A stretch of 64,000 bases of DNA, taken from assembly GCF_009928425.1 (NCBI RefSeq), contig NZ_JAABNS010000001.1, positions 2,790,001-2,854,000 on the forward strand. The letters run 5' to 3'. Position numbers and translations under genes: made by a program. Under the pieces are notes generated by a model. That model saw nothing but the letters and a program-made list of their open reading frames with translations, did not search any database and had not been told where the DNA came from. This document shows positions 1 to 64,000 of this stretch, piece by piece (position 1 is the first letter of the stretch; every line of letters starts with the position of its first letter). This DNA comes from Pseudarthrobacter sp. ATCC 49987. Lineage in GTDB: Bacteria > Actinomycetota > Actinomycetes > Actinomycetales > Micrococcaceae.

Positions 1-1
1 T

Positions 2-508
2 TCGGACTCCGTGGCCTATCACTCATACCGCAGGCTGCAGGACCCGTCGATCATCAATGAAGCCGCCGTGGCGACGCCCGGCACACGCACATGGATGAGG
101 CTCCATGACGCCGCCATCCGCCAGTGCCTGGAAATGCGCAAGCAACTGGATGCTGAATCGGCCACCACGCGGGCCCTCATGGCCGCGGCAGCCAGCATTT
201 CGAACTCCAGGGAAGCCGACGCGCAGTCTTCCTTCAACACCCTTGCGGCAGTGGCCTCTCTGGGCCTCGGCATACCGGCGCTGGTCTTGGCCCTCTATGG
301 CGCTGACCGGCTCCTGCCTCTGAACACAGAGTCCAAGCAGCTCGCGTTCATTCCGGTTGCGGCCGGCTTGTTCTTCGCTGCGCTTATCGCGATCTGGCGG
401 GCCCCGAAGGGGAAGTCCAGCCGTGTCTGGATCTTCGCGGCCATCGGTATCATCCTTATTCTGCTCAGTCTTCTGATCACGGCAGGACTCCTCGCACCTT
501 CCAATTAG
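2..508 (+). CDS. C-terminal part of a three-helix membrane protein (5' end outside window)
   Basis: The frame is open back to base 2, so the true start probably lies upstream. A GTG at 11 would be an internal codon or a weak start. The N-terminal part is polar and helical (about residues 1-75). It is followed by three hydrophobic segments: one starting LAAVASLGLGIPALVLALYG, one in the middle (LAFIPVAAGLFFAALIAIW) and one at the C-terminus (IFAAIGIILILLSLLITAG). The layout recalls the C-terminal membrane half of CorA-like or other soluble-head/membrane-tail proteins, but no family motif was recognised. It converges with the acyltransferase gene, leaving only 12 bases between the stops. Confidence 0.6.
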   Translation, partial: SDSVAYHSYRRLQDPSIINEAAVATPGTRTWMRLHDAAIRQCLEMRKQLDAESATTRALMAAAASISNSREADAQSSFNTLAAVASLGLGIPALVLALYGADRLLPLNTESKQLAFIPVAAGLFFAALIAIWRAPKGKSSRVWIFAAIGIILILLSLLITAGLLAPSN

Positions 509-520
509 CGCCGCCCAACG

Positions 521-1738
521 TTACCGGGAGCGGGACCCGGCATATTCCCGTGCTACTGGAGGCGACGGCGCTTCTGCCGGTTGTGGGATAGCCGGACTGT
601 CCGCGGGAGCGTCGCGGCGGATCCGGCGGCCCACGGCACGCCCCACGGCCATCGAGAGCCGGTGGGCGGGCTGTTCCACGTAGCGGAAGAACAGCTCCGC
701 GATCGCGAACGAGGCGGCCACGGAAACGGCGAGCGCCATCGGAAGCGAGACGGATCGCAGCAGGGTGACGCCGGCCAGGATGATCGGAAGGTGCACCAGG
801 TAGAGGCTGAAGGACACGCGGCCCAGCCATTGCGCGGCGGCGGTGTCGCCGAGCCGCTTGGCCGAGCCGCACGAGATGAACAGCAGGACGATCAGCGTCG
901 CGCCCACCGTGACAACGGCCTCGACGCCGGGTATCGGCTGCTCGCGGCTGATCCATTCAGCGTTGGCCAGGAAGAGTCCCGCGGCGGCCACGAGGAACCA
1001 GGCGACGCGCGGCCACTTCCGGGTCAGCTCGCGGATCCGCTCACGCTCGACGCCGAGGACGGCCCCGATGAGGAAAATCGGGAGGTAGGACAGCCAGTCG
1101 AGGTGCTGCAGGGCTCCCACCAGGGCCAGGAGCAGTGCCAGGCCGATCTTCACGTGCCAGAAGCGCCGCCAGCGGAGTGCGAGGAAGACGTAGGCCGGGA
1201 GCAGGAGGGAGAACAGGACTTCCCATTTGAGCGACCACAGCGGGGTGTTGATGGTGCTGGCGTTCAGCAGGAGCAGGCCGTCCTTGAGGACCTGGCCCAC
1301 GCTGGGGTGGATCACGTACATGTCCGCCCACGGGCTCTGCAGCGGCGACGCCGTCCGGGGAATCAGCAGGATCAACGCAACGGCCACCGCCAGCGACGCC
1401 CAGGCCGGTATATAGAGGCGGAAAAAGCGCTTGGCGTAGTACTGCGCCCAGCTCCTGGCCGGGCCCGGCCGGGTGAACGGCAGGACCAGGACGAAGCCGG
1501 AGAGCACAAAAAAGACGTGGACAGCCGGCGTGCCGTTCCAGAGGACGTGCAGCGGAGAGAACACAGCCCAGGTCTCTGCCGTATTGAGCGCCGCGGACCG
1601 GTTGCCCTTTACGACGTTCCCGATTCCCGGGAGCGTGGACACTACGTGGCAGGCAACAACCACCAGGGCGGCAATCCCCCTGAGGCCATCAAGCTGCGTG
1701 ACTCGTGTTTGACCAGACTTAGACAGCATCCGTCCCAT
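521..1738 (-). CDS. Acyltransferase family 3 (OafA/YrhL-like) membrane protein
   Basis: Membrane O-acyltransferase that would acetylate or acylate a cell-envelope glycan or lipid-linked sugar. The N-terminus has the family signature LDGLRGIAALVVVACHVV, with the conserved histidine near residue 29, followed by VHVFFVLSGFVL. About ten hydrophobic segments follow across the 405 residues, a normal length for the family. The C-terminal roughly 40 residues are proline- and arginine-rich and probably cytoplasmic. A second in-frame ATG lies at 1729, so the start could be nine bases later. It stands alone with no obvious partner, so the acceptor cannot be inferred. Confidence 0.93.
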   Translation of the reverse strand: MGRMLSKSGQTRVTQLDGLRGIAALVVVACHVVSTLPGIGNVVKGNRSAALNTAETWAVFSPLHVLWNGTPAVHVFFVLSGFVLVLPFTRPGPARSWAQYYAKRFFRLYIPAWASLAVAVALILLIPRTASPLQSPWADMYVIHPSVGQVLKDGLLLLNASTINTPLWSLKWEVLFSLLLPAYVFLALRWRRFWHVKIGLALLLALVGALQHLDWLSYLPIFLIGAVLGVERERIRELTRKWPRVAWFLVAAAGLFLANAEWISREQPIPGVEAVVTVGATLIVLLFISCGSAKRLGDTAAAQWLGRVSFSLYLVHLPIILAGVTLLRSVSLPMALAVSVAASFAIAELFFRYVEQPAHRLSMAVGRAVGRRIRRDAPADSPAIPQPAEAPSPPVAREYAGSRSR

Positions 1739-1832
1739 GTTACCAGTTCGTTACATTTGACGGCGGCCGGGGAGTCGCCAAGACTGAGGTCCCTGCCGGC
1801 CAACAGGTCAGTTTTGGCTTGCCCTTCCCCTG

Positions 1833-1997
1833 ATGTACGCAGCCGCCCTGCCCGGCGGATTGCGGAGCCCAGATGCCATTCATCTCGCCGCCGCCATCCG
1901 GCTGCAGTCCGACGTCCTGGTAGCCTACGACGCCGACCTGCTGGCTTCCGCGGTGGACGCCGGCCTTAACGTCGCGTCCCCCGGAAGCGCGGGCTGA
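1833..1997 (+). pseudogene. C-terminal remnant of a VapC/PIN-domain toxin
   Basis: A 54-codon open stretch in the gap between the acyltransferase and DUF6226 genes reads like the end of a PIN-domain ribonuclease. It has the typical S-x-DAIHLAAAIRL helix with the conserved acidic residue, then DVLVAYDADLLASAVDAGL and a terminal SPG. The N-terminal two thirds, with the first catalytic aspartate, and any VapB antitoxin gene are missing, so it should be inactive. The family call is from memory of conserved motifs. The rest of the 1739-2043 gap shows no gene. Confidence 0.6.
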
Positions 1998-2043
1998 TCG
2001 TGGCCTGAGCCAATCCCGGTCGGGTTGCGTCCGGGGCCCCAGT

Positions 2044-3198
2044 TCAGCTCCGGCGCAGTGGCCAGGGTTTCCATCCGCGGGCCACCTCCCGCAGCCGGAC
2101 CTCCGCGTCGTGCAGTCGCCCGGCACTGGCCGGGGGCGGTTCGCCCTGGCCGCTCTCCGAGCCGGAACCGTCGAACGCTGCCAAGGCATACTCGCTCCAC
2201 CGCTTGCGGCCCACCGGGTAGCGTTCGCTGTATCCGCCGGCCGCGACCGAGAGCACCAACAGCTCCAGCCGATCCGCTGTTGTCTCCACCGTTTCGTCGC
2301 AGGAATCGCAGCCGCACACCGGAAACGCGAAGTCATGCAGCACTCCGGCGTGCACCATCACGCCCGGGTAGACGGTCAGCACAATCGTCAGGGCCGCCGC
2401 CCCGGAATCCCGCGGGATGATTTTGACGGCCTGCAGGACGCCCGGCCCCTGCATCAGCAGCTCCCCGCCATGGGCCGGATCATCCTGGACATCGACGTCG
2501 TACACCGCCGTCAGGTGCTCGATCAGCGCACGGGCGACGACGTGGAGCCCGGCGAAGCGCTCGGGGTGGCTGTCCACGCTGTAGGAATCCGGGTCGGGCC
2601 CGTCCGCGCCCCAGTGCCGGCCGTAGGGAATGGGCTCCCCGTCGCGGGAGTAATAGGTGGTCGTCGGCAGGTCCGGCCGGACGTAGCGGGGCCGTCCTGC
2701 CGCCGGGCGTACCGGAACGGGCGGACGGGCCGGGGGCTCATCCGGCTCGTCCTGCGCCCAGTCCGAGAGCACGTCAATCAGCCCGCGGACCGCGTCGTCG
2801 TCCGCGCTGCGAAGAGCTTCGAGCAGGCGGTCCACCTCGAACGCTTTGTCCCGGTTTCCCACCGTAGATGGGGCCCCTTCATAGGCGGCCCACTGCGCGT
2901 CGGGCCGCAGCCGGGCGATGGTGTTCCCGGCGAAGACCGCCGCAGCCGCGCTGAGGGTGCTGTCGTCGGCGAGCTGGGAGCCTGCCGTGCGCAGGAACCG
3001 GATGAGCCGTTCAGGGTCTGCAGCCAGTTCGCCCGCCCGTGCGCCCTGCGCCGCGCAGAAGTCAACGAACGGGGCATAGCCCTCCAGGTGCCGGACCACC
3101 GCGGGACCGGACCCTTCCCGATACAACGCGGTGCCGCGCGGCATCGGTTCCGGCATTCCGGTGGCCTGCCCTTCAAACAAGTCCTCTGCTGTCCCCAT
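2044..3198 (-). CDS. DUF6226-type protein with an extra N-terminal domain
   Basis: The 384-residue soluble protein has two parts. Residues about 155-355 carry features I associate with DUF6226: YVRPDLPTTTYYSRDGEPI, YSVDSHPERFAGLHVVA, then GVMVHAGVLHDFAFPVCGC and CDSCDE. Two CxC/CxxC-like pairs there could bind a metal. Residues 1-135 are a separate helical domain, joined by a proline-rich linker near residue 155. The function is unknown. No neighbour suggests one, and the gene appears to be monocistronic. The domain assignment is from recall of related actinobacterial proteins and is moderately secure. Confidence 0.72.
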   Translation of the reverse strand: MGTAEDLFEGQATGMPEPMPRGTALYREGSGPAVVRHLEGYAPFVDFCAAQGARAGELAADPERLIRFLRTAGSQLADDSTLSAAAAVFAGNTIARLRPDAQWAAYEGAPSTVGNRDKAFEVDRLLEALRSADDDAVRGLIDVLSDWAQDEPDEPPARPPVPVRPAAGRPRYVRPDLPTTTYYSRDGEPIPYGRHWGADGPDPDSYSVDSHPERFAGLHVVARALIEHLTAVYDVDVQDDPAHGGELLMQGPGVLQAVKIIPRDSGAAALTIVLTVYPGVMVHAGVLHDFAFPVCGCDSCDETVETTADRLELLVLSVAAGGYSERYPVGRKRWSEYALAAFDGSGSESGQGEPPPASAGRLHDAEVRLREVARGWKPWPLRRS

Positions 3199-3319
3199 AC
3201 CGCGATCCTAATCCGCCGCCGGAACCGCCACGCACTAAAATAAGGCTTTCGAAAGGCTGCGGGGCGAACCCCGTCCGATTAGGTAGGCCCGGCCCGCAGC
3301 CGGCGCCGGAGATTGTATC

Positions 3320-3646
3320 TCAGCTCCCCAGACCCAGAAAAATGGCCAGCGACTGCTCAACTGCAACCATCGTCTTGGCATCCACTCGTCCCATTCGCTG
3401 CCCGAGGCTGGCGCGACGCACCGTTGTCAGCTTGTCCACCATGATCTGGCTAACGCGTTCCAACCCGGTCAGCTGTCCTGGCTCCACGGTCAACCTCAGC
3501 AGCGGCGCGTCCGTCAATTGGGACGTCAGCGGCAGAAGGGTGATCGACTCAGACGCTGCAAACAGATCATCTTGAATGATGAGCGCCGGCCTGGGTTTTT
3601 GCGCATATGTGCCACCCGAGACCGTCCAAAGCTCGCCCCGATTCAC
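3320..3646 (-). CDS. mazF: MazF/PemK-family endoribonuclease toxin
   Basis: Type II toxin predicted to cleave mRNA. At 108 residues it is the usual size. It opens with MNRGELWTVSGG and has the PemK core RPALIIQDD followed by ITLLPLTSQ, the conserved hydrophobic strand and threonine. It ends in the usual helix (VDAKTMVAVEQSLAIFLGL). The start GTG overlaps the antitoxin stop in a GTGA tetranucleotide, so toxin synthesis is probably coupled to the antitoxin. Transcription is likely controlled by the antitoxin or the complex, as is usual for the family. Confidence 0.9.
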   Translation of the reverse strand: MNRGELWTVSGGTYAQKPRPALIIQDDLFAASESITLLPLTSQLTDAPLLRLTVEPGQLTGLERVSQIMVDKLTTVRRASLGQRMGRVDAKTMVAVEQSLAIFLGLGS

Positions 3647-3846
3647 TCGGGCCAGTCTTCCGAAATCTGTTCGATGAAGTCCTGGTCGTCACCCGCGCGG
3701 TCCGCGGCGGCAACCGCAAGCGCCTGGCGCCGCGCCTCGCGCTTGAACTCTTCCGTGCGGGCGTCTGGCACCCACATCTGAATCTGCCGGAAGCCACGCT
3801 CGCGCATAGCAGCCCGGTGCCGTGCGACGCGATCCCTAACGCTCAT
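3643..3846 (-). CDS. MazE-like antitoxin (DUF3018 type)
   Basis: This 67-residue basic protein precedes and overlaps the MazF gene. The sequence RVARHRAAMRERGFRQIQMW followed by VPDART is the ribbon-helix-helix-like N-terminus of DUF3018 antitoxins. The acidic tail (DDQDFIEQISEDW) is the likely toxin-neutralising segment. The order antitoxin then toxin with a four-base overlap is standard. It should bind MazF and repress its own promoter in the 3847-3976 gap. Confidence 0.85.
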   Translation of the reverse strand: MSVRDRVARHRAAMRERGFRQIQMWVPDARTEEFKREARRQALAVAAADRAGDDQDFIEQISEDWPE

Positions 3847-3976
3847 AGCCCAATGTTACATGTAACTTCTGACTGCCAGCCGGTCAGCCGGGCCAAACGG
3901 ACGAGCGTTGGCGGGCGGCTCTCCTGCTCGCGGCAGCCTGAGGAGCCAGCTACCTGAGGCTTCACCTTCGCCGCGC

Positions 3977-4738
3977 CTACTCCCCGCGGGCGATTGCCAG
4001 GTGGCTGGCTGCAGCGATTTCGAGGTGCGTCAGGTCCGAGGCCACGGTCACAAAGGTGAAGCCCTCCTCGATGCGCTGCCGGGCAATTTCTCCGCTGGCC
4101 GTATGAATGGCCGCGATGACGCCCGCGGACTGGGCTGCCTCACGGATGGTGACCAGCGCGGCATTGAATTCCTCGGCCACGTCCGGATCGTTGGGAAATC
4201 TTCCGCCCACAGCCAGGCACAGGTCGGACGGACCGATGTAGACGCCGTCGATTCCCGGGACCGCGCAGATTTCCTTGACGTTCTGCAGTCCTTCGGGCGT
4301 CTCGATCATGGCCAGGCACAGCACGGTGGCGTCGGCGTCGGCGGGTTTGGGGCCGATGCGCAGGGCAGACCTCATCGGCCCGTAGGAGCGCATGCCATGT
4401 GGCGGGTACCGGACTGCCCGGACGGCGTCGGCCGCTTCGGCCGCATTGTTCACCAGGGGGACGATCACCCCGGCCGCGCCGGCGTCGAGTGCCTGTCCGA
4501 TAAGGGCCGCGTTGTTGGCCGGAACCCGGACGATGCCGGCGGCGCCCGCGGCATCTATGGCCATGAGTCCGTTCAGCCACCCGGAGTACCCCATCAACCC
4601 GTGTTGTGCATCGAGCGCGACGTAGTCGTACCCGACGCGGGCAACCCGTTCTGTGGAAACGGGCGAATCCAAAACGATCCAATAGCCGACGACGGCCTCG
4701 TGGGCGCGGGCTTTGGCAGCAAATGATGCGGCGGTCAT
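3977..4738 (-). CDS. HpcH/HpaI family aldolase
   Basis: Class II metal-dependent aldolase of the HpaI/GarL/RhmA family, expected to split a 2-keto-3-deoxy acid into pyruvate plus an aldehyde. Motifs are in order: VALDAQHG near residue 40 (histidine base), the RVPANN arginine loop, AMIETPEG near residue 150 (metal-binding glutamate) and GVYIGPSDL. The length, 253 residues, is typical. It is the last gene of the transporter operon, 42 bases after the aldo/keto reductase gene. That placement suggests the imported compound is converted to a keto-deoxy acid. The exact substrate cannot be read from the sequence. Confidence 0.93.
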   Translation of the reverse strand: MTAASFAAKARAHEAVVGYWIVLDSPVSTERVARVGYDYVALDAQHGLMGYSGWLNGLMAIDAAGAAGIVRVPANNAALIGQALDAGAAGVIVPLVNNAAEAADAVRAVRYPPHGMRSYGPMRSALRIGPKPADADATVLCLAMIETPEGLQNVKEICAVPGIDGVYIGPSDLCLAVGGRFPNDPDVAEEFNAALVTIREAAQSAGVIAAIHTASGEIARQRIEEGFTFVTVASDLTHLEIAAASHLAIARGE

Positions 4739-4780
4739 GGCAGTTACCTCTTCAGTTTGGCGTTGTGTGAGCCGGGGCGG

Positions 4781-5758
4781 TTATCGGTTGTAGTTGGGCA
4801 TCGGTCCGCGGATTTCCGCGGCAACGTCGTCGCAGGCGCGGACGATGTCCGCCGGCAGCGGGCCCTTGGCCGCGGCGTCGATGTTGGCCTGGAGCTGTTC
4901 GATTTTGGAGCCGCCCAGCAGGATGGAACCGACCCCCGGTTTGCTCAAGAGCCACCGGAAGGACAGCTCCGGCAGCGGCAGTCCCGCGCCGTCCGCAATG
5001 TCGCCCAGCTGGCGTATCGCCTCGAAGAGCCGGGGATCCCAGTACCGCTTCTTGTACATTTCGGCCAGCCGGGAACTGCCGAACCGGCCCTCCGTGGGCG
5101 ACTCCGTGAACGCGTGTTTGCCCGTGAGAAGGCCGCCGCCGAGCGGGTTGTAGACCATGGTCAGCAGGCCCGTGTGCTGGGCGAACTCAAGGTATTCGTC
5201 CTCGATCCGGGTCGCCAGCAGGTTGTACAGCTGCTGCGCCACCACCGGCCGGGGGGTTCCGGAGGCGTCGGCGGCCGCGTTCAGCTCGCTGATCTGCCAG
5301 GCCGCAAAGTTGGACACGCCCCAGGCGCCGATCTTGCCTTCGGCGATCAGCTGCCCGACGATGGCGAGCGTCTCTTCCAGCGGGGCCTTCCGGTCCGGCT
5401 GGTGGAGGTAGAAAAGGTCCAGCCGGTCCGCCGCCAGCCGCCGGAGGCTGCCCTCGACGGAGCGCCGGAGCCCTTCGGCCGACAGCGGGGAGTGGTCTCC
5501 CGCATCCGGGTGCGGCATTCCCGCTTTGGAGGCCAGGATGACGGCATCGCGCTTTCCCGGCAGGAGCTTGGCCAGCATTTCCTCGGTGGCGCTGCCCGCG
5601 TACCCGTTGGCGGTGTCAACCACCGTGATCCCGGCGTCGAGCGCGGCAGACAGCATGCCGGCGGCAACCTCCTCCGACACTGTGTCGCCAAAGGTCATGG
5701 TGCCCAGGGCCAGCTGCGAAATGGGAAGCTCGAGGCCTGCCACGTTGGTTCCCTGCAT
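4781..5758 (-). CDS. Aldo/keto reductase
   Basis: NADPH-dependent oxidoreductase with a TIM-barrel fold. The catalytic tetrad can be placed as D in VVDTANGYAG, the Y of the same loop, K in LASKAG and H in LFYLHQPD. GSILLGGSKIEQL near the end is the cofactor-binding loop. At 325 residues it resembles the YhdN/IolS-type group. Its ATG overlaps the stop of the upstream ATPase gene by one base (TGATG), so it is translated from the transporter operon. It probably oxidises or reduces the imported sugar or sugar acid before aldol cleavage. Confidence 0.92.
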   Translation of the reverse strand: MQGTNVAGLELPISQLALGTMTFGDTVSEEVAAGMLSAALDAGITVVDTANGYAGSATEEMLAKLLPGKRDAVILASKAGMPHPDAGDHSPLSAEGLRRSVEGSLRRLAADRLDLFYLHQPDRKAPLEETLAIVGQLIAEGKIGAWGVSNFAAWQISELNAAADASGTPRPVVAQQLYNLLATRIEDEYLEFAQHTGLLTMVYNPLGGGLLTGKHAFTESPTEGRFGSSRLAEMYKKRYWDPRLFEAIRQLGDIADGAGLPLPELSFRWLLSKPGVGSILLGGSKIEQLQANIDAAAKGPLPADIVRACDDVAAEIRGPMPNYNR

Positions 5759-6669
5759 CAGCTTGCATCCTCCATCAGTACGGGGTCACCCTGCGGGGCT
5801 ACCTTGTTCAGTCTTGAGACCAGCTGGCGCGGTTTGCGGCCGGTCATGGTCAGCGGATCCAGGGCGGCCGCCCGCAGCGCCCGCGTGTAAGGGTCCCTGG
5901 GTCTGCTGAGGACCTGTTCAGTGTTCCCCTGCTCCACGATCTTTCCCTTGGACATCACCACGACGTGGCTGCTGCTTTCGCGCACCACACCGAGGTTGTG
6001 GCTGATCATCAGGTACGTGAGTCCGCTGTCCCGCTGGATGTCCGCGAGGAGTTCCAGAACCTGCGCCTGGACCGACACGTCCAGGGCGCTGGTTGCCTCA
6101 TCACAGACCAGCAGTTCAGGCTGGGACGCGAGTGCCCGGGCAATGCCGATCCGCTGGCGCTGCCCGCCGGAAAATTCCGCCGGCCGGCGGCCCAGGGCCG
6201 AAACGGGAAGGCCCACCTGGTCCATCAGTTTGGCGGCTGCGGCCCGGCGTTCCTTGCCGGACCGGATGCCCCGCAGCGTCAGGGGTTCGGCCACGATGTC
6301 CTCGGCCGTGAGGTGCGGGTCCAGTGAACCGTAGGGATCCTGGAACACCATCTGAACCTTTGACCGGAGGGGACGCAGCTGCCGGGCGGGCATCCGGGCG
6401 ATGTCCTGGCCGTTGAGCAGGATCTCCCCGGATGTTGGGGTGAGCAGCCGGACGATCGCCTTGGCGATGGTGGACTTGCCGCAGCCCGACTCCCCCACAA
6501 TGGCCACCGTGCTGCCGCGCGGGACGTCGAAGCTGACATCGTCCACGGCCCGGAAGCTGGTCCGGTGCACGGCGTAGTCCACCGTGAGGTTGCGAATGGA
6601 CAGCACCAGGTCCTGCCCGATGGGCGTGCTGCCGGGCGTGCTCGCGGCAGTGTTCGTTGCAGGGCTCAC
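5758..6669 (-). CDS. Dipeptide/oligopeptide-type ABC transporter ATPase (DppF-like)
   Basis: Second ATP-binding subunit of a family 5 (Dpp/Opp/nickel/glycoside) importer. It shows Walker A GESGCGKST near residue 62, the signature FSGGQRQRIGIARAL, and Walker B with VCDEATSALDV. A C-terminal oligopeptide-transporter extension is present. The start is GTG, overlapping the preceding gene's stop in GTGA. It works with the neighbouring ATPase, two permeases and binding protein at the cytoplasmic membrane. Confidence 0.93.
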   Translation of the reverse strand: MSPATNTAASTPGSTPIGQDLVLSIRNLTVDYAVHRTSFRAVDDVSFDVPRGSTVAIVGESGCGKSTIAKAIVRLLTPTSGEILLNGQDIARMPARQLRPLRSKVQMVFQDPYGSLDPHLTAEDIVAEPLTLRGIRSGKERRAAAAKLMDQVGLPVSALGRRPAEFSGGQRQRIGIARALASQPELLVCDEATSALDVSVQAQVLELLADIQRDSGLTYLMISHNLGVVRESSSHVVVMSKGKIVEQGNTEQVLSRPRDPYTRALRAAALDPLTMTGRKPRQLVSRLNKVAPQGDPVLMEDAS

Positions 6670-7520
6670 GGGTGTGCTCCGTTCAGGGCTGCATGGCTGC
6701 CGGACTCCAGCGGATCCGGCTGGGATTCGCCGTCCCAGGCGCCCAGCCGGGGTACCGCGGCAAGGAGTTTCTTCGTGTAGTCCGTCTGCGGATACTCCAC
6801 GATCTGTTCCACCTCGCCGCTTTCCACAAACTGTCCGTTCTTCATCACGTGGATCCGGTCCGAGACCAGCCGGGCCACGCCCAGATCGTGCGTGATCATC
6901 AGGATGGCCACGTGGGTGCGCTCCTGGAGTTCCATCAGGAGGTCCAGGATGCCGGCCTGCACGGTGACGTCCAGCGCGCTGGTCGGTTCGTCGGCCACCA
7001 GCAGTACCGGGTCCACGGCGAGCGCCATGGCGATCAGCACACGCTGCAGCATGCCGCCGGAGAGCTGGTGCGGGTACTTCTTCAGCTGCGCTTCCGGCGC
7101 GGGGATCCGGACCTGTTCCAGGAGCTCCACGGACCGCCGGGTCGCCTCGGCCTTGGACGCGGGACCTTTCCGGAGGACCGCCTCGCCCAACTGCCGCCCG
7201 ATGGTGTGCACCGGGGACAGCGCGGTCATGGCGTCCTGCGGGATAAGGGCAACCGAGCGGCCCCGGAGCTTGGCAAATTTCCGTGGCTCGGTCACCACGT
7301 CCACGCCGTCCAGCACTGCGTGGCCGGAGATGACGGCGAGGTCGTCCGGCAGGAGCCTGAGGAGGCCCATCGCCGTCGTACTTTTGCCGGAACCGGACTC
7401 ACCGATCACGGTGACGGTCTCTCCGGCGTCGATGGAGAAGGAGATGCCGTCCACGGCGCGGATCACACCGGCAGTGGTCATCAGTTCGACGGAAAGGTCC
7501 TTGACTTCCAGGACGCTCAT
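6666..7520 (-). CDS. Dipeptide/oligopeptide-type ABC transporter ATPase (DppD-like)
   Basis: First ATPase of the importer, 284 residues. I chose the ATG at 7520 because the protein begins MSVLEVKDLSVEL there and the ATG overlaps the dppC-like stop as ATGA. Upstream in-frame sequence is only the shadow of the permease gene. Walker A is GESGSGKST, the signature is LSGGMLQRVLIAMAL and Walker B is VADEPTSALDV. The signature carries a methionine where QRQ is more usual. The gene product pairs with the DppF-like subunit. Confidence 0.93.
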   Translation of the reverse strand: MSVLEVKDLSVELMTTAGVIRAVDGISFSIDAGETVTVIGESGSGKSTTAMGLLRLLPDDLAVISGHAVLDGVDVVTEPRKFAKLRGRSVALIPQDAMTALSPVHTIGRQLGEAVLRKGPASKAEATRRSVELLEQVRIPAPEAQLKKYPHQLSGGMLQRVLIAMALAVDPVLLVADEPTSALDVTVQAGILDLLMELQERTHVAILMITHDLGVARLVSDRIHVMKNGQFVESGEVEQIVEYPQTDYTKKLLAAVPRLGAWDGESQPDPLESGSHAALNGAHP

Positions 7521-8437
7521 GACGTTGCTTCCTTCCGGCGTCGTACGCGGTCCCGCAGGCCGTCGGCCAGCAGGTTGACCCCCACCACCAGGGTGGCGAT
7601 CACCGCTCCGGGGAAGGTGACGATCCACCAGGCGGTGGTGAGGAAATCCTGGCCGTCGGAGATGATCCGGCCCCAGGTGGCGAAGGGCCGCTGCGGGCCT
7701 GCTCCGAGGAAGCTCAAGGCGCTTTCCATCAGGACGGCCGTGGCCAGGAGCAGCAGGACCACCACAATGACCTGGTTGATGACGTTGGGGATGACGTGCT
7801 TCACCAGGGTGGTGATCTGGTGCAGACCCAGGACCTTGGCGGCCTGGACGTAGGGCTTTTCGCGTTCCACCAGCACCAGGGAGCGGGTGAGGCGGGCGGG
7901 CTCGGGCCACTGGGCGATGGCGATCACAAAGGTGATCACCGGAATGGAGGGGCCGAAGAGCGCCACCACCAGCAGGAGCATCATGAGCAAGGGCAGGGAC
8001 AGCTGTGCCTCGATCAGGCGGGACACCACGGCGTCCACCCAGCCGCCGAAAAAGCCGGCGAGCGCACCGAGGACCACGCCCACCAGGCCGGAAATCACCA
8101 CGGCCAGCACGCCGATGGTCAAGGAGACCTGGCCGCCGTGCAGGACCCGGGAGAGGATGTCCCGTCCCAGCTGGTCGGTGCCGAACAGGTGGCCCGGGCT
8201 GAACGGGGGCAGGAAGCGGGACGCGATGGCCTGGGCATCGGCATCCGGCAGCGGAAGGACCTGGGCCAGGACAATCGGCAGCACCACCAGCGCGGTGAGG
8301 ACGGCGCCCAGCAGCATCTTGACGTTGGCCGAGCGCTCCCGCCGTGCGGCCGAGGAGCGCCGGAGCAGGCGCTTCGTCACCGCCGTCCGCGGTTCTATGG
8401 TCTCGGCGACGATCGGGATTTCCTTGACAGTACTCAT
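7517..8437 (-). CDS. ABC transporter permease (DppC-like)
   Basis: Integral-membrane subunit of about six helices. It has an N-terminal cytoplasmic stretch, the phrase GHLFGTDQLGRDILSRVLHG that marks DppC-type permeases, and an EAA-type coupling loop around LVEREKPYVQAAKVLGL. The start at 8437 (MSTVKEIPIV) is chosen over an upstream in-frame ATG because it overlaps the dppB-like stop as ATGA. The predicted length is 306 residues. Confidence 0.92.
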   Translation of the reverse strand: MSTVKEIPIVAETIEPRTAVTKRLLRRSSAARRERSANVKMLLGAVLTALVVLPIVLAQVLPLPDADAQAIASRFLPPFSPGHLFGTDQLGRDILSRVLHGGQVSLTIGVLAVVISGLVGVVLGALAGFFGGWVDAVVSRLIEAQLSLPLLMMLLLVVALFGPSIPVITFVIAIAQWPEPARLTRSLVLVEREKPYVQAAKVLGLHQITTLVKHVIPNVINQVIVVVLLLLATAVLMESALSFLGAGPQRPFATWGRIISDGQDFLTTAWWIVTFPGAVIATLVVGVNLLADGLRDRVRRRKEATS

Positions 8438-9369
8438 GCGACGGACACCTTTCCGAGCCGGACCCGCGGGTCCAGCAGCGGGTAACACAAATCGATGAGG
8501 AGCTGGACTCCGACGGCGAGCACGGACGTCACCAGCACCGTTGCCTGGATGAGGGGATAGTCGCGGGTTTCGAGGGCCCGGACCACCAGCGACCCGAGGC
8601 CGGGCCAGTTGAACACCACTTCCACCACCACCACACCGTTGAGCATGCCGGCGAACCGGGTCCCCAGGGTGGTGAGGATGGGGATGGAGGAGTTGCGCAT
8701 GGCGTAGGCCCAGGTGAGCTTCTGCTCGCCGGTGCCGCGGGCCCTGGCCACCGTAAGGTACGGGGCCGTCATGTTGGCGCCCACCTCGCGGCGGACCATC
8801 CGGGACACCAGCGCGATCTGCATGATGGCCACCGTCGTGACGGGCAGGACCACCCCGGACCAGCTGGTGAAGCCGGAGGACGGGAAGATCGGGATCACCA
8901 CCGCGAACAGGGTCAGCAGCATGATGCCGATCCAGAAGTCAGGCATGGACTGCCCGGCGATGGTCAGTACGTTGACCCCGAGCTCGCGCTTGGTGTCGGC
9001 GCGCTTGGCCATCCACACCCCCAGCGGGATGGCCACCACAATGGCCGCGAGGATGGCGAGCACCGCCAGGAAGACGGTGTTGGGCAGCCGGGCCATCACG
9101 ACGTCCAGGGCGGGTGCCTGGAACGAATAGGACTTTCCGATGTTCCCGGCGGCAAGCTCCCGGAGGAAAATGCCGTACTGGGTCAGCAGGGGTTCGTTGA
9201 GCCCCATGGAGGTCCGGATTTTCTCGAGGTCTCCGGTGGAGGCCAGCGGACCGGCCAGGGCGTAGGCCGGGTCGCCGGGAGCCATCCGGATCAGGACAAA
9301 GACTGTGGACACGGTCAGGAAGATCGTGAGCAGGCTCTGCCCCAACCGCTTGGAGACGTATCTGAGCAT
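8434..9369 (-). CDS. ABC transporter permease (DppB-like)
   Basis: First permease of the importer, 311 residues with about six helices. It starts MLRYVSKRLGQSLLTIFLTV, the standard DppB opening helix, and includes FVLIRMAPGDPA. The coupling loop contains PYLTVARARG. It begins four bases after the binding-protein stop and is coupled to the second permease by ATGA, so the whole importer is one transcript. Confidence 0.93.
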   Translation of the reverse strand: MLRYVSKRLGQSLLTIFLTVSTVFVLIRMAPGDPAYALAGPLASTGDLEKIRTSMGLNEPLLTQYGIFLRELAAGNIGKSYSFQAPALDVVMARLPNTVFLAVLAILAAIVVAIPLGVWMAKRADTKRELGVNVLTIAGQSMPDFWIGIMLLTLFAVVIPIFPSSGFTSWSGVVLPVTTVAIMQIALVSRMVRREVGANMTAPYLTVARARGTGEQKLTWAYAMRNSSIPILTTLGTRFAGMLNGVVVVEVVFNWPGLGSLVVRALETRDYPLIQATVLVTSVLAVGVQLLIDLCYPLLDPRVRLGKVSVA

Positions 9370-9373
9370 GGGA

Positions 9374-10999
9374 CTAGCCGTTCACCTTGACTGAGGAGAG
9401 CTGGTACGAGTTGATCGGGCGGAGCTTGATGCCCTCCACCCGGGCGCGGCGGGCCAGCACGGCGTTGGGAATGAAGGCCCACATGCAGGGCCACTGGGCC
9501 CAGATGTCCTTCTGCACGGCGCTGAGCAGCTGCGTGCTCTTGGCCGCATCCGTCTCCGAGGTGGCGGCGATGATCCTGCTGCTGATCTCGGGGAAGACGA
9601 AGCCGTGGTACGTGTCGCGGGTGGCTTCCTTCTCGGCAGTGCCGGCGTACATGCCCTGCAGGTTGGTCAGCGCCAGGCCGGTCTGGTTCCCGTAGCCGTT
9701 GCCCAGGATGTCCCAGTCGCCCGCCTTGCCCTGGCGCCAGGCGGAGATGTCGCCGCCGGGCTGGAACTGCTGGAGCTCGGCCGTGACGCCGATGTCCTTC
9801 ATCATCTGGACGAGGGCTTCCATGATGGATACGTCGCCGGCGAATTCCCCGGTCTCCCAGATGACCTTGACCGCCAGGTTGGACACGCCCAGGTCCGCGA
9901 GCATCTTCTTGGCCTTGGTGGGATCGAACTTGTACTCTCCGGTCTCCACCGCGCCGGCCAGCGTCTGCGGGACAACACCCTTGGCCGAGGTGACGGTGCC
10001 GCCCAGGATGCCGTCCACCACGCTCTTGCTGTCGAAGCCGTAGGACAGCGCTTCGCGGACCTTCGGATCCGACATGGGGCTGCCCGCGGGCTTGCGGAAG
10101 TTGTAGAAGAGCTGGTTGTAGCGGGTGCCCGTGACCGATTCGATGGTGATGCCGTCAACGGTCTTCAGCTGAGCCACGGAATCCGGGGTGATGGAGTCGA
10201 TGACGTCCACCTCGCCGGAGCGCAAAGCAACCACGCGGCTGGATTCCTCGGACATGAACCGGACGTTGACCTCGGCGACGCTCGGCTTGTCGCCCCAGTA
10301 GTTCTCGTTGATGACCAGCTTGTAGGTGCCGGTGCCGCGGTCCGCGGAGGCCACCTTGTACGGGCCGGTGCCCACGCCCTCCTGGAGCTCTTCCGGCTTG
10401 TTGGCGGCGGCCGGCGTGATGAGGATGTTGGACATCAGCGTGTTCAGCACGGGCAGCGGGGCCTTGGTGTTCAGGGTGAAGGTCGTCTCGTCCTTCTTGG
10501 TCACGGTGGGCCACTCCGGGAACTGGGGTGCCAGGAAGGAGCCGTTGACCTGGCTGTACATCTGAAGGGCCTTCGCCACATCCTCAACGGCAACCTTGGT
10601 GCCGTCCGAATACTTGATGTCATTGCGGAGCTTGACGGTCCACTGTGTGGGGCTGGTCAGTTCGAAGCTTTCCGCCAGGACATTGCGCGGTTTGAGGTCG
10701 TCGCCGATTTCCGTCAGGGCCTGGCGGACGGCGCGCTGGACGGTGACTGCGGCATCGAACTGGTTGAGCTTGTTGTCCAGGCTGACCAGCGAGCGGTTCA
10801 GTCCGAGGGTTAGGGTGCTGGTGCCGGTGGCGCCGCTACTGGCGGCGGACGGACCCACGCAGGCGGTGACGGCGGGACCCAGCACGGCGCCGGCTCCGGC
10901 CATGGCGCCCCACCGGAGGAGTGAACGCCGGGAGAGCGAACGCTGCGCTACTTCGCCGAGGAATCCGCTGCCGCCGGCAACGCTGTCGGGCTGAGTCAT
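9374..10999 (-). CDS. Family 5 extracellular solute-binding protein, Tat-type lipoprotein
   Basis: Substrate-binding subunit, 541 residues. The start at 10999 (MTQPDS) follows a strong GGAGG at 11006-11010, seven bases away. Residues 20-47 form a twin-arginine signal (LSRRSLLRW) ending in a lipobox-like VTAC, so it is probably exported folded and lipid-anchored. The mature part has the family 5 pattern (LTLGLNR, LAESFELTSPTQWTVKLRND, DGTKVAVEDV, GTGPYKV). Family 5 proteins bind peptides, nickel, opines and oligosaccharides. The neighbouring enzymes favour a sugar-type ligand here, which is an inference. Confidence 0.92.
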   Translation of the reverse strand: MTQPDSVAGGSGFLGEVAQRSLSRRSLLRWGAMAGAGAVLGPAVTACVGPSAASSGATGTSTLTLGLNRSLVSLDNKLNQFDAAVTVQRAVRQALTEIGDDLKPRNVLAESFELTSPTQWTVKLRNDIKYSDGTKVAVEDVAKALQMYSQVNGSFLAPQFPEWPTVTKKDETTFTLNTKAPLPVLNTLMSNILITPAAANKPEELQEGVGTGPYKVASADRGTGTYKLVINENYWGDKPSVAEVNVRFMSEESSRVVALRSGEVDVIDSITPDSVAQLKTVDGITIESVTGTRYNQLFYNFRKPAGSPMSDPKVREALSYGFDSKSVVDGILGGTVTSAKGVVPQTLAGAVETGEYKFDPTKAKKMLADLGVSNLAVKVIWETGEFAGDVSIMEALVQMMKDIGVTAELQQFQPGGDISAWRQGKAGDWDILGNGYGNQTGLALTNLQGMYAGTAEKEATRDTYHGFVFPEISSRIIAATSETDAAKSTQLLSAVQKDIWAQWPCMWAFIPNAVLARRARVEGIKLRPINSYQLSSVKVNG

Positions 11000-11210
11000 C
11001 TTTGACCTCCAAGTAAGGGCCGGCTCCTGCCGGCTTTGGCGTTGCATCCTGCTGATACGACCGCCGCGGTTTGTTGCTTCGATCACAATGCCACGATTGC
11101 GCATACCGCGCAAGTGAGTTAGCGTGTTTTGTGCAAGCACGTTCTCAACGGCCTGGTTTGCCCTACATCTCACCGCACCCGGATCCCCGCTTATGCCAAA
11201 GGAGGCAGCA
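11000..11210. promoter_or_regulatory. Divergent control region of the sugar-acid locus
   Basis: This 211-base gap separates the outward-facing binding-protein gene and the kinase/PdxA fusion gene. It must hold both promoters and is the obvious place for the downstream DeoR-type regulator to bind. The GTG at 11211 has AAAGGAGG just upstream (11198-11205). An ATG at 11193 is in frame but has no ribosome site. I could not identify a convincing palindrome. Confidence 0.5.
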
Positions 11211-13616
11211 GTGCAGCGCATCATCGCCATTGCTGACGACCTCTCCGGCGCCGCCGAGACGGCAGTGGCCTTTCTGGCCGGATCCGACGGGCCGGACACC
11301 GGCACTGCGCAAAGCGCGCATCCCGGCACTCACCTGGACGCGGCGGACGACGGCGGCCCGCTGGTCTGCATGTTGCCCCACCTTCCGGAGGAGCTGGGGC
11401 CCGCGCTCGGGGAGCTCCGTCCGGGCGCCGGACCCTTGGTGCTGGATACGGACAACCGCAGGTTCCCCGCTGATGAGGCCGCCGTGCGGCTGCGCCGGAT
11501 CCTGGACGCGCTCCCCGCAGGAGAGGGCGCCCCGACGGTGTTCCTCAAGATCGACTCCCTGCTCCGCGGCCCCCTGGCGTCCCAACTCGCGGTTTTTTCT
11601 GCGGCCGGGCCCGTCATCCTGGCCCCGGCCCTGCCTCCCCTGGGCCGCAGCACTGTCGACGGAACGGTGCACCATCAGGGGGTGCCGCTGCACCAGACAA
11701 CGCTGTGGCATGCCGAACCCTCGGCCCCGCCCGCCACCGTAGCCGCACTCCTCGCCCCGCTGCCCACCGCCGTGGTGGACCTTGCCACCGTCCGCAGCGG
11801 CAGCAGGGAACTCCGCGCCGCGCTGCACACGGCCACCGCCGGATACCCCCATCCGGTGGTGATCTGCGACGCCGAGACCCCCGACGACCTGGACGCGATC
11901 GCCGCCGCGGGCCTCAGCCTCCCCGGCATCCGCTTCGCCGGTGCTTCCGCTCTGGGAGCCGCGCTGGCCCGGACCGCCGGCCAGGCACCCCCCGGCGGTG
12001 CCGCCGTCGTCCGTTCCCCAACCGGCCCGCCCGGCTCCACGAGGTTTCCGCTGCTGGTGGTCGGTTCGGCCTCCGGCCCGGCACGGGAGCAGCTGCAGGC
12101 GCTGGCCGAGACCGGCGTCGCCGTCATTACCCTCTCCCCCGCGGACCTTCTGGCCGGAACGGCTGATCCCGCTCCGCTGCAGGAGGCGCTGGCGGCAGGT
12201 CCCACGGCGGTGACCGTGGATGCGTCGGCGGTGGACCCCGGGGTTTCGTCGCGGATCGCGGCCGCGTTGGCCCGGGCGGTAGCTCCCCTCGCCGCCGGCC
12301 GGCCGCTGATGGTCACGGGCGGGGAAACCGCCCGCTCGGTGCTGGATGCCCTGGGCGTCAAGCGGCTGAGCGTGCTGGGCGAAATCGAACACGGCGCCGT
12401 CCTGTCGCTGGCTCCGGGGGGACACCCCGTGGTCACCCGTCCCGGCAGCTTCGGGAACGCCACCAGCCTCCGCACCATCGTGGCCGCACTGGCCAACCAC
12501 CGCGCAGCGGCTTCCCCGACGGGGAATCCCGCTCCGAAACACTTCCCTCTGCCGACGGCATCCCGGCCGTCCCTGCCCGGAAAAGGACCTTCCATGAACA
12601 TTGTCGATTCCCCGGACCTCCCCTACGTCGCCGTCACCATGGGCGACGGCGCCGGCGTGGGGCCCGAGGTGGTGGTGGCCGCCGTCCTGGACCCGCAGAT
12701 CAACGCCGAGTGCCGGCCCGTGGTGATCGGGGACGCGCTGCGCCTCCGCCAGGCGGCGGACGCCCTGGGGATCCAGGCGGACATCCAGCCCGTGGCCACC
12801 GTGCAGGACGCGGTGTTCAGCCCGGGCCGGGTGAACGTGATCGACCTCGCGCTGCTTCCGGAGGACCTCGCGTGGGGTGAACTCTCTCCGGTGGCGGGCC
12901 ATGCCGCGTACGAGTACATCCGGGTGGCCAGCGAGCTGGCCATGGCCGGAACGGTGCAGGCCATTTGCACGGCGCCGCTGAACAAGGAGGCGCTGCATGC
13001 CGCCGGCCACATCTTCCCCGGGCACACCGAACTGCTGGCGCAGCTGACCGGGACGGAGGAAGTGTCCATGATGCTCTCCACGCCCAAGATCAAGGTCATC
13101 CACGTGACCACGCACATCGGCCTGATGGACGCCGTGCGGAAGATCAACCCGGCGCTGGTGGAGCGCACCATCCGCCGCGGCCACGACGCGCTGATCCGGG
13201 CGGGCGTCCCGCAGCCGAAAATCGGGGTGTGCGCCATCAACCCGCATGCCGGCGAGGGCGGGCTATTCGGCCAGGGCGAAGAGGCGGAGAAGATCGAGCC
13301 CGGCGTCCGGGCCGCCCGCGAGTCCGGGATCGACGTGACCGGCCCGCTGCCGGCGGATACCCTGTTCTTCCTGGCCGGCCGGGGTGATTACGACCTCGTG
13401 GTGGCCATGTATCACGACCAGGGGCACGGCCCGGTGAAGGTGCTCGGTATCGAGGCCGGCGTGAACATCACGGTGGGCCTGCCGGTGATCCGGACTTCCG
13501 TGGACCACGGCACCGCCTTTGACATCGCCGGCAAGGCGATCGCCGATTCCCGCAGCATGATCGAAGCCCTGCACCAGGCGGCCGAGATGGCCACCCGGCC
13601 CAGCATGGCAGTCTAG
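11211..13616 (+). CDS. Fused four-carbon acid sugar kinase and PdxA2-like dehydrogenase
   Basis: One 801-residue frame holds two enzymes. Residues 1 to about 425 are a DUF1537 (DtnK/OtnK) kinase with IADDLSGAAETAVAF, KIDSLLRG and a C-terminal MVTGGETA nucleotide loop. Residues 462-801 are PdxA-like with VTMGDGAGVGPEV, GHTELLAQLTGT, NPHAGEGGLFG and MYHDQGHGPVK. In the known D-threonate/D-erythronate pathways the kinase makes the 4-phosphate and PdxA2 oxidatively decarboxylates it to dihydroxyacetone phosphate. The linker is proline-rich. An internal ATG at 12594 has AAAAGGA upstream, so free PdxA2 might also be made. The start is GTG at 11211 with a strong ribosome site. Confidence 0.9.
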   Translation: MQRIIAIADDLSGAAETAVAFLAGSDGPDTGTAQSAHPGTHLDAADDGGPLVCMLPHLPEELGPALGELRPGAGPLVLDTDNRRFPADEAAVRLRRILDALPAGEGAPTVFLKIDSLLRGPLASQLAVFSAAGPVILAPALPPLGRSTVDGTVHHQGVPLHQTTLWHAEPSAPPATVAALLAPLPTAVVDLATVRSGSRELRAALHTATAGYPHPVVICDAETPDDLDAIAAAGLSLPGIRFAGASALGAALARTAGQAPPGGAAVVRSPTGPPGSTRFPLLVVGSASGPAREQLQALAETGVAVITLSPADLLAGTADPAPLQEALAAGPTAVTVDASAVDPGVSSRIAAALARAVAPLAAGRPLMVTGGETARSVLDALGVKRLSVLGEIEHGAVLSLAPGGHPVVTRPGSFGNATSLRTIVAALANHRAAASPTGNPAPKHFPLPTASRPSLPGKGPSMNIVDSPDLPYVAVTMGDGAGVGPEVVVAAVLDPQINAECRPVVIGDALRLRQAADALGIQADIQPVATVQDAVFSPGRVNVIDLALLPEDLAWGELSPVAGHAAYEYIRVASELAMAGTVQAICTAPLNKEALHAAGHIFPGHTELLAQLTGTEEVSMMLSTPKIKVIHVTTHIGLMDAVRKINPALVERTIRRGHDALIRAGVPQPKIGVCAINPHAGEGGLFGQGEEAEKIEPGVRAARESGIDVTGPLPADTLFFLAGRGDYDLVVAMYHDQGHGPVKVLGIEAGVNITVGLPVIRTSVDHGTAFDIAGKAIADSRSMIEALHQAAEMATRPSMAV

Positions 13617-13695
13617 GCGGAGCAGGCGATGCTGCAGGCAGTCACCCCGGGCCGGAACTAGCATGGGTACCACGCCCACGGGAAGGAGACCGGGA

Positions 13696-14484
13696 ATGCT
13701 GTCCGCAAACGCCAGGCGCGAGGAGATCTACCATCTGGCAGTCACCACCGGACTGGCCTCCGTGGAGGAACTTTCCGCCCGGTTCGAGGTCACGGCCTCC
13801 ACGATCCGCCGCGACCTCGCACTGTTGAACGGGCAGGGCCGGCTGGCCCGCACCTACGGCGGCGCCATGGCCATGGGCGCGCACCCCGAGGCATCGCTGC
13901 GGCAGCGCATCGGCGAAGCCTTCGAACAGAAGCACGCCATTGCCCGTTGGGCGGCGTCCGTGATCCGGCCCGGGGAGAACATCCTGCTCGACGCCGGCTC
14001 CACGGTGGGTGCCCTGGCGCACGAGCTGCGCAACTTTGACCCGCTCTCCGTCACCACGCCCGGGATCAACACCCTGCAGGAGCTGGCAGACTCCGAGGGC
14101 ATCGAGGTGAACTGCCTCGGCGGCCGGCTGCGGACCCTGAGCCAGAGCTTCGTGGGCCCGCTTGCCGAAGCGGCCCTGGAACGGATGAGCTTCGACCGCG
14201 TGTTCCTGGGCGCTGACGCCGTGACGGCCGAGGACGGCATCTGCGAGGCCGACCACGCCCAGACCAGGCTCAAGGAGCTCATGGCCCGGCGCGGCAACAC
14301 CGTCTACGTGCTGACGGATTCCTCCAAGCTGGGCCTGCGGCCCTTCCACGCGTGGGCGCGGCTGGCGCTGCCCTGGACGCTGGTGACGGACGACGGCGCG
14401 GATCCGGGGCAGGTGCAGAAGTTCCGGGAGGCCGGGGTGAACGTTGAGGTCGCCGCCGTCGGTGTGGAGGCCGCGGCGTCTTAG
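13696..14484 (+). CDS. DeoR-family transcriptional regulator
   Basis: A 262-residue sugar-phosphate-responsive repressor. The winged helix covers residues 1-57 (ANARREEIYHLAV, VEELSARFEVTASTIRRDL). The sensor domain has the DeoR effector loop GSTVGALAHEL, and VFLGADAV near the middle. The ATG at 13696 has GGAAGGAG seven bases upstream and is preferred to the in-frame ATG at 13663. It sits 79 bases after the kinase/PdxA gene. It probably represses this locus until a phosphorylated intermediate appears. Confidence 0.92.
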   Translation: MLSANARREEIYHLAVTTGLASVEELSARFEVTASTIRRDLALLNGQGRLARTYGGAMAMGAHPEASLRQRIGEAFEQKHAIARWAASVIRPGENILLDAGSTVGALAHELRNFDPLSVTTPGINTLQELADSEGIEVNCLGGRLRTLSQSFVGPLAEAALERMSFDRVFLGADAVTAEDGICEADHAQTRLKELMARRGNTVYVLTDSSKLGLRPFHAWARLALPWTLVTDDGADPGQVQKFREAGVNVEVAAVGVEAAAS

Positions 14485-14565
14485 CCTGACCGCCTGTACT
14501 GTGTCCGGCGGCGGGCATATCCTGCAGGAAGACCCGTTCCTGATCAGCAATTCGGGAGGTACCCC

Positions 14566-14952
14566 GTGGAAATGCCCAAAGCGTCCGACGCCGACAAGGA
14601 ACACTTCCGCTCGGTACTGCCGGACATTCCCGAGGTGGTCATCAAGCCGATGTTCGGAAACCTCGGCGCCTTCGTGAACGGCAACATGTTCGCGGGCCTG
14701 TTCGGCCCCACCATCGGGGTGAAGCTGGCGGCGTCCGACAAAGAACTGCTCGAAAGCACGGAGCGGACCGTTCCGTTCGGGCCCGCCGAGCGGCCCATGG
14801 GCGGGTACACCGGGTTGCCGGACATCTGGAACGCCGAGGGCGACGGCGACAAAGCGCGGGCCCGGGCCTGGGTGGAGAAGGCCTTCGAGCATGTGGCCGG
14901 ACTCCCGCCCAAGGCCCCCAAGATTCCCAAAGCGAAGGCCGCGAAGAAGTAG
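14566..14952 (+). CDS. TfoX N-terminal-domain protein
   Basis: A 128-residue protein whose residues 12-100 match the TfoX/Sxy N-terminal domain (VVIKPMFGNLGAFVNG, GLFGPTIGVKLA). The C-terminus is a lysine/alanine/proline-rich tail that could bind nucleic acid. The GTG at 14566 is preceded by GGGAGGT at 14552-14558. The ATG at 14572 is an alternative. In gamma-proteobacteria TfoX controls competence. In actinobacteria this short single-domain form has no established role. Confidence 0.85.
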   Translation: MEMPKASDADKEHFRSVLPDIPEVVIKPMFGNLGAFVNGNMFAGLFGPTIGVKLAASDKELLESTERTVPFGPAERPMGGYTGLPDIWNAEGDGDKARARAWVEKAFEHVAGLPPKAPKIPKAKAAKK

Positions 14953-15000
14953 CCATGCTCTCCCCCCGCCGCAGGCCCAGTCCACGGGGTCGACACCCTG

Positions 15001-16221
15001 GTGATCGGCGCGGGGCAGGCCGGCCTGGCCACCAGCTGCTGGCTGACCCGGCACGGCGTCGAACATCAACTGCTGGAGCGGCGGCCGGAACTGGGCGGCG
15101 CCTGGCAGGACCGCTGGGACTCGTTTTACCTGAACACCCCGAACTTCTCGTTCCTGCTGCCGGGGATGACCTACGGCGGGCCCGAACCGGACGCCTTCCT
15201 CCCCCGGGACGAGGTGATCGGGCTCTTCCGGAACTACGCCGCGAGGATCGGGGCGCCGGTCCTGCTCGGCACGGAGGTGACCCGGGTCAGCGCGGCCAAC
15301 GGCGGCTTCGCCGTGGACACCAACCACGGCCGCTGGCAGACCCGGAACGTGGTCCTCGCAAACGGCGCCTTCCAGCGCCCGCGCATCCCGCCAGCCGCCG
15401 CCGCGCTGCCAGCGCATATCCGCCAGCTGCACAGCCACGACTACCGCAACCCGCAGCAGCTCCCCGACGGCGCCGTGCTGGTGGTGGGCACCGGGCAGTC
15501 CGGCGGGCAGATCACCGAGGACCTGCTCGACGCCGGCCGGGAGGTCCACCTTTCCGTCTCGGCCTGCCCCGAGGCCCCGCGGCGGTACCGCGGCCAGGAT
15601 GTTTTCCACTGGATTCTGGAGGTTAACCTCCATGGCCCCGAGCACGGCATCAACGGCCTCCAGTCGGACCAGCTTCCCTCCCCCGCCGCGCGCTTTATGT
15701 GCAACCCGCTAATCTCCGGCAACGGTGGCGGCCACAGCATCCATCTGCGGGACCTCGGCCGCCGGGGCGTCCGGCTGCACGGCCGGTTTGAGGGAACGGA
15801 CGACGGCGTACTCGTCTTCAGCGACGACCTCCCCGCGCGCATCGCCCTGGTGGAGGCGGGGTTCGGTGCGCGGCTGGGGCGGATGGCCGACGCCTACATT
15901 CACGCCGCAGGCATCGACGCTCCGCCCGCTGACCCTGTGCCGGCGGACGACTGGCTGCCCGCGGACACCGGGGCACGCCTGGACCTTGATGCCGAGGGAG
16001 TCACCTCCGTCATCTGGTCCACCGGATACGGCCTCGACTTCAGCTTCCTGGACATCCCGGTGCTCGACGAGTGGAACTACCCGTGCCACTCCCGCGGCGT
16101 CACCGACGTCCCGGGTCTCTACGCCGTGGGCCTCCCCTGGCTCACCAAACATCTGTCGGCCACGCTGTCCGTGGTGGGCGACGATGCCGAATTCGTGGCG
16201 GCGCAGATCGCAGCCCGCTGA
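15001..16221 (+). CDS. Flavin-containing monooxygenase-like NAD(P)/FAD oxidoreductase, start probably frameshifted
   Basis: Two-dinucleotide-fold flavoprotein: IGAGQAGLA at the very N-terminus for FAD, LGGAWQDRWDSF, and VVGTGQSGGQI near residue 161 for NADPH. The FMO-like C-terminal part contains VIWSTGYGLDFSFLD. A GTG at 15001 would cut into the first beta strand. No upstream in-frame ATG, GTG or TTG exists before the TAG at 14950. Removing one C from the run 14962-14967 joins an ATG at 14955 to this frame as MLSPAAGPVHGVDTLVIGAG. The gene is therefore either mis-sequenced or recently broken. It follows the TfoX-like gene by two bases. Confidence 0.82.
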   Translation: MIGAGQAGLATSCWLTRHGVEHQLLERRPELGGAWQDRWDSFYLNTPNFSFLLPGMTYGGPEPDAFLPRDEVIGLFRNYAARIGAPVLLGTEVTRVSAANGGFAVDTNHGRWQTRNVVLANGAFQRPRIPPAAAALPAHIRQLHSHDYRNPQQLPDGAVLVVGTGQSGGQITEDLLDAGREVHLSVSACPEAPRRYRGQDVFHWILEVNLHGPEHGINGLQSDQLPSPAARFMCNPLISGNGGGHSIHLRDLGRRGVRLHGRFEGTDDGVLVFSDDLPARIALVEAGFGARLGRMADAYIHAAGIDAPPADPVPADDWLPADTGARLDLDAEGVTSVIWSTGYGLDFSFLDIPVLDEWNYPCHSRGVTDVPGLYAVGLPWLTKHLSATLSVVGDDAEFVAAQIAAR

Positions 16222-16386
16222 CTGGGCGGCGAGGGCCACGGCGCGCTCAGGTTCCTCTCCCCGGTCACCGCCGAATCGGCAAACGCCAGGAAGCCGCCAA
16301 TTGGGCAAGTCTCAAACGCTATCTGGAATCAATGCCGGCAGCTGGCACACCGGAAAGCGGCCGGCGCTAACGTCAATCGACGGGGT

Positions 16387-16438
16387 GTTAACCCGGTCAA
16401 CAGGTCTTGTCACGTAGTTAACCGCGCATTCACATCGT
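16387..16438 (+). promoter_or_regulatory. PHO-box-like repeats upstream of phoD
   Basis: GTTAACC occurs at 16387 and again at 16417. A related heptamer ATTCACA lies at 16428, exactly 11 bases after the second copy. Actinobacterial PhoP sites are direct repeats of about 11 bases with a GTTCACC-like core, so this could be the phosphate-starvation operator of the alkaline phosphatase gene starting at 16479. The match is imperfect and based on spacing and core only. Confidence 0.35.
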
Positions 16439-16478
16439 CCACAGAACCTGTCCAACAAGCCTTCGTACGGTCGAAGGC

Positions 16479-18059
16479 ATGGACAACATTTCACGCAGAT
16501 CCGTTCTTTCCGCAGGCCTCGGGGCCGGGCTCGTCGCCGCCTGGCCGGGTGCCGCCGTCGCCGCTTCCACCGCGGACGACGCCGGTCTCCGCGCCGATCC
16601 GTTCCAGCTCGGAATCGCCTCCGGCGAACCGTGGCCGGACGGCTTCGTGATCTGGACCCGGCTGGCGCTGGACCCGGTGGCCGTAGACGGCCTGGGCGGC
16701 ATGCCCTCGCGCAACGTCGCGGTGGCGTGGGAAGTGGCAGAGGACGCCGGCATGCGCAAGGTAGTCGCCCGCGGCGTCGAGCACGCCCGGATCGAAACCG
16801 CGCACTCGGTGCACGTGGAGCTGAAAGGCCTCCGGCCGGGACGTGAATACTTCTACCGGTTCCGTACCGGACGGAACCTCAGCGCCGTGGGCCGGACGCT
16901 CACCAGCCCGGCGCCGCACGAGACGCCGGCGGCGCTGGCCATGGCGTTCGCCAGCTGCGCGCAGTTCGAACACGGCTGCTTCACCGCCTACGCCCGGCTG
17001 GCGCAGGACCACCCGGACCTGGTGCTGCACCTGGGCGACTACCTGTACGAGTACAAAAAGGACAGCTACGTGATCGGCGGCGGCAACCCGCGTGACCACG
17101 CGGGCCCCGAGACCACCAACCTGGCCAGCTACCGGCAGCGGCACGCGCAGTACAAGGCCGACGCCGATCTGCAGGCCGCGCACGCTGTGGCGCCGTGGCT
17201 GGTGGTGTGGGATGACCACGAGGTGGACAACAACTGGGCGGACGAGGTCCCAGAGAACAAGGACGCCGGGCAGCTGAACGACACCACCGAGCATTTCCGG
17301 CAGCGCCGGGCCGCGGCGTTCCAGGCGTACTACGAGAACATGCCGCTGCGGCCGTCGTCCGTGCCCGCGGGCGCCGACATGAAGATCTACCGGAAGCTGC
17401 AGTGGGGCCAGCTTGCCAATTTCCACATGATGGATACCCGGCAGTACCGGGACGACCAGCTCGCCGGCGACGGCTGGCAAAAGAACGTGGCCGGGCGTCT
17501 GGCCGAGGACCGCACCATCACCGGCGCGGAGCAGGAGAAGTGGCTGCTGGACGGCTTCAAGAACTCCACCCAGCGCTGGGACATCCTGGGCCAGCAGGTG
17601 TTCTTCGCCGAGCGGGACCGGGACAGGGCGCCGGAGATCGACGACGTCTCCATGGACGGGTGGGACGGCTACGCCGCGTCGCGCCGCCGCATCACCCAGG
17701 GCTGGGTGGACGCAAAAGTGCGCAACGCCGTCGTCCTCACCGGTGACGTGCACCGCAACTGGGCCAACGACGTCAAGGTGGACTACAAGGACCCGGCCTC
17801 CCCCGTGGTGGGCTCGGAACTGGTGTGCACGTCCATCTCGTCCACCGGCAACGGCACAGGCTCCACCACGGATGCAACGATGGCCTGGAACCCGCACCTG
17901 AAGTTCTACAACGACAACCGCGGCTACGTGAACACCCGCATCACGAAGGACGCCATGACCGCCGACTTCCGGACGCTGGACTATGTCACGACGCCGGGAT
18001 CCCCGGTTGGCACGAAGGCATCCTTCGCGATCCGGGACGGGGTTCCGGGGCTGCCGTAG
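16479..18059 (+). CDS. phoD: PhoD-family alkaline phosphatase/phosphodiesterase, Tat-exported
   Basis: Secreted metallophosphatase that releases phosphate from organic phosphates, 526 residues. It starts with a Tat signal (SRRSVLSAG, then AAWPGAAVAA). The PhoD N-terminal beta domain follows (residues about 40-135). The metallophosphatase core has SCAQFEHG, HLGDYLYEY near residue 187, VWDDHEVDNNW near 247 and TGDVHRNW near 421. The gene stands alone, with a PHO-box-like repeat upstream and a perfect hairpin downstream. A fragment of a second copy lies at 21068-21193. Confidence 0.95.
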   Translation: MDNISRRSVLSAGLGAGLVAAWPGAAVAASTADDAGLRADPFQLGIASGEPWPDGFVIWTRLALDPVAVDGLGGMPSRNVAVAWEVAEDAGMRKVVARGVEHARIETAHSVHVELKGLRPGREYFYRFRTGRNLSAVGRTLTSPAPHETPAALAMAFASCAQFEHGCFTAYARLAQDHPDLVLHLGDYLYEYKKDSYVIGGGNPRDHAGPETTNLASYRQRHAQYKADADLQAAHAVAPWLVVWDDHEVDNNWADEVPENKDAGQLNDTTEHFRQRRAAAFQAYYENMPLRPSSVPAGADMKIYRKLQWGQLANFHMMDTRQYRDDQLAGDGWQKNVAGRLAEDRTITGAEQEKWLLDGFKNSTQRWDILGQQVFFAERDRDRAPEIDDVSMDGWDGYAASRRRITQGWVDAKVRNAVVLTGDVHRNWANDVKVDYKDPASPVVGSELVCTSISSTGNGTGSTTDATMAWNPHLKFYNDNRGYVNTRITKDAMTADFRTLDYVTTPGSPVGTKASFAIRDGVPGLP

Positions 18060-18091
18060 CGGGGGTAGAACCTGTCGAAACCAGCCAGGAC

Positions 18092-18119
18092 GACGACGGC
18101 GGGCGCGCCCGCCGTCGTC
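18092..18119 (+). terminator. Perfect 14-bp palindrome after phoD
   Basis: GACGACGGCGGGCG is followed immediately by its exact complement, giving a very GC-rich hairpin 32 bases after the phoD stop. There is no clear T-tract, so termination may be Rho-assisted. A related hairpin follows the phoD fragment at 21212-21262. Confidence 0.7.
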
Positions 18120-18610
18120 TCCCCGGCCGTTAGGCCTGCCGAAACACCTCCATGGCGACCGCGTAGCCACTGCACATCAGCCTTACTCACGAGGAAGAAG
18201 CGCGAAAACAGCAGAATTTTGTACCCGACGGTACGATCTCCGCAACGCAGCCACCGCCGCTGGAATTCTTCGCGGCATGCTCGACGGCGTTCTGGCTGCG
18301 GTCGCCCTCCCCCGGCTTTTCGTGGTGGTTCTTACGATTGTTCGGGCCGTCATCCGCGCCAGAGACCTGAAACGCCGGGGGTATGGCCCGCGCCGGTGGC
18401 CAGTGCGAGATGGAGTCCGGACTCCGGCAGCAGTGCCATCTGCCATCGTAAATAAGTGTGAACTTGGAAGAAATGTAGATCTACACAATTGACAAATATT
18501 ACACAAAACTAATGACAGAAATTGTTAAGTGGAAAGCCTATTTTGAACTGGCGTCCCAGTGCTAAGGTCGGCGAGAACTTTAGTCAAGATCTGATTTATT
18601 GGGGGCACAA
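18120..18610 (+). promoter_or_regulatory. AT-rich leader and promoter region of the excalibur lipoprotein gene
   Basis: This stretch has no convincing gene. From about 18440 the base composition drops sharply in GC. A perfect 12-bp palindrome TGTAGATCTACA (18474-18485) directly precedes TTGACA at 18489, a good -35 candidate, with TAATGA at 18510 as a possible but closely spaced -10. The palindrome overlaps the expected promoter and could be an operator. The region just before the GTG start at 18611 has GGGGG at 18601-18605. Confidence 0.4.
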
Positions 18611-19369
18611 GTGAATACATTCTTTTGGCGCAAAGATGTTCGACTTCCGGACTTAAAAGTCTCTTGCCAGCCTGCTAACGACAAACGGCTTTCGCCAGCT
18701 TCGGGTCGGCTGGCAAAAACCGCCACCGTGGCGAGCGCCGCTCTTCTGGCTCTGACTGCATGTGGAGGCCAGGCCGCTGCCTCGCTGCCCACATCGCCAG
18801 GTTCCACACCAGCTTCCGCGACTGCCGCGGCGTCGGCAAAAACTACTGCGCCGACGACAGTTTCCTGTACTGCAGAAAATTCGCGCGAAACGCACGAGCA
18901 AACGGTCTTTGTCTGCACGAAGACTGACGATGGAAAACTGCAATGGATGGAAAAGTCGGCCTCGCAGCGTGTGACGGATGCTCGAGCGGCGGCCGCCTCG
19001 CTTGCGGTCAAAGCCGGTGCCGACAAAGCAGCATCTGATGCAGCCGCCCAGGAAGCGCAACTGAAAGCTGCGCAGGAACAAGCGGCGGCCGAAGCCGCAC
19101 AGCAGCAGGCGGCCGCCGCTGAAACCGCACGGCAGGAGGCAGCTGCAGCAGCGGCAGCGAAGGTTCCGGCTCCCGTCCAGCCAGCTGTCCCGGCCGCTCC
19201 CTCCGGATGCGACCGCAATTATTCAGGGGCATGCGTACCGATCGCATCTGATGTGGACTGCGCGGGCGGGAACGGCAACGGACCGGCCTACGTAAGGGGA
19301 CCGGTAACTGTCGTCGGAAGTGACATCTACGGATTGGACCGAAACGGGGACGGTGTTGGCTGCGAATAG
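18611..19369 (+). CDS. Excalibur calcium-binding lipoprotein with Ala-rich coiled coil
   Basis: Modular surface protein of 252 residues from the GTG at 18611. It has an N-terminal export signal ending LLALTACGG (lipobox) near residue 50. A Ser/Thr/Ala linker follows. Then comes a short two-cysteine module (CTAENSR to VFVCTK, then WMEKSASQRV), and a long Ala/Gln/Glu coiled coil of about 75 residues. The C-terminus is an excalibur domain (SGCDRNYSGACVP, DVDCAGGNGNGPAYV, DRNGDGVGCE) with the DxDxDGxxCE calcium loop. The same two-cysteine module and coiled coil occur in the protein at 24383-25222, which has a different C-terminal domain. The function is unknown; a cell-wall location is likely. 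Confidence 0.88.
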   Translation: MNTFFWRKDVRLPDLKVSCQPANDKRLSPASGRLAKTATVASAALLALTACGGQAAASLPTSPGSTPASATAAASAKTTAPTTVSCTAENSRETHEQTVFVCTKTDDGKLQWMEKSASQRVTDARAAAASLAVKAGADKAASDAAAQEAQLKAAQEQAAAEAAQQQAAAAETARQEAAAAAAAKVPAPVQPAVPAAPSGCDRNYSGACVPIASDVDCAGGNGNGPAYVRGPVTVVGSDIYGLDRNGDGVGCE

Positions 19370-19518
19370 TGACGGATTCGCCATTTCAGTGGACGACCCG
19401 GGACTGGTCTTGTGGGTCACTGCAAAATTGGTGAGACAGCACTAGCGAAACAGGCTTACGGGACACACCTGGCCGGTAAAGCCCGGCTCGGTTCGGACGG
19501 TCGACTCTTCTATGTCTG

Positions 19519-20598
19519 TCAAGCCGCGTTTATCGCTATTGCCGCCGCGCTGAGCGTGCGGTAGATGCGGCGGGCCAGGTAGCGTTTGATGCAACGACGA
19601 ATTTCCTTGTCCGTACGACCCTCGGCGCGTCGCTTTTCCACGTACTGGCGGGTTTCGCCATCATGGGTCATCCTGACGACCGCGACCATGTGCAAGGCGC
19701 TGTTCAGGGACCGGTCACCGCCCCGGTTCAAGCGGTGGCGGACAGTGTTCCCGGAGGACGCGGGGATCGGATTTACCCCGGCCAGGGAGGCAAATGCTGC
19801 CTCGTTGCGGACTCTGCCTTCGTGCGACCACGCGGCGAGGCACTTCGCGGCGCTGATCGCCCTGAACCCCGTCTCCTCCAGCAAGGGTGCGGCATCGCTG
19901 ACCTTCACCAGCTCGTCCAGCTGGTTCTCGTTGGCCGTGAGTTGCTCATCCAGCGCCAGGACGTGTTTGGCCAGCCGCACGGCCTCAGCACGGGCGATGG
20001 ACAAGGCGAGCTCTTCCTCGCGGGAACGCCACTTTGAGACCTCGGTGATCTGGGCGCCTGTGAGCTTCTGGCGGGCATCGATGCCCAGGTCATTGCCCCG
20101 CACCAGGGCGTTGAGCGCGTTGACCGACCGGGTCCGGTCCTTGCTCATGGACCCCCGCGCTGTGACCAGGATCCGCACGCCCTGGCGGACCCCGTCATGA
20201 AGGCGTGGTCGGCGCAGCTTGTCCACCGGCAGGGGCAGAACGGCCATGGCGATCTGGTGGGCGTCCAGGGCATCGGACTTGCCCACGCCACGGCGCTTCT
20301 TGGCATCCATGCGCGGCGCTTCGGCGACTGGGAATCCGTGGGTTGCCACGGTGCCGGCGAGGATCGCTCCGTAGGATGCGGCTCCTTCGATGACCCAGAG
20401 GGTGTCTGCGTCGGCGTTGGTGCGGCGTGCGATCCATTTAATGGCCCGGTTGATCCCGGCTGTGGTGGTGGGGAATGACTGCGTATCCAGTAGTGCGCCG
20501 TTGGTGGCGTCGAGGATGGCGTAAACATGGTTTCGGGCGTGCGTGTCGACACCCACGACAAATGGATGGGCATGCGCGACGATAGACATGGCGGTCAT
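19519..20598 (-). CDS. IS110-family transposase
   Basis: DEDD-type recombinase of 359 residues. The RuvC-like N-terminus shows VVGVDTHARNH, WVIEGAASYG and KSDALDAHQIA, which supply the acidic catalytic residues. The C-terminal Transposase_20 part has LAGVNPIPASSGNTVRHR with the serine nucleophile region, then LNRGGDRSLNSALHMVA. The start at 20598 (MTAMSIVAHAH) has AGGAAGG upstream and is preferred over 20637. The frame is intact, so the element may still be active. It lies between phoD and a fragment of a second phoD copy. Confidence 0.92.
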   Translation of the reverse strand: MTAMSIVAHAHPFVVGVDTHARNHVYAILDATNGALLDTQSFPTTTAGINRAIKWIARRTNADADTLWVIEGAASYGAILAGTVATHGFPVAEAPRMDAKKRRGVGKSDALDAHQIAMAVLPLPVDKLRRPRLHDGVRQGVRILVTARGSMSKDRTRSVNALNALVRGNDLGIDARQKLTGAQITEVSKWRSREEELALSIARAEAVRLAKHVLALDEQLTANENQLDELVKVSDAAPLLEETGFRAISAAKCLAAWSHEGRVRNEAAFASLAGVNPIPASSGNTVRHRLNRGGDRSLNSALHMVAVVRMTHDGETRQYVEKRRAEGRTDKEIRRCIKRYLARRIYRTLSAAAIAINAA

Positions 20599-20639
20599 TC
20601 CTACCTTCCTCTTCACGGATGTGGTCATGGCCGTCACCG

Positions 20640-20770
20640 GCCAGCGCCAGTCCGGGTAGAGGTCACCAAAGGAACAGCACTGTGATGGGTCACGCCCCGC
20701 AAGGGGTGGACAATCTTCTGATCAAGCTACCGAGGTGGGCCGGACAGGTGCCGGCCGGACCACCCCGATG
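20640..20770 (-). ncRNA. Candidate IS110 bridge RNA region
   Basis: IS110-group elements carry a guide (bridge) RNA in the non-coding end upstream of the transposase. This segment lies there, lacks a convincing gene and contains two stable hairpins. One is CGCCCC/GGGGTG with a GCAA loop (20693-20708). The other is a two-step stem GGTGG-CCGG/CCGG-CCACC (20734-20764). Placement and extent are inferred from family architecture. Confidence 0.35.
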
Positions 20771-21067
20771 GACGGACAAGTCGATCGAATGACACCTGGG
20801 GGTCAGTCGCAACAGGAGTCACGTCCACGGGATGGAACGGCCGATATCTATCCTGCCAGCCAGTCCCAGACCAGCTACAACCAATACTCACAGTCGCAAC
20901 AACTGTCGGTGACGGTCGAAAGTGAGCCATTCTGACGGCGGCAGAATTCATTGGTCGTTGCACTAGCTATGAACCTGCCGGTGCTGCAGACGGTCTAGTC
21001 AGGTGCCCCAGAGGGCATTCCAGCCCAGAGACTGACGGTCAGGGAAGTTCGGGGACGGAAACAGGAT

Positions 21068-21193
21068 ATGAAGTTCCAGTGCAGGTCGATCTCGTCCATC
21101 GGCAATGGCTCAGGATCCACGCCGGGGGCTCCCGTGAGGACAAAGGCGTCCTTCGCGATCCCGGATGGGGTTCCGGGGCTTCAGGCACGGTAG
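21068..21193 (+). pseudogene. Remnant of a second phoD gene (3' end, internally deleted)
   Basis: Translation from 21068 gives CRSISSIGNGSGST joined directly to PGAPVRTKASF and AIPDGVPGL before a stop. Intact PhoD has CTSISSTGNGTGST followed 40-odd residues later by PGSPVGTKASF and AIRDGVPGL. The fragment is therefore the end of a diverged phoD with an internal deletion and no N-terminal region. Its downstream hairpin also resembles the phoD one. The rest of 20770-21355 shows no gene. Confidence 0.8.
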
Positions 21194-21211
21194 CCGAAGA
21201 ACCCCCACCTA

Positions 21212-21262
21212 GGGGAAGCGGACGACGACGGGTACGCACCCGCCGTCGTCCGCCGCTTCCCC
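21212..21262 (+). terminator. Large GC-rich hairpin after the phoD remnant
   Basis: GGGGAAGCGG plus ACGACGACGGGT pairs across a four-base loop with ACCCGCCGTCGT and CCGCTTCCCC, leaving a three-base bulge. The inner part shares the GACGACGG/CCGTCGTC arms of the hairpin after the intact phoD (18092-18119), so the terminator was duplicated with the gene. Confidence 0.65.
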
Positions 21263-21355
21263 GGGGGTGTTCTGCCCATGGCCGGACGCGACGCAGGTGT
21301 GACAGCATTCCCTAGTGGGCCCGTCACCGGATCCCGTCCGCAGAACTGGGGGAAA

Positions 21356-21913
21356 ATGAACGGCCGAACGCAATCGCACCTGTCGTCCGGTGTCCGGACG
21401 GTTTTCCTGATCCTCGTCGCAACCCTGATGGCTGGCTGCACGGCACCGCAGCAGCCCCCCGTAGCGACAAGCAGCGCCCCGCCGGCCACCCAGGCCCCCG
21501 CGCCGGTGGCGGAAAGCTTCGCCAAGTACGAGGCCCTGCGTGCAGAGATGATTGCGGCGCTGGAAGCGAAAATGCCGGACATCAGCTGGACCGTGGACAA
21601 GCCAGCCACCCTGGCCGCTTCGAAGGACGGCAGATGCCTGCTCACGCCGCAGACCATGAAGAGCAGCGCCGACGTGGTGGAGCCCTCCAACCACTTCGCT
21701 GACATTTTCGCGGCTGGCGACCCGGTCCTGGCGCGGCACGGATTCCCTGCCTTCGGTGGAACGGACGCAGTTCCCGGCGGCTGGGTGGTAGCCCGCAGCA
21801 CGGACGCCGACGGCGCCACCCTGACGATCGAATCAAAGAGCCCGGCATACCTGCGCATCAGCGTCCCGGTTGACTCCCCCACTTGCAACGCGGACGAGAT
21901 CCCCCCGAAATGA
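21356..21913 (+). CDS. Small lipoprotein of unknown function
   Basis: A 185-residue predicted lipoprotein. The ATG at 21356 follows GGGGGAAA. The signal helix (VRTVFLILVATL) ends in the lipobox MAGC. A Pro/Ala linker leads to a folded domain with two cysteines (DGRCLLTPQTM and DSPTCNADEIPPK) that could form a disulfide. No family was recognised. It lies 80 bases upstream of the WXG100-calpain gene in the same direction and may be co-transcribed, perhaps as an envelope partner. That link is only positional. Confidence 0.75.
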   Translation: MNGRTQSHLSSGVRTVFLILVATLMAGCTAPQQPPVATSSAPPATQAPAPVAESFAKYEALRAEMIAALEAKMPDISWTVDKPATLAASKDGRCLLTPQTMKSSADVVEPSNHFADIFAAGDPVLARHGFPAFGGTDAVPGGWVVARSTDADGATLTIESKSPAYLRISVPVDSPTCNADEIPPK

Positions 21914-21993
21914 CGGAGGCATAACTCCCCGGCAGGAGAACCGCGGCAGACAGACAACACCACAGCTTGACGTTATCTTAAGGGGAGAACCGG

Positions 21994-23079
21994 ATGCCGG
22001 GATTTTATGGCGCCGACATTGGCCAGTTGCGGGCACTCGCAAAAACGATGGCGCAGCATTCCGACAAGGTGGGCGCATTGTCCACGGAACTGGGCCAGCT
22101 GCTTTCCCGGGCACCTTGGGAAGGGCGTGACGCCGTCGCGTTCCGGGCCGACTGGCTCTCGGAACACCGGCCAACGCTCCAACGCGTTGCCGCCGGACTC
22201 CGCGATCAAGCACAGGAACTGACCCGCAATGCGGACCAGCAGGACCGTGCCAGCGCGGGAGCTGCTGGGTCTGGAGGTTCAGGAAAGCCGGACTCTAATC
22301 CTCCCGGGGATCCGGGACCGCTGGACCCGGACCGCCCCGACGTCGACGTGCCCGGTGACGTCCGCGAGGACCCGGATGCCGGCGATCCCGGCGATATCCG
22401 GCAGGGACAGATTGGCGACTGCTGGCTCCTGGCAGGGATCGGATCGGTTGCCCAGACCCTGGAACGGGAAGACAAGCTCGATGAATTCCTCGCCGAACAC
22501 ATGCGCCCCGTGGGTGATCCGGCCACGCAATGGGTGGTCACCCTTCACGAAGACGGCGAGCCTGTGGAAGTCACGGTTGAAGCCAAGTCCACCGACGGCG
22601 GCGTCCGGGGTGAAGATGGCGAGCCCAGCTGGCTGTCCATCTACGAACGCGCCGCGGCGGAGCACCGGGGCGGTTCCTATGACGACATCGACGGCGGCTT
22701 CAGCCACGAGGCCATGGAACTGATGACAGGTAGGTCCGCGGACAAGGACGGCGAACTGGACCTGGCTGAGATCGAGGACAAGCTCGCCGGCGGCCAGGCT
22801 GTGTCCGTGGGCACCGAAGACACCAAGGACGACGATTTTGACTGGGTCTGGGAGTCCGACGAGGTCAACCGCACCGACGTCGTGCCCAACCACGCGTACG
22901 TCGTGGTTGAGGTGAAAACCAACGATGACGGCGAGAAGGTAGTTGTTCTGGCTAACCCATGGGGACCGTCCGGCGGCTTCATGAGCGGCGACGACGACCG
23001 CAAGGCGGGGACCCTGGAACTGACCGAGGATGAGTACAAGGAAAACTTTGATTCCGTGTACTCCGTGGATACGAAGTGA
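21994..23079 (+). CDS. WXG100-type protein fused to a calpain-like (C2) cysteine protease
   Basis: The 361-residue protein starts with a WXG100-like helical hairpin (residues 1-88, with PWEG at 41-44 and the usual YGADIGQLRAL opening). An Asp/Pro-rich linker (95-133) follows. The rest is a papain-like domain of calpain type: GQIGDCWLLAGIGSVA with Cys143, PNHAYVVVEV with His300 and LANPWGPSGGF with Asn321. All three catalytic residues are present. WXG100 proteins are substrates of the type VII (ESX) secretion system, so this is plausibly a secreted protease or toxin. A small gene follows almost directly. The Asp-rich region DKDGELDLAEIED (251-263) resembles a calcium loop. C2-type assignment is secure; role is inferred. 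Confidence 0.85.
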   Translation: MPGFYGADIGQLRALAKTMAQHSDKVGALSTELGQLLSRAPWEGRDAVAFRADWLSEHRPTLQRVAAGLRDQAQELTRNADQQDRASAGAAGSGGSGKPDSNPPGDPGPLDPDRPDVDVPGDVREDPDAGDPGDIRQGQIGDCWLLAGIGSVAQTLEREDKLDEFLAEHMRPVGDPATQWVVTLHEDGEPVEVTVEAKSTDGGVRGEDGEPSWLSIYERAAAEHRGGSYDDIDGGFSHEAMELMTGRSADKDGELDLAEIEDKLAGGQAVSVGTEDTKDDDFDWVWESDEVNRTDVVPNHAYVVVEVKTNDDGEKVVVLANPWGPSGGFMSGDDDRKAGTLELTEDEYKENFDSVYSVDTK

Positions 23080-23087
23080 GGGCGGCA

Positions 23088-23375
23088 GTGGAACAGCTTG
23101 TAACAGTCAAACAGGGCATGCAGCCCACGTTCGGCGGTGTCCAGGTGGGGATCGTCAAGATCGGCGTGGCTGACGGCGCCCCGGCCATCCAGGTCTGGAT
23201 ACGGACCTCACAGCAGCAGCGTAAGCAGGCATTCCGCGAGGGCCACTCGGTCGCCTTGCCCGGCGCAGGAACCCTACGGTTCGCTTCCATTCAGCCAGCG
23301 GACGGAAACACTCCCGCGTCGGCAGTCCTGGCCTACGAGGCCGTCAGCACCACAGCCCCGGGAGCTAGCGACTGA
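23088..23375 (+). CDS. Small beta-rich protein coupled to the calpain-like protease
   Basis: A 95-residue protein without signal peptide or cysteines, predicted to be mostly beta strand (VTVKQGMQPTFGGVQVGIV, then a basic QQQRKQAFREG). The GTG at 23088 has GAGG six bases upstream. An in-frame GTG at 23076 would overlap the protease stop as GTGA. Either way translation is tightly linked to the protease. It may be an inhibitor/immunity protein or secretion chaperone. A resemblance to DUF6406-type proteins was considered but is not certain. Confidence 0.65.
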   Translation: MEQLVTVKQGMQPTFGGVQVGIVKIGVADGAPAIQVWIRTSQQQRKQAFREGHSVALPGAGTLRFASIQPADGNTPASAVLAYEAVSTTAPGASD

Positions 23376-23539
23376 TCGGACTCCGGCCGGAAATGCGGGA
23401 GGGGCCGGGGGAAAGTCGCAGGTAGTGAGTGAGGGTTCAGCGTTCTGGCCCGAAATCTGAGAGAGCGTCGGGTGAGAGGGGGCGACTCCGCAAATGACGT
23501 GGTTCTGACCGGTGATGGACTTTCTGTGCGGCTTCAATA

Positions 23540-23760
23540 GCCGCCCAAGCAGGCGTCCGCAGCGGGCTGGCCGCCCAGCCGAGATCGTTCAGTATCGGGG
23601 TGTCGGTAGGGCCCGGCGGCGAGAGCTCCTGCGCTCACGTCCGGCCGAGCCCCATTACAGCCTTGGTTGCGGCGTACTGGGCTTTTGCACGGCGACCCCG
23701 TGGAGGTGCGGCTTCCTAGCAGCAGCACCCTCCCGCCTTCGGGCATGGACGACACCAGGG
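23540..23760 (-). pseudogene. Short-chain dehydrogenase/reductase remnant
   Basis: On the minus strand LVSSMPEGGRVLLLGSRTS (about 23760-23703) is the strand before the catalytic serine region of an SDR. In another frame, AQYAATKAVMGLGRT (about 23682-23638) carries the YxxxK catalytic motif. A TGA stop follows, then AQELSPPGPTDTPILNDL, which lacks the usual segment between these blocks. At least one frameshift, one stop and deletions make it non-functional. The surrounding 23376-24179 stretch contains no other gene that I can support. Confidence 0.65.
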
Positions 23761-24179
23761 CGTTGGCCGCTGCCACGTGGATGGTCCGGCGGCATGGACC
23801 AGCGACTCCGGCGTCGGGAAATCTGCCTGCTGCCACCTGAAGTTCTTGTCCAGGCACGACTCGCTGTGGCCAGCCCGGTCACCGCCACCTGTCGGCAGTC
23901 GTTCGGCAATCGCCTGGCGAGCAGCCCTTGGATCCGGTCGTCTTGCGTACATTCCTGGAAGGCCCAGAATGGCTCATGCACAGTCCAGACATTTGCCTCG
24001 TCAAGACGAAGAGGCCGGAGGACTGGCAGTACCAAGATTACGAGCTCTACCGACGCCAGAGCTGTCGAGTCACAGGTGCAGGCTAAGTCACGGCGGGGGC
24101 TGTCATCGACTGGAGACGATGGAAGGCCAGCGTGGGCCCGCCCCCCACCGTTCCGATCCGCAGATGCGCCACTGATTGG

Positions 24180-24341
24180 TCAGAGGCGCCACGTCAGGCC
24201 TTTGCCCAGGCGGATCGTAATCCTGCCCCGACTATTCACGGTCAATGGACCCGCCTTGCGCGAAACTGACACGCCGCTTTTGGAAAGGTTTAACTTGGTG
24301 TTCTTACCAAGCTTCTTTGTGCGACGAAAAATAATCCCCAA
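24180..24341 (-). CDS. DUF4236 miniprotein
   Basis: A 53-residue protein matching the short DUF4236 motif: FRRTKKLGKNTKLNLSKSG, then VSVSRKAGPLTVNSRGR and a terminal GKGLTW. The likely start is TTG at 24341, with GGAAGGG seven bases upstream. Family members usually begin MGFRFRK-like, and here the start reads MGIIFRRTK. The role of DUF4236 is unknown. It lies 41 bases downstream of the DUF3761 gene on the same strand and is probably in its transcript. Confidence 0.7.
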   Translation of the reverse strand: MGIIFRRTKKLGKNTKLNLSKSGVSVSRKAGPLTVNSRGRITIRLGKGLTWRL

Positions 24342-24382
24342 CGACTTACCCTTCCACGAAGTTCGACACGCACTTACGCCGG

Positions 24383-25222
24383 TTACTTGTACCAGACAGA
24401 AACGCCTCTGTGACCGGAGCACGTTCCGCGATGATTGGCCGAAAAGGACAACGTGCCATCGACACATAGGGCTGTGGCGCCGCTCGCATTCTGCTGAGTT
24501 GGCGCTTGGTTCGCTGCTTGTTGAGCTGCCGCAGCTTGATCCGCAGCTGCTTGCTGGGCGGCTGTCTGCTGGGCTGCCAGCGTGTCAGCGGCCGCTTTGT
24601 CAGCAGCAGCCTTGTCAGCAATTGCCTTGTCTGCAATTGCTTTGTCCGCAGCAGCCTTATCAGCTGCCACCTTGTCTGCCGCGGCTTTATCCGAAGCTTG
24701 CTTCTGAGCCACGACCCGTTTGGACTCGGACTCGGACATCCACACCAGACGCTGATCGCTTCCCATGGTGCATATGAAGAGGTCGCCGGTGTAATTCCGT
24801 GTCTCGCTTGCGGTAAGACACGCCGAGTTGGCCGGGCTCGTGGCTGTGGGCGTTGCAGTGGGCGTTGCAGTGTCCGACTGCTGCGCGGAGGCTACCAAGG
24901 CCGACTTATCGGAGACGACGCTTGGGGCCGCGGTAGCGGCCGCCACACCCGCCCCCACGATGAAGGCAACAACACCAGACACTGCCACCAAACCTGCTGA
25001 CTTCCGGTGCGGAAGCCCGACCCAGGATTTCCGCTTGAAGAGCAGGGCGTACAACCCAGTGAGCACGGCTACGATTCCGAGAATCAAGAGGACCCCGCCA
25101 ACGCCGCCCACCGCAGCGAAGATTATGACCAGAAACAGCACCAATGCTGCCACTATCCAAAATGACACAGAGGGCTGCCAGCGGCGCTTTGGGCGCGAGG
25201 CAGCGCCAGGACTTTCGATCAT
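24383..25222 (-). CDS. Membrane-anchored modular protein with C-terminal DUF3761 domain
   Basis: A 279-residue protein from the ATG at 25222, which has GGGGGA upstream; an in-frame ATG at 25234 is weaker. Two hydrophobic segments come first (FWIVAALVLFLVIIFAAVGG, and GVLLILGIVAVLTGLYALLF), then a third (GLVAVSGVVAFIVGAGVAAA). A two-cysteine module follows (ACLTASETR to LFICTM, then WMSESESKRV), then AADK-type coiled-coil repeats of about 80 residues. The C-terminal DUF3761 unit is CVDGTLSFSANHRGTCSGH. The module and coiled coil parallel the excalibur protein at 18611-19369. The repeats are coding, not a satellite. Function unknown. Confidence 0.85.
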   Translation of the reverse strand: MIESPGAASRPKRRWQPSVSFWIVAALVLFLVIIFAAVGGVGGVLLILGIVAVLTGLYALLFKRKSWVGLPHRKSAGLVAVSGVVAFIVGAGVAAATAAPSVVSDKSALVASAQQSDTATPTATPTATSPANSACLTASETRNYTGDLFICTMGSDQRLVWMSESESKRVVAQKQASDKAAADKVAADKAAADKAIADKAIADKAAADKAAADTLAAQQTAAQQAAADQAAAAQQAANQAPTQQNASGATALCVDGTLSFSANHRGTCSGHRGVSVWYK

Positions 25223-25436
25223 TGTTTCCCCCATAGAAGATGTGACGCGGTGTGCGGCTGGGTCAATATAACACCCGTTCTCGCCACCGTTCCACTGATG
25301 CGCATCCCGGGAAGGCCGGAGATTGTTCAGACGCAGTGCAAATCGGGCCGCGGTTTCGTTGAGCGCAATCCCACCGGCATGCTCGATGGCCCAATACCTC
25401 TCGGGCGCAATGCAAAGCAAGCGGCGCTCTGCCCAT

Positions 25437-25469
25437 GAAAAAGGGGCCCCAAGGATTCCCCTGGGGCCC
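25437..25469 (-). terminator. Intrinsic terminator after the 25486-25812 gene
   Basis: On the minus strand GGGCCCCA pairs with TGGGGCCC around a ten-base loop and is followed by CCTTTTT, the classical hairpin plus T-tract. It lies 16 bases past the stop codon at 25486. Confidence 0.85.
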
Positions 25470-25485
25470 GTCGGCGCCGCCGCGG

Positions 25486-25812
25486 CTACGCGGGGCGCAA
25501 AGCGCTGGTCACGTCTCCAAACAGCTGATCGATGAGCTTGGCGGTCCGCGAGCCCTGCTGGATCTGCCCGCCCACTTTGCCCACGCCGTTAACCTTCAGA
25601 GTCGAGCCACCTTCCGCGGGAACGACCTGGGCTGTGAACTTCTCTCCCCACGTGAATGCGCTAGCACCGCTGCTGAAGGTGCAGAGCATGGTGAAATCGT
25701 CCGCGGACTTGAGCGAGAAACGCTTCTTGACCGCACCCTGGAGTGCGGAAAACGCGGCGGCCGGCGGTACCGGCAGGTAGAGCTCATTGCTCTGCTGGTT
25801 GTTCCCAAACAT
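25486..25812 (-). CDS. Small conserved-looking hypothetical protein
   Basis: A 108-residue soluble protein starting MFGNNQQSNELYLPVPPAAA, with ATG at 25812 and GGGGGA upstream. The pattern of alternating strands (LYLPVP, FTMLCTFSSG, FTAQVVPAEG, TLKVNGVG) around a helix (AFSALQGAVKK) looks like a START/SRPBCC-type or related small alpha-beta fold. No motif fixes a family. It has its own terminator and seems monocistronic. The 25813-26103 gap upstream shows no gene. Confidence 0.7.
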   Translation of the reverse strand: MFGNNQQSNELYLPVPPAAAFSALQGAVKKRFSLKSADDFTMLCTFSSGASAFTWGEKFTAQVVPAEGGSTLKVNGVGKVGGQIQQGSRTAKLIDQLFGDVTSALRPA

Positions 25813-26103
25813 TGATTGTCCCCCTATGAAAATTGCGACCGCTGAGCGGCCGATTGCTGACAGGAGTCATCTTAGTTCCGACATTCGTGAGCGGAGCTCC
25901 TATGCTGTCGACACGCTGACCGCCATTTCCGCAGCGCCGCATGGCCGCACGGCGGTCGGATTGACCGCCTGAGAATTGTGCCCAGTCGGGACGCCCAGAA
26001 CTCCTTTAAACGCAATACAAGGCTCCGGGGTGGAAAACTCGGTCCGCTGCTGTGGCTCGCTAGACTCAGGGCAGCATCCGCAGTGGCAAGAGTTAGGACA
26101 CGA

Positions 26104-27078
26104 GTGAACCGCGAGGAACAGGACCAGGCTCTGGCGTTGGCAGAGGAACTCCTTCAAGACATCGAATTGGATCGAACCACGGTTGACAAGCAAGTGCTGA
26201 AGGCGTCGAGACTCGCACGTTTGATGAACGATGAAAAGATTTCAGACTGGCTAAGAAGGGAGCGTCAAGGCTATTCCGCCAAGGACGTTGACTACACGTA
26301 CTTCGTCCGAACATCGCGGAAGTATATGAAATCGGAGCATCACGTTTTCTCCAGCGCCGCGCAAATCCAGGCCAAAGTGGAGACATACGAACGTGAACTG
26401 GCATCCATGCGGATACCAAACGTATCGGGCGAGTGGGCCAACAAAGTGAATGTCGATGCACTAAATCGAATGACTAACACCCGTAATATGATCGTTAAGC
26501 AGAGGGGGATACTGGCTTCCGTCTCAGGGCATCTCCATACCTTTGCATCCGCGACATACCACTCGCTTCGTTTCAGCACGACGCAAAACACGATGTTCGA
26601 GAAAGCCAAAGAGGAAATTGACTCACTGCTCTTGCAGCTTGACGAAAACACGCTCAGGAGGATTGACTCGGCATACTCCAACTTGCAGGCCGAGGACGCG
26701 GAATCAATCTCAGGGGCGATGAATAGCCTGAGGCGATTGATCGACGGCTTCACAGACGCGGTATTTCCGCCCACGCATGAAACGCGGCCTCACCCCCAGG
26801 CGGGTAAACCTGCCATCCAGCTTGGTCAGCAACAACGCATGAACAGGTTGCGTGCCTTCATCGACGACCATGCATTGAGCAAGTCGAGAGCCAAGCGCCT
26901 CGGAGAATCCGCCGAGTCCATCTACGCAAGAGTCTCGAACGGGGTGCACAACGACGCGTCGAAGACAGAAGCGGATTACTTGTTCCTGACAACGTACGTG
27001 CTTCTTGGGGAAATATTGAACCTCAAAGCGAAGTCTCATGAAACAACCATGACCGTCACTGTTGGAGAAAACTCCTGA
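26104..27078 (+). CDS. AbiTii-like abortive-infection protein
   Basis: A 324-residue protein from the GTG at 26104. Residues 1-95 match the AbiTii domain: QALALAEELLQDIELDRTT, KQVLKASRLARLM and WLRRERQGYS. The C-terminal part (AFIDDHALSKSRAKRLGES, RVSNGVHNDAS, LFLTTYVLLGEIL) is the conserved second half seen in long members. Lactococcal AbiT is a two-gene abortive-infection system; the second gene is not visible here. It stands next to two helicase loci, which fits a phage-defence island. The base composition is less GC-rich than the flanking metabolic genes. The gap after it (27079-27358) shows nothing. Confidence 0.78.
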   Translation: MNREEQDQALALAEELLQDIELDRTTVDKQVLKASRLARLMNDEKISDWLRRERQGYSAKDVDYTYFVRTSRKYMKSEHHVFSSAAQIQAKVETYERELASMRIPNVSGEWANKVNVDALNRMTNTRNMIVKQRGILASVSGHLHTFASATYHSLRFSTTQNTMFEKAKEEIDSLLLQLDENTLRRIDSAYSNLQAEDAESISGAMNSLRRLIDGFTDAVFPPTHETRPHPQAGKPAIQLGQQQRMNRLRAFIDDHALSKSRAKRLGESAESIYARVSNGVHNDASKTEADYLFLTTYVLLGEILNLKAKSHETTMTVTVGENS

Positions 27079-27358
27079 CTTCCGAGCACTACGGGAGCCT
27101 GCGAGCGTCACGAGAGGGCCATGTCGCGCGGCCCAGCTCGCCAGCCGCCGTGGTACTGAAGGAGGTGCATGCCGACGTCGGGAAGGCCGGGCTGGCTGTC
27201 ACGAGACGCAATGCATAACGGTCAGTCCGAGGAGTTGAGCAACTGGGGCGAGCATCTGGTGTGTCTGGTAATTCCGGCAGGCCCAAGTTGAGGTCGATGA
27301 GTTAGGAGAGATCCCCCGCAGGTCATGTTCAGGGGGACTAGGTATCTTCCGATGTCAG

Positions 27359-30300
27359 CTATTGAGCTACGGCGGCCGCCGTCGCAAACACGTCCGCCGG
27401 CATCGGCCGGTGCAGCTTCCAGGTAATGGCGATCGGCCTCTCCCCCGAATGCTGCACATAGTCCACCTGGCCGAGGCACATGTAGGGAACGGTCAGCCCC
27501 GTCTCGTCTTCCGAGGTATCCCGGGTGAACATCAGGATCTTCGAACCGTGCGCAGTCCGGTCCAGGTACCGTTTGCCCGTCGGACTCCCCGGCGACGTCG
27601 CGTTCTGCGATTCCCAGTGGAACAGTTCCGGGCTGATGGCGTAGTCCTTGTACATCGTCGTGGCCGCATGCTTCTTGTCGTCCTTGTTGAGCGTGACAAA
27701 GAAGGCGTCCGTGGAGGTCTGAGGGCACCAGGCGACCCCCTCGCGGTGCTGCACGTTTTTGCCGAGCTCCAGCGACCCGTATTGGAGTGCGGCCAGTATC
27801 TCCTCACGCCGGTAGGTCGCGTGCGAGAGCAGCGGAACGTGCTGCAGCCCCGTACCCAAACCCTTGGCTGCATGCTTTGACGCTGCCACTCCGAGCTTCA
27901 CGAGCTGACGGATCTCGCTGCAGACAAACTGGTAGCCGCGCAGATAGTCCAGGCCGGCGTCGTACGACTGGAAACCGCCGCCGTCGTCCCAGAGGGTGTA
28001 AAACAGCATGCGCGCGAACGTCTGCTCGCGCATGCCGAGGTCCGCGTAGCGGAGCGCGTCGGCGCCGACGAGCATCGAGTAGGCCTCGGCGCGCTCTGGA
28101 TCGTCCACATGGATCAGCGCTGCCATGCGGCCGAGGAGCTTCTTCTCGTCGGCATCGGACAGCTCCTGTATCTTTCCGCTGAGGACGGCCTCCAACGGAG
28201 AGAACCCCTCGATCAACCCGGCCTGGCGAAGGTAGCCGGTCCACGAATCCTTGGTCGACCGGTAAATCGACTTCGCGTCATTCCCAGACCGCTCCAGATA
28301 CGCCTCCAGCTCGGTCTCCGCGTACGAGGCGATGTCCCGGACCAGCTGCGCCCGGTTGAACCGCAGCTGCGCCTTGATGTTGTCCAGCACGACCTTCTGC
28401 GCCACTCGGTCCAGCACGATCTGCGAGCCCGACGGCAGATAGGGGAATTCGTCCTCGACGGCCTTTTCCAGCTCCTTGCGCCCGTAGCCGGTGAGCGCCC
28501 GGTAGCGCAGATCGAAGCGGAACTCACGGCGTTGCTGGCCGATGAAGTCCATGACAGTCAGCACCGCTTTGCCCTCGGCACGGCGCAGCCCGCGCCCCAG
28601 CTGCTGGAGGAAGATCGTGGCGCTCTGCGTGGGCCGGAGCAGCAGGATGGTGTCCACCTGCGGCAGGTCCAGGCCTTCGTTGAAGAGGTCGACGGCGAAG
28701 ATGCAGTTGATCTCCCGGGTGCGGAGCCGGTCCAGTGCCGCCGCGCGGTCAGCGTCGTCGGTGCTCCCGTCGACGGCAACGGAGGCGATGCCGGCGCGGT
28801 TGAATACCAGCGCCATGTAGTGGGCGTGCTGCACCGAGACGCAGAAGCCGATGGCCCGCATGTGGTCCGTGCTGGTCACCTTGTCGCGCAGTTCGCGGAT
28901 CACCTTGGCAGCGCGGGCATCGTTGCCGGTGTACAGGTTGCTCAGTTGCGCGGTGTCGTAGTTGCCGCGTTTCCACTCCAGCTGGCTCAGGTCGACGTCG
29001 TCCGAGACGCCGAAGTAGTGGAACGGCACCAGCAGGTCGGCTTCCAGGGCATCCCAGAGGCGCAGTTCGCTGGCGGTGCGGCCGTCGAAGAACTGCTTCG
29101 CGACGTCGACGCCGTCACCGCGTTCCGGCGTCGCCGTCAGTCCGAGGAGCTGCTGCGGCTGGAGGTGGTCCAGCAGCCGGCGGTAGGTGGGCGCCATGGC
29201 GTGGTGGAACTCGTCGATGACGACAACGTCGAAGAAGTCCGGTTCCAGCTGCTCGATGCCGAGGGAGGACAGCGACTGGACGGAGGCGAAGATGTGCTTC
29301 CACTGCCGGGGTTTGTGTTCCCCGACATAGAGCTCGCCGAAGACGCCGTTCTGCATGACGTCTCGGTAGGTGCGCATGGCCTGTTTGAGGATTTCCTGGC
29401 GGTGGGCGACGAACAGCAGTTTCAGGTCGCGGCCGGCCGCCTCGCAGAGGCGCTTGTAGTCCAGCGCGGCGATGACCGTCTTCCCGGTGCCCGTGGCCGC
29501 GACCACGAGGTTGTGGTTGAAGCCCTTGAGCCGTTCGGCTTCCAGGTCCTCGAGCATCTCTTCCTGGTGGAGGTACGGCTGGACTTCGAGGCCGGTGGCT
29601 GCCCCCGGGATGGCCGTGCGCCGGCCGCCGTTGCGTTCGAGGGCGGCGTCCAGTTTTTCGCCGTCGCGTTCCGGGTCGTAGCTTTGGAAGGCGCGCTGTG
29701 CCCAGTAGCTGTCGAAGGTGACCTCGAACTTGTTCAGCAGGGCGGGCGTGCCGACGGAGCTGAGCCGGACGTTCCATTCGAGGCCGTCCAGCAGGGCTGC
29801 CTGGCTGAGGTTGGAGCTGCCGACATAGGCGGTGTCGAATCCTGAGTCCCGGCGGAACAGCCAGGCCTTGGCGTGGAGGCGCGTAGCCTGCGTTTCATAG
29901 CTGATCTTCACCTCGGCCCCGTAACGCGAGACGAGTTCGTCGATGGCGCGGCGTTCTGTGGCACCCATATAGGTGGTGGTGATGACGCGGAGTTTCGCGC
30001 CGCGCTCTTTGAGTTGTTCGAGCGCGGGGTGGAGGAGGCGCAGCCCGGTCCAGCGGACGAAGGCGCAGAGGAGGTCTACGGTGTTGGCGGACTCGATCTC
30101 GGTTCGGAGTTCCGCGGCGAGGTTCGGATCGTCTTTGCTGTTGGTAAGGAGGGCGGAATCGCTCAGTTTGGTGGTGGGCCGGCGAAGGTTGCGGCGTTTC
30201 AGGGTGTCCGGGCGGTACAGGGACTGGAGCTGGGTGGGACCTTCGGCGATGCGATCTGTGTGGTGAAGCTCTTTGAGGAGCTTGTTTGCGAGGGCCACGC

Positions 30301-30514
30301 GTTCCGTTGGCTTGGCTGCGGCCAGCGCCTGGCGAACGGCGTCGGCAACGTGACGGGAGAGGATGTCCGGGCTGTCTTCATCATCCATGTCTGCGAAGAT
30401 CGGCTGCAACTCTGCTGCTTGGTCCAGGCGTGTGCCGAGTAAATCAGTACTGAGTAGTTCGTACAAGCCCTCGGGCAGCTGCTCCGCTGCCATTCCCCCA
30501 ATGAAATTAGTCAC
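27359..30514 (-). CDS. DUF3427 DEAD/DEAH-type helicase with N-terminal phospholipase-D-like nuclease domain
   Basis: A 1051-residue protein from a GTG start. Residues about 140-260 form a PLD-like nuclease with one HxK motif (RLHAKAWLF, H213/K215) and GSSNLS. The SF2 helicase core follows, with Walker A VVAATGTGKT at 337-346, VVIDEFHHA, LLGLTATPERGDG, and QLGRGLRRAEGKAVL for motif VI. The C-terminal 350 residues are DUF3427. Proteins of this layout recur in defence islands and may act alone or with restriction systems. It converges with the AbiTii-like gene, leaving 280 bases between the stops. Confidence 0.9.
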   Translation of the reverse strand: MTNFIGGMAAEQLPEGLYELLSTDLLGTRLDQAAELQPIFADMDDEDSPDILSRHVADAVRQALAAAKPTERVALANKLLKELHHTDRIAEGPTQLQSLYRPDTLKRRNLRRPTTKLSDSALLTNSKDDPNLAAELRTEIESANTVDLLCAFVRWTGLRLLHPALEQLKERGAKLRVITTTYMGATERRAIDELVSRYGAEVKISYETQATRLHAKAWLFRRDSGFDTAYVGSSNLSQAALLDGLEWNVRLSSVGTPALLNKFEVTFDSYWAQRAFQSYDPERDGEKLDAALERNGGRRTAIPGAATGLEVQPYLHQEEMLEDLEAERLKGFNHNLVVAATGTGKTVIAALDYKRLCEAAGRDLKLLFVAHRQEILKQAMRTYRDVMQNGVFGELYVGEHKPRQWKHIFASVQSLSSLGIEQLEPDFFDVVVIDEFHHAMAPTYRRLLDHLQPQQLLGLTATPERGDGVDVAKQFFDGRTASELRLWDALEADLLVPFHYFGVSDDVDLSQLEWKRGNYDTAQLSNLYTGNDARAAKVIRELRDKVTSTDHMRAIGFCVSVQHAHYMALVFNRAGIASVAVDGSTDDADRAAALDRLRTREINCIFAVDLFNEGLDLPQVDTILLLRPTQSATIFLQQLGRGLRRAEGKAVLTVMDFIGQQRREFRFDLRYRALTGYGRKELEKAVEDEFPYLPSGSQIVLDRVAQKVVLDNIKAQLRFNRAQLVRDIASYAETELEAYLERSGNDAKSIYRSTKDSWTGYLRQAGLIEGFSPLEAVLSGKIQELSDADEKKLLGRMAALIHVDDPERAEAYSMLVGADALRYADLGMREQTFARMLFYTLWDDGGGFQSYDAGLDYLRGYQFVCSEIRQLVKLGVAASKHAAKGLGTGLQHVPLLSHATYRREEILAALQYGSLELGKNVQHREGVAWCPQTSTDAFFVTLNKDDKKHAATTMYKDYAISPELFHWESQNATSPGSPTGKRYLDRTAHGSKILMFTRDTSEDETGLTVPYMCLGQVDYVQHSGERPIAITWKLHRPMPADVFATAAAVAQ

Positions 30515-30583
30515 TGCGCCAGGCTATGGCCCGCCCGGACAAATTGCGAGTCGGATCAAGCGTCCTCAGAGTCGTTCTGGTCG

Positions 30584-31237
30584 TCATAACCGGAGATGGA
30601 GTCCGAGCCCCTCCTCCGCGGACAGGCAATCGGTGCCCAGAGAACCAAAAGCCAGAGCCTCGAAAAAGTCTCCGTGGAGAACGTGAAGCTTCGGATAGAA
30701 GTGGCGGTAGACGAAATCGACAAATCTTCCGACTCGAATCGGCGCAGAACAAGCGATCCGACATGTCGAAGAGTTGATCGTCAAGTGCGACGCAGGGTGG
30801 CCGGGCTTCGCCTGGGCTGGTGCGAAATCAAATCGCAGAGGAGAACGCAATCTTACATCGCCCAGCTTCTCAAGCTTATAGAGCTCCACGGCATCGCCCG
30901 GAGTCATTTCCAGCATGATGCCAGAATCAATATCAAAGGGACACGGGACGTATGCCAACCGATGACCTGACACCTCACCCTCGTCGAAATCATAGGAAAT
31001 TTGGAGGAGAGAACCATCCATTAATATGGCAGAGTAGTGTCCGTCTATTATCCATTGATGATATTGCTCGATGGTCGGATCGCCCCTGTAAGTAAGAAAG
31101 CCGCTTCCTTTCCCTGCAGCCCAAGAAATCGTACTTACCGTCTTTGACACAGCATTGGTAAAATATGCCAAATCCTTCTTCTGCATATAATCTAGGATAT
31201 TTTGAGTTTCCTGATGCAGGCTATTCCAATCACTCAT
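30584..31237 (-). CDS. DUF2290 protein, partner of the adjacent helicase
   Basis: A 217-residue protein. The ATG at 31237 (MSDWNSLHQE) overlaps the helicase stop by eight bases, so the two are translated together. The DUF2290 pattern is visible: AILMDGSLLQISYDFDEG, RLAYVPCPFD, LRSPLRFDF, HPASHLTINSSTCRI and DFVYRHFYPKL. The biochemical role is unknown. The helicase-DUF2290 pairing is one I recall being listed as a putative defence unit, which was not verified here. Confidence 0.8.
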   Translation of the reverse strand: MSDWNSLHQETQNILDYMQKKDLAYFTNAVSKTVSTISWAAGKGSGFLTYRGDPTIEQYHQWIIDGHYSAILMDGSLLQISYDFDEGEVSGHRLAYVPCPFDIDSGIMLEMTPGDAVELYKLEKLGDVRLRSPLRFDFAPAQAKPGHPASHLTINSSTCRIACSAPIRVGRFVDFVYRHFYPKLHVLHGDFFEALAFGSLGTDCLSAEEGLGLHLRL

Positions 31238-33362
31238 CTCTATCAGGCATGGCGGGTTCCGAAGAAGAAATTTTGCTCCGGAAATCCAATGGCAGATCAT
31301 CCAAAGATAATGAGCCATTTTTCAAAGCATTCAGCAGGTTCTCCAAAATCCCCTCTGCGGGTGCAAGAGTTGATCCCACATTCTCCTGATGTCGCAATAC
31401 GGCCAAGGACTCAGCGCTGGGGATATTAAATTCCAATTTGTAATCAGAACGAACAATTTTATCGATCTCATCACGGATAACAGAAATCCTGGCCCCAAAA
31501 CCGCAAACGCGTACCCACGCGCGGCTTCTAGTAATGGCTGTGAACAAAGTGTTTCGTCGTGAAACGTGATTCTGACCGAGGACGGTTCGCTGTGCATCCA
31601 GGACGTAGACCATTGGGGCCTCATTGCCCTTGGCGCGATGAATGTGGGTTATCGCAACCGATCCGTCCCTGAAGACCTCGTCTTGGCTTGAGTTGACGCC
31701 GACCAAATGAGCAGCAATGCCAAGACGGGCAAGCATTGATATAATGGCGGCGGCGCGCGACTTTGCAGTGTAGGCATCGGGAAGGACAATCAAGATGTCA
31801 TCTGATTCAAGCTCGTCATGACCGAGGTTAATACGGATTTGCTCCGCCACCCAACGATCCTGCTGTTCTTCCACTTCAAAAGCGTGAACCGAAAGTGCAT
31901 CGCTGTCGCTGAGCAGCGTACGGAAATACTCCGGCGTGTGACGACTGGATCTTTGTAGGGAGACGCGCTCACCCAACTCAAGCTTCCCGGCCTTTACGTC
32001 ATACCCGATTTCCGACCAGAGTTTCGGGTTGTCCGGATGTTGAACGAGACCTTCAGTTCTATAAACACCTATTCCCAGTCCGTGCGCCACTGCCAGCGCC
32101 CATGGCGTATTGCGATAGCAAACCGGTAGGATAATGTCCCGCTGAGGAGCATTTTCCGCCTGGTGAAGACTGACCAAACTTTCGCCATCCTCACCTTTTC
32201 CGAAAAGCTCATCCGTTTCTGGCATCATGGCTTCTGAAAGCTTCTGGAGCTCGTCAAAGCCCCAAACAATTCTCTTTGGCTCCCGCGTAAACTTGTAGAT
32301 CAGCTGAAAGAACTCCGGAGGAAGATCCTGAGCCTCATCAATAAGCACGGCGTCAAACAAAGGAACTACGTCAATACCCCGAGAATAGTCTAAAAGCTCC
32401 CTACAGATACCCTGAAACGCGTTATCGCGACCATACATTCCGCTGGCATAAGCAAAGTCGCGAATAGGCGCATTTAGGCTCGAAGCAATCCGACTGTAGA
32501 TCCCCGACTTGCTGGCCGACCCCCATGAATGAAGAACCTGCAACTTGGCAGGGTCTGGCCTGTCGCTCATGTGCTCAAATGTGAACCTTGTGATTAAATC
32601 GTCTATTTGCTGATACAGGGCACGGGACTGAAAAGTAAAAGCGATATCCCATGTTGGATTATTTGAGTGAAGAAGAGCCGCTTTCAGTGCGAGGACTACG
32701 GTCTTCCCAGAACCTGCCAGACCGCGAATTCTTTGGGGCCCGTCAGGTGTCTCGATGGCTGCAGCTTGCTGCCAACGGTCGAGATTGGCAATCGATTTTT
32801 CGATTATTTTCAGTTTGGATCCACGAGAACCCTCACGGATGGCGTCAACCCGCTTCTTCAAGGGTTTGATGTTCGTAACACGCTGGAGGACAGAAAGAAG
32901 CCTCGCCACTAGGGCGTCGTCCAATGGATCAAGACTCTGCAACCATTCGGACAGTTGCCCGAATGAGAGGTACACACCATCCGTTTCGGGTACTTCTCCG
33001 ATTGGGTGTGGGTACAGCGTCACGGTATTGACATCGAAAGCTAGTCCCCGCCTGTGCCGGAGTGACTCATGCCTGCGAAGATGCGCCTCTAGCCCGGTAA
33101 AGAGTCGGTCCTGATCTCCGATTGCTTCCTCCCAGCTTGGAGCATCCGAAGGGCTTTCGTCGGCAAATCGAAACGCGACAATCCCATGATCGGGGCTGAC
33201 CAGGATGGCGTCGACATTTATCGGTTCATCCGCAGTCGCCAGAAGCGGATAGCCAAGGTACAGCGTCCCTGAAGTGTTCAACTCCGTGAGAACCGCTATC
33301 AACATAGCCGCCGCGGGCTGGTTCTTGCCCGTCCCCATAATGATTGTGAGATTCTTTGTCAC
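31230..33362 (-). CDS. UvrD/PcrA-like superfamily 1 helicase with N-terminal NERD-like region
   Basis: A 710-residue protein if it starts at the GTG at 33362, which overlaps the upstream small ORF's stop as GTGA and has AGAGG five bases upstream. A GTG at 33368 is also possible. The N-terminal 110 residues (VDAILVSPDHGIVAFRF) resemble nuclease-related NERD-type folds. The helicase core has GLAGSGKTVVL (about 214), VLIDEAQDLPPEFF, THIHRAKGNEAPMVYV and NTLFTAITRSRAWVRV. It is coupled to the DUF2290 gene by an eight-base overlap. It probably unwinds or cuts invading DNA. Confidence 0.85.
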   Translation of the reverse strand: MTKNLTIIMGTGKNQPAAAMLIAVLTELNTSGTLYLGYPLLATADEPINVDAILVSPDHGIVAFRFADESPSDAPSWEEAIGDQDRLFTGLEAHLRRHESLRHRRGLAFDVNTVTLYPHPIGEVPETDGVYLSFGQLSEWLQSLDPLDDALVARLLSVLQRVTNIKPLKKRVDAIREGSRGSKLKIIEKSIANLDRWQQAAAIETPDGPQRIRGLAGSGKTVVLALKAALLHSNNPTWDIAFTFQSRALYQQIDDLITRFTFEHMSDRPDPAKLQVLHSWGSASKSGIYSRIASSLNAPIRDFAYASGMYGRDNAFQGICRELLDYSRGIDVVPLFDAVLIDEAQDLPPEFFQLIYKFTREPKRIVWGFDELQKLSEAMMPETDELFGKGEDGESLVSLHQAENAPQRDIILPVCYRNTPWALAVAHGLGIGVYRTEGLVQHPDNPKLWSEIGYDVKAGKLELGERVSLQRSSRHTPEYFRTLLSDSDALSVHAFEVEEQQDRWVAEQIRINLGHDELESDDILIVLPDAYTAKSRAAAIISMLARLGIAAHLVGVNSSQDEVFRDGSVAITHIHRAKGNEAPMVYVLDAQRTVLGQNHVSRRNTLFTAITRSRAWVRVCGFGARISVIRDEIDKIVRSDYKLEFNIPSAESLAVLRHQENVGSTLAPAEGILENLLNALKNGSLSLDDLPLDFRSKISSSEPAMPDRDE

Positions 33363-33616
33363 TGCCACCTCTTAGCTCGGTCCCTTTTAGAAGCATAAGC
33401 TTCCTGCGGGGTCTCGATGACATCCGCAAGGTGGTGCGCCACGGCCAACTCAGCCTTGCATACCGAGGCGCCCAGGAATGACGCGCGTGCTCTAGACCTC
33501 ATGACGGCACACAGGGCTGTGTTCTCGGATCCCGCGAGAGTCAGCAGGGTGACCGACGGCCGCGGTATCAACCTCCCGCGAGCAAACTGGTCCTCGGGGC
33601 CGTTTACGAAACGCAA
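33359..33616 (-). CDS. Small ORF upstream of the helicase-DUF2290 pair
   Basis: An 85-codon frame whose TGA overlaps the helicase GTG as GTGA. This kind of junction suggests a real, coupled gene. The C-terminal two thirds (CAVMRSRARASFLGASVCKA, then AHHLADVIETPQEAY) read as a basic helical protein. The start is unclear: TTG at 33616 is weak and other candidates lack a ribosome site. No family was recognised. It could be a regulator or third component of the defence operon, or a non-coding leader. Confidence 0.42.
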   Translation of the reverse strand: MRFVNGPEDQFARGRLIPRPSVTLLTLAGSENTALCAVMRSRARASFLGASVCKAELAVAHHLADVIETPQEAYASKRDRAKRWQ

Positions 33617-33658
33617 CGCGATCCCCCGACCACCCCCTACTGTTGATCCTGCACCTAA

Positions 33659-33703
33659 CGAAACCGTTTACGTAAACCGTTTTCCGAAACCGATTACGTA
33701 ACC
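33659..33703 (+). promoter_or_regulatory. Tandem LacI-type operators upstream of the alpha-glucoside operon
   Basis: CGAAACCG followed by a TTACGTAA palindrome occurs twice, at 33659 and 33685, exactly 26 bases apart. The first palindrome extends to TTTACGTAAA (33667-33676); the second is TTACGTAA at 33694-33701. Such CG-centred palindromes are typical LacI-family operators. They precede the LacI gene by 40 bases, so autorepression is likely. Confidence 0.7.
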
Positions 33704-33743
33704 AACGCAACGGACAACGAAGACACCTCAGGGAGGAGGAACA

Positions 33744-34760
33744 GTGGTCACCATCCGCGATGTCGCCAAGCACGCCGGCGTCTCCCCGGCCACCGTCTCC
33801 CGGGTTGTCAACGGCCTCGTCGGCTACTCCGACGAGACCCGGGAACGGGTCGAGACTGCGGTCAAGAGCCTCAGCTACGAAACGGACTACCTCGCCCGCG
33901 GCCTGAAAACCCGGCAGACGTCCGTGATCGGGCTCCTCGCCCCCATGGTCTCCGACGCCCTGGCCTCCCAGGTCATGCAGGGCGTGGAGGAGGAAGCCCA
34001 GGAACGCGGCTACGCCGTGATGCTTGGCCGCACCGGCGCCAAGTCCGCGTACATCGCCGGCTACCTGCGGACCCTGCGCACCTACCGGGCCGCCGGCGTC
34101 ATCCTCATCTCCGCGGTGATCACGCCGGAGACCAGGCAGCTGCTGGGGCCCCACGTCCCCATCATCTCCGTCGCCATCAGCGACAAGTCCGGCTCCCCCA
34201 GCGTGGCCATCGACGACGACCAGGCAGCCTACGACGCGACCCGTCACCTGCTGCGGCTAGGTCACAGGCGCATCGGCCTGCTGACCGGCGATCCGGCGTC
34301 AATCTACGTCGCACAGCCCCGCCAGCGCGGCTACGCCCGCGCCATGACCGAGGCGAACTGCAACCCGGTCACCGCCACGGGCAGCTTCTTCTACGAAAGC
34401 GGCGCTCAAGGCGTCGACCAGCTCCTGCAGCAGGATCCCGGACTCACCGCGATCTTCGCGATGAGCGACGAGATGGGCGCCGCCGTCGTCAATGAACTGC
34501 AGCGCCGGGGCCTCCGGGTGCCGGAAGACGTCTCCGTCCTGGGCTTCGACAACACCTCCACCTCCCTGCACGTGAACCCGCCGCTGAGCACCATGGCCCA
34601 GCCGCTCGAGGACATGGGACGGATGGCCGTGAAAAAGCTGCTCCGCTCCCGCGACCTGGGGCCGAAGATCATGCCGCACCGGCTGATCGAGCGCGGCTCC
34701 ACCGCGCCGCCGCATCAAACGGCGCCAGATCCGCCCGGCAGCCAAGCACCTTCCAGCTAG
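33744..34760 (+). CDS. LacI-family regulator of the alpha-glucoside operon
   Basis: A 338-residue repressor. The helix-turn-helix is at the N-terminus (VTIRDVAKHAGVSPATVSRV), then the hinge LKTRQTSVIGLLAP and a periplasmic-binding-like sensor with VLGFDNTSTSLHVNPPLSTM. The GTG at 33744 has GGGAGGAGG upstream. It heads the transporter/glucosidase genes and two operator copies lie just upstream. Release by an alpha-glucoside (trehalose, maltose or a relative) is inferred from the operon. Confidence 0.93.
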   Translation: MVTIRDVAKHAGVSPATVSRVVNGLVGYSDETRERVETAVKSLSYETDYLARGLKTRQTSVIGLLAPMVSDALASQVMQGVEEEAQERGYAVMLGRTGAKSAYIAGYLRTLRTYRAAGVILISAVITPETRQLLGPHVPIISVAISDKSGSPSVAIDDDQAAYDATRHLLRLGHRRIGLLTGDPASIYVAQPRQRGYARAMTEANCNPVTATGSFFYESGAQGVDQLLQQDPGLTAIFAMSDEMGAAVVNELQRRGLRVPEDVSVLGFDNTSTSLHVNPPLSTMAQPLEDMGRMAVKKLLRSRDLGPKIMPHRLIERGSTAPPHQTAPDPPGSQAPSS

Positions 34761-34883
34761 CCCCAACAGACCACACCCACCACCGGCGGCAGCCGGCACT
34801 CCCCCGTGCCACAAACCAGGCAGCCGCCGCAGTTCCGCATGCACCAAACCACTTGCACCACCACACATAACAAGGAGCACTAC

Positions 34884-36203
34884 ATGAGGCAGCGCCGCCG
34901 CACCTGGCAGACTCTTCTCGCCACCACCGCAACCCTGACCGTCGCCGCCGTCGCCCTCACCGGCTGCGGCGGGGCCGCCACGGAAGTGAAGAGCACCCCG
35001 AAGGCCGCCGCCGCGTCCTTCGAGGGCAAGGGCCCCATCAACTACGTCTCCAACCGCGACGCCTCCGGTGCCGCGAACAAGAGCATTGACGAGTGGAACG
35101 CCGCCCACCCGGAAGAGAAGGTCACGTTCATCGAACTGCCCGACTCCGCGGACCAGCAGCGCCAGCAGCTCATCCAGAACGCCCAGATCAAGTCGGACAC
35201 CTTCAGCGTGCTGAACCTGGACGTCGTCTGGACCTCCGAATTCGCCGCCAACAAGTGGATCCTGCCGCTGCCGGCCGACGCCGTCCCCACCGACAAGATG
35301 ATCCCGGCCACGGTCAACGCCGCGACCTACCGGGACTCCCTGGTCGGCGCCCCGTACTACACCGACGGCGCCCTGTTCTACTTCCGCTCCGACCTGCTGA
35401 AGGCCGCCGGCATCGCCGCCGCGCCCAAGACCTGGGACGAAATGAAGACCGCCTGCAAGGCGATCCTGGCCCTCCCCGAAGCCGCCGGCATGTCCTGCTA
35501 CGCCGGACAGTTCGACAAGAACGAGGCCCTCACGGTCAACTTCTCCGAAGCCGTGGCCTCCGCCGGCGGCCACATCGTCGACGCCGACGGCAAGCCCACC
35601 GTCAACACCGCCGAGGCCAAGAAGGGCCTGAACCTGCTGGTAGACGGCTTCAAGGACGGAATGTTCCCGTCCGACGCCATCACCTACCTTGAAGAACAGG
35701 GCCGCCGCGCCTTCCAGGACGGCAAAGTGGTCTTCCTGCGCAACTGGCCCTTCGTCTACGCGTCCCTGAGCGCCACCGACGGCTCCAGCAAGGTCAACGG
35801 CAAGTTCGACATCACCTCCATCCCGGGCACCGACGGCCCCGGCGTCTCCACCCTGGGCGGCCGCAGCCTGGCGATCTCCCCGTTCACCCCGAACAAGGCC
35901 ACCGCGCTGGAATTCGTCAAGTTCTTCACCAGCCAGGAGCAGGCGCAGAAGCGCCTCGCCCTGTCCTCCCGCGCCCCGGTCTACGGCGCCCTCTTCGAGG
36001 ACCCCGCCGTCGTCGCCAAGCGCCCGTTCTTCCCCACGCTGCTGACGTCGCTGAACAACGCCCAGCCCCGCCCCAAGGTGGTCCAGTACGGCGCCACCAC
36101 CAAGGCCATCCAGGAAGAGGCCTACGCGGCCATCACCGGCAAGAAGGACACGGACACGGCCCTGAACGACATGCAGGCCAAGCTCGCCGAGCTGTCCAAG
36201 TAG
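34884..36203 (+). CDS. Alpha-glucoside ABC transporter binding lipoprotein (family 1)
   Basis: A 439-residue lipoprotein. The ATG at 34884 follows AAGGAG. The signal sequence ends in the lipobox ALTGC near residue 29. The mature part is a family 1 sugar-binding protein with TFIELPDSADQQRQQLIQNA, VWTSEFAANKWILPL, ALFYFRSDLLKAAGI and LGGRSLAISPF. It resembles ThuE/MalE-like proteins. It delivers substrate to the two permeases downstream. A perfect hairpin separates it from the permease genes and probably sets its higher expression. Confidence 0.93.
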   Translation: MRQRRRTWQTLLATTATLTVAAVALTGCGGAATEVKSTPKAAAASFEGKGPINYVSNRDASGAANKSIDEWNAAHPEEKVTFIELPDSADQQRQQLIQNAQIKSDTFSVLNLDVVWTSEFAANKWILPLPADAVPTDKMIPATVNAATYRDSLVGAPYYTDGALFYFRSDLLKAAGIAAAPKTWDEMKTACKAILALPEAAGMSCYAGQFDKNEALTVNFSEAVASAGGHIVDADGKPTVNTAEAKKGLNLLVDGFKDGMFPSDAITYLEEQGRRAFQDGKVVFLRNWPFVYASLSATDGSSKVNGKFDITSIPGTDGPGVSTLGGRSLAISPFTPNKATALEFVKFFTSQEQAQKRLALSSRAPVYGALFEDPAVVAKRPFFPTLLTSLNNAQPRPKVVQYGATTKAIQEEAYAAITGKKDTDTALNDMQAKLAELSK

Positions 36204-36253
36204 TTCAGCAGTAATCGAGTAACTCAGTAATTCCCCAGCAGTTCAGACCACCC

Positions 36254-36287
36254 GCCTGGCCGGCCGGTTCATCCCGGCCGGCCAGGC
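36254..36287 (+). terminator. Intercistronic hairpin between binding protein and permease genes
   Basis: GCCTGGCCGGCCGG pairs perfectly over 14 bp with CCGGCCGGCCAGGC around a TTCATC loop. No T-tract follows, so rather than full termination it probably attenuates transcription or protects the upstream mRNA, as in malE-malF-type operons. Confidence 0.7.
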
Positions 36288-36315
36288 ACGCTGCAACTCC
36301 AGTTAGGTACCCAGC

Positions 36316-37365
36316 ATGACGACGACGACGACCGTCCCGCCCGCCGGCGCGCAGACCGGCACGCCCCAAGCACCCCGGCCCCGCAAACGCGCCCGGCGCA
36401 CCGCCGGCGAAGGCCGCATGGCCGCGATGCTGCTCTCCCCCACCATCCTGGTGCTGGCCCTAGTGATCGTGTACCCGCTGCTCTCGGCGCTGCACCAGTC
36501 TCTCTACCGCGCCGAATCCGGCCTGGACGCGGACGGCTTCGTCACCGATGTGGATGCCTTCGTGGGCCTGGCCAACTACGCCGACCTGTTCGTCGGCGAA
36601 TCCGGCCGGCGCTTCCTGAACGCCTTCGCCAACACCACGTTCTTCACCGTCACCACGGTCTTCTTCGAAACCGTCCTGGGCCTCTGCCTGGCCCTGGCCA
36701 TGAACCGCGCCTTCCGCGGCCGGTCCTTCCTACGCGCCAGCATCCTGGTCCCGTGGGCCGTCCCCACCGCCGTCTCCGGCCTGCTGTGGCGCTGGATCTT
36801 CCAGTCCGACGGCATCGCCAACACCCTCATCGGCAGCGAAATCCTCTGGACCGCCGAGGGTGACGCGTCCAAGCTCGCCGTGATCGTCGCCGAAGTCTGG
36901 AAGACCGCCCCGTTCATCGGCCTGCTGGTCCTCGCCGGCATGCAGGTCATCCCCGGCGAAGTCTACGAAGCTGCCAAGATCGACGGCGCCGGCTGGTGGC
37001 GCCAGCTCGGCTCCATCACTCTCCCACTGGTCAAACCCACCCTGCTGGTGGCCGTGCTCTTCCGCATGCTCGACGCCCTGCGCATGTTCGACCTGCCCTT
37101 CGTGCTGATCGGCCCCGGCAAGGAATCCGTGGAAACCCTCTCCATGCTCGCCTGGGACGAATCCAACCAGCTCCGCTACGGCTCCGCCTCCGCGTTCGCC
37201 GTCATGCTCTTCCTGTACGTCGCCGTCGTCGCAATCGTGTTTGTGAAGGTGCTCGGCGCCGACGTCACCGGCGCCAAGGAACTGAAGCTGCTCTCGAAGA
37301 AAAACGCGAAGAAGTCCCGCACCCAGGCCAACTCCGAACAGAAGAAGGCCGAGGCCACCCGATGA
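36316..37365 (+). CDS. Sugar ABC transporter permease (MalF/ThuF-like)
   Basis: A 349-residue integral-membrane subunit with about six helices. The N-terminus is polar and basic. The coupling loop is PGEVYEAAKIDGAGWWRQLG, the EAA motif contacting the ATPase. A lysine-rich C-terminal tail is present. The stop overlaps the next permease start as ATGA. No ATPase gene lies in this operon, so the transporter must borrow a shared MsmK-like ATPase encoded elsewhere. Confidence 0.93.
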   Translation: MTTTTTVPPAGAQTGTPQAPRPRKRARRTAGEGRMAAMLLSPTILVLALVIVYPLLSALHQSLYRAESGLDADGFVTDVDAFVGLANYADLFVGESGRRFLNAFANTTFFTVTTVFFETVLGLCLALAMNRAFRGRSFLRASILVPWAVPTAVSGLLWRWIFQSDGIANTLIGSEILWTAEGDASKLAVIVAEVWKTAPFIGLLVLAGMQVIPGEVYEAAKIDGAGWWRQLGSITLPLVKPTLLVAVLFRMLDALRMFDLPFVLIGPGKESVETLSMLAWDESNQLRYGSASAFAVMLFLYVAVVAIVFVKVLGADVTGAKELKLLSKKNAKKSRTQANSEQKKAEATR

Positions 37366-38279
37366 CCATCTCCGACCTCCGCAACGCTGCAGCCGACGCC
37401 GGCGCCGTCGCCCCCGACGCACGCACCGCCGTCGTACCCAAAAAACCGAAAGCGCAGCGCACCTGGCGCTCCTACAGTGTCTACGCCGGCCTGGCGCTGA
37501 TCTTCGCCTACTGCCTGGCCCCGTTCTACTGGATGCTGGTCTCCAGCCTGCGCCGCACCGCGGACATCTTCGACAACACCCTGCTGCCGGCCCCGTTCTC
37601 GCTGGAGAACTACACCAAGGTCTTCGACGGCTCCACGATGTTCGGCCAGGCGCTGCTGAACTCCCTGATCGTCGCCGGCACCACCACGGCGTTCGCGCTG
37701 GTCCTGGGCATCTTCGCCGCCTACGCCATCTCCCGGCTGAACTTCCGCTTCAAATCGGTGATCCTCGGCGTCATCATCGCCACCTCGATGTTCCCCGGCA
37801 TCTCCGTGGTGGTCCCGCTGCTGCGGCTCTTCACGGACATCGGCTGGATCAACACCTACCAGGCGATGATCGTGCCCAACCTGTCCTTCGCGATCCCGCT
37901 GGCGGTCTGGAACCTCACCACGTTCATGAAGGCCCTGCCGTTCGACCTCGAGGAAGCCGCCATGATCGACGGCTGCACCAAGTGGCAGGCGTTCCGCAAG
38001 GTCCTGCTCCCGCTGGCCGCGCCGGGCGTCTTCACCACCGCGATCCTGACGTTCATCCACAGCTGGAACGAGTTCATCATCGCCCTGTCCATGGTCAACG
38101 ACCCGCGGATCCAGACCGCCACGGTCGCGATCTCCAAGTTCACCGGCGCCACCGAATTCCAGGCGCCGTTCGGCGAGCAGATGGCCGCCGGCGTGATCGT
38201 CACCGTACCGTTGGTCATTATGGTGCTGATCTTCCAGCGGCGGATCGTCGAAGGCCTCACCGCGGGCGCCAGCAAATGA
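37362..38279 (+). CDS. Sugar ABC transporter permease (MalG/ThuG-like)
   Basis: Second permease, 305 residues. The ATG at 37362 overlaps the previous stop as ATGA, and the protein begins MTISDLRNAAADAG. The coupling loop is FDLEEAAMIDGCTKWQAFRK. About six helices are predicted. Its stop in turn overlaps the glucosidase start as ATGA, so transport and hydrolysis genes are translationally linked. Confidence 0.93.
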   Translation: MTISDLRNAAADAGAVAPDARTAVVPKKPKAQRTWRSYSVYAGLALIFAYCLAPFYWMLVSSLRRTADIFDNTLLPAPFSLENYTKVFDGSTMFGQALLNSLIVAGTTTAFALVLGIFAAYAISRLNFRFKSVILGVIIATSMFPGISVVVPLLRLFTDIGWINTYQAMIVPNLSFAIPLAVWNLTTFMKALPFDLEEAAMIDGCTKWQAFRKVLLPLAAPGVFTTAILTFIHSWNEFIIALSMVNDPRIQTATVAISKFTGATEFQAPFGEQMAAGVIVTVPLVIMVLIFQRRIVEGLTAGASK

Positions 38280-39997
38280 GCCCTGTTGAATCGACGGCCC
38301 AGGCGCCCTCCGCTGAGTGGTGGCAGTCCGCCGTCATCTACCAGGTCTATCCGCGCTCGTTCGCCGACGGCGACGGCGACGGCGTGGGCGACCTCGCCGG
38401 TCTGACCTCCCGGCTACCGTACATCGCCTCGCTCGGCGTCGACGGCATCTGGATGACTCCGTTCCAGCCCTCCCCGCAGGTGGACCAGGGCTACGACGTG
38501 TCCGACTACTGCGGCGTGGACCCGCTGTTCGGCACCATGGAACAGTTCGATACTTTGCTGGAACTGGCGCACTCGCTGGGCCTGCGGATCCTGCTCGACG
38601 TCGTCCCCAACCACTGCTCCTCGGAGCACCCGCTGTTCCAGGCTGCGCTGGCGGCCGGTCCGGGCTCGCCGGAGCGGGACATGTTCCACTTTGTCCCGGG
38701 GCCAAAGGACATGTCCGACGGCGCCGGCAGTAACGTCGCCAGCGACGTCGCGCCGAACAACTGGCAGAGCGTCTTCGGCGGCCGCGCCTGGAGCCGCGCC
38801 ACCGCCGGCTCCGGGACGGACACCGACTGGTACCTGCACCTGTTCTCCCCCGAGCAGCCGGACTGGAACTGGCGGAACCCCGCCGTCGGCGACTACTTCG
38901 ACGGCGTGCTGCGCTTCTGGTTCGACAAGGGCGTGGACGGCCTCCGGATCGACGTCGCCCATGCCCTGTTCAAGGCCGACGGCTTGCCGGACTCGCCCTC
39001 CGAGGGCGGCGTGGTGGACGGGCTGCGGTCCAACCCGCAGGTCTCGGACCAAGAGGAAGTCCACGAGGTCTACCGCCGCTGGCGCACCCTGGCCGAGAAG
39101 TATGAGCCGCACCGCCTGCTGGTGGGCGAGGTCAACCTCGAACCGGCCCGCGCCGCCCGCTACACCCGGGCCGATGAGATGCAGCAGGCGTTCGCCTTCG
39201 CGTTCGTGAAGCTCGGCTGGGACCCGGAGGCCTGGGCCGCCGTCGGGAACGAACTCGAGGCCGCCCGCCGGCTCCACGGCGCCACCCCCACCTGGGCGCT
39301 GGAAAACCACGACATCGTCCGCTCCGTCACCCGCTTCGGCGGCGGCGAGGTGGGCGCACTGCGTGCCCGCGCCGCGCTGGTTGCCCTGCTGGGGCTGCCC
39401 GGCCCGGCGTACCTCTACCAGGGCCAGGAACTCGGGCTGCCCGAGGTCATCGTCCCGTCCGAGGCCCGGGTGGATCCCATGTGGGCCCGCGGCGGCGTCT
39501 GCCGCGACGGCGCCCGCGTCCCGCTGGCCTGGACCGAGGACGCGGCGCTGAACCACGGCTTCTCGCTCACCGAGAGCGCAGCGGCACCGTGGCTCCCGCT
39601 GCCCGCGGACTGGGGCAGGCACGCGATCGAACTCCAGCGGCAGGACCCGGGGTCCCAGCTGGCGCTGGCCATCAGAGCGCTGGAGATGCGCCGGCTGCTC
39701 TGGAAAAACGAAGTCTTCGGCCCGGACGACGGCGGCACCTGGCGCGTCGAAGCTGGCAACCTACTGATCTGCGAACGCAGTGATGACTTCTTCGTCGCTG
39801 TCGCGATGGGCACCCAACCGGTGCCGCTACCCGCGGGAACCGTACTGCTTAGCGCTGCGCCGCTGGCCGAGGACGGCTGGCTGCAGCCGAACAACGCCGC
39901 GTGGGTGCTGCGAGACCAAGCCCAGTCCGTTCGGGGCCGCCCGCGTTCCAGACACACCCCCGTTGCGCTATCACTTGAAGCTGCTATCAGCGGCTGA
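38276..39997 (+). CDS. GH13 alpha-glucosidase
   Basis: Cytoplasmic glycoside hydrolase of 573 residues that releases glucose from imported alpha-glucosides. The GH13 regions are in order: DVVPNHCSSEH near residue 108, GLRIDVAHAL near 222 with the nucleophile aspartate, LVGEVN near 282 with the acid/base glutamate, and ENHDIVRS near 344. The opening IYQVYPRSFADGDGDGVGDL is typical of oligo-1,6-/alpha-glucosidases. Coupling to the sugar permeases by ATGA confirms the pathway. The preferred linkage cannot be told. Confidence 0.93.
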   Translation: MSPVESTAQAPSAEWWQSAVIYQVYPRSFADGDGDGVGDLAGLTSRLPYIASLGVDGIWMTPFQPSPQVDQGYDVSDYCGVDPLFGTMEQFDTLLELAHSLGLRILLDVVPNHCSSEHPLFQAALAAGPGSPERDMFHFVPGPKDMSDGAGSNVASDVAPNNWQSVFGGRAWSRATAGSGTDTDWYLHLFSPEQPDWNWRNPAVGDYFDGVLRFWFDKGVDGLRIDVAHALFKADGLPDSPSEGGVVDGLRSNPQVSDQEEVHEVYRRWRTLAEKYEPHRLLVGEVNLEPARAARYTRADEMQQAFAFAFVKLGWDPEAWAAVGNELEAARRLHGATPTWALENHDIVRSVTRFGGGEVGALRARAALVALLGLPGPAYLYQGQELGLPEVIVPSEARVDPMWARGGVCRDGARVPLAWTEDAALNHGFSLTESAAAPWLPLPADWGRHAIELQRQDPGSQLALAIRALEMRRLLWKNEVFGPDDGGTWRVEAGNLLICERSDDFFVAVAMGTQPVPLPAGTVLLSAAPLAEDGWLQPNNAAWVLRDQAQSVRGRPRSRHTPVALSLEAAISG

Positions 39998-40026
39998 GAA
40001 CGACCACAGGTGATAGCGCAAACGGG
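39961..40026. repeat. Long-armed inverted repeat at the 3' end of the glucosidase gene
   Basis: CGTTGCGCTATCACTT (39961-39976, inside the last codons of the glucosidase) is nearly the reverse complement of AGGTGATAGCGCAAACGGG (40008-40026), with about 31 bases between. It may act as a terminator stem, but the specific arm sequence and lack of a T-tract also fit a site left by an inserted element. Confidence 0.55.
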
Positions 40027-40227
40027 ATCACGTTCCGTCACCAAACAACCTCTTGCCAACATGGAGGTACCCCGACGATCCTGCCTGCTTCATGCCCAAC
40101 TCGCCGGATACTCGAACGAAAGAACAACGAGTGGGCACCCGTGATTGAGTGCGCTCAGAGCGCGACTAGTGCGGAGTCACTCGCTGGAGCGCACGAGTAC
40201 TAATTCCCCAGGCACAAGTGAGGACCA

Positions 40228-41826
40228 ATGTCGGATTCGGATACAGATGAGCAGGCTGGCGTGTCCACCCGGATCAGCGTCTTCAACCTCGACCCGGTCG
40301 AGCAGTCGAAGCTGTGGTTGCAGGTCGGGCCGACCGAGGCGAGGCGGATACTTGTCGGGGTCTTGCGCGCCGCGCTGCTCTTCGGCGGCACGGTCGTCGT
40401 CGACCGCAATCAGCTCCTTGAGGGGATATTCTTCATTGCCATGCCTCCGGAGCGCTTGGCCTGGCACCTCGGATTAGAGCCGGGAGCGCCGCTTCCGATC
40501 GAAGTGCAACTGCTGCCGGCGCCATCCAGCCCGTCGACAGTATCGGGACCATGGGAACTCGCCGACGGACAGAAACGCTGGGGCGTCGACGACGATCTAG
40601 TGACGGCAATAGAGGCGAATCACGCGGCGATCCGTGACGACCTCCACCGGGTATCGTCTCCGCTCATCGCCCTGACCGGCGGAGCCTACGAACGTGCCTC
40701 GGATGCAAGCCAGAGGTCCCATTCGTCCTCCGGTGCAAAGTTCGATGAGGCGTGGCGCGTTTCGGACCCGGTCGTGGTGCCACAGGCTCTCTGGGCCGAG
40801 CGGGACATTGGAGTGGCGAAAAAAGTGCGGGAGAGCGGCCGGAGCGCCTGGGTCGAGGCAATGCGGGACGGGCGCGTCCAGGTCCGCAGCAGCGCCAGCC
40901 TGGGACCGAATCCGCTTGGACCCGAGCTCGATTCCGAGCTTCCCCCGAACGATGATCAGCTCCCGGAGGTGGATGAACTCGTTGCCGCGCTGATGAATCT
41001 CGAGTATGCGAACGATGCTGACCGGCGCAAGACCGCTCCCTGCCTGGTGGTGCACTCGGGCGGTGCCGAGCCATGTCAGAGAGCCCATGTGACGACTCGG
41101 TCCCTTGTGACTCGGTGGCTTGACGGCGAGCACGTGGAACTATTGAACCCGTCGCAACTGCCGGACTCCCTGCAGCATGACGAGTTGGCGGTGCACCGCA
41201 GCTCTGCACTCGGCTGGTGGACACTTGCCTACAACCGTGCCATCTGCAATCGGGACGACCTGAGGTTGCTCACTATCTTTAACGCGCTGCCGTCGCCCTC
41301 GGGCATCCGTGGCGACGATGCCGAGGCTGCCGAGCTCGCCTGGGGACTCCGGCGGCCTAAGGAGAGAATCAGCGCCCGGATGCGCGCGCGCCTTCGACGC
41401 CGGTCGCGGTCCTCGGTCGCGAGCACTCTGCCTATCGCTGGCGATGTTGTCACGCGCCTCGCGGCATTCACGCCCGCCGAGTACTCACGGCTTCAGGCGT
41501 TCGATGCTGTTGGCTCGCGCGAGTTGTTGCGTAACCCGGGGCGGCGGTCGCTCTTCGACCTCGTCGTCGCTATCGACGAGATCGCCGGTGACACGACGTC
41601 ACGATCCCGGCGGATGCGGTCGACGATGCTGCGTGCCGCCGTCGTCACCATCGGTGGGCTCGCGGTGGTGCTTTACGACAACGGGGTCATCGCCCTTACC
41701 GGCCCAGTGTGGGCGATCATCGCATTCGTTGCCGCTGCTCTCCTCGCGGCACCCTGGTCGGATCTTGGCAGCCTTCGCCGCATGAGCGGCTCTCAGTTGC
41801 AGTCCCCCCTTCGGTTCAAGGCATGA
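40228..41826 (+). CDS. Unrecognised protein with C-terminal two-helix membrane anchor, coupled to NUDIX gene
   Basis: A 532-residue protein with no family I recognise. The ATG at 40228 has GAGGA close upstream. The first 480 residues are soluble and rich in Asp, Arg and Pro. They include SSPLIALTGGAYERASDA and a stretch with NRAICNRDDLRLLTIFNALP. A basic segment (ISARMRARLRRRSRSS) follows near 390. Two hydrophobic helices close the protein (LRAAVVTIGGLAVVLY and GPVWAIIAFVAAALLAA). The stop overlaps the NUDIX start as ATGA, so the two proteins are made together. Both sides of the unit look mobile. Confidence 0.75.
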   Translation: MSDSDTDEQAGVSTRISVFNLDPVEQSKLWLQVGPTEARRILVGVLRAALLFGGTVVVDRNQLLEGIFFIAMPPERLAWHLGLEPGAPLPIEVQLLPAPSSPSTVSGPWELADGQKRWGVDDDLVTAIEANHAAIRDDLHRVSSPLIALTGGAYERASDASQRSHSSSGAKFDEAWRVSDPVVVPQALWAERDIGVAKKVRESGRSAWVEAMRDGRVQVRSSASLGPNPLGPELDSELPPNDDQLPEVDELVAALMNLEYANDADRRKTAPCLVVHSGGAEPCQRAHVTTRSLVTRWLDGEHVELLNPSQLPDSLQHDELAVHRSSALGWWTLAYNRAICNRDDLRLLTIFNALPSPSGIRGDDAEAAELAWGLRRPKERISARMRARLRRRSRSSVASTLPIAGDVVTRLAAFTPAEYSRLQAFDAVGSRELLRNPGRRSLFDLVVAIDEIAGDTTSRSRRMRSTMLRAAVVTIGGLAVVLYDNGVIALTGPVWAIIAFVAAALLAAPWSDLGSLRRMSGSQLQSPLRFKA

Positions 41827-42362
41827 CGGCGGCCCGCCGCTGGCGCGACGTCTGGACGGCACCCGGAGAACGGCTCTTCGTGCAGGCGCGCGACGAGGAA
41901 GGTTGGACTCGTCACAGGATCCTGTCGAATTCCGAAGGTGACGGGGCCGTTGCCGTCGTCGTCGACGGATCACGGGTCTTGTTCATTGACGCGGAACGCC
42001 CTGCAATCGGGAGGAATCTGTGGGAACTGCCGCGCGGACAGGCCGACGCCGCGGACGGATCCCCGGAGGCGACGGCTGCACGGGAACTTCTCGAAGAGAC
42101 CGGTCTGATCTCGGTTGAGTCCCGCCTGCTCGGCCAGATCTGGGCGGAGAGCGGCCTGAGCGGGGATGCGGTGAACGTCGTGCAAGTCCGCGTCGATCCT
42201 CTTGCCAGGCGGGCCGTTGCGGAATATTCGGCGCTGCGGTGGATTGATATGCACCGGATCAGTCAGGAGATAGCCGACGACCAGATCCGTGACGGCATCA
42301 GCATTGCCGCCCTCGCGCTCGCGTGGGCGAAAGGCCAGCTCAATACTGCATCACCCGCCTAG
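41823..42362 (+). CDS. NUDIX hydrolase
   Basis: A 179-residue nucleoside-diphosphate-X hydrolase. The start ATG at 41823 overlaps the upstream stop as ATGA. The NUDIX box is recognisable as GSPEATAARELLEETGL with the REx2EExG core, preceded by LWELPRG as in ADP-sugar/ADP-ribose pyrophosphatases. Substrates of this branch include ADP-ribose and related dinucleotides. Coupling to a membrane-anchored unknown protein is unusual and suggests a shared signalling or protective role. Confidence 0.9.
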   Translation: MTAARRWRDVWTAPGERLFVQARDEEGWTRHRILSNSEGDGAVAVVVDGSRVLFIDAERPAIGRNLWELPRGQADAADGSPEATAARELLEETGLISVESRLLGQIWAESGLSGDAVNVVQVRVDPLARRAVAEYSALRWIDMHRISQEIADDQIRDGISIAALALAWAKGQLNTASPA

Positions 42363-42508
42363 AGCGTCGAGCCAAGTGCCCTAAATACCTCGACGCGCGG
42401 GCCAGCTGACAGACGGACCTAGGCGTGTGCCGATGCAACAAGGACCAAGATGCGCCACAGCTGCAGCGCGCACCAAGCCGCGCGCCGGCGCTCTCTCCGA
42501 TGGCACGA

Positions 42509-42555
42509 AAAAGGAGGCCGATGACGACACCCAGTGTCGCCGTCGGCCTCCTTTT
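42509..42555. terminator. Bidirectional intrinsic terminator
   Basis: AAAAGGAGGCCGA pairs with TCGGCCTCCTTTT over 13 bp, enclosing a second small stem (GACAC/GTGTC). T-tracts occur on both strands, so it can end both the plus-strand NUDIX operon and the minus-strand repeat-protein gene. Confidence 0.92.
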
Positions 42556-42595
42556 AATGCCCGGCGGTGGTGCTGCCCCCGCATGGGGCTGGACC

Positions 42596-42883
42596 CTAGG
42601 CCGCCGTTGGAAGCGTTACGTAGCTGCCCTCGATGGCGCCGGCGGCAACAACGGGAGTGCCGTCTACTGTGACATAGCTGCCACGGGTGACGGGGGGCAG
42701 GTTTCGAGCGCCAGCGACGGTGACATAGCTGCCCTCGACGCCGACGGGGACGCTGCCGGCGGGGAGAGTCACGTAGCTGCCGCCGCGCACTGCGGTGTCA
42801 GCGACGGTGGTAGCGGTAGCGGCCTTGAGGGTGGCTTCGGTGGTGGATGAGGAGGTTGCGGGGCGTTCGGTCAGCAAAGTCAT
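42596..42883 (-). CDS. Small protein with four GSYVT repeats
   Basis: A 95-residue protein. The ATG at 42883 has GGAG six bases upstream. The first 35 residues are Thr/Ala-rich (MTLLTERPATSSSTTEATL). The rest is four units, each starting with a charged or glycine residue and GSYVT: RGGSYVTLPAG, VEGSYVTVAGA, TRGSYVTVDG and IEGSYVTLP. The spacing of the repeats is 15-20 residues. No cysteines, export signal or known domain is present. A strong terminator follows. It could be a precursor peptide, a beta-forming structural peptide or a regulator; nothing nearby decides. Confidence 0.7.
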   Translation of the reverse strand: MTLLTERPATSSSTTEATLKAATATTVADTAVRGGSYVTLPAGSVPVGVEGSYVTVAGARNLPPVTRGSYVTVDGTPVVAAGAIEGSYVTLPTAA

Positions 42884-43147
42884 GGGTTCTCCGTGGGGTT
42901 TCGCGATGAGGGGCGTACAGGTTCTTGTGCCGCTCAAGCAGGAGGGCGGTTGCGCGTTGTGTCGCTTGCCCCGCTGGCCCGGGTGTCTTCACCGGTGCGG
43001 TACTCAAGGGCTACGTCGGCCTGCACCTAACTTTACAGGCTTATCGTGAGTTACTCACAATAAGGTGGGAAGGCTCACGTTCATGCAAGGCGGCTGACCA
43101 GAGCGGGGTAGGGGAAGTTCAGTGCAAACTGCCTCGAGAATGGTCTT

Positions 43148-43353
43148 GCGGAGGCAACGGCAGGTCCCAATGATCCGGGGCAGTTCTCCCACGGCACCCA
43201 GGCAAAACTGCAGGCCGGGAACCTCGTGGTCCCCGGCTATGCCCCCACCTTCGACGGACGGGCGGTGGCCATCATGTGTACTTCACCGCTTCCCTCGATC
43301 CGGCCAGGCGGGGCGCTGAATTAAGCGCGGGCGAGGGACTAGGGGCATTTAAC
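43148..43353 (+). pseudogene. Remnant of rifampin ADP-ribosyltransferase (arr)
   Basis: One frame reads PGQFSHGTQAKLQAGNLVVP followed by GYAPTFDGRAVA, matching the Arr N-terminus (xHGTKADLxxGDLLxPGY). A frameshift near 43265 leads to HHVYFTASLDPARRGAELSA and GEGLG, the next conserved block. The start and the C-terminal half are missing, so no resistance is expected. Family identification is by motif recall. Confidence 0.7.
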
Positions 43354-43386
43354 CACGGACGTTAGTGACAGTCGGCGTCGTGGGGT

Positions 43387-43461
43387 GACATGAAGAAGAC
43401 CTCCGAGTGGAGTGGGGCTTGTCTAGAGTCCAGTTCCACAAACGGAGGTCTTCTTCATGTC
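43387..43461. repeat. Perfect 19-bp inverted repeat
   Basis: GACATGAAGAAGACCTCCG at 43387-43405 is the exact reverse complement of 43443-43461, with 37 bases between. The right arm runs into the ATG of the IS481 transposase remnant. It is probably a duplicated or inverted copy of that element's leader, formed by rearrangement. Confidence 0.75.
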
Positions 43462-43645
43462 CTAGCCTCATGCTTTTCTCGCTCCCCGGGAACGACGGAT
43501 CATCGCGCTAAGGGTCAGCCGCCGCTGGGGCCGGCCAGAATCGGCTACCTGCTGGTTATCCATCCCTCCACGGTGAACAAGGTCCTCTCCCGGTACCGGC
43601 TGGCACGGCTATCCCCAAGCTCCCGAGCGGAGCTGGTTCGGATTC
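43457..43645 (+). pseudogene. IS481-family transposase N-terminal remnant
   Basis: From the ATG at 43457 the frame reads MS, a TAG stop, then PHAFLAPRERRIIALRVSRR and WG. A one-base shift continues with GPARIGYLLVIHPSTVNKVL and SRYRLARLS, the helix-turn-helix start of IS481 transposases. The DDE catalytic core is absent. The 42884-43147 stretch before the arr remnant contains no gene that I can support. Confidence 0.8.
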
Positions 43646-43660
43646 TGCCGAACGGCGGAA

Positions 43661-44647
43661 TCAGCGGCTGGCGCCGAGCGCCGCCCACGCCTCGTTCTTG
43701 CGTTCAGCAAGTTCTTTGCGCGCCAAGAGGGCCTCTTCCTGGCTGACCGCTTCAAACCGGGTGGCCGTGCCGGGAGCCGCGCGGGCCACCAGGTCCATGT
43801 CGGCGCTGATCACGGTGCCCACCATGGCGTACCCGCCGCCGGAGACGGCATCACGATGCAGGATGATCGGCTGCGTACCGCCAGGAATCTGGATCGAGCC
43901 TACCGCGTACCCGGCATCCACAATGTTGGACGGGTCCGACCCCGCGCCGAAGGGCTGCACCCGCTCCTTCCATTTCACGCCTGGGCCCGAATACCGCAAA
44001 CCCATCCGGTCTGCCACCGGGGTCACCTTCCATTCGCCGTTGAGAAGGTTGTCCAGTCCGTCCTCGGTGAGGCGGTGGTCATACAGGCCCAGGACGATCC
44101 GGACGGTCTGTTCCTTGGTGTACGCGGGACGGAACTCGTCCGCAACCGTATCGCCGGCGGGGAGCTGACCGCCGTTGAGCGGACTGCCGACCGGGACCAG
44201 GTCGCCGGCCTCGAGTTTCCGGCCCTGGAATCCGCCGATCGCGCCCAGGCTGTAGGTGGAGCGGCTGCCGAGCACCTCGGGCACGTCGATGCCGCCCTGG
44301 ACGGCGATGTAGTACCGCGTACCGCCCTGGATGACGCCGAAGCTGAGTTCATCGCCGGCTTTGAGCAGTAGCCGGGTCCACTGGGGCCGGGACTCGCCGT
44401 TGACCTTCACGTCCACGGGCGCTCCGGTGACGGCAATGACGGCATCCCGGCCAGTGGTCAGTGCCGGACCGAGGTAAGTGCACTCGAGGACGGCCTCCTT
44501 GGGGGTGTTACCTACCAGCGCGTTGCCGAGATCTGCCGAGTATTGGTCCATTGACCCGCTCTGCGGGATGCCCACGTTGTAGTGGCCGGTCCGACCCTGG
44601 TCCTGGACCGTGGTGGCAAGGCCCGGGGTCTTGATCTCAAATGCCAT
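43661..44647 (-). CDS. pxpC: 5-oxoprolinase subunit C-like (biotin-dependent carboxyltransferase family)
   Basis: A 328-residue cyclophilin-fold protein of the PxpC/KipA/allophanate-hydrolase-subunit-2 family. Motifs include TVQDQGRTGHYNVGIPQSG at the N-terminus, GGFQGRKLEAGD and IQIPGGTQPIILHRDAVSG. PxpB and PxpC together activate and open a lactam such as 5-oxoproline using ATP. The start overlaps the pxpB-like stop by 11 bases. It is the last gene of the operon. Confidence 0.9.
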   Translation of the reverse strand: MAFEIKTPGLATTVQDQGRTGHYNVGIPQSGSMDQYSADLGNALVGNTPKEAVLECTYLGPALTTGRDAVIAVTGAPVDVKVNGESRPQWTRLLLKAGDELSFGVIQGGTRYYIAVQGGIDVPEVLGSRSTYSLGAIGGFQGRKLEAGDLVPVGSPLNGGQLPAGDTVADEFRPAYTKEQTVRIVLGLYDHRLTEDGLDNLLNGEWKVTPVADRMGLRYSGPGVKWKERVQPFGAGSDPSNIVDAGYAVGSIQIPGGTQPIILHRDAVSGGGYAMVGTVISADMDLVARAAPGTATRFEAVSQEEALLARKELAERKNEAWAALGASR

Positions 44648-45545
44648 TGAGTGCCTCCATGAGTTCCTGGTTGTAGCCTGCCGGGTCGGCCAGCGCCTTG
44701 GAGAGCTCGAAGGTCGCCGGCGCCTGCCGGTACCGGAACGTTCCCTCGGAGATCTGCGTCTGGATCTCGTTGTACTCGGCCTCCGTGACCGGCCTGAACT
44801 TCACGATGTCACCCGGGCGGAAAAGCACCATGAAGTCCTTGAAATCGTCCAGGGCCTGGGCCGGATCGAAGATCGGCGCGGCAGCGACACCGAACATCTG
44901 GTAACCGCCTGCGCCGCGGACTGAGTAGATGCAGGCGAAGCATCCGCCGTGGCCCACCGTCAGTTTGGGGGTGTCGGTGCGGGGGCTGAGATACTTCGGG
45001 ACCTCCAGTTGCTTGTCCTGGTCCACCAGTTGGAAGAGGAACGGCAGCCCGGCCACGAATCCGACCATCGAAACCAGCCACGGCTGCTCGTGGTGGCGCT
45101 GGATGAATTCGGCGGCGTCCTTGAGGTTGTTGACCTTCGCCGCGTAGTCAATGTCCGTGCCGCCGGGCTCCTGATGGAACCCTTCACGGAAACGCTCCGC
45201 CACCTCAGCGGTGAAGGGATCGTCGTACCAGACGGGGACCTCGATGATCCGGGTTTCGAGCGCCTGCTCCTCTTCGTTCCCCAGGTCCCGTTCGATGTCC
45301 CGGACGGTTTCTTCCAGGGTCGAGGGCGCCAGGACGTCCGGATCGAACCTCACCAGCAGCGAGGCGTTGGCGGGGCAGATGTCCACGATGCCGGGAAGGT
45401 CCGCGGCGGACAGCTTGCTTGCCAGGGTCATGACTTTGAAGTTGGCGGCGAGGCTCATGGATTCCGAGACTTCAACGAACAGGAATTCGTCGCCGCCCCA
45501 GGTGTAGCGGGCCTGCTGCGCAGCAGCAGTGCTTGGGCTGGTCAT
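44637..45545 (-). CDS. pxpB: 5-oxoprolinase subunit B-like (allophanate hydrolase subunit 1 family)
   Basis: A 302-residue partner of PxpC. It has MVGFVAGLPFLFQLVDQD, the GHGGCFACIYSVRGAGGYQ loop and an N-terminal strand LLVRFDPDVL. It is somewhat longer than the 220-240 residues of typical PxpB because of an N-terminal extension. The ATG overlaps the AccC-like stop by four bases. Confidence 0.9.
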   Translation of the reverse strand: MTSPSTAAAQQARYTWGGDEFLFVEVSESMSLAANFKVMTLASKLSAADLPGIVDICPANASLLVRFDPDVLAPSTLEETVRDIERDLGNEEEQALETRIIEVPVWYDDPFTAEVAERFREGFHQEPGGTDIDYAAKVNNLKDAAEFIQRHHEQPWLVSMVGFVAGLPFLFQLVDQDKQLEVPKYLSPRTDTPKLTVGHGGCFACIYSVRGAGGYQMFGVAAAPIFDPAQALDDFKDFMVLFRPGDIVKFRPVTEAEYNEIQTQISEGTFRYRQAPATFELSKALADPAGYNQELMEALNGI

Positions 45546-46894
45546 TGTGCCTCCGTTAGGTCCGCCGCAGTTTCAATGAATTTCGAGTGGTGGGTCACGG
45601 CCGCAAATTCGGGCCGTGCCAGCAGCATCTTGTGTACTGGAATGGTGGTCTTGACTCCTTCGATGCGCGTCCCCTCCAAGGCAGCCAACATGGCGGCGGT
45701 AGCCGCCTCACGGTCGGCGGCGTGGACGATCAGTTTGGCGAGCATGGAGTCGTAGTACGGGCTCACCACGGATCCTGCTTCAACGCCGGTGTCTACCCGG
45801 ATGCCCTCGCCCGAGGGCCATTCCATGGTCTGGATGCGGCCGGGGCTGGGGAAGAAATTGTTGTCCGGGTCTTCGGCGTTGATGCGGCATTCGATGGCGT
45901 GGCCGCTGAAGCGCACGTCATCCTGCCGGACCGACATGGATCCCGTGGACGCGATGAGCAACTGCTCCCGCACCAGGTCGATACCGGTGATCTGCTCGGT
46001 GATGGGGTGCTCAACCTGGATGCGCGTGTTCATTTCAATGAACGCGGCTTCGTGGTTGATCGGGTCATAGAGGAACTCGACCGTTCCGGCTCCGCTGTAG
46101 CCGCATTCCCGGGCGAGTTCCACCGAGGAGTCCCGGATCCTCTGGCGGACGGCGTCGGGAAGATCCGGAGCCGGTGCTTCCTCGATGACCTTCTGCGAGC
46201 GTCGCTGCATGGAGCAGTCACGGTCTCCGAGGTGGATGAAGTTGGTGCCGTCGCCGAGGATCTGCACCTCCACGTGGCGGGCATGCTGGACGAAGCGTTC
46301 CAGGTAAACCGTGGGGTCGCCGAAGACGGACCCCGCCTCACCGCGCGCCAGCTCGATCGTTTCCAGCAGTTCGTCTTCGCTCTGTACGAAACGGATGCCG
46401 CGGCCACCGCCGCCGGCGGAGGCCTTGACCACGAGCGGATACCCGATTCCGCGGGCGACTTCAACGGCGTCAGCCTCGGGGTCCAGGGGGCCGTCCGAGC
46501 CCTTGAGCACAGGGACGCCGGACTTCCGGGCGGATTCCCTGGCCAGGGACTTATTGCCCATCATCTCGATGGCTGCCGCGTCGGGGCCCACCCAGATCAA
46601 GCCCGCGTCCACGACCTTGCGGGCGAACGCCGAGTTCTCGGAGAGGAAACCATAGCCCGGGTGGACCGCATCACAGCCGTGGTCCAGCGCGGCAGCGATA
46701 ACGGCGTCATGGTTCAGATAGCTGGCCGTGGCAGGAGCCGGGCCGATAACCGCCACGTGGTCAACCGAACGCGCCGCCAAGGAATCGGCATCGGGTTCGC
46801 TTGCCACCAGGACGGTCTCGATGCCCATGTCCCGGGCGGTGCGGGCGATTCTTACCGCAATCTCGCCGCGGTTGGCGATCAGAAGTTTCTTCAC
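45542..46894 (-). CDS. Biotin carboxylase (AccC-like)
   Basis: A 450-residue ATP-grasp enzyme that carboxylates a biotin carrier. It shows MKKLLIANRGEIAVRIARTA, HPGYGFLSENSAFA, KASAGGGGRGIRFV, and IEMNTRIQVEHPITEQITG. All core motifs are intact. It lies two bases after the biotin-carrier gene and overlaps pxpB. Its inclusion in a lactam operon, rather than a fatty acid operon, suggests carboxylation of the lactam or of an early product. Confidence 0.93.
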   Translation of the reverse strand: MKKLLIANRGEIAVRIARTARDMGIETVLVASEPDADSLAARSVDHVAVIGPAPATASYLNHDAVIAAALDHGCDAVHPGYGFLSENSAFARKVVDAGLIWVGPDAAAIEMMGNKSLARESARKSGVPVLKGSDGPLDPEADAVEVARGIGYPLVVKASAGGGGRGIRFVQSEDELLETIELARGEAGSVFGDPTVYLERFVQHARHVEVQILGDGTNFIHLGDRDCSMQRRSQKVIEEAPAPDLPDAVRQRIRDSSVELARECGYSGAGTVEFLYDPINHEAAFIEMNTRIQVEHPITEQITGIDLVREQLLIASTGSMSVRQDDVRFSGHAIECRINAEDPDNNFFPSPGRIQTMEWPSGEGIRVDTGVEAGSVVSPYYDSMLAKLIVHAADREAATAAMLAALEGTRIEGVKTTIPVHKMLLARPEFAAVTHHSKFIETAADLTEAQ

Positions 46895-46896
46895 GG

Positions 46897-47136
46897 CTAT
46901 CCCTCGCGGATGACGATGATCGCATCGCCGGGGTTAACCATGTCGCCTTCGTTGACCTCAAAGGACTCAAGGACTCCGGCCACATCAGCCTGGATTTCGG
47001 TGAATTGCTTCATGATTTCGACGATGCCCAAGGTCTGGCCGATCTCGATGGTGTCGCCTTCATTGGCGAAGGGCGGTTTGCCCGGTCCGGGCTTGCGGTA
47101 GAAGATTCCGGGGAGCGGGGAGACGATGGTTGCCAC
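46897..47136 (-). CDS. Biotin carboxyl-carrier protein
   Basis: A 79-residue biotinyl domain without the usual N-terminal extension. The GTG at 47136 starts MATIVSPLPGIFYRKP. The biotin-acceptor motif is EIMKQ in place of EAMKM, with the lysine retained, and PGDAIIVI closes the fold. It fits directly between the pxpA-like and biotin carboxylase genes and is the natural partner of the latter. Confidence 0.9.
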   Translation of the reverse strand: MATIVSPLPGIFYRKPGPGKPPFANEGDTIEIGQTLGIVEIMKQFTEIQADVAGVLESFEVNEGDMVNPGDAIIVIREG

Positions 47137-47167
47137 GTGATTTTTCGCTTTCAGTTGGTCGGATAAG

Positions 47168-47917
47168 TCAGAGTGAACCGAGGACCGCACGTACGGCGGA
47201 CGCCACGGCGGGTGAGTTGGGCGCGTCGGAATGGACGCAGATGCTCTGGAAAGAGATGTCCAATTCGGTGCCGTCAACGGCGAGGACCGGCTTCCCGGCT
47301 ATGGCCCGGCTGACGCGCTCGGCGGCGGCAGCGGGATCCGTGGGCGCCGGACGGCGCTGGATCAAGAGCTCGCCCCCGGGGCCATAGTTGAGGTCCACAT
47401 AGAGTTCGCCCACGAATTCCACACCCATCGCCCGGCACACGGATTCGTGCGCGGTGCCAGCCAGACCGTAGAAAGGCACGCCGAACTGTTTGGCAGTTCC
47501 GGCGGCCGCCTGCATCAGTTCCTCGTCGCCCGCCAACATTCCGTAGAGGGCGCCGTGGGGTTTGATGTGGTTGAGTTCGAGCCCGTGTTTTCCGAGAAAC
47601 GCGGTGAGCGCCCCTGTCTGGTACAGAATGATCGACTCGACCTCTTCAGGGCTGAGCGCCATGCGGCGGCGTCCGAATCCCACCACGTCCGGAAGGCCCG
47701 GGTGGGCACCGACGGCCACGCCATGCTCCGCCGCGAGGGCCACGGTGCGGTTCATGACGTCCGGATCGCCGGCGTGAAAGCCGCACGCAACGTTGGCGAC
47801 ATCGATGATGCGCATAAGGTCTTCGTCGTTGCCGAACTCGTGGAGGCCCAAGCCTTCACCCATGTCGGAGTTCAAGAGCACACGGCCTGAAGTGCCGGGG
47901 GTCACAGATTTTTGCAT
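47168..47917 (-). CDS. pxpA: 5-oxoprolinase subunit A-like (LamB/YcsF family)
   Basis: A 249-residue TIM-barrel protein. The ATG at 47917 (MQKSVTPGTSG) is preferred to one 60 bases upstream. Hallmarks are LNSDMGEGLGLHEFG, VANVACGFHAGDP, GAHPGLPD, HIKPHGALY and ICVHSD. It leads the operon pxpA-accB-accC-pxpB-pxpC. A second, diverged family member lies at 49637-50410. Confidence 0.93.
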   Translation of the reverse strand: MQKSVTPGTSGRVLLNSDMGEGLGLHEFGNDEDLMRIIDVANVACGFHAGDPDVMNRTVALAAEHGVAVGAHPGLPDVVGFGRRRMALSPEEVESIILYQTGALTAFLGKHGLELNHIKPHGALYGMLAGDEELMQAAAGTAKQFGVPFYGLAGTAHESVCRAMGVEFVGELYVDLNYGPGGELLIQRRPAPTDPAAAAERVSRAIAGKPVLAVDGTELDISFQSICVHSDAPNSPAVASAVRAVLGSL

Positions 47918-48035
47918 GTGGGCAACGCTACCCAACCGGGACGACAGCCGGTATTGTGCAAAGCGCTGAAACCACATGACCGAATTATGAAGACTGCACT
48001 ATTACGCGGGGGGATCTCGCGATTTGGAGGCTTAC
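47918..48035. promoter_or_regulatory. Divergent promoter region of the pxp operon and pucR-type gene
   Basis: A 118-base gap between oppositely transcribed genes, which must hold both promoters. The short AT-richer section around 47976-48003 is the likely core. The adjacent PucR-type regulator probably binds here. No palindrome stands out. Confidence 0.4.
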
Positions 48036-49481
48036 TTGCGCATTTCTGACCTGGTGGACGACCCCGATCTGAAAATCCGCTTGCGCGTGAGGGGAGGCGA
48101 GGGCCGGCTGGAGCGGCCCATCACTTGGTGTGCTCCGACGGAACATATGGATCCCACGCCCTTTCTCGGCGTCAACGCCCTTGTGTTGACCAACGGCATG
48201 GGCCTCAATGTCAAGGACTTCAGGATCTGGGATGCCTACGTCGAACGGCTGATGTCGATACCTGTTGCGGGCCTGGCGTTCGGCTTGGGCGCCGCACACC
48301 GTGAGCTCCCCGTCGGCTTGATCCAAGCCTGCGAAGCCCATGGCCTGCCACTGCTGGAACTGCCGCCGGACGTGCCCTTCCTGCTGGTGATGAGGCACGT
48401 CGATCTGATCATCGGCTCCGAGCGGTATGCGGAACTGCGCGCGGGCTGGGAACTGGCCGACGAATGCACCCGGCTGGCGGCCGACGGCCATTCCCTCGCC
48501 GAGGTTCTGGAGCGTGTGGCCCATGCCATCAAGGCACGGGTGGCAGTCATCGACCACAATTCGTTCGAGCTCCTCTCCGCTGGAGCGGCGGGCGGCGGGA
48601 CAGCCCGGAGCACGCTCCGGCTCCCCAGCGGGGACTCCCACCGCTTCCAGCTGATCATCGAGGGCATCAATAGCAGCGTGGTGCTGCAGCCCATCCTGGG
48701 GCCGGTGGCCGCCGTCATCGCCATGCAGCTGAGCTACACTCTCGGGTCACGATCACCGCTGCATTCACGGGAGGCCGCGCGCTTTATCGAAGCACTGTAC
48801 GAGGGCGGAGGGGCGCCCTCCGCGCCGCTTCGACGCTACGCCCTTGAGGCCGGTTTTGAGCCCGACGGCGAATGGGGTGCGGTCCTCATCGGCGGCGCGG
48901 AACACGAGGCCCCGGCGAAGCTCCGAGCTGTCGCATGGCGTGCGCGCGTGGGGCTTCAGGCCAGCTTCGGCACGGTGCGCTTCATGGAGGAAACGGCGCT
49001 CACCACCTTGCTTGTGCAGCACCGCGCCGGCGTGGTTGAACTGCTTGACGCCGTTCAACAGTTTTTCACCGACGCCCCGGAACTTTCCGTCATTGTTTCG
49101 GAATCCGGAAGCCTCAGCGAGCTGTCCCTGTCTCTGCAGTTGGCCCGCCGCCAGGTAGGAAAGCCCGGCGTTCGCCGCGCTCCGCTGGCCGACCTTGCCG
49201 GCGTCGTGCGGGGGCTGCCGAGTCCGGGGCTGGTCGCGATGTCCCAGCGACTCTTGGCGCCGCTGGCCACGGACGGCAGCGGACCGCTGCGCGAGACCCT
49301 CGATGCCTACCTGCGCCACAGCGGAAGCTCGCGGGAGATTTGCGATGAGCTCTTCATCCACCGGAACACGCTCAGCTACCGTCTACGGAAAATCGAAGAG
49401 CTCCTGCAACTCGATCTATCCGACGGCGAGGTCCGCGCCACCTGCCTGCTGGCCCTGGGTATCGTGGCGGCGCTTCAGTAA
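48036..49481 (+). CDS. PucR-family transcriptional regulator
   Basis: A 481-residue regulator. The TTG at 48036 gives MRISDLVDDPD, the usual PucR N-terminus, with GGAGG five bases upstream; an in-frame TTG at 48024 overlaps that ribosome site. The first about 125 residues are the PucR domain (RPITWCAPTEHMDPTPFLG). The C-terminus has the HTH_30 domain (ELFIHRNTLSYRLRKIEELL). Such proteins activate nitrogen or purine-type catabolic genes. Here the target is probably the divergent pxp operon. Confidence 0.92.
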   Translation: MRISDLVDDPDLKIRLRVRGGEGRLERPITWCAPTEHMDPTPFLGVNALVLTNGMGLNVKDFRIWDAYVERLMSIPVAGLAFGLGAAHRELPVGLIQACEAHGLPLLELPPDVPFLLVMRHVDLIIGSERYAELRAGWELADECTRLAADGHSLAEVLERVAHAIKARVAVIDHNSFELLSAGAAGGGTARSTLRLPSGDSHRFQLIIEGINSSVVLQPILGPVAAVIAMQLSYTLGSRSPLHSREAARFIEALYEGGGAPSAPLRRYALEAGFEPDGEWGAVLIGGAEHEAPAKLRAVAWRARVGLQASFGTVRFMEETALTTLLVQHRAGVVELLDAVQQFFTDAPELSVIVSESGSLSELSLSLQLARRQVGKPGVRRAPLADLAGVVRGLPSPGLVAMSQRLLAPLATDGSGPLRETLDAYLRHSGSSREICDELFIHRNTLSYRLRKIEELLQLDLSDGEVRATCLLALGIVAALQ

Positions 49482-49636
49482 GGCGGATATGACGTAGTGG
49501 GTAGCCGCTCGCCTCTGCGCCAAGAGCTTCGACGGCCCACCAGGGCGGCCGCCCTTCTGTTCCCTTGTGCAGGCAGCACAGTTAAACGCCATAACAGTGG
49601 GCAAACGGCTACTGGGATCTGCACCGAAGCCTACGT

Positions 49637-50410
49637 ATGGTTTCCCTCATGCTGAGCGAAAATGTGAAAGAAATCATAAGCAGAGTCGAAATCAACTGCG
49701 ATATGGGAGAGGGCTACAGCCTCTACAAATGCGGCGACGACGAAGGCATCATGCCGTACATCGACCTCGCAAACGTGGCATGCGGGTTTCATGCGTCCGA
49801 CCCCTCGGTAATGTACTCCACGGTTGCGTTGGCGAAGAAGCATGATGTGAAAGTGGGCGCGCACCCTTCGTTCCCCGACCGGCAAGGATTCGGACGGCGG
49901 GTCATGGCCATGGAGCCTGAGGAAATTACCGCGGCTGTGCTGTACCAGGTGGGTGCCCTTACGTCGTTCCTCCGCCAAGCGAAAATGGACCTTCACCACA
50001 TAAAGGCTCACGGCGCCCTGTATATACTTGCCAGTCGCGACCGTACGGTGGCCTCCGCAATCGCAGCCGCGGCCGATGTCTACGGCGTGCCGCTGATGGG
50101 AATGGCAAACACTGTCCACGAGGAGGTCTGGGGACCTCGCTCGAGCGGGTTCCTCGCGGAGTACTACACCGATCTCGACTACAACCCGGACGGGTCCCTG
50201 ATCCTCACCCGTGATCACATCGCTTACGATCCCCAACTCGCGGCAGAGCGCTCGATCCGCGTTCTTACCGACGGCGTGGCGAGTGCTGTCGACGGCTCCG
50301 ACATCCCAATGCGTGCCGATTGCATCTGCATCCACTCAGACACACCCGGCGCGGTCGAGTTGGCCCGGTCAGTCAGCCATGCGGTGAAATCCCACCTCAG
50401 CGCGGCGTAA
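49637..50410 (+). CDS. Second LamB/YcsF (PxpA-like) protein
   Basis: A 257-residue paralogue of PxpA with INCDMGEGYSLYKCGDDEG, VACGFHASDP, GAHPSFPDRQGFG, HIKAHGALY and ICIHSDTPG. Lower similarity and a longer N-terminus distinguish it from the operon copy. No carboxylase or PxpBC genes accompany it; the next gene encodes a tautomerase-like protein. It may act on a related lactam or imide. The ATG at 49637 is used; the ATG at 49649 is possible. Confidence 0.9.
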   Translation: MVSLMLSENVKEIISRVEINCDMGEGYSLYKCGDDEGIMPYIDLANVACGFHASDPSVMYSTVALAKKHDVKVGAHPSFPDRQGFGRRVMAMEPEEITAAVLYQVGALTSFLRQAKMDLHHIKAHGALYILASRDRTVASAIAAAADVYGVPLMGMANTVHEEVWGPRSSGFLAEYYTDLDYNPDGSLILTRDHIAYDPQLAAERSIRVLTDGVASAVDGSDIPMRADCICIHSDTPGAVELARSVSHAVKSHLSAA

Positions 50411-50475
50411 CGCTAGCGGGCCGGACAGGCCACTGACCGAACACCTGAAATCCCTCAACGAAGCGAGCTGTCACC

Positions 50476-50697
50476 ATGCCACTTGTCCGTATCGATATGT
50501 TTCCAGGCCGGACCCTCGACCAGAAGCGCGAAATAACCGAAGTGCTCACGAAGGAACTTTGCCGCATCGCCAAATGCCGACCTGAGACGATCACCGTGAT
50601 GTTCAACGAAGTGGCTCGAGATGACTGGGGCCGCGCTGGAAAGCTGTTCATCGACGAATACCCTTACGACACTCCAGACTCTGGACCGGGAAACTGA
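50476..50697 (+). CDS. 4-oxalocrotonate-tautomerase-like enzyme
   Basis: A 73-residue tautomerase-superfamily protein. Pro2, exposed after Met removal, is the expected catalytic base (MPLVRIDMFPGRTLDQK), and arginines at 11-12 and later positions fit substrate binding. The C-terminus (VARDDWGRAGKLF) has the hydrophobic element of the family. It is 65 bases downstream of the PxpA-like gene and probably co-transcribed. Confidence 0.88.
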   Translation: MPLVRIDMFPGRTLDQKREITEVLTKELCRIAKCRPETITVMFNEVARDDWGRAGKLFIDEYPYDTPDSGPGN

Positions 50698-50742
50698 CAA
50701 CCGTTAGGCGGCTTGGACCCAACGGCGCGGCTCCGTGGACGA

Positions 50743-51774
50743 TCATGGCCGTTCTTGGGCGCTGCTTTCCCTTACGCAGAGCGCCGGCTTTAACGCCACG
50801 GCTTCAACGCGTTCACCATGGAGCACACGTTGAAATAGCTGAACAGCAGTCCGGCCGATGTCGAGCATCGGCGAGCGCACGGAGGACAGCGGGATCGGCA
50901 GTTCCGCGGCCAGGGAGGTGTCGTTGAATCCCACCACCGCCACGTCCCGGCCCACAGTCAGGCCATGGGACCGCAGTGCTCCCATCGCACCGATGGCGGC
51001 GAAGTCGTTCACCGCGAAAAGGGCGGTGGGCTGGCAGTTCATCAGAATCTTTTCGGCTGCTTCACGGCCTCCGGCCGTGTCGAAACGGGACCAGACCACG
51101 TTGCTGTCGGCGATGTCGCCGCCCAGGGACCTCCAGCGAGCCACGAACCCGGCCGTTCGATCAATAGCCGTGCTGGCGTAAGGCTCGCCGGCGATCACGG
51201 ATACCTTCCGGTGGCCCTTCTCCCACAGGTGGTCCGCGACGAGCTCGCCACCGAGGACGTCGTCACACGTCGCCGAGGGGTACCCCGCCGCCCGGCGGTT
51301 CATCAAGACAAAGGGAACTTTCCGGGCCGTCAACTCCTGCAACAGACTGCTGCCCAAGTGCACATCGCCAATGATCAACCCATCCACCCGCCGGGCCAGC
51401 ATGATGTCGATTTTCCGACGCTGTTCCCCTGGGTCATCAAGGGAGTTCATCACGAAAGTGGAGACACCGAGCTCAGCTGCCGACTCTTCAATACCCTCGT
51501 ACATGGTGGCAAGTACCAGGTCCGACAGCCGGGGAACTATCACGCCGAGAAGCCGGGTCCGCCTTGTCCGGAGCCCCATGGCCTGCGGGTCCGGGGAGTA
51601 GCCGCGTTTTCGCGCCAGCTCGCGCACGCGCTCGGCGGTGGCGGCAGAAGCCGCTCCCTTGGCTATCTCCGAGCTGGAATGCAGGACCCTCGAGACGGTC
51701 GAGGGATGAATTCCAAGCTCGACCGCCAGATCCTTCAGCGTGACTGCCTGGCCGCCGTCGCCATTGTCCCTCAT
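50743..51774 (-). CDS. LacI-family regulator facing the asparaginase operon
   Basis: A 343-residue repressor with the helix-turn-helix VTLKDLAVELGIHPSTVSRV, a hinge (MGLRTRRTRLLGVIVP) and a sensor domain ending VVGFNDTSLAAEL. It diverges from the asparaginase gene. Two perfect operator palindromes lie in the gap between them, so it should repress both itself and the operon. The inducer is unknown. Confidence 0.93.
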   Translation of the reverse strand: MRDNGDGGQAVTLKDLAVELGIHPSTVSRVLHSSSEIAKGAASAATAERVRELARKRGYSPDPQAMGLRTRRTRLLGVIVPRLSDLVLATMYEGIEESAAELGVSTFVMNSLDDPGEQRRKIDIMLARRVDGLIIGDVHLGSSLLQELTARKVPFVLMNRRAAGYPSATCDDVLGGELVADHLWEKGHRKVSVIAGEPYASTAIDRTAGFVARWRSLGGDIADSNVVWSRFDTAGGREAAEKILMNCQPTALFAVNDFAAIGAMGALRSHGLTVGRDVAVVGFNDTSLAAELPIPLSSVRSPMLDIGRTAVQLFQRVLHGERVEAVALKPALCVRESSAQERP

Positions 51775-51876
51775 TCGCTCCCCGCCATGTCTACGTCGCG
51801 CACGTTTCCCGGCTTCCAGAAATGTCCAGGAAAACCCTTGACGTGCTCCCTCTCACATTTTACAGTTACGAAGCGG

Positions 51877-51894
51877 TACCCAATCGATTGGGTA
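51877..51894. promoter_or_regulatory. LacI operator 1
   Basis: TACCCAATCGATTGGGTA is a perfect 18-bp palindrome, centred on CG as in LacI-family operators. It lies about 100 bases upstream of the regulator start and 155 bases upstream of asparaginase. Confidence 0.88.
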
Positions 51895-51991
51895 ACGCGG
51901 CGTCCCGCCCCTCTGAGTTCAATTTGTTTACACTCCCGAAACTCGCGGGCGCAACCACCGAAACATCCCACGGATACTTTTTAGCCCATCA

Positions 51992-52007
51992 ACCCAATCG
52001 ATTGGGT
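51992..52007. promoter_or_regulatory. LacI operator 2
   Basis: ACCCAATCGATTGGGT repeats the core of operator 1 exactly, 114 bases downstream and 41 bases before the asparaginase start. Two identical sites about 11 helical turns apart suggest DNA looping by a tetramer or dimer pair. Confidence 0.88.
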
Positions 52008-52048
52008 AAACCTGTCAGACGGCAGGTGCACGACAAAACGGAGCAGAA

Positions 52049-53080
52049 ATGAGCGTCAGAGATTTGCCACCAGCCCACGTGGTGCTGCTGGCCACCGGAG
52101 GCACCATTTCGTCACGTGCCGTGGCACCGGGGGCGGGCGCCGTGGCCTCAGACACCGGAGAGCAGGTATTTGCCAGCCTGGGCTCGGCAACCTCCTACCC
52201 GGTGCGGGTGGTCGACGTCTTTCAGAAGGGTTCCTACCTGCTGGCCGTCGATGACATGATCACGATCTGCGGAATGATCAAGGAAGCGCTGCAGGACCCC
52301 CAGGTACTGGGGGTTGTCGTCACGCACGGCACCGACACCATGGAGGAGACTGCCTACCTCGCTGAGCTCGTTCACGATGATGAGCGGCCCGTGGTGTTCA
52401 CGGGGGCACAGCAAGCAGCCGATTCGGCGTCCCCCGACGGCCCGGGGAACTTGGCCCGCGCGATCGCTCTCGCTGGTTCTCCCGAGGCCCGGGGCAGGGG
52501 CGTGCTGATTGCCTTCGCCGGCACGGTCTTCCCGGCTAGCGGTGTTCGCAAGAGCCACACCACCAGACTGGAGGCTTTCGCCAACCCGGACTTCGGAGTC
52601 GCCGGGCGGGTCTCCGATACCGGCGAGGTTCGTTTGACGGAGGCCCCGCCCCGACTTGCGCCGCTGCCGTTCACCGGATTCGAATCCGGTTCACCGCGGG
52701 TGGACGTCATCCCTTCCTACCCTGGGGCGGATGCCACCCTTCTGCGGGCCGCTCTGCAGGCCGGCGCGGCGGGAATTGTGCTGCAAGGGACGGGAGCGGG
52801 CAACGCCAATGCGGAGCTCTGCGCCGAGGTCGCAGCCGCGACCGCGGCGGGCGTCATCGTCGTGACGAGCACCCGCGTCGACGCTGGAGCAGTGCTGCCC
52901 GTTTATGGTGCCGGCGGGGGCCAGGACCTGAGGGCGGCCGGCGCCATACCTTCAGGGCTGCTCAGACCCTCCCAGTCGCTCATTTTGCTCAGCCTCCTGC
53001 TCCGACTCCGCACCCCGAGGGACCGGATTGCACAAGTTTTCGCCGGAAGGGCCAGACTTCCCGACCGTTCCGGCGAATAG
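52049..53080 (+). CDS. L-asparaginase-family amidohydrolase
   Basis: A 343-residue cytoplasmic amidohydrolase. The N-terminal catalytic threonine motif is [10 protein letters not shown] and the second is [13 protein letters not shown], the type I/II asparaginase signatures. No signal peptide is present. In this operon it may release ammonia from asparagine or a half-amide formed by the next gene's product. It is the first gene after operator 2. Confidence 0.92.
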
Positions 53081-53124
53081 CGCACAACACACCAACTACA
53101 AACACAGTGAAAGGTAACTACTCA

Positions 53125-54015
53125 ATGGCTAAGGACATACAAGTAGCGTTCGGCGTCGACGTGGACGCTGTCGCCGGAATGCTCGGCTCGTACGGGGGCG
53201 AAGATTCCCCGTGCGATATCTCCCGCGGACTTTTCAGCGGAGAAGTCGGAGGTCCCAGGCTCATCCGGCTGTTCGAGAAATACGGACTCCCGGCGACCTG
53301 GTTCGTACCCGGTCATTCAATTGAAACCTTCCCCGAACTGACCCAGATGATCGTGGACGCCGGACACGAAATCGGCGTTCACGGGTACTCGCACGAAAAC
53401 CCCATCGCCATGACCCGGGAACAGGAAACGGCCATCCTTGACCGCTCGATCGAACTGATCGAAAAGGTCTCCGGCCGTCGCCCCACGGGCTACGTTGCGC
53501 CGTGGTGGGAGTTCTCCCCGGTCACGAACGAGATCCTCCTCGAACGCGGAATCAAATACGACCACTCCCTGATGCACCGCGATTTCGAGCCCTACTACGT
53601 CCGGGTCGGCGACAGCTGGAAAAAGATCGACTACACCAAGGACGCCGAAACCTGGATGGAGCCGCTGGTCCGCGGCGAGGAAACCGACCTGGTTGAGATT
53701 CCGGCGAACTGGTACCTCGATGACCTGCCTCCGATGATGTTCATCAAGGCCGCCCCCAACTCTCACGGCTTCGTCAACCCCCGTGACATCGAGCAGATGT
53801 GGCGTGACCAGTTCGACTGGGTCTACCGGGAAATGGACGAGGCAGTGTTCACCATGACCATCCACCCTGATGTCTCGGGGCGCCCGCAGGTACTGCTCAT
53901 GCTTGAGCGCCTCATCGAACACATCAACTCCCACGAAGGCGTCCGCTGGCAGACCTTTGACCAGATTGCCGACACTTTCCTCGACCGGAACCCACGTAAA
54001 GGAAGCAACTCATGA
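53125..54015 (+). CDS. Polysaccharide-deacetylase-fold hydrolase (PuuE/cyclic-imidase-like)
   Basis: A 296-residue NodB-fold metal hydrolase. The start [18 protein letters not shown] at 53125 is favoured over a GTG at 53107. The metal site is suggested by [10 protein letters not shown] and [13 protein letters not shown] (HxxxH). No signal peptide is seen, so it is cytoplasmic. This branch includes PuuE-type allantoinase and cyclic imide hydrolases as well as PgdA-like deacetylases. Neighbouring asparaginase and transporter genes favour an imide or amide substrate, but that is inference. Confidence 0.85.
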
Positions 54016-55400
54016 GCACGCCCACCACGCAGATCGACCTCACGCCGCCCCAGTCGAACGAGAAGCGCAAGCTGCCCCCGTTCTCCAAGAAAAACACCAC
54101 CATCGCTTCGACCATCGCACTGCTGGCCTGGACGGTAGCTGTCTTTGACTACGGCCTCTTCGGCACGCTGCTGCCGGCGATGCAGGAGGACTTCGGCTGG
54201 ACAGAAACCGAAGCCTACGCCATCAACACTTGGATTGCCGTCGGTACTGCCATCGTCTGCTTCGGCATCGGACCTGTCATCGACCGGCTCGGACGGCGGA
54301 AGGGCATGATGGTCACCGTGGGAGGCACCGCCGCCGTCTCCGGGATCACGGCGCTGATTCCCACTGGCATTCCGTTCCTCAGCAACGGGCTGATGGTCCT
54401 GGTCCGTTCCTTCGGCGGCCTCGGTTTCTCCGAGCAGGCCGTCAACGCGACCTACATGAACGAGGTCTACCAGGTCACCGAGGACGAAAAGAAGCGCAAG
54501 CGGCCCGGCTTCTACTACTCCTTCATCCAGGGCGGCTGGCCGCTGGGATTCCTGCTGGCCAGCGCGCTGGCCCTCGCGTTCCTTCCCTCCCTCGGCTGGC
54601 GTGCCTTGTACCTCATGGCAACCATCCCGGCATTCATCATCGTCTGGGTCATCTCGAAAAAACTGAAAGAAACACCCCAGTTCGAACTCCACCACAAGCT
54701 CACCGAACTTGAAAAGCAGGGTAACACCGAGCAAGCCCACGCTCTCGCGAAATCCTACGGCGTGGAGCACTCCTCAACGGCCCCGCTGAAGCGCATCTGG
54801 GAGCCCCACCTGCGCAGGAACACCATTGTTTTCTCCCTCGCCTGGATCTTGAACTTCTTCGGCATCACCATCTTCAGCGTGCTGGGCAGCTCGGTGCTCA
54901 AAAACGCCAAGGGCGTGGAGCTCTCCGACGCCTTCTGGATGCTCATCGTCATCAACCTGCTCGCTTACTTCGGTTACGTCTTCCACGGCTGGCTCGGCGA
55001 CAAGGTGGGGCGCAAGAAGACCATCATCGCTGGCTGGATCATCTCCGGCATCGCCTTCGCCGTCATGCTCAGCCCCATCGCCACCAGCCCCTTCATGATC
55101 ATCCTGACCTACGGCACCGGCTTGTTCTTCCTGGTCGGTCCCTACGCTGCGATCCAGTACTTCATGGCCGAGTGCTACCCGGTGAGCTGCCGGGCCACGG
55201 GCACCGCCTTCATCGGCGCCATGAGCCAGCCCGGCACCATCATCGGCGGCGCCATCTTCACCGCCATCGCCGCCGGGTCCGGCACCGGGCCCGCAGCCCT
55301 CTGGGTCGGCGCGCTGGGTACGCTGATTTCCGGATTGCTCATGTTCGCGGCCAAGCCGCCGGTCGAAGCCCTGCTGGAGGACCACCCCCATGACGTCTGA
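54012..55400 (+). CDS. MFS transporter
   Basis: A 462-residue permease with twelve predicted helices. The major-facilitator loop between helices 2 and 3 is seen in [14 protein letters not shown], and its repeat [13 protein letters not shown] follows in the second half. The cytoplasmic centre (residues about 215-260) is charged. The ATG overlaps the hydrolase stop by four bases, so the transporter belongs to the same operon and probably imports its substrate. Confidence 0.93.
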
Positions 55401-56157
55401 AAATAGGGTGGCGGTGATCACGGGAGCAGCCAGCGGCATCGGACGCGCCCTGGCGGTCCACTACGCCCGGCAAGGTGTGCGTTCCATCATCGGGACCTTC
55501 CCCGGGGATCCGCACGACCCCGAGGAAACACTTCGCCTGGTGAAAGAGGCCAAGGGTGAAGCTGTCATCCAGGAGGTGGACGTCCGGTCCAGCGAATCGG
55601 TCGAAGTCTTTGCCCAGCGGGCCGTCGACGAGTACGGCCGGCTTGACTACGCCATCGCCAACGCAGGGATCCTCCGCAACTCGCCGCTCGGTGAGATGAC
55701 GGACGACCGCTGGAACGACATGCTCAACGTCGACCTCACCGGAGTCCTGCGCACCCTGCGTTCCGGTGCCGCCAGGATGACAGAAGGCGGCTCCATGGTC
55801 GCCGTCTCCTCCATCGCCGGCGGCGTCTACGGCTGGGAGGAACATTCCCACTACGCGGCTGCCAAGGCCGGATTGCTCGGCCTGATCCGCAGCGTGGCTG
55901 TGGAACTCGGGCCCCGCCGGATCCGCGCCAACGCCGTAATCCCTGGGCTTATTGAGACCCCGCAGTCCCTGGACCCCGTCAACTCCCTGGGCCCGGACGG
56001 GCTCCGGCGGGCCGGGGACGACATCCCGTGGGGCCGGGTGGGGAAGCCGGAGGAAGTCGCCAGTGTCATCGGCTTCCTGACTTCGGATGACTCCCGGTAT
56101 GTGACCGGGCAGTCCCTGATCGTCGACGGTGGCCTCACCGTCAAGATGCGCGCCTAG
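55390..56157 (+). CDS. Short-chain dehydrogenase/reductase
   Basis: A 255-residue NAD(P)-dependent oxidoreductase. The cofactor motif [11 protein letters not shown] is at the N-terminus, [10 protein letters not shown] in the middle, the catalytic serine is in [12 protein letters not shown] and YxxxK is in [12 protein letters not shown]. The start overlaps the transporter gene by 11 bases. The substrate is probably an alcohol or keto compound of the same pathway. Confidence 0.92.
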
Positions 56158-56169
56158 GAGCAGGACAAT

Positions 56170-56895
56170 ATGAACACGTCAGCATTGAGTTATCCGGAAG
56201 GAGCGGGACGTGCGGTGGTCGTCACCGGCGGTGCCAGCGGAATCGGCGCGGCGATCGCCGCCGCTTTCACGGACAACGGGGACCGCGTGGTGGTCATGGA
56301 CCGGTTCAGCGGCAACGGGACCATCGGCGTCGACGTAGCCGACGAAGCCAGCGTGCGGGCCGCCTTCGTGGAAGCCCGGGAACGCCTCGGATCGATCGAC
56401 GTCCTTGTCAATAGCGCGGGCCTGCTCACCGAGTCGCCGCTGGAAAGCATGTCCTTGGACAAGTGGAACGAAACGATCGCGGTGGACCTGACCGGGGTGT
56501 TCCTTTGCTGCCGTGAGGTGGTCGGCGGGATGCGCCAGCAAAAGTGGGGGCGCATCATCAACATCGCCTCCCAGCTCGCGATCAAGGGCGGGGTGGGGCT
56601 GAGCCACTACAGTGCCGCGAAAGCCGGGGTGGTGGGCTTGTCCAAGGCGCTGGCGCTGGAAATGGCTGCGGACAATGTCCTGGTCAATTGCATCGCACCG
56701 GGCCCGATCGACACTCCCCTGGTTGACGGCATTTCCGAAAGCTGGAAGGCCGCCAAGCGCGCGGAACTTCCGCTGGGCCGTTTCGGCACGGCGGCAGAGG
56801 TGGCGCCCGCGGCGCTGCTTCTCGCCAGCGACCCCGGAGGGAACCTCTTCGTCGGGCAAACCCTTGGGCCTAACTCCGGCGACGTGATGCCGTAG
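56170..56895 (+). CDS. Short-chain dehydrogenase/reductase
   Basis: A 241-residue second SDR with VTGGASGIGAAIAA, NSAGLLTESPLE, INIASQLAIKGG and the YxxxK motif in HYSAAKAGVVGLSK. It starts 12 bases after the previous SDR gene. The pair may act sequentially or on different stereoisomers. A FabG-like assignment is possible, but the gene context is catabolic. Confidence 0.92.
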   Translation: MNTSALSYPEGAGRAVVVTGGASGIGAAIAAAFTDNGDRVVVMDRFSGNGTIGVDVADEASVRAAFVEARERLGSIDVLVNSAGLLTESPLESMSLDKWNETIAVDLTGVFLCCREVVGGMRQQKWGRIINIASQLAIKGGVGLSHYSAAKAGVVGLSKALALEMAADNVLVNCIAPGPIDTPLVDGISESWKAAKRAELPLGRFGTAAEVAPAALLLASDPGGNLFVGQTLGPNSGDVMP

Positions 56896-56907
56896 GAAGG
56901 GGATCGC

Positions 56908-57375
56908 ATGTGCGGAGCGTGCGGAAGCGCGGTCGTGCCGGATCCCGTTTTGGGGGCGGTGCGGACCCTCCGGCAACATCTGATCGTCGCGCAGACGGTC
57001 AACACCGTGTGCGGCGGATTACCCGGAGCCCCCAAGGTGAAGGCACTCTCCGATGGTTGGCTGCTGTCCGGACCGTCGGGGGCGTCACTGCTGTGCCGTA
57101 CCGTCGAAGAGCTGTGGACGGCTGTGATCCGGGGCTTCGTTGCCGGGCCACAGCTGGATGCCCTCATCGAACACCAGCAGGCCTTTGCCGCCGGCTCTGA
57201 CGGCGCGGGGCTGCCCGCCCGCGCCGTCAGCGTCGGGCGGGCGCTCGCGGCGGCGGCACAGGCGGTCGGCAGCCAGCGAGACGACGCGCCAGAAATATCC
57301 CCCGGCCAGGTGGCGTTGGCACCCACGGGAGCAGGTCCCAATGCGGACCGGTTCCCTCCATTTAGACAAACTTGA
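56908..57375 (+). CDS. Small cysteine-containing protein of unknown function
   Basis: A 155-residue protein opening MCGACGSAVVPDPVLG. The CxxC pair could bind zinc or an iron-sulfur cofactor. The rest is Ala/Gly-rich with RTVEELWTAVIRGFVAGPQ as its most ordered segment. It follows the SDR gene by 12 bases and precedes the flavoenzyme gene by 11 bases, so it belongs to the operon. No family was recognised; an accessory redox or metal role is conceivable. Confidence 0.8.
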   Translation: MCGACGSAVVPDPVLGAVRTLRQHLIVAQTVNTVCGGLPGAPKVKALSDGWLLSGPSGASLLCRTVEELWTAVIRGFVAGPQLDALIEHQQAFAAGSDGAGLPARAVSVGRALAAAAQAVGSQRDDAPEISPGQVALAPTGAGPNADRFPPFRQT

Positions 57376-57386
57376 AGGAGCAATAC

Positions 57387-58490
57387 ATGCCCGATTTCAC
57401 CCCGCTCTGGTCAGCTGTTCAGATCGGTTCCACCACACTGGCCAATCGAGTCGCTTTGGCGCCCATGACGCGAGTCAGTGCAAGCGAGGACGGACATGCC
57501 ACGGAGAGAATGGCCTCCTACTACGAGAGGTTTGCCCGGGGAGGCTTCGGTCTGCTGATCACCGAGGGCATCTATCCGGACACCAGCTACAGCCAGGGCT
57601 ACCTGTTCCAGCCGGGCATCGCCACCAAGGAACAGGCACAGTCCTGGGTCAAGGTGGTCGAGCGCGTCCATGCCGCCGACGCGCGGATATTCGCCCAGCT
57701 CATGCACGCCGGAGCCCAAGCCCAGGGCAACCGATTCGTGGACTCCTCGGTCGGTCCGTCGGCGATCGCCCCCAAGGGTGAGCAGCTGGCTTTCTACCGT
57801 GGAGAAGGGCCCTTCCCGGTTCCTACGGAAATCACCGCTGCCCAAATGGACGAGGTCCGGCAGGGGTTCGTCACCGCGGCGCTCCACGCCAAGGACGCGG
57901 GCTTCGACGGCGTCGAGATTCACGGCGCCAACGGCTACCTCCTCGACCAGTTCCTCACCGACTACCTGAACAAGAGGACCGACAACTATGGCGGCTCCCC
58001 CGAAAACAGGGTGCGTTTCGCCGCGGAGATTTGCCAGGCGGTCCGCGAGGCCGTCGGCCCGGACATGACCGTGGGGATCCGTATCTCCCAGGGCAAGGTC
58101 AGCGACAACGACCACCGGTGGAGCGGAGGCGCGGAGGAAGCAAAGGTCATCTTTGCCGCCCTCGGGGCCACCGGCATCGACTTCATCCACACCACCGAAT
58201 ACAGGGCCGCCGCTCCGGCGTTCGAGGACGGCCCGGAGTCCCTGGCAACTCTGGCCAAACGGCACTCCGGAGTAACCGTCATCGCCAACGGCAACCTCGA
58301 CGACCCGGAAACGGCCGTGTCCCTGCTTCAGGACGGCGCCGCCGACGTCGTCGCGCTCGGCAAGGCCGCTCTGGCCACCCGGGACTGGCCGCACCGCGTC
58401 CGGAACAACCAGGCCTTCGACGAGCTCGACGGCAGTGTGTTCGCTCCGGTCGCGGACGTCAAGGACTGGGAGCTGGAACTGCCCGCATAA
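57387..58490 (+). CDS. Old Yellow Enzyme family ene-reductase
   Basis: A 367-residue FMN oxidoreductase. The ATG at 57387 has AAGGAG upstream. Motifs include NRVALAPMTRVSASEDG at the N-terminus, FAQLMHAGAQ, GVEIHGANGYLLDQFLTDYL with the paired substrate-binding histidine and asparagine, NKRTDNYGGSPENR, and VIANGNLDD for FMN phosphate. It likely reduces an activated C=C bond, such as in an unsaturated imide, maleate derivative or enone. Confidence 0.93.
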   Translation: MPDFTPLWSAVQIGSTTLANRVALAPMTRVSASEDGHATERMASYYERFARGGFGLLITEGIYPDTSYSQGYLFQPGIATKEQAQSWVKVVERVHAADARIFAQLMHAGAQAQGNRFVDSSVGPSAIAPKGEQLAFYRGEGPFPVPTEITAAQMDEVRQGFVTAALHAKDAGFDGVEIHGANGYLLDQFLTDYLNKRTDNYGGSPENRVRFAAEICQAVREAVGPDMTVGIRISQGKVSDNDHRWSGGAEEAKVIFAALGATGIDFIHTTEYRAAAPAFEDGPESLATLAKRHSGVTVIANGNLDDPETAVSLLQDGAADVVALGKAALATRDWPHRVRNNQAFDELDGSVFAPVADVKDWELELPA

Positions 58491-58505
58491 GGGTGCAATT
58501 CCATT

Positions 58506-58538
58506 GGGCAGGCCAGGCGGACATCGCCTGGCCTGCCC
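58506..58538 (+). terminator. Intrinsic terminator of the asparaginase-OYE operon
   Basis: GGGCAGGCCAGGCG pairs perfectly with CGCCTGGCCTGCCC over 14 bp around GACAT, followed by TGTTGTTGG. It lies 16 bases after the ene-reductase stop and separates the operon from the regulator gene. Confidence 0.85.
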
Positions 58539-58600
58539 TGTTGTTGGCCCCAAGCCGAAGCGGGCGCACGGGGCTTGGGCGGTCAGGGCAAAATGGACAC

Positions 58601-60580
58601 ATGACTGACAGTTCGGGCGTTCGCAGCGATGGCATCCCGCCAGCCGGAATCCCGTCGGCCGCTACCAAGGGCGCCGGCGAACTCATGGCGATGCTCGACC
58701 ATGGCGTTTCCGCGGCTGATCTGGAGACCACGCTGTCGGCCTGGCTGGAATCCGGGGCCATCGACCAGTCCACTGCGGCGGCCGCCCGCCGTTTGAACGC
58801 CCAGTTGTGGGAGGCGAGTCGCCGGGAGGGCCTGCTGCGCGTCCTTTACGATACGGCCACTGATCTGACCGGCATACGCGACGTCGAGGCGGTGCTCAAG
58901 GCCATCGTCCGGCGCACCCGGTCCTTGATCGGCAGCGACATCGCCTACTTGAGCCTGAACGACTACGACAGCGGCGAGTCCTACGTCCGGGTGACCGACG
59001 GCGCAACCACCGCTCTCTTCCGCAACATCCGCATGCCCCTCGGCGAAGGCGTGCTCGGCGCTGTGGCGACGGGCGAGGCGCCCGCCCAGAGCCCCGACTA
59101 CTTAGCGGATGAGTCTAAATCGCATCTGGAGTCCAGCGACACTGCTGTGGCAGCGGAGGGTGTCCGGGCGATCATGGGGGTCCCCCTTCGCGCGGCAGGC
59201 AAAGTGATCGGCGCGCTCCTGGTCGCTGACAGGCATGCGCACCAGTTCAGCAGTGATGACGTGGCCTTGATGGAATCCATTGGTACACACGCAGCGGTCG
59301 CGCTGGAGAACGCCCGGTACATCAGTGAAATGGCCGGTGCCCTCAGCCGACTCGACCAGGCACAGCAGCAGAACCTGGCCCACGTGCGAGCCCTGGAAGA
59401 ACTCTCAACCCTGGACCGGCGGCTTATGGAGACGCTGGCCTCAACCGGCAGCCTTCCGCACCTCCTCAACCTGCTGACCGAGTCCCTGGACACTCCTGTC
59501 TTTTTGGTCTCTCCCATGGGCGAGCCGCTGGCAGGGCTCGAATCCGAGGGAGAGTTCGGCAGCCTGTCGGCCCTGAGCGCCGCTGAGGAGTCTGCGGCCA
59601 GGAGGGCGGCGGTACGTTTTGAGGTCAAGGGCAAGAAGTACACCGTCATGTCCGCCGTAGCGGGCGACCAACACCTCGCCTCTCTCATCGTCGCCGAGCA
59701 ACTCAGCCCGGCCCGACTCGCGGTCCTGGAACGCAGCGCCCTGGTGCTCAGTGTGTCGCTGCTGTTCGAACGCACCTTCCAGGACGCGCAATACCGTCTG
59801 CAGCTGGAACTTATCGATGACCTGCTCAGCCCCCGCTCTGAACACGCGGCGGCGCTTGGCCGCCGGGCCGGTCAGTTCGGTCTGGCGAACCACCTCCAGC
59901 TCGTAGTGCGGGTGGTGGGGGTCAGCGACGACCAGCGCCAACGGGCGCTCTCCGTGCTGAGGCATCGGCCCGAAGGGACTCCGGGAATCATCGCCCTGCA
60001 CGAATCACACCTATGCATCATCGAACCCTTCGAACGACGCGACAGCCGCCCGAACGAAGCCCGCGGTGCCGCACACACCGGCCAGTCCATCGTTGACGAA
60101 CTGAAACGACGCCGCATCACGGCCAGCGTGGGAACGTCGGAGCCAGTGACCGGCTTTGCCCGTCTGTCCGCTGCTCACACCGAAGCCCACGCCGTCCTCC
60201 GTGCCCTGCAGGCCCTCTCGCGCAACGGGGAAGCAGCGAACCGGGCCGCCTTGGGTACCGCAGGAATGTTGCTCGGAGCGATGGACAGCCCCTTCGCTGG
60301 ACAGCTACTGGCTGCCCAGCTGGGGCCTCTTCTGAGCTACGACGAGCGGCGGGGAACACAGCTGGTCCTCACAGCGTGGACGTTCCACGAAAACGGCGGC
60401 GCCCTCCAGGAAGCCGCCGACTCCCTGCACATCCACTCCAATACCCTGCGGCAACGCCTGGACCGGATCGACGCCCTGATCGGTGCCCCGTGGCGCCGGG
60501 GAAGCCGTTCCCTGGACGTGCAAGTGGCGCTGCGCCTATGGCGGCTGAAGACAGCTGGCGTCAGCTCCGGCGGCTCCTGA
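58601..60580 (+). CDS. GAF-domain PucR-type transcriptional regulator
   Basis: A 659-residue regulator. The GAF sensor is about residues 80-250 (VLYDTATDLTGIRDVEAVLK, then GVPLRAAGKVIGALLVADRH). A central regulatory region follows. The C-terminal PucR HTH_30 unit has AADSLHIHSNTLRQRLDRID. The layout matches regulators that sense a small aromatic or acid ligand and activate adjacent catabolic genes. It precedes the dehydrogenase pair at 60746 and 62016 and probably controls them. Confidence 0.9.
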   Translation: MTDSSGVRSDGIPPAGIPSAATKGAGELMAMLDHGVSAADLETTLSAWLESGAIDQSTAAAARRLNAQLWEASRREGLLRVLYDTATDLTGIRDVEAVLKAIVRRTRSLIGSDIAYLSLNDYDSGESYVRVTDGATTALFRNIRMPLGEGVLGAVATGEAPAQSPDYLADESKSHLESSDTAVAAEGVRAIMGVPLRAAGKVIGALLVADRHAHQFSSDDVALMESIGTHAAVALENARYISEMAGALSRLDQAQQQNLAHVRALEELSTLDRRLMETLASTGSLPHLLNLLTESLDTPVFLVSPMGEPLAGLESEGEFGSLSALSAAEESAARRAAVRFEVKGKKYTVMSAVAGDQHLASLIVAEQLSPARLAVLERSALVLSVSLLFERTFQDAQYRLQLELIDDLLSPRSEHAAALGRRAGQFGLANHLQLVVRVVGVSDDQRQRALSVLRHRPEGTPGIIALHESHLCIIEPFERRDSRPNEARGAAHTGQSIVDELKRRRITASVGTSEPVTGFARLSAAHTEAHAVLRALQALSRNGEAANRAALGTAGMLLGAMDSPFAGQLLAAQLGPLLSYDERRGTQLVLTAWTFHENGGALQEAADSLHIHSNTLRQRLDRIDALIGAPWRRGSRSLDVQVALRLWRLKTAGVSSGGS

Positions 60581-60745
60581 ACAAAGGGACCGCTTTCCAC
60601 GACCTGAAGCACATGGCGCAGGCACACATGCGCACGGGCTTTATATGGCACGAAGCCACATGGTGGGTGTCACGTAGCTCTGGAATGCTGAGATCTGCGG
60701 CACCTTTCAGGTAACCGCCCATCCCATCTCTAGGAGTTATTCACA

Positions 60746-61996
60746 ATGTCGTGTGCGCATGCAGCGGGTATCCGTCCCGCAACTTTCGGCGTCCTCCGCC
60801 TGCCGCGGAGCGTCGTCGTCGGCGCCCAGCAGCGCTTCGCCGTCGCCAATATCGCAGCCGAATTCGGGACCAACGTCCTGGTCTGCACCGATCCGCGGCT
60901 GGCCGTCTCAGAGGAACTTCAGGCCCTGGTCCGCAGCCTCGAGGACCGGGACCTGACCGTGCGGGTCTACGGTGACACCCAGGCCGAGCTTCCGGTGCCG
61001 GGAATCATCGCTTGCGTCGAGGAGCTCAAGGGCCAGGAGATCGACGTCATCATCGGTTTTGGCGGCGGCAGCTGCATGGACATGGCGAAGGTCGTGTCCG
61101 TGCTGCTCACCCACGGCGGCAAGCCGAGCGACTACTACGGCGAGTTCGCCGTTCCCGGCCCCACCAAGCCTGTCATCGCCCTGCCCACAACGGCGGGCAC
61201 GGGTTCCGAAGCGACAGCGATTGCCGTCGTGTCCGATCCGGAGCTGGGCATGAAAATGGGCATCTCGAGCCCCCACATCATCCCGTTCGCTGCAGTGTGC
61301 GATCCCGAGCTCACCTACTCCTGCCCGCCGTCCCTGACGGCTGCCACCGGCGCTGATACCTTCGTGCACCTGGTCGAGTCCTTCACCGCCATCACACGGG
61401 AACCCACCTCTACCCTGGCCACGGAACGGGTCTTCGTCGGCAAGAACATCCTGACGGACTCAATTGCCTTGAACGGCATCGGGCTGGTGGGCCGCAGCCT
61501 GGTCACCGCCTACAAGGACCCGGAAAACACCGAGGCCCGTGGCGGGATGATGCTCGCGGCACTCTACGGCGGTGTGGTCCTCAGCAACGCCGGAACCGCC
61601 GCGGCGCACGCCATCCAGTACCCGGTAGGCGCACTTACCCACACCCCGCACGGGGTGGGCGTCGGCCTCCTGCTCCCCTACGTCGTCCGCCACAACTTCC
61701 AGGCGATCCAGCCGCAGCTGGCGCAGATCGCCGAGGCCCTGGGGCGCGATATCCGCGGACTCGACGAGCGCGCCGCCGCCGTCGCGGGCGTCGAGGCAAT
61801 CGACGAGGTCATCGCGGCCATCGAGCTGCCGCCGACGCTGCAGGCCCTTGGCGTGCAGGAAAGCGATCTCGACCAGATCGCCAAACTGTCGTTGAACTCC
61901 AAGCGGCTCATCGACAACAACCCCGTGCCGCTTGATCTCGACGCCGTAACCTCCATCGTTCACGCCGCCTACGCCGGCGACCGCACGATCCGCTAA
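60746..61996 (+). CDS. Iron-containing alcohol dehydrogenase
   Basis: A 416-residue group III alcohol dehydrogenase. NAD and metal motifs are IIGFGGGSCMDMAKV, ALPTTAGTGSEATAI and the metal-binding histidine region THTPHGVGVGLLLPYVVRHN. The following gene is a semialdehyde dehydrogenase, which points to a 4-hydroxybutyrate-type dehydrogenase producing succinate semialdehyde. Other hydroxy acids or maleylacetate-type substrates are possible. Confidence 0.92.
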   Translation: MSCAHAAGIRPATFGVLRLPRSVVVGAQQRFAVANIAAEFGTNVLVCTDPRLAVSEELQALVRSLEDRDLTVRVYGDTQAELPVPGIIACVEELKGQEIDVIIGFGGGSCMDMAKVVSVLLTHGGKPSDYYGEFAVPGPTKPVIALPTTAGTGSEATAIAVVSDPELGMKMGISSPHIIPFAAVCDPELTYSCPPSLTAATGADTFVHLVESFTAITREPTSTLATERVFVGKNILTDSIALNGIGLVGRSLVTAYKDPENTEARGGMMLAALYGGVVLSNAGTAAAHAIQYPVGALTHTPHGVGVGLLLPYVVRHNFQAIQPQLAQIAEALGRDIRGLDERAAAVAGVEAIDEVIAAIELPPTLQALGVQESDLDQIAKLSLNSKRLIDNNPVPLDLDAVTSIVHAAYAGDRTIR

Positions 61997-62015
61997 TCAG
62001 GACTAAGGACCACTG

Positions 62016-63491
62016 ATGACTCTTCTTTCAACCTCTGAACCGCTCGACGTCGACGGGCTGACGGTGCCCCGCCAGCTGCTGATCGCCGGAAACTGGCAGG
62101 ACGCCAGCGGCGGTGACACTGTCGAGGTGATCAACCCCTCCGACGCTTCCGCCATCACCGGCATCGCCGACGCCGACGTCGAAGACGGCCTCGCTGCTGT
62201 CGACGCCGCGGCCGCAGCCTTCCCGGACTGGGCCGCAACGCCGCCGCGCCGGCGCGCCGAAATCCTGCGCCGCTGCTTCGAACTCATGACCGAGCGCAGC
62301 GAGCAAATCGCCCACCTCATCTCCCTCGAAAACGGCAAGGCCCTGGCCGACGCCCGCGGGGAAGTGGCGTACGCCGCCGAATTCTTCCGCTGGTACGCCG
62401 AAGAAGCGGTCCGGATCATCGGCGATGTGTCCGTCTCGCCGTCGGGCGCCAACCGGATCCTGGTCCAGCACATGCCGATCGGCGTCTGCGTGCTGATCAC
62501 CCCCTGGAACTTCCCGGCTGCCATGGCCACCCGGAAGCTGGCACCGGCCTTGGCCGCCGGCTGCACCGCCGTGCTGAAGCCCGCCACGCTCACGCCGCTG
62601 ACCACCCTGGCGATCGCCCAGCTGATGATCGACGCCGGTGTCCCCGCCGGCGTCGTCAACGTCATCACCACGAGCAAAACCAGCGAGGTCATGACCCCGA
62701 TCCTCGCGGACCCCCGGGTTCGCAAGCTGTCCTTCACCGGTTCCACCAGCGTGGGACGCCACCTGCTGCGCCAGGCAGCCGACAACGTGCTCAAGTGCTC
62801 CATGGAACTCGGCGGCAACGCTCCGTTCCTCGTCTTCGATGACGCAGACCTCGATCTGGCCCTCGACGGCGCCATGATTGCCAAGATGCGCAACGGCGGC
62901 CAGGCATGCACCGCCGCCAACCGGATCTACGTCCAGCGCGGCATCCACGATGAGTTCGCCCGCCGTCTTGCGGAACGTATGGGCGCCATGCGCGTGGGCC
63001 CGGGCACCGACGCCGACACCGAGGTCGGTCCGCTCGTGGATGAGGCCAGCGTCCGCAAAGTCGACTCGCTGGTCCGCGACGCGGTCAGCCAGGGAGCCAG
63101 GCTCCTCGCCGGCGGCAAGGCCATCGACGGCGCCGGGTACTACTACCCGCCCACTGTCGTGACCAACGTGCCGCTGCACGCCCGCATGGTCAGTGAGGAA
63201 ATCTTCGGACCGGTGGCCTCGGTCATCCCCTTCGACACCGAAGAGGAAGTCATCGCCGCCGCCAACGACTCCGAGTACGGCCTCGCAGCCTACGTGTTCA
63301 CAGAGGACCTTCGCCGCGGACTCAGGGTCTCCGAGCGCATCGAAAGCGGCATGGTGGCCCTCAACCGAGGACTCGTCTCCGATCCCGCAGCACCCTTCGG
63401 CGGAGTCAAGCAGAGCGGCCTCGGCCGCGAAGGTGCCCACCAGGGCCTGCTGGACTTCACCGAAACCAAATACATCGCCCTCGACTGGTAG
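62016..63491 (+). CDS. NAD(P)-dependent succinate-semialdehyde dehydrogenase-like aldehyde dehydrogenase
   Basis: A 491-residue aldehyde dehydrogenase. It shows ITPWNFPAAMATRKLAPALA, FTGSTSVGRHLLRQ, the active-site stretch GGQACTAANRIYVQ with the catalytic cysteine, and the C-terminal YGLAAYVFTEDL and GVKQSGLGREG. The sequence is closest in pattern to GabD/succinate-semialdehyde dehydrogenases. It begins 19 bases after the alcohol dehydrogenase stop, so the pair would convert a hydroxy acid to succinate. Confidence 0.92.
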   Translation: MTLLSTSEPLDVDGLTVPRQLLIAGNWQDASGGDTVEVINPSDASAITGIADADVEDGLAAVDAAAAAFPDWAATPPRRRAEILRRCFELMTERSEQIAHLISLENGKALADARGEVAYAAEFFRWYAEEAVRIIGDVSVSPSGANRILVQHMPIGVCVLITPWNFPAAMATRKLAPALAAGCTAVLKPATLTPLTTLAIAQLMIDAGVPAGVVNVITTSKTSEVMTPILADPRVRKLSFTGSTSVGRHLLRQAADNVLKCSMELGGNAPFLVFDDADLDLALDGAMIAKMRNGGQACTAANRIYVQRGIHDEFARRLAERMGAMRVGPGTDADTEVGPLVDEASVRKVDSLVRDAVSQGARLLAGGKAIDGAGYYYPPTVVTNVPLHARMVSEEIFGPVASVIPFDTEEEVIAAANDSEYGLAAYVFTEDLRRGLRVSERIESGMVALNRGLVSDPAAPFGGVKQSGLGREGAHQGLLDFTETKYIALDW

Positions 63492-63532
63492 CACTGCCGC
63501 TCCCCTTTGTTTCCACCCGAAAGAAAAGACCA

Positions 63533-64000
63533 ATGACGATCTCCACTTCCAAAGCCAAGACGAAGGCGCCCTGGCGCGTTCCGGCAGCCAGCTTCATCGG
63601 CACCACCATCGAATGGTACGACTACTACATCTTCGGCCTGCTCGCCGCCACTGGCGTCTTCAGCCGCCTGTACTTCCCCGAACAGGACCCGGCCACCGGG
63701 CTCCTCCTGGCCTTCGTCACGTACGCCGTCGGCTTCGTCGCACGTCCCTTCGGCGGCATGTTCGCCGGCCACTTCGGGGACAAGATTGGCCGCAAGCCCA
63801 TGCTTGTGCTCTCGTTGCTCATCATGGGCTTCGCCACCCTGGCCATGGGGCTGCTTCCCACCTACGCCCAGATCGGCGTCTGGGCTCCCATCCTGCTGAC
63901 GGTGCTGCGCCTCATGCAGGGCTTCGGCGCCGGCGCCGAATGGGCCGGTGCGGCCGTCATCTCCATCGAACACGCGCCTCCCGGCCGGAGCGGGTTCTTC
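63533..64000 (+). CDS. MHS-type MFS transporter, 3' end outside window
   Basis: The first 156 codons of a metabolite:H+ symporter. It starts MTISTSKAKTKAPWR and has the MHS/ShiA-type opening SFIGTTIEWYDYYIFG, then the loop FAGHFGDKIGRKPMLVLSL and LRLMQGFGAGAEWAGA. No stop occurs before base 64000. It follows the semialdehyde dehydrogenase by 41 bases and probably imports the acid that these enzymes oxidise. Confidence 0.92.
   Translation, partial: MTISTSKAKTKAPWRVPAASFIGTTIEWYDYYIFGLLAATGVFSRLYFPEQDPATGLLLAFVTYAVGFVARPFGGMFAGHFGDKIGRKPMLVLSLLIMGFATLAMGLLPTYAQIGVWAPILLTVLRLMQGFGAGAEWAGAAVISIEHAPPGRSGFF

Follow-up and report, generated by a model that had tools for sequence, protein, structure and literature searches.

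Three neighboring genes in the window, the 64,000-nucleotide stretch of Pseudarthrobacter sp. ATCC 49987 DNA analyzed here, may form a single effector-immunity module, a reading to which we give an even chance: a type VII (T7)-exported Peptidase_C2 protease toxin, a cytosolic inhibitor and a surface lipoprotein guard. The domain architecture, catalytic residues, apparent purifying selection, linkage kept through rearrangement, a secretion locus and a head homologous to a WXG100 protein, all read from sequence, point to it. A fuller version, possible but held more tentatively, is that the module is a widespread weapon of actinobacteria with T7SSd-like secretion, in which a calpain-family toxin would be restrained by two unrelated inhibitors, a DUF6406-type protein in the cytosol and an LppA-fold lipoprotein at the surface. 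The interpretation in an earlier note on this DNA, a secreted calpain-like effector with a dedicated inhibitor, is supported in part. The genome carrying the window (G000, 4.40 Mb; G numbers denote other genomes and L numbers loci) had Arthrobacter-group records as its best matches among the best 80 of 93 relatives. The features of the module are:

21356..21913, + strand: lipoprotein, 185 aa, start ATG 21356, lipobox LMAG-C28, predicted surface immunity protein
21980..21993, + strand: likely ribosome-binding site ahead of the protease start, purine-rich AAGGGGAGA, read from the sequence
21994..23079, + strand: WXG100-headed Peptidase_C2 (calpain-type) protease, intact ORF, 361 aa
21994..22260, + strand: WXG100-like secretion head, aa 1-89, W42-x-G44
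22402..22404, + strand: Q137 codon, Gln preceding the Cys, invariant in 18/18
22420..22422, + strand: C143 codon, nucleophile, invariant in 18/18
22891..22893, + strand: H300 codon, invariant in 18/18
22954..22956, + strand: N321 codon, invariant in 18/18
23088..23375, + strand: small partner, 95 aa, GTG start, all-beta predicted fold, DUF6406-like, predicted cytosolic inhibitor

The 361-residue ORF bears out the earlier claim of a WXG100-type head fused to a C2 protease. The head (residues 1-89) is followed by a Gly/Pro/Asp-rich linker and the Peptidase_C2 domain (residues 132-325). The Peptidase_C2 profile scored 64.7 bits, above its cut-off of 23.8, and the head fell below both of its cut-offs (21 bits versus 27.3 for PF06013, WXG100; 28.1 versus 44.85 for TIGR03930). 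This profile score, together with the Cys-His-Asn triad and the Gln that precedes it, places the protein in peptidase family C2. W42, G44, Q137, C143, H300 and N321 were invariant in all 18 aligned protease sequences; the last three are the catalytic residues that had been described as intact, and they lie at exactly those positions. We take Q137 to be the oxyanion-hole glutamine, judging from its position before the cysteine. The solved structures nearest by sequence were calpains (calpain-8, 2nqa, E 9.6e-9). Comparison with four relatives gave dN/dS values of 0.10-0.16 for the C2 part, 0.29-0.56 for the head, 0.20-0.28 for the lipoprotein and 0.12-0.20 for the partner; all four look to be under purifying selection (every dN/dS < 1, 0.10-0.56).

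The acidic, calcium-like segment described in the protease did not hold up. The acidic loop at residues 249-258 is not conserved among the aligned protease sequences, and calcium dependence finds no support in the sequence. Calpain calcium site 1 is not kept: the position of Glu175 is a proline, and that of Asp96, here D134, is D in 7 of 18 sequences. The residue-by-residue check was confined to site 1, where Ile89 and Gly91 had no alignable counterpart. According to the available parts of one paper, site 1 is kept by some bacterial C2 members only (Rawlings 2015, PMC4631099). A second C2 gene of the genome, at 166-170 kb of contig C1 (L006 8086-11953), encodes a protein that is hydrophobic over an N-terminal stretch and gave no WXG match; two phosphoesterase-family genes follow it, and no lipoprotein- or partner-family member was found near it. 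A close relative of this second protease in G187 (L143) has different neighbors.

The 95-residue partner does directly follow the protease, as the earlier note had it, with its GTG at 23088 lying 8 nt past the protease stop. Two relatives (L026 and L035) have ATG at this start codon, and the longest partner frame begins at GTG 23076, overlapping the protease stop. An AlphaFold model of the partner is all-beta (pLDDT 88.2, pTM 0.72), and structure comparison with this model gave no telling fold match. The DUF6406 profile (PF19944) scored 15.2 bits on the window partner, against a cut-off of 26.9. Across the partner alignment (37 sequences chosen from 60 matched frames, excluding close copies and misparsed pieces), 15 of the 37 sequences matched DUF6406 at E <= 0.1, the best at 3.6e-6; judged by these profile matches, the partner family resembles DUF6406. 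Among 296 genomes of the phylum, two had DUF6406 matches covering the family (L100 and L101). L100 comes from an 8.2-Mb genome of the same class and a different order; there the DUF6406 gene (90.4 bits) shares 4 nt with a C2 gene that scored 42.1 bits for Peptidase_C2 and had no Pfam WXG match, an independent instance of the pairing. The short stretch around the DUF6406 gene of L101 contained no C2 gene.

Upstream, the ORF starting at ATG 21356 is a lipoprotein, as had been noted, with the lipobox LMAG-C28. Its predicted fold is LppA-like, with 11% identity to LppA (2v7s) in the structural alignment and 7% to DUF4853 (4mjg). Neither the LppA fold (2v7s) nor DUF4853 (4mjg) is known to have a protease neighbor. 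The Pfam matches obtained for the window lipoprotein and for its 50 relatives do not include DUF576. We aligned 51 lipoprotein sequences chosen from 66 matched frames, again excluding close copies and misparsed pieces, and the lipobox cysteine was present in 48. The three exceptions (L078, L080 and L093) have no signal sequence and occupy the partner's place: the signal-less gene adjoins the protease, and a family member with a lipobox comes next.

To survey the neighborhood, we assembled 77 loci from public genome records, drawn from the best 80 of 93 relatives, and scanned them with models of the head, C2 domain, partner and lipoprotein. The query was the alignment of headed proteins, so headed loci are favored in this set. 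Within these limits, 55 of the 77 loci had a WXG head. Among the 55, the partner was downstream in 49 and the lipoprotein nearby in 52; both were present in 46 and at least one in all 55. The 22 headless loci, from the same best 80 of 93, had the partner in eight, the lipoprotein in seven, both in four and neither in 11, these last comprising six from Planctomycetes, one from Myxococcota and four actinobacterial loci (L079, L082, L085 and L087). The three headed loci lacking the lipoprotein were L056, L062 and L064. Six headed loci gave no partner match with the model; at the expected site, three of these carry a diverged candidate, and each candidate outscored all 2000 of its shuffles. L067 and L069, which have neither head nor lipoprotein, gave weak partner matches at distances of 520 and 289 nt. 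With BLAST alone on 16 loci, one per genus, C2 was found in 16, the partner in 13 and the lipoprotein in 12; antisense shadow frames aside, the next most recurrent family, UvrA-like by sequence, appeared in five.

The lipoprotein is as firmly linked to the protease as the small partner is, although its place is not fixed. We built a tree from 45 of the 78 C2 domains (the window and the 77 loci), in which certain branches are long and not securely placed, and scored the lipoprotein as upstream or downstream, on the same or the opposite strand, or absent (one clade). On this tree its position underwent at least eight changes of state, one of them a loss; it has stayed close to the protease gene despite repeated changes of side and strand. 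Since four Nocardioides loci without a detectable head retain both partner and lipoprotein, and a WXG-headed gene at 593 kb of C1 has no match to either nearby, the partners follow the protease and not the head. That gene (L008 5981-7663) encodes a 338-residue protein whose C-terminal part is different and hydrophobic; right behind it is a gene for 219 residues with no Pfam match, possibly making a further effector pair.

Among 197 genomes of the same family, we found eight full-length WXG-C2 proteins in seven genomes, all with lipoprotein and partner alongside. A ninth locus, in G192, has decayed: its matches fall in more than one frame, and the frame read lacks the active-site cysteine. The lipoprotein gave 12 matches above 60 bits, nine beside a C2 gene (one decayed) and three orphans. 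Two orphans (G128 and G170) have an internal stop, and that of G152 (L135 7422-7967) is intact, in a genome of the same genus without a full-length protease match. Of the 54 lipoprotein rows, we set aside the 42 that fell under 60 bits, many of which cover little beyond the signal region; they include two beside C2 genes (G113 and G192) and three, at 28-35 bits, that extend over the greater part of the model and are possibly distant relatives (G026, G082 and G003). The partner matched nine times, each time beside a C2 gene (counting the decayed locus) and never beside another WXG-headed protein. The co-occurrence survey suggested in the earlier note thus came out in favor of the pair, with 49 of 55 headed loci among the best 80 of 93 and all nine matches here; since the two genes co-occur strongly, the absence of co-occurrence that the note had named as grounds for abandoning its proposal does not apply. 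Both candidate guards co-occur with and adjoin the protease gene, as is characteristic of a T7 effector-immunity module.

T7 substrates are often encoded next to small partner proteins (PMC11217815, in the parts available), and the partner here could be a Lap-like targeting factor directed at the head instead of a protease inhibitor. We regard this as very improbable: the partner is predicted to be all-beta with no helical hairpin, its family is kept where the head is undetectable (L061, L063, L066, L068, L073 and L076), a DUF6406 relative neighbors a C2 gene for which Pfam gave no WXG match, and the 197 genomes tie it to C2 genes and not to other WXG-headed proteins.

Another alternative, unlikely in our estimate, is that the protease serves the producer itself as an exported envelope enzyme that processes surface proteins or remodels the wall, with the lipoprotein as its anchor or activator and the partner as a chaperone that follows C2. 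Apparent purifying selection on all parts would suit such an enzyme, the lipoprotein is also plausible as a tether, and the position of the partner directly downstream is chaperone-like, linkage being unable to separate an inhibitor from a chaperone. However, full-length copies are patchily spread, in seven of 197 family genomes, and several observations fit immunity better: the lipoproteins without a protease, the extra lipoprotein copies in L030, L041 and L072, and the signal-less paralogs in the partner's place. Other C2 genes, moreover, have surface-type neighbors unrelated to this family.

Such neighbors occur in several family genomes, where we take other proteins to be answering an equivalent need for surface protection. 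In G177, G175 and G052, longer WXG-headed C2 proteins (474-501 aa) have neither the partner nor the lipoprotein family; an unrelated lipoprotein-type gene overlaps the protease 3' end in G177 and G175, and no lipoprotein was seen beside the gene of G052. Loci L139 (3097-5045) and L140 (3204-5170) carry a second type of WXG-headed C2 protein, at 497-501 aa, whose gene is overlapped at the 3' end by an unrelated lipoprotein-type gene. In G129, a C2 gene with no head match precedes one whose product has a hydrophobic stretch and is likely anchored in the membrane; at L142 (2157-4828), a 676-residue C2 protein precedes a 214-residue protein with a hydrophobic stretch, the genes overlapping by 4 nt, possibly a third type of guard.

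Within the proposed effector-immunity module, we assign the two guards different roles. For the 95-residue protein, proposed earlier as an immunity protein or chaperone, the linkage stood and the classical immunity role passes to the lipoprotein, which by sequence is predicted to be a surface immunity protein and the better candidate; the small partner is more likely a cytosolic inhibitor than a classical immunity protein. The lipoprotein could instead be an anchor or receptor.

The earlier note had proposed looking for ESX genes in the genome. The classical kinds were not found in a search that covered EccC/EssC and YukD: we obtained no EccC/EssC match over the cut-off and no YukD. The lack of an ESX system, which the note had also named as grounds for abandoning its proposal, therefore does apply to the classical kinds within this search. 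A T7SSd-like locus was present instead, at 2.48-2.51 Mb of C1, encoding a 2050-residue protein with Ig-like domains, adjoined by a second long frame, as well as MoxR, DUF58, transglutaminase, RDD-FHA and PP2C proteins, a kinase, an FHA-EssC ATPase and a small protein that is FHA-like by eye and has no Pfam match. The 1481-residue ATPase scored 534.9 bits for TIGR03928, under the cut-off of 778.4, and has an N-terminal FHA domain (41.4 bits). Garrett et al. 2024 (PMC11217815) report T7SSd from groups that include Olsenella and bifidobacteria. As far as the available parts of that paper go, the system is likewise found in Actinomycetota and combines an FHA-bearing ATPase, TsdC, with a Ser/Thr kinase, a WXG100 protein and a giant Ig-like protein; the locus here has the FHA-bearing EssC-like ATPase, the Ser/Thr kinase and the giant Ig-like protein but adds PP2C, MoxR, DUF58, transglutaminase and RDD-FHA, and its WXG100 gene is elsewhere on the chromosome. 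The locus thus resembles T7SSd, a likeness drawn from gene content rather than from an ATPase tree. A second FHA-FtsK/SpoIIIE ATPase of about 1410 residues, EssC-like over part of its length (265 bits), is encoded at 947 kb of C1 (L015 8067-12299).

The head of the protease is related to an 87-residue WXG100 protein of the genome (32% identity over 82 aa, 51.6 bits, E 9e-14), less clearly to its canonical WXG100 protein (18.9 bits). The 87-residue protein is encoded at 3.845 Mb of C1 (L138), 1.36 Mb from the EssC-like locus, and is 83% identical to the WXG100 protein next to EssC in G164; WXG100-type genes also adjoin EssC in G006 and in G193, where the gene order is alike. In the genomes given for 37 of the 77 loci, EssC-like genes were present in all 35 actinobacterial C2 genomes (weakest in G226, where the gene is in pieces), and the two Planctomycetes C2 genomes had weak FtsK-level matches and nothing EssC-like beyond these. 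At E <= 1e-70, 125 of the 197 family genomes had EssC-like genes: 37 of the 38 genomes with a head among the matches listed (rows of G001 left out), versus 88 of the 159 others (Fisher p 1.1e-7, kinship ignored). The exception, G144, has a head without an EssC-like gene. As EssC-like genes are common in the family and also occur in three C2 genomes without a head match at the C2 gene (L079, L082 and L085), this association is suggestive only.

If these genes work as an effector-immunity module, the protease would be made together with its 95-residue inhibitor. Its head would pair with a WXG100 protein and be passed to the FHA-bearing EssC ATPase of the T7SSd-like system, the inhibitor remaining behind in the producer cytosol. 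The protease would then act at the outer membrane face or in the wall of a neighbor; cells with the matching lipoprotein would bind and block it, so that the producer and its kin would be shielded at the surface. From the gene content we infer export, toxicity to neighboring bacteria and inhibition by each partner. Since both guards would likely protect the producer, one outside and one inside, the module is probably a weapon against rival bacteria. That the protease is aimed instead at non-bacterial competitors or predators such as fungi or amoebae, the guards being mere safety devices, is improbable. Nothing that we found fixes the target, and calpain-type enzymes are mainly eukaryotic, which says little about it; however, a lipoprotein dedicated to guarding would mean that the protease endangers the envelope of the producer itself, and the orphan lipoprotein genes, found where no full-length protease is encoded, fit bacterial rivalry.

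Two-compartment guarding and guarding by a surface lipoprotein are known by experiment, from EsxX and TslA/TilA, respectively (PMC12744356, PMC10730906). Because in the 197 family genomes the lipoprotein occurs without the protease and the partner does not, the pattern here is like theirs, which favors an exported protease toxin that one protein would inhibit in the cytosol and another would guard against at the surface. EsxX, a toxin of the Staphylococcus T7SSb, has two immunity families, ExiAB and ExiCD, in two compartments; ExiCD, the outer guard, also occurs as an orphan and ExiAB does not, as with lipoprotein and partner here (PMC12744356, available parts). EsxX, however, acts by depolarizing membranes, and the outer guard against it consists of a polytopic membrane pair, whereas a protease and a lipoprotein are predicted here. 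TslA is a T7-exported enzyme toxin guarded by the surface lipoprotein TilA, further homologs of which are encoded upstream in some strains; it differs in being a phospholipase with a C-terminal targeting domain, and TilA is a DUF576 protein (PMC10730906, available parts). Cpe1-Cpi1 likewise pairs a cysteine protease toxin with an adjacent immunity gene, but the portions available describe a Gram-negative, T6SS- and CDI-linked system with one immunity protein and a papain-like protease similar to ABC-transporter-associated peptidases (PMC12136450).

WXG100-calpain fusions and their likely toxin role have been known since 2015. Fusions of a WXG100 domain to Peptidase_C2, as here, were noted in Herpetosiphon and Segniliparus (Rawlings 2015, PMC4631099), and the reviewer L. 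Aravind commented there that they are likely secreted T7SS toxins. The available text of that paper names no partner, immunity gene, lipoprotein neighbor or secretion locus, and the word Arthrobacter is absent from it. Beyond it, our literature search, going mostly by brief descriptions, found no paper describing the module; we found no mention of DUF6406 or DUF4853 in the literature searched, and the word calpain is absent from the available text of the 2012 polymorphic-toxin survey. As far as these searches show, this is the first account of the three genes as a module, of the two candidate guards within it, of its occurrence across many genera of actinobacteria and of a link to a T7SSd-like system.

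Only one bacterial calpain homolog, Tpr, has been characterized biochemically, and doubtfully so, and eukaryotic calpains may derive from bacterial genes, according to the parts available of the same paper (Rawlings 2015, PMC4631099). For one bacterial C2 group, the module would supply a definite task, a means of delivery and two candidate inhibitors; for T7SSd-like systems in Micrococcales, it would supply a class of cargo. It would also suggest what the DUF6406-like family and LppA-fold lipoproteins do. If the two-inhibitor weapon is real, these would be the first functions for both orphan families, the DUF6406-type partner would in effect be a bacterial calpastatin, and inhibition of calpains by dedicated proteins would be older and broader than the animal system.

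Other genes in the window include a probable transposase gene at 19519-20637 (- strand), a little upstream of the module, whose product we take to be of the IS110 type and which may bear on the mobility of the region. At 18599-19369 (+ strand) is a gene for a secreted-looking protein of 256 residues with an Excalibur-like motif at its end (18 bits, under the cut-off of 22). A 345-residue protein encoded at 24383-25420 (- strand) combines hydrophobic stretches with a long run of DKAAADK-type repeats.
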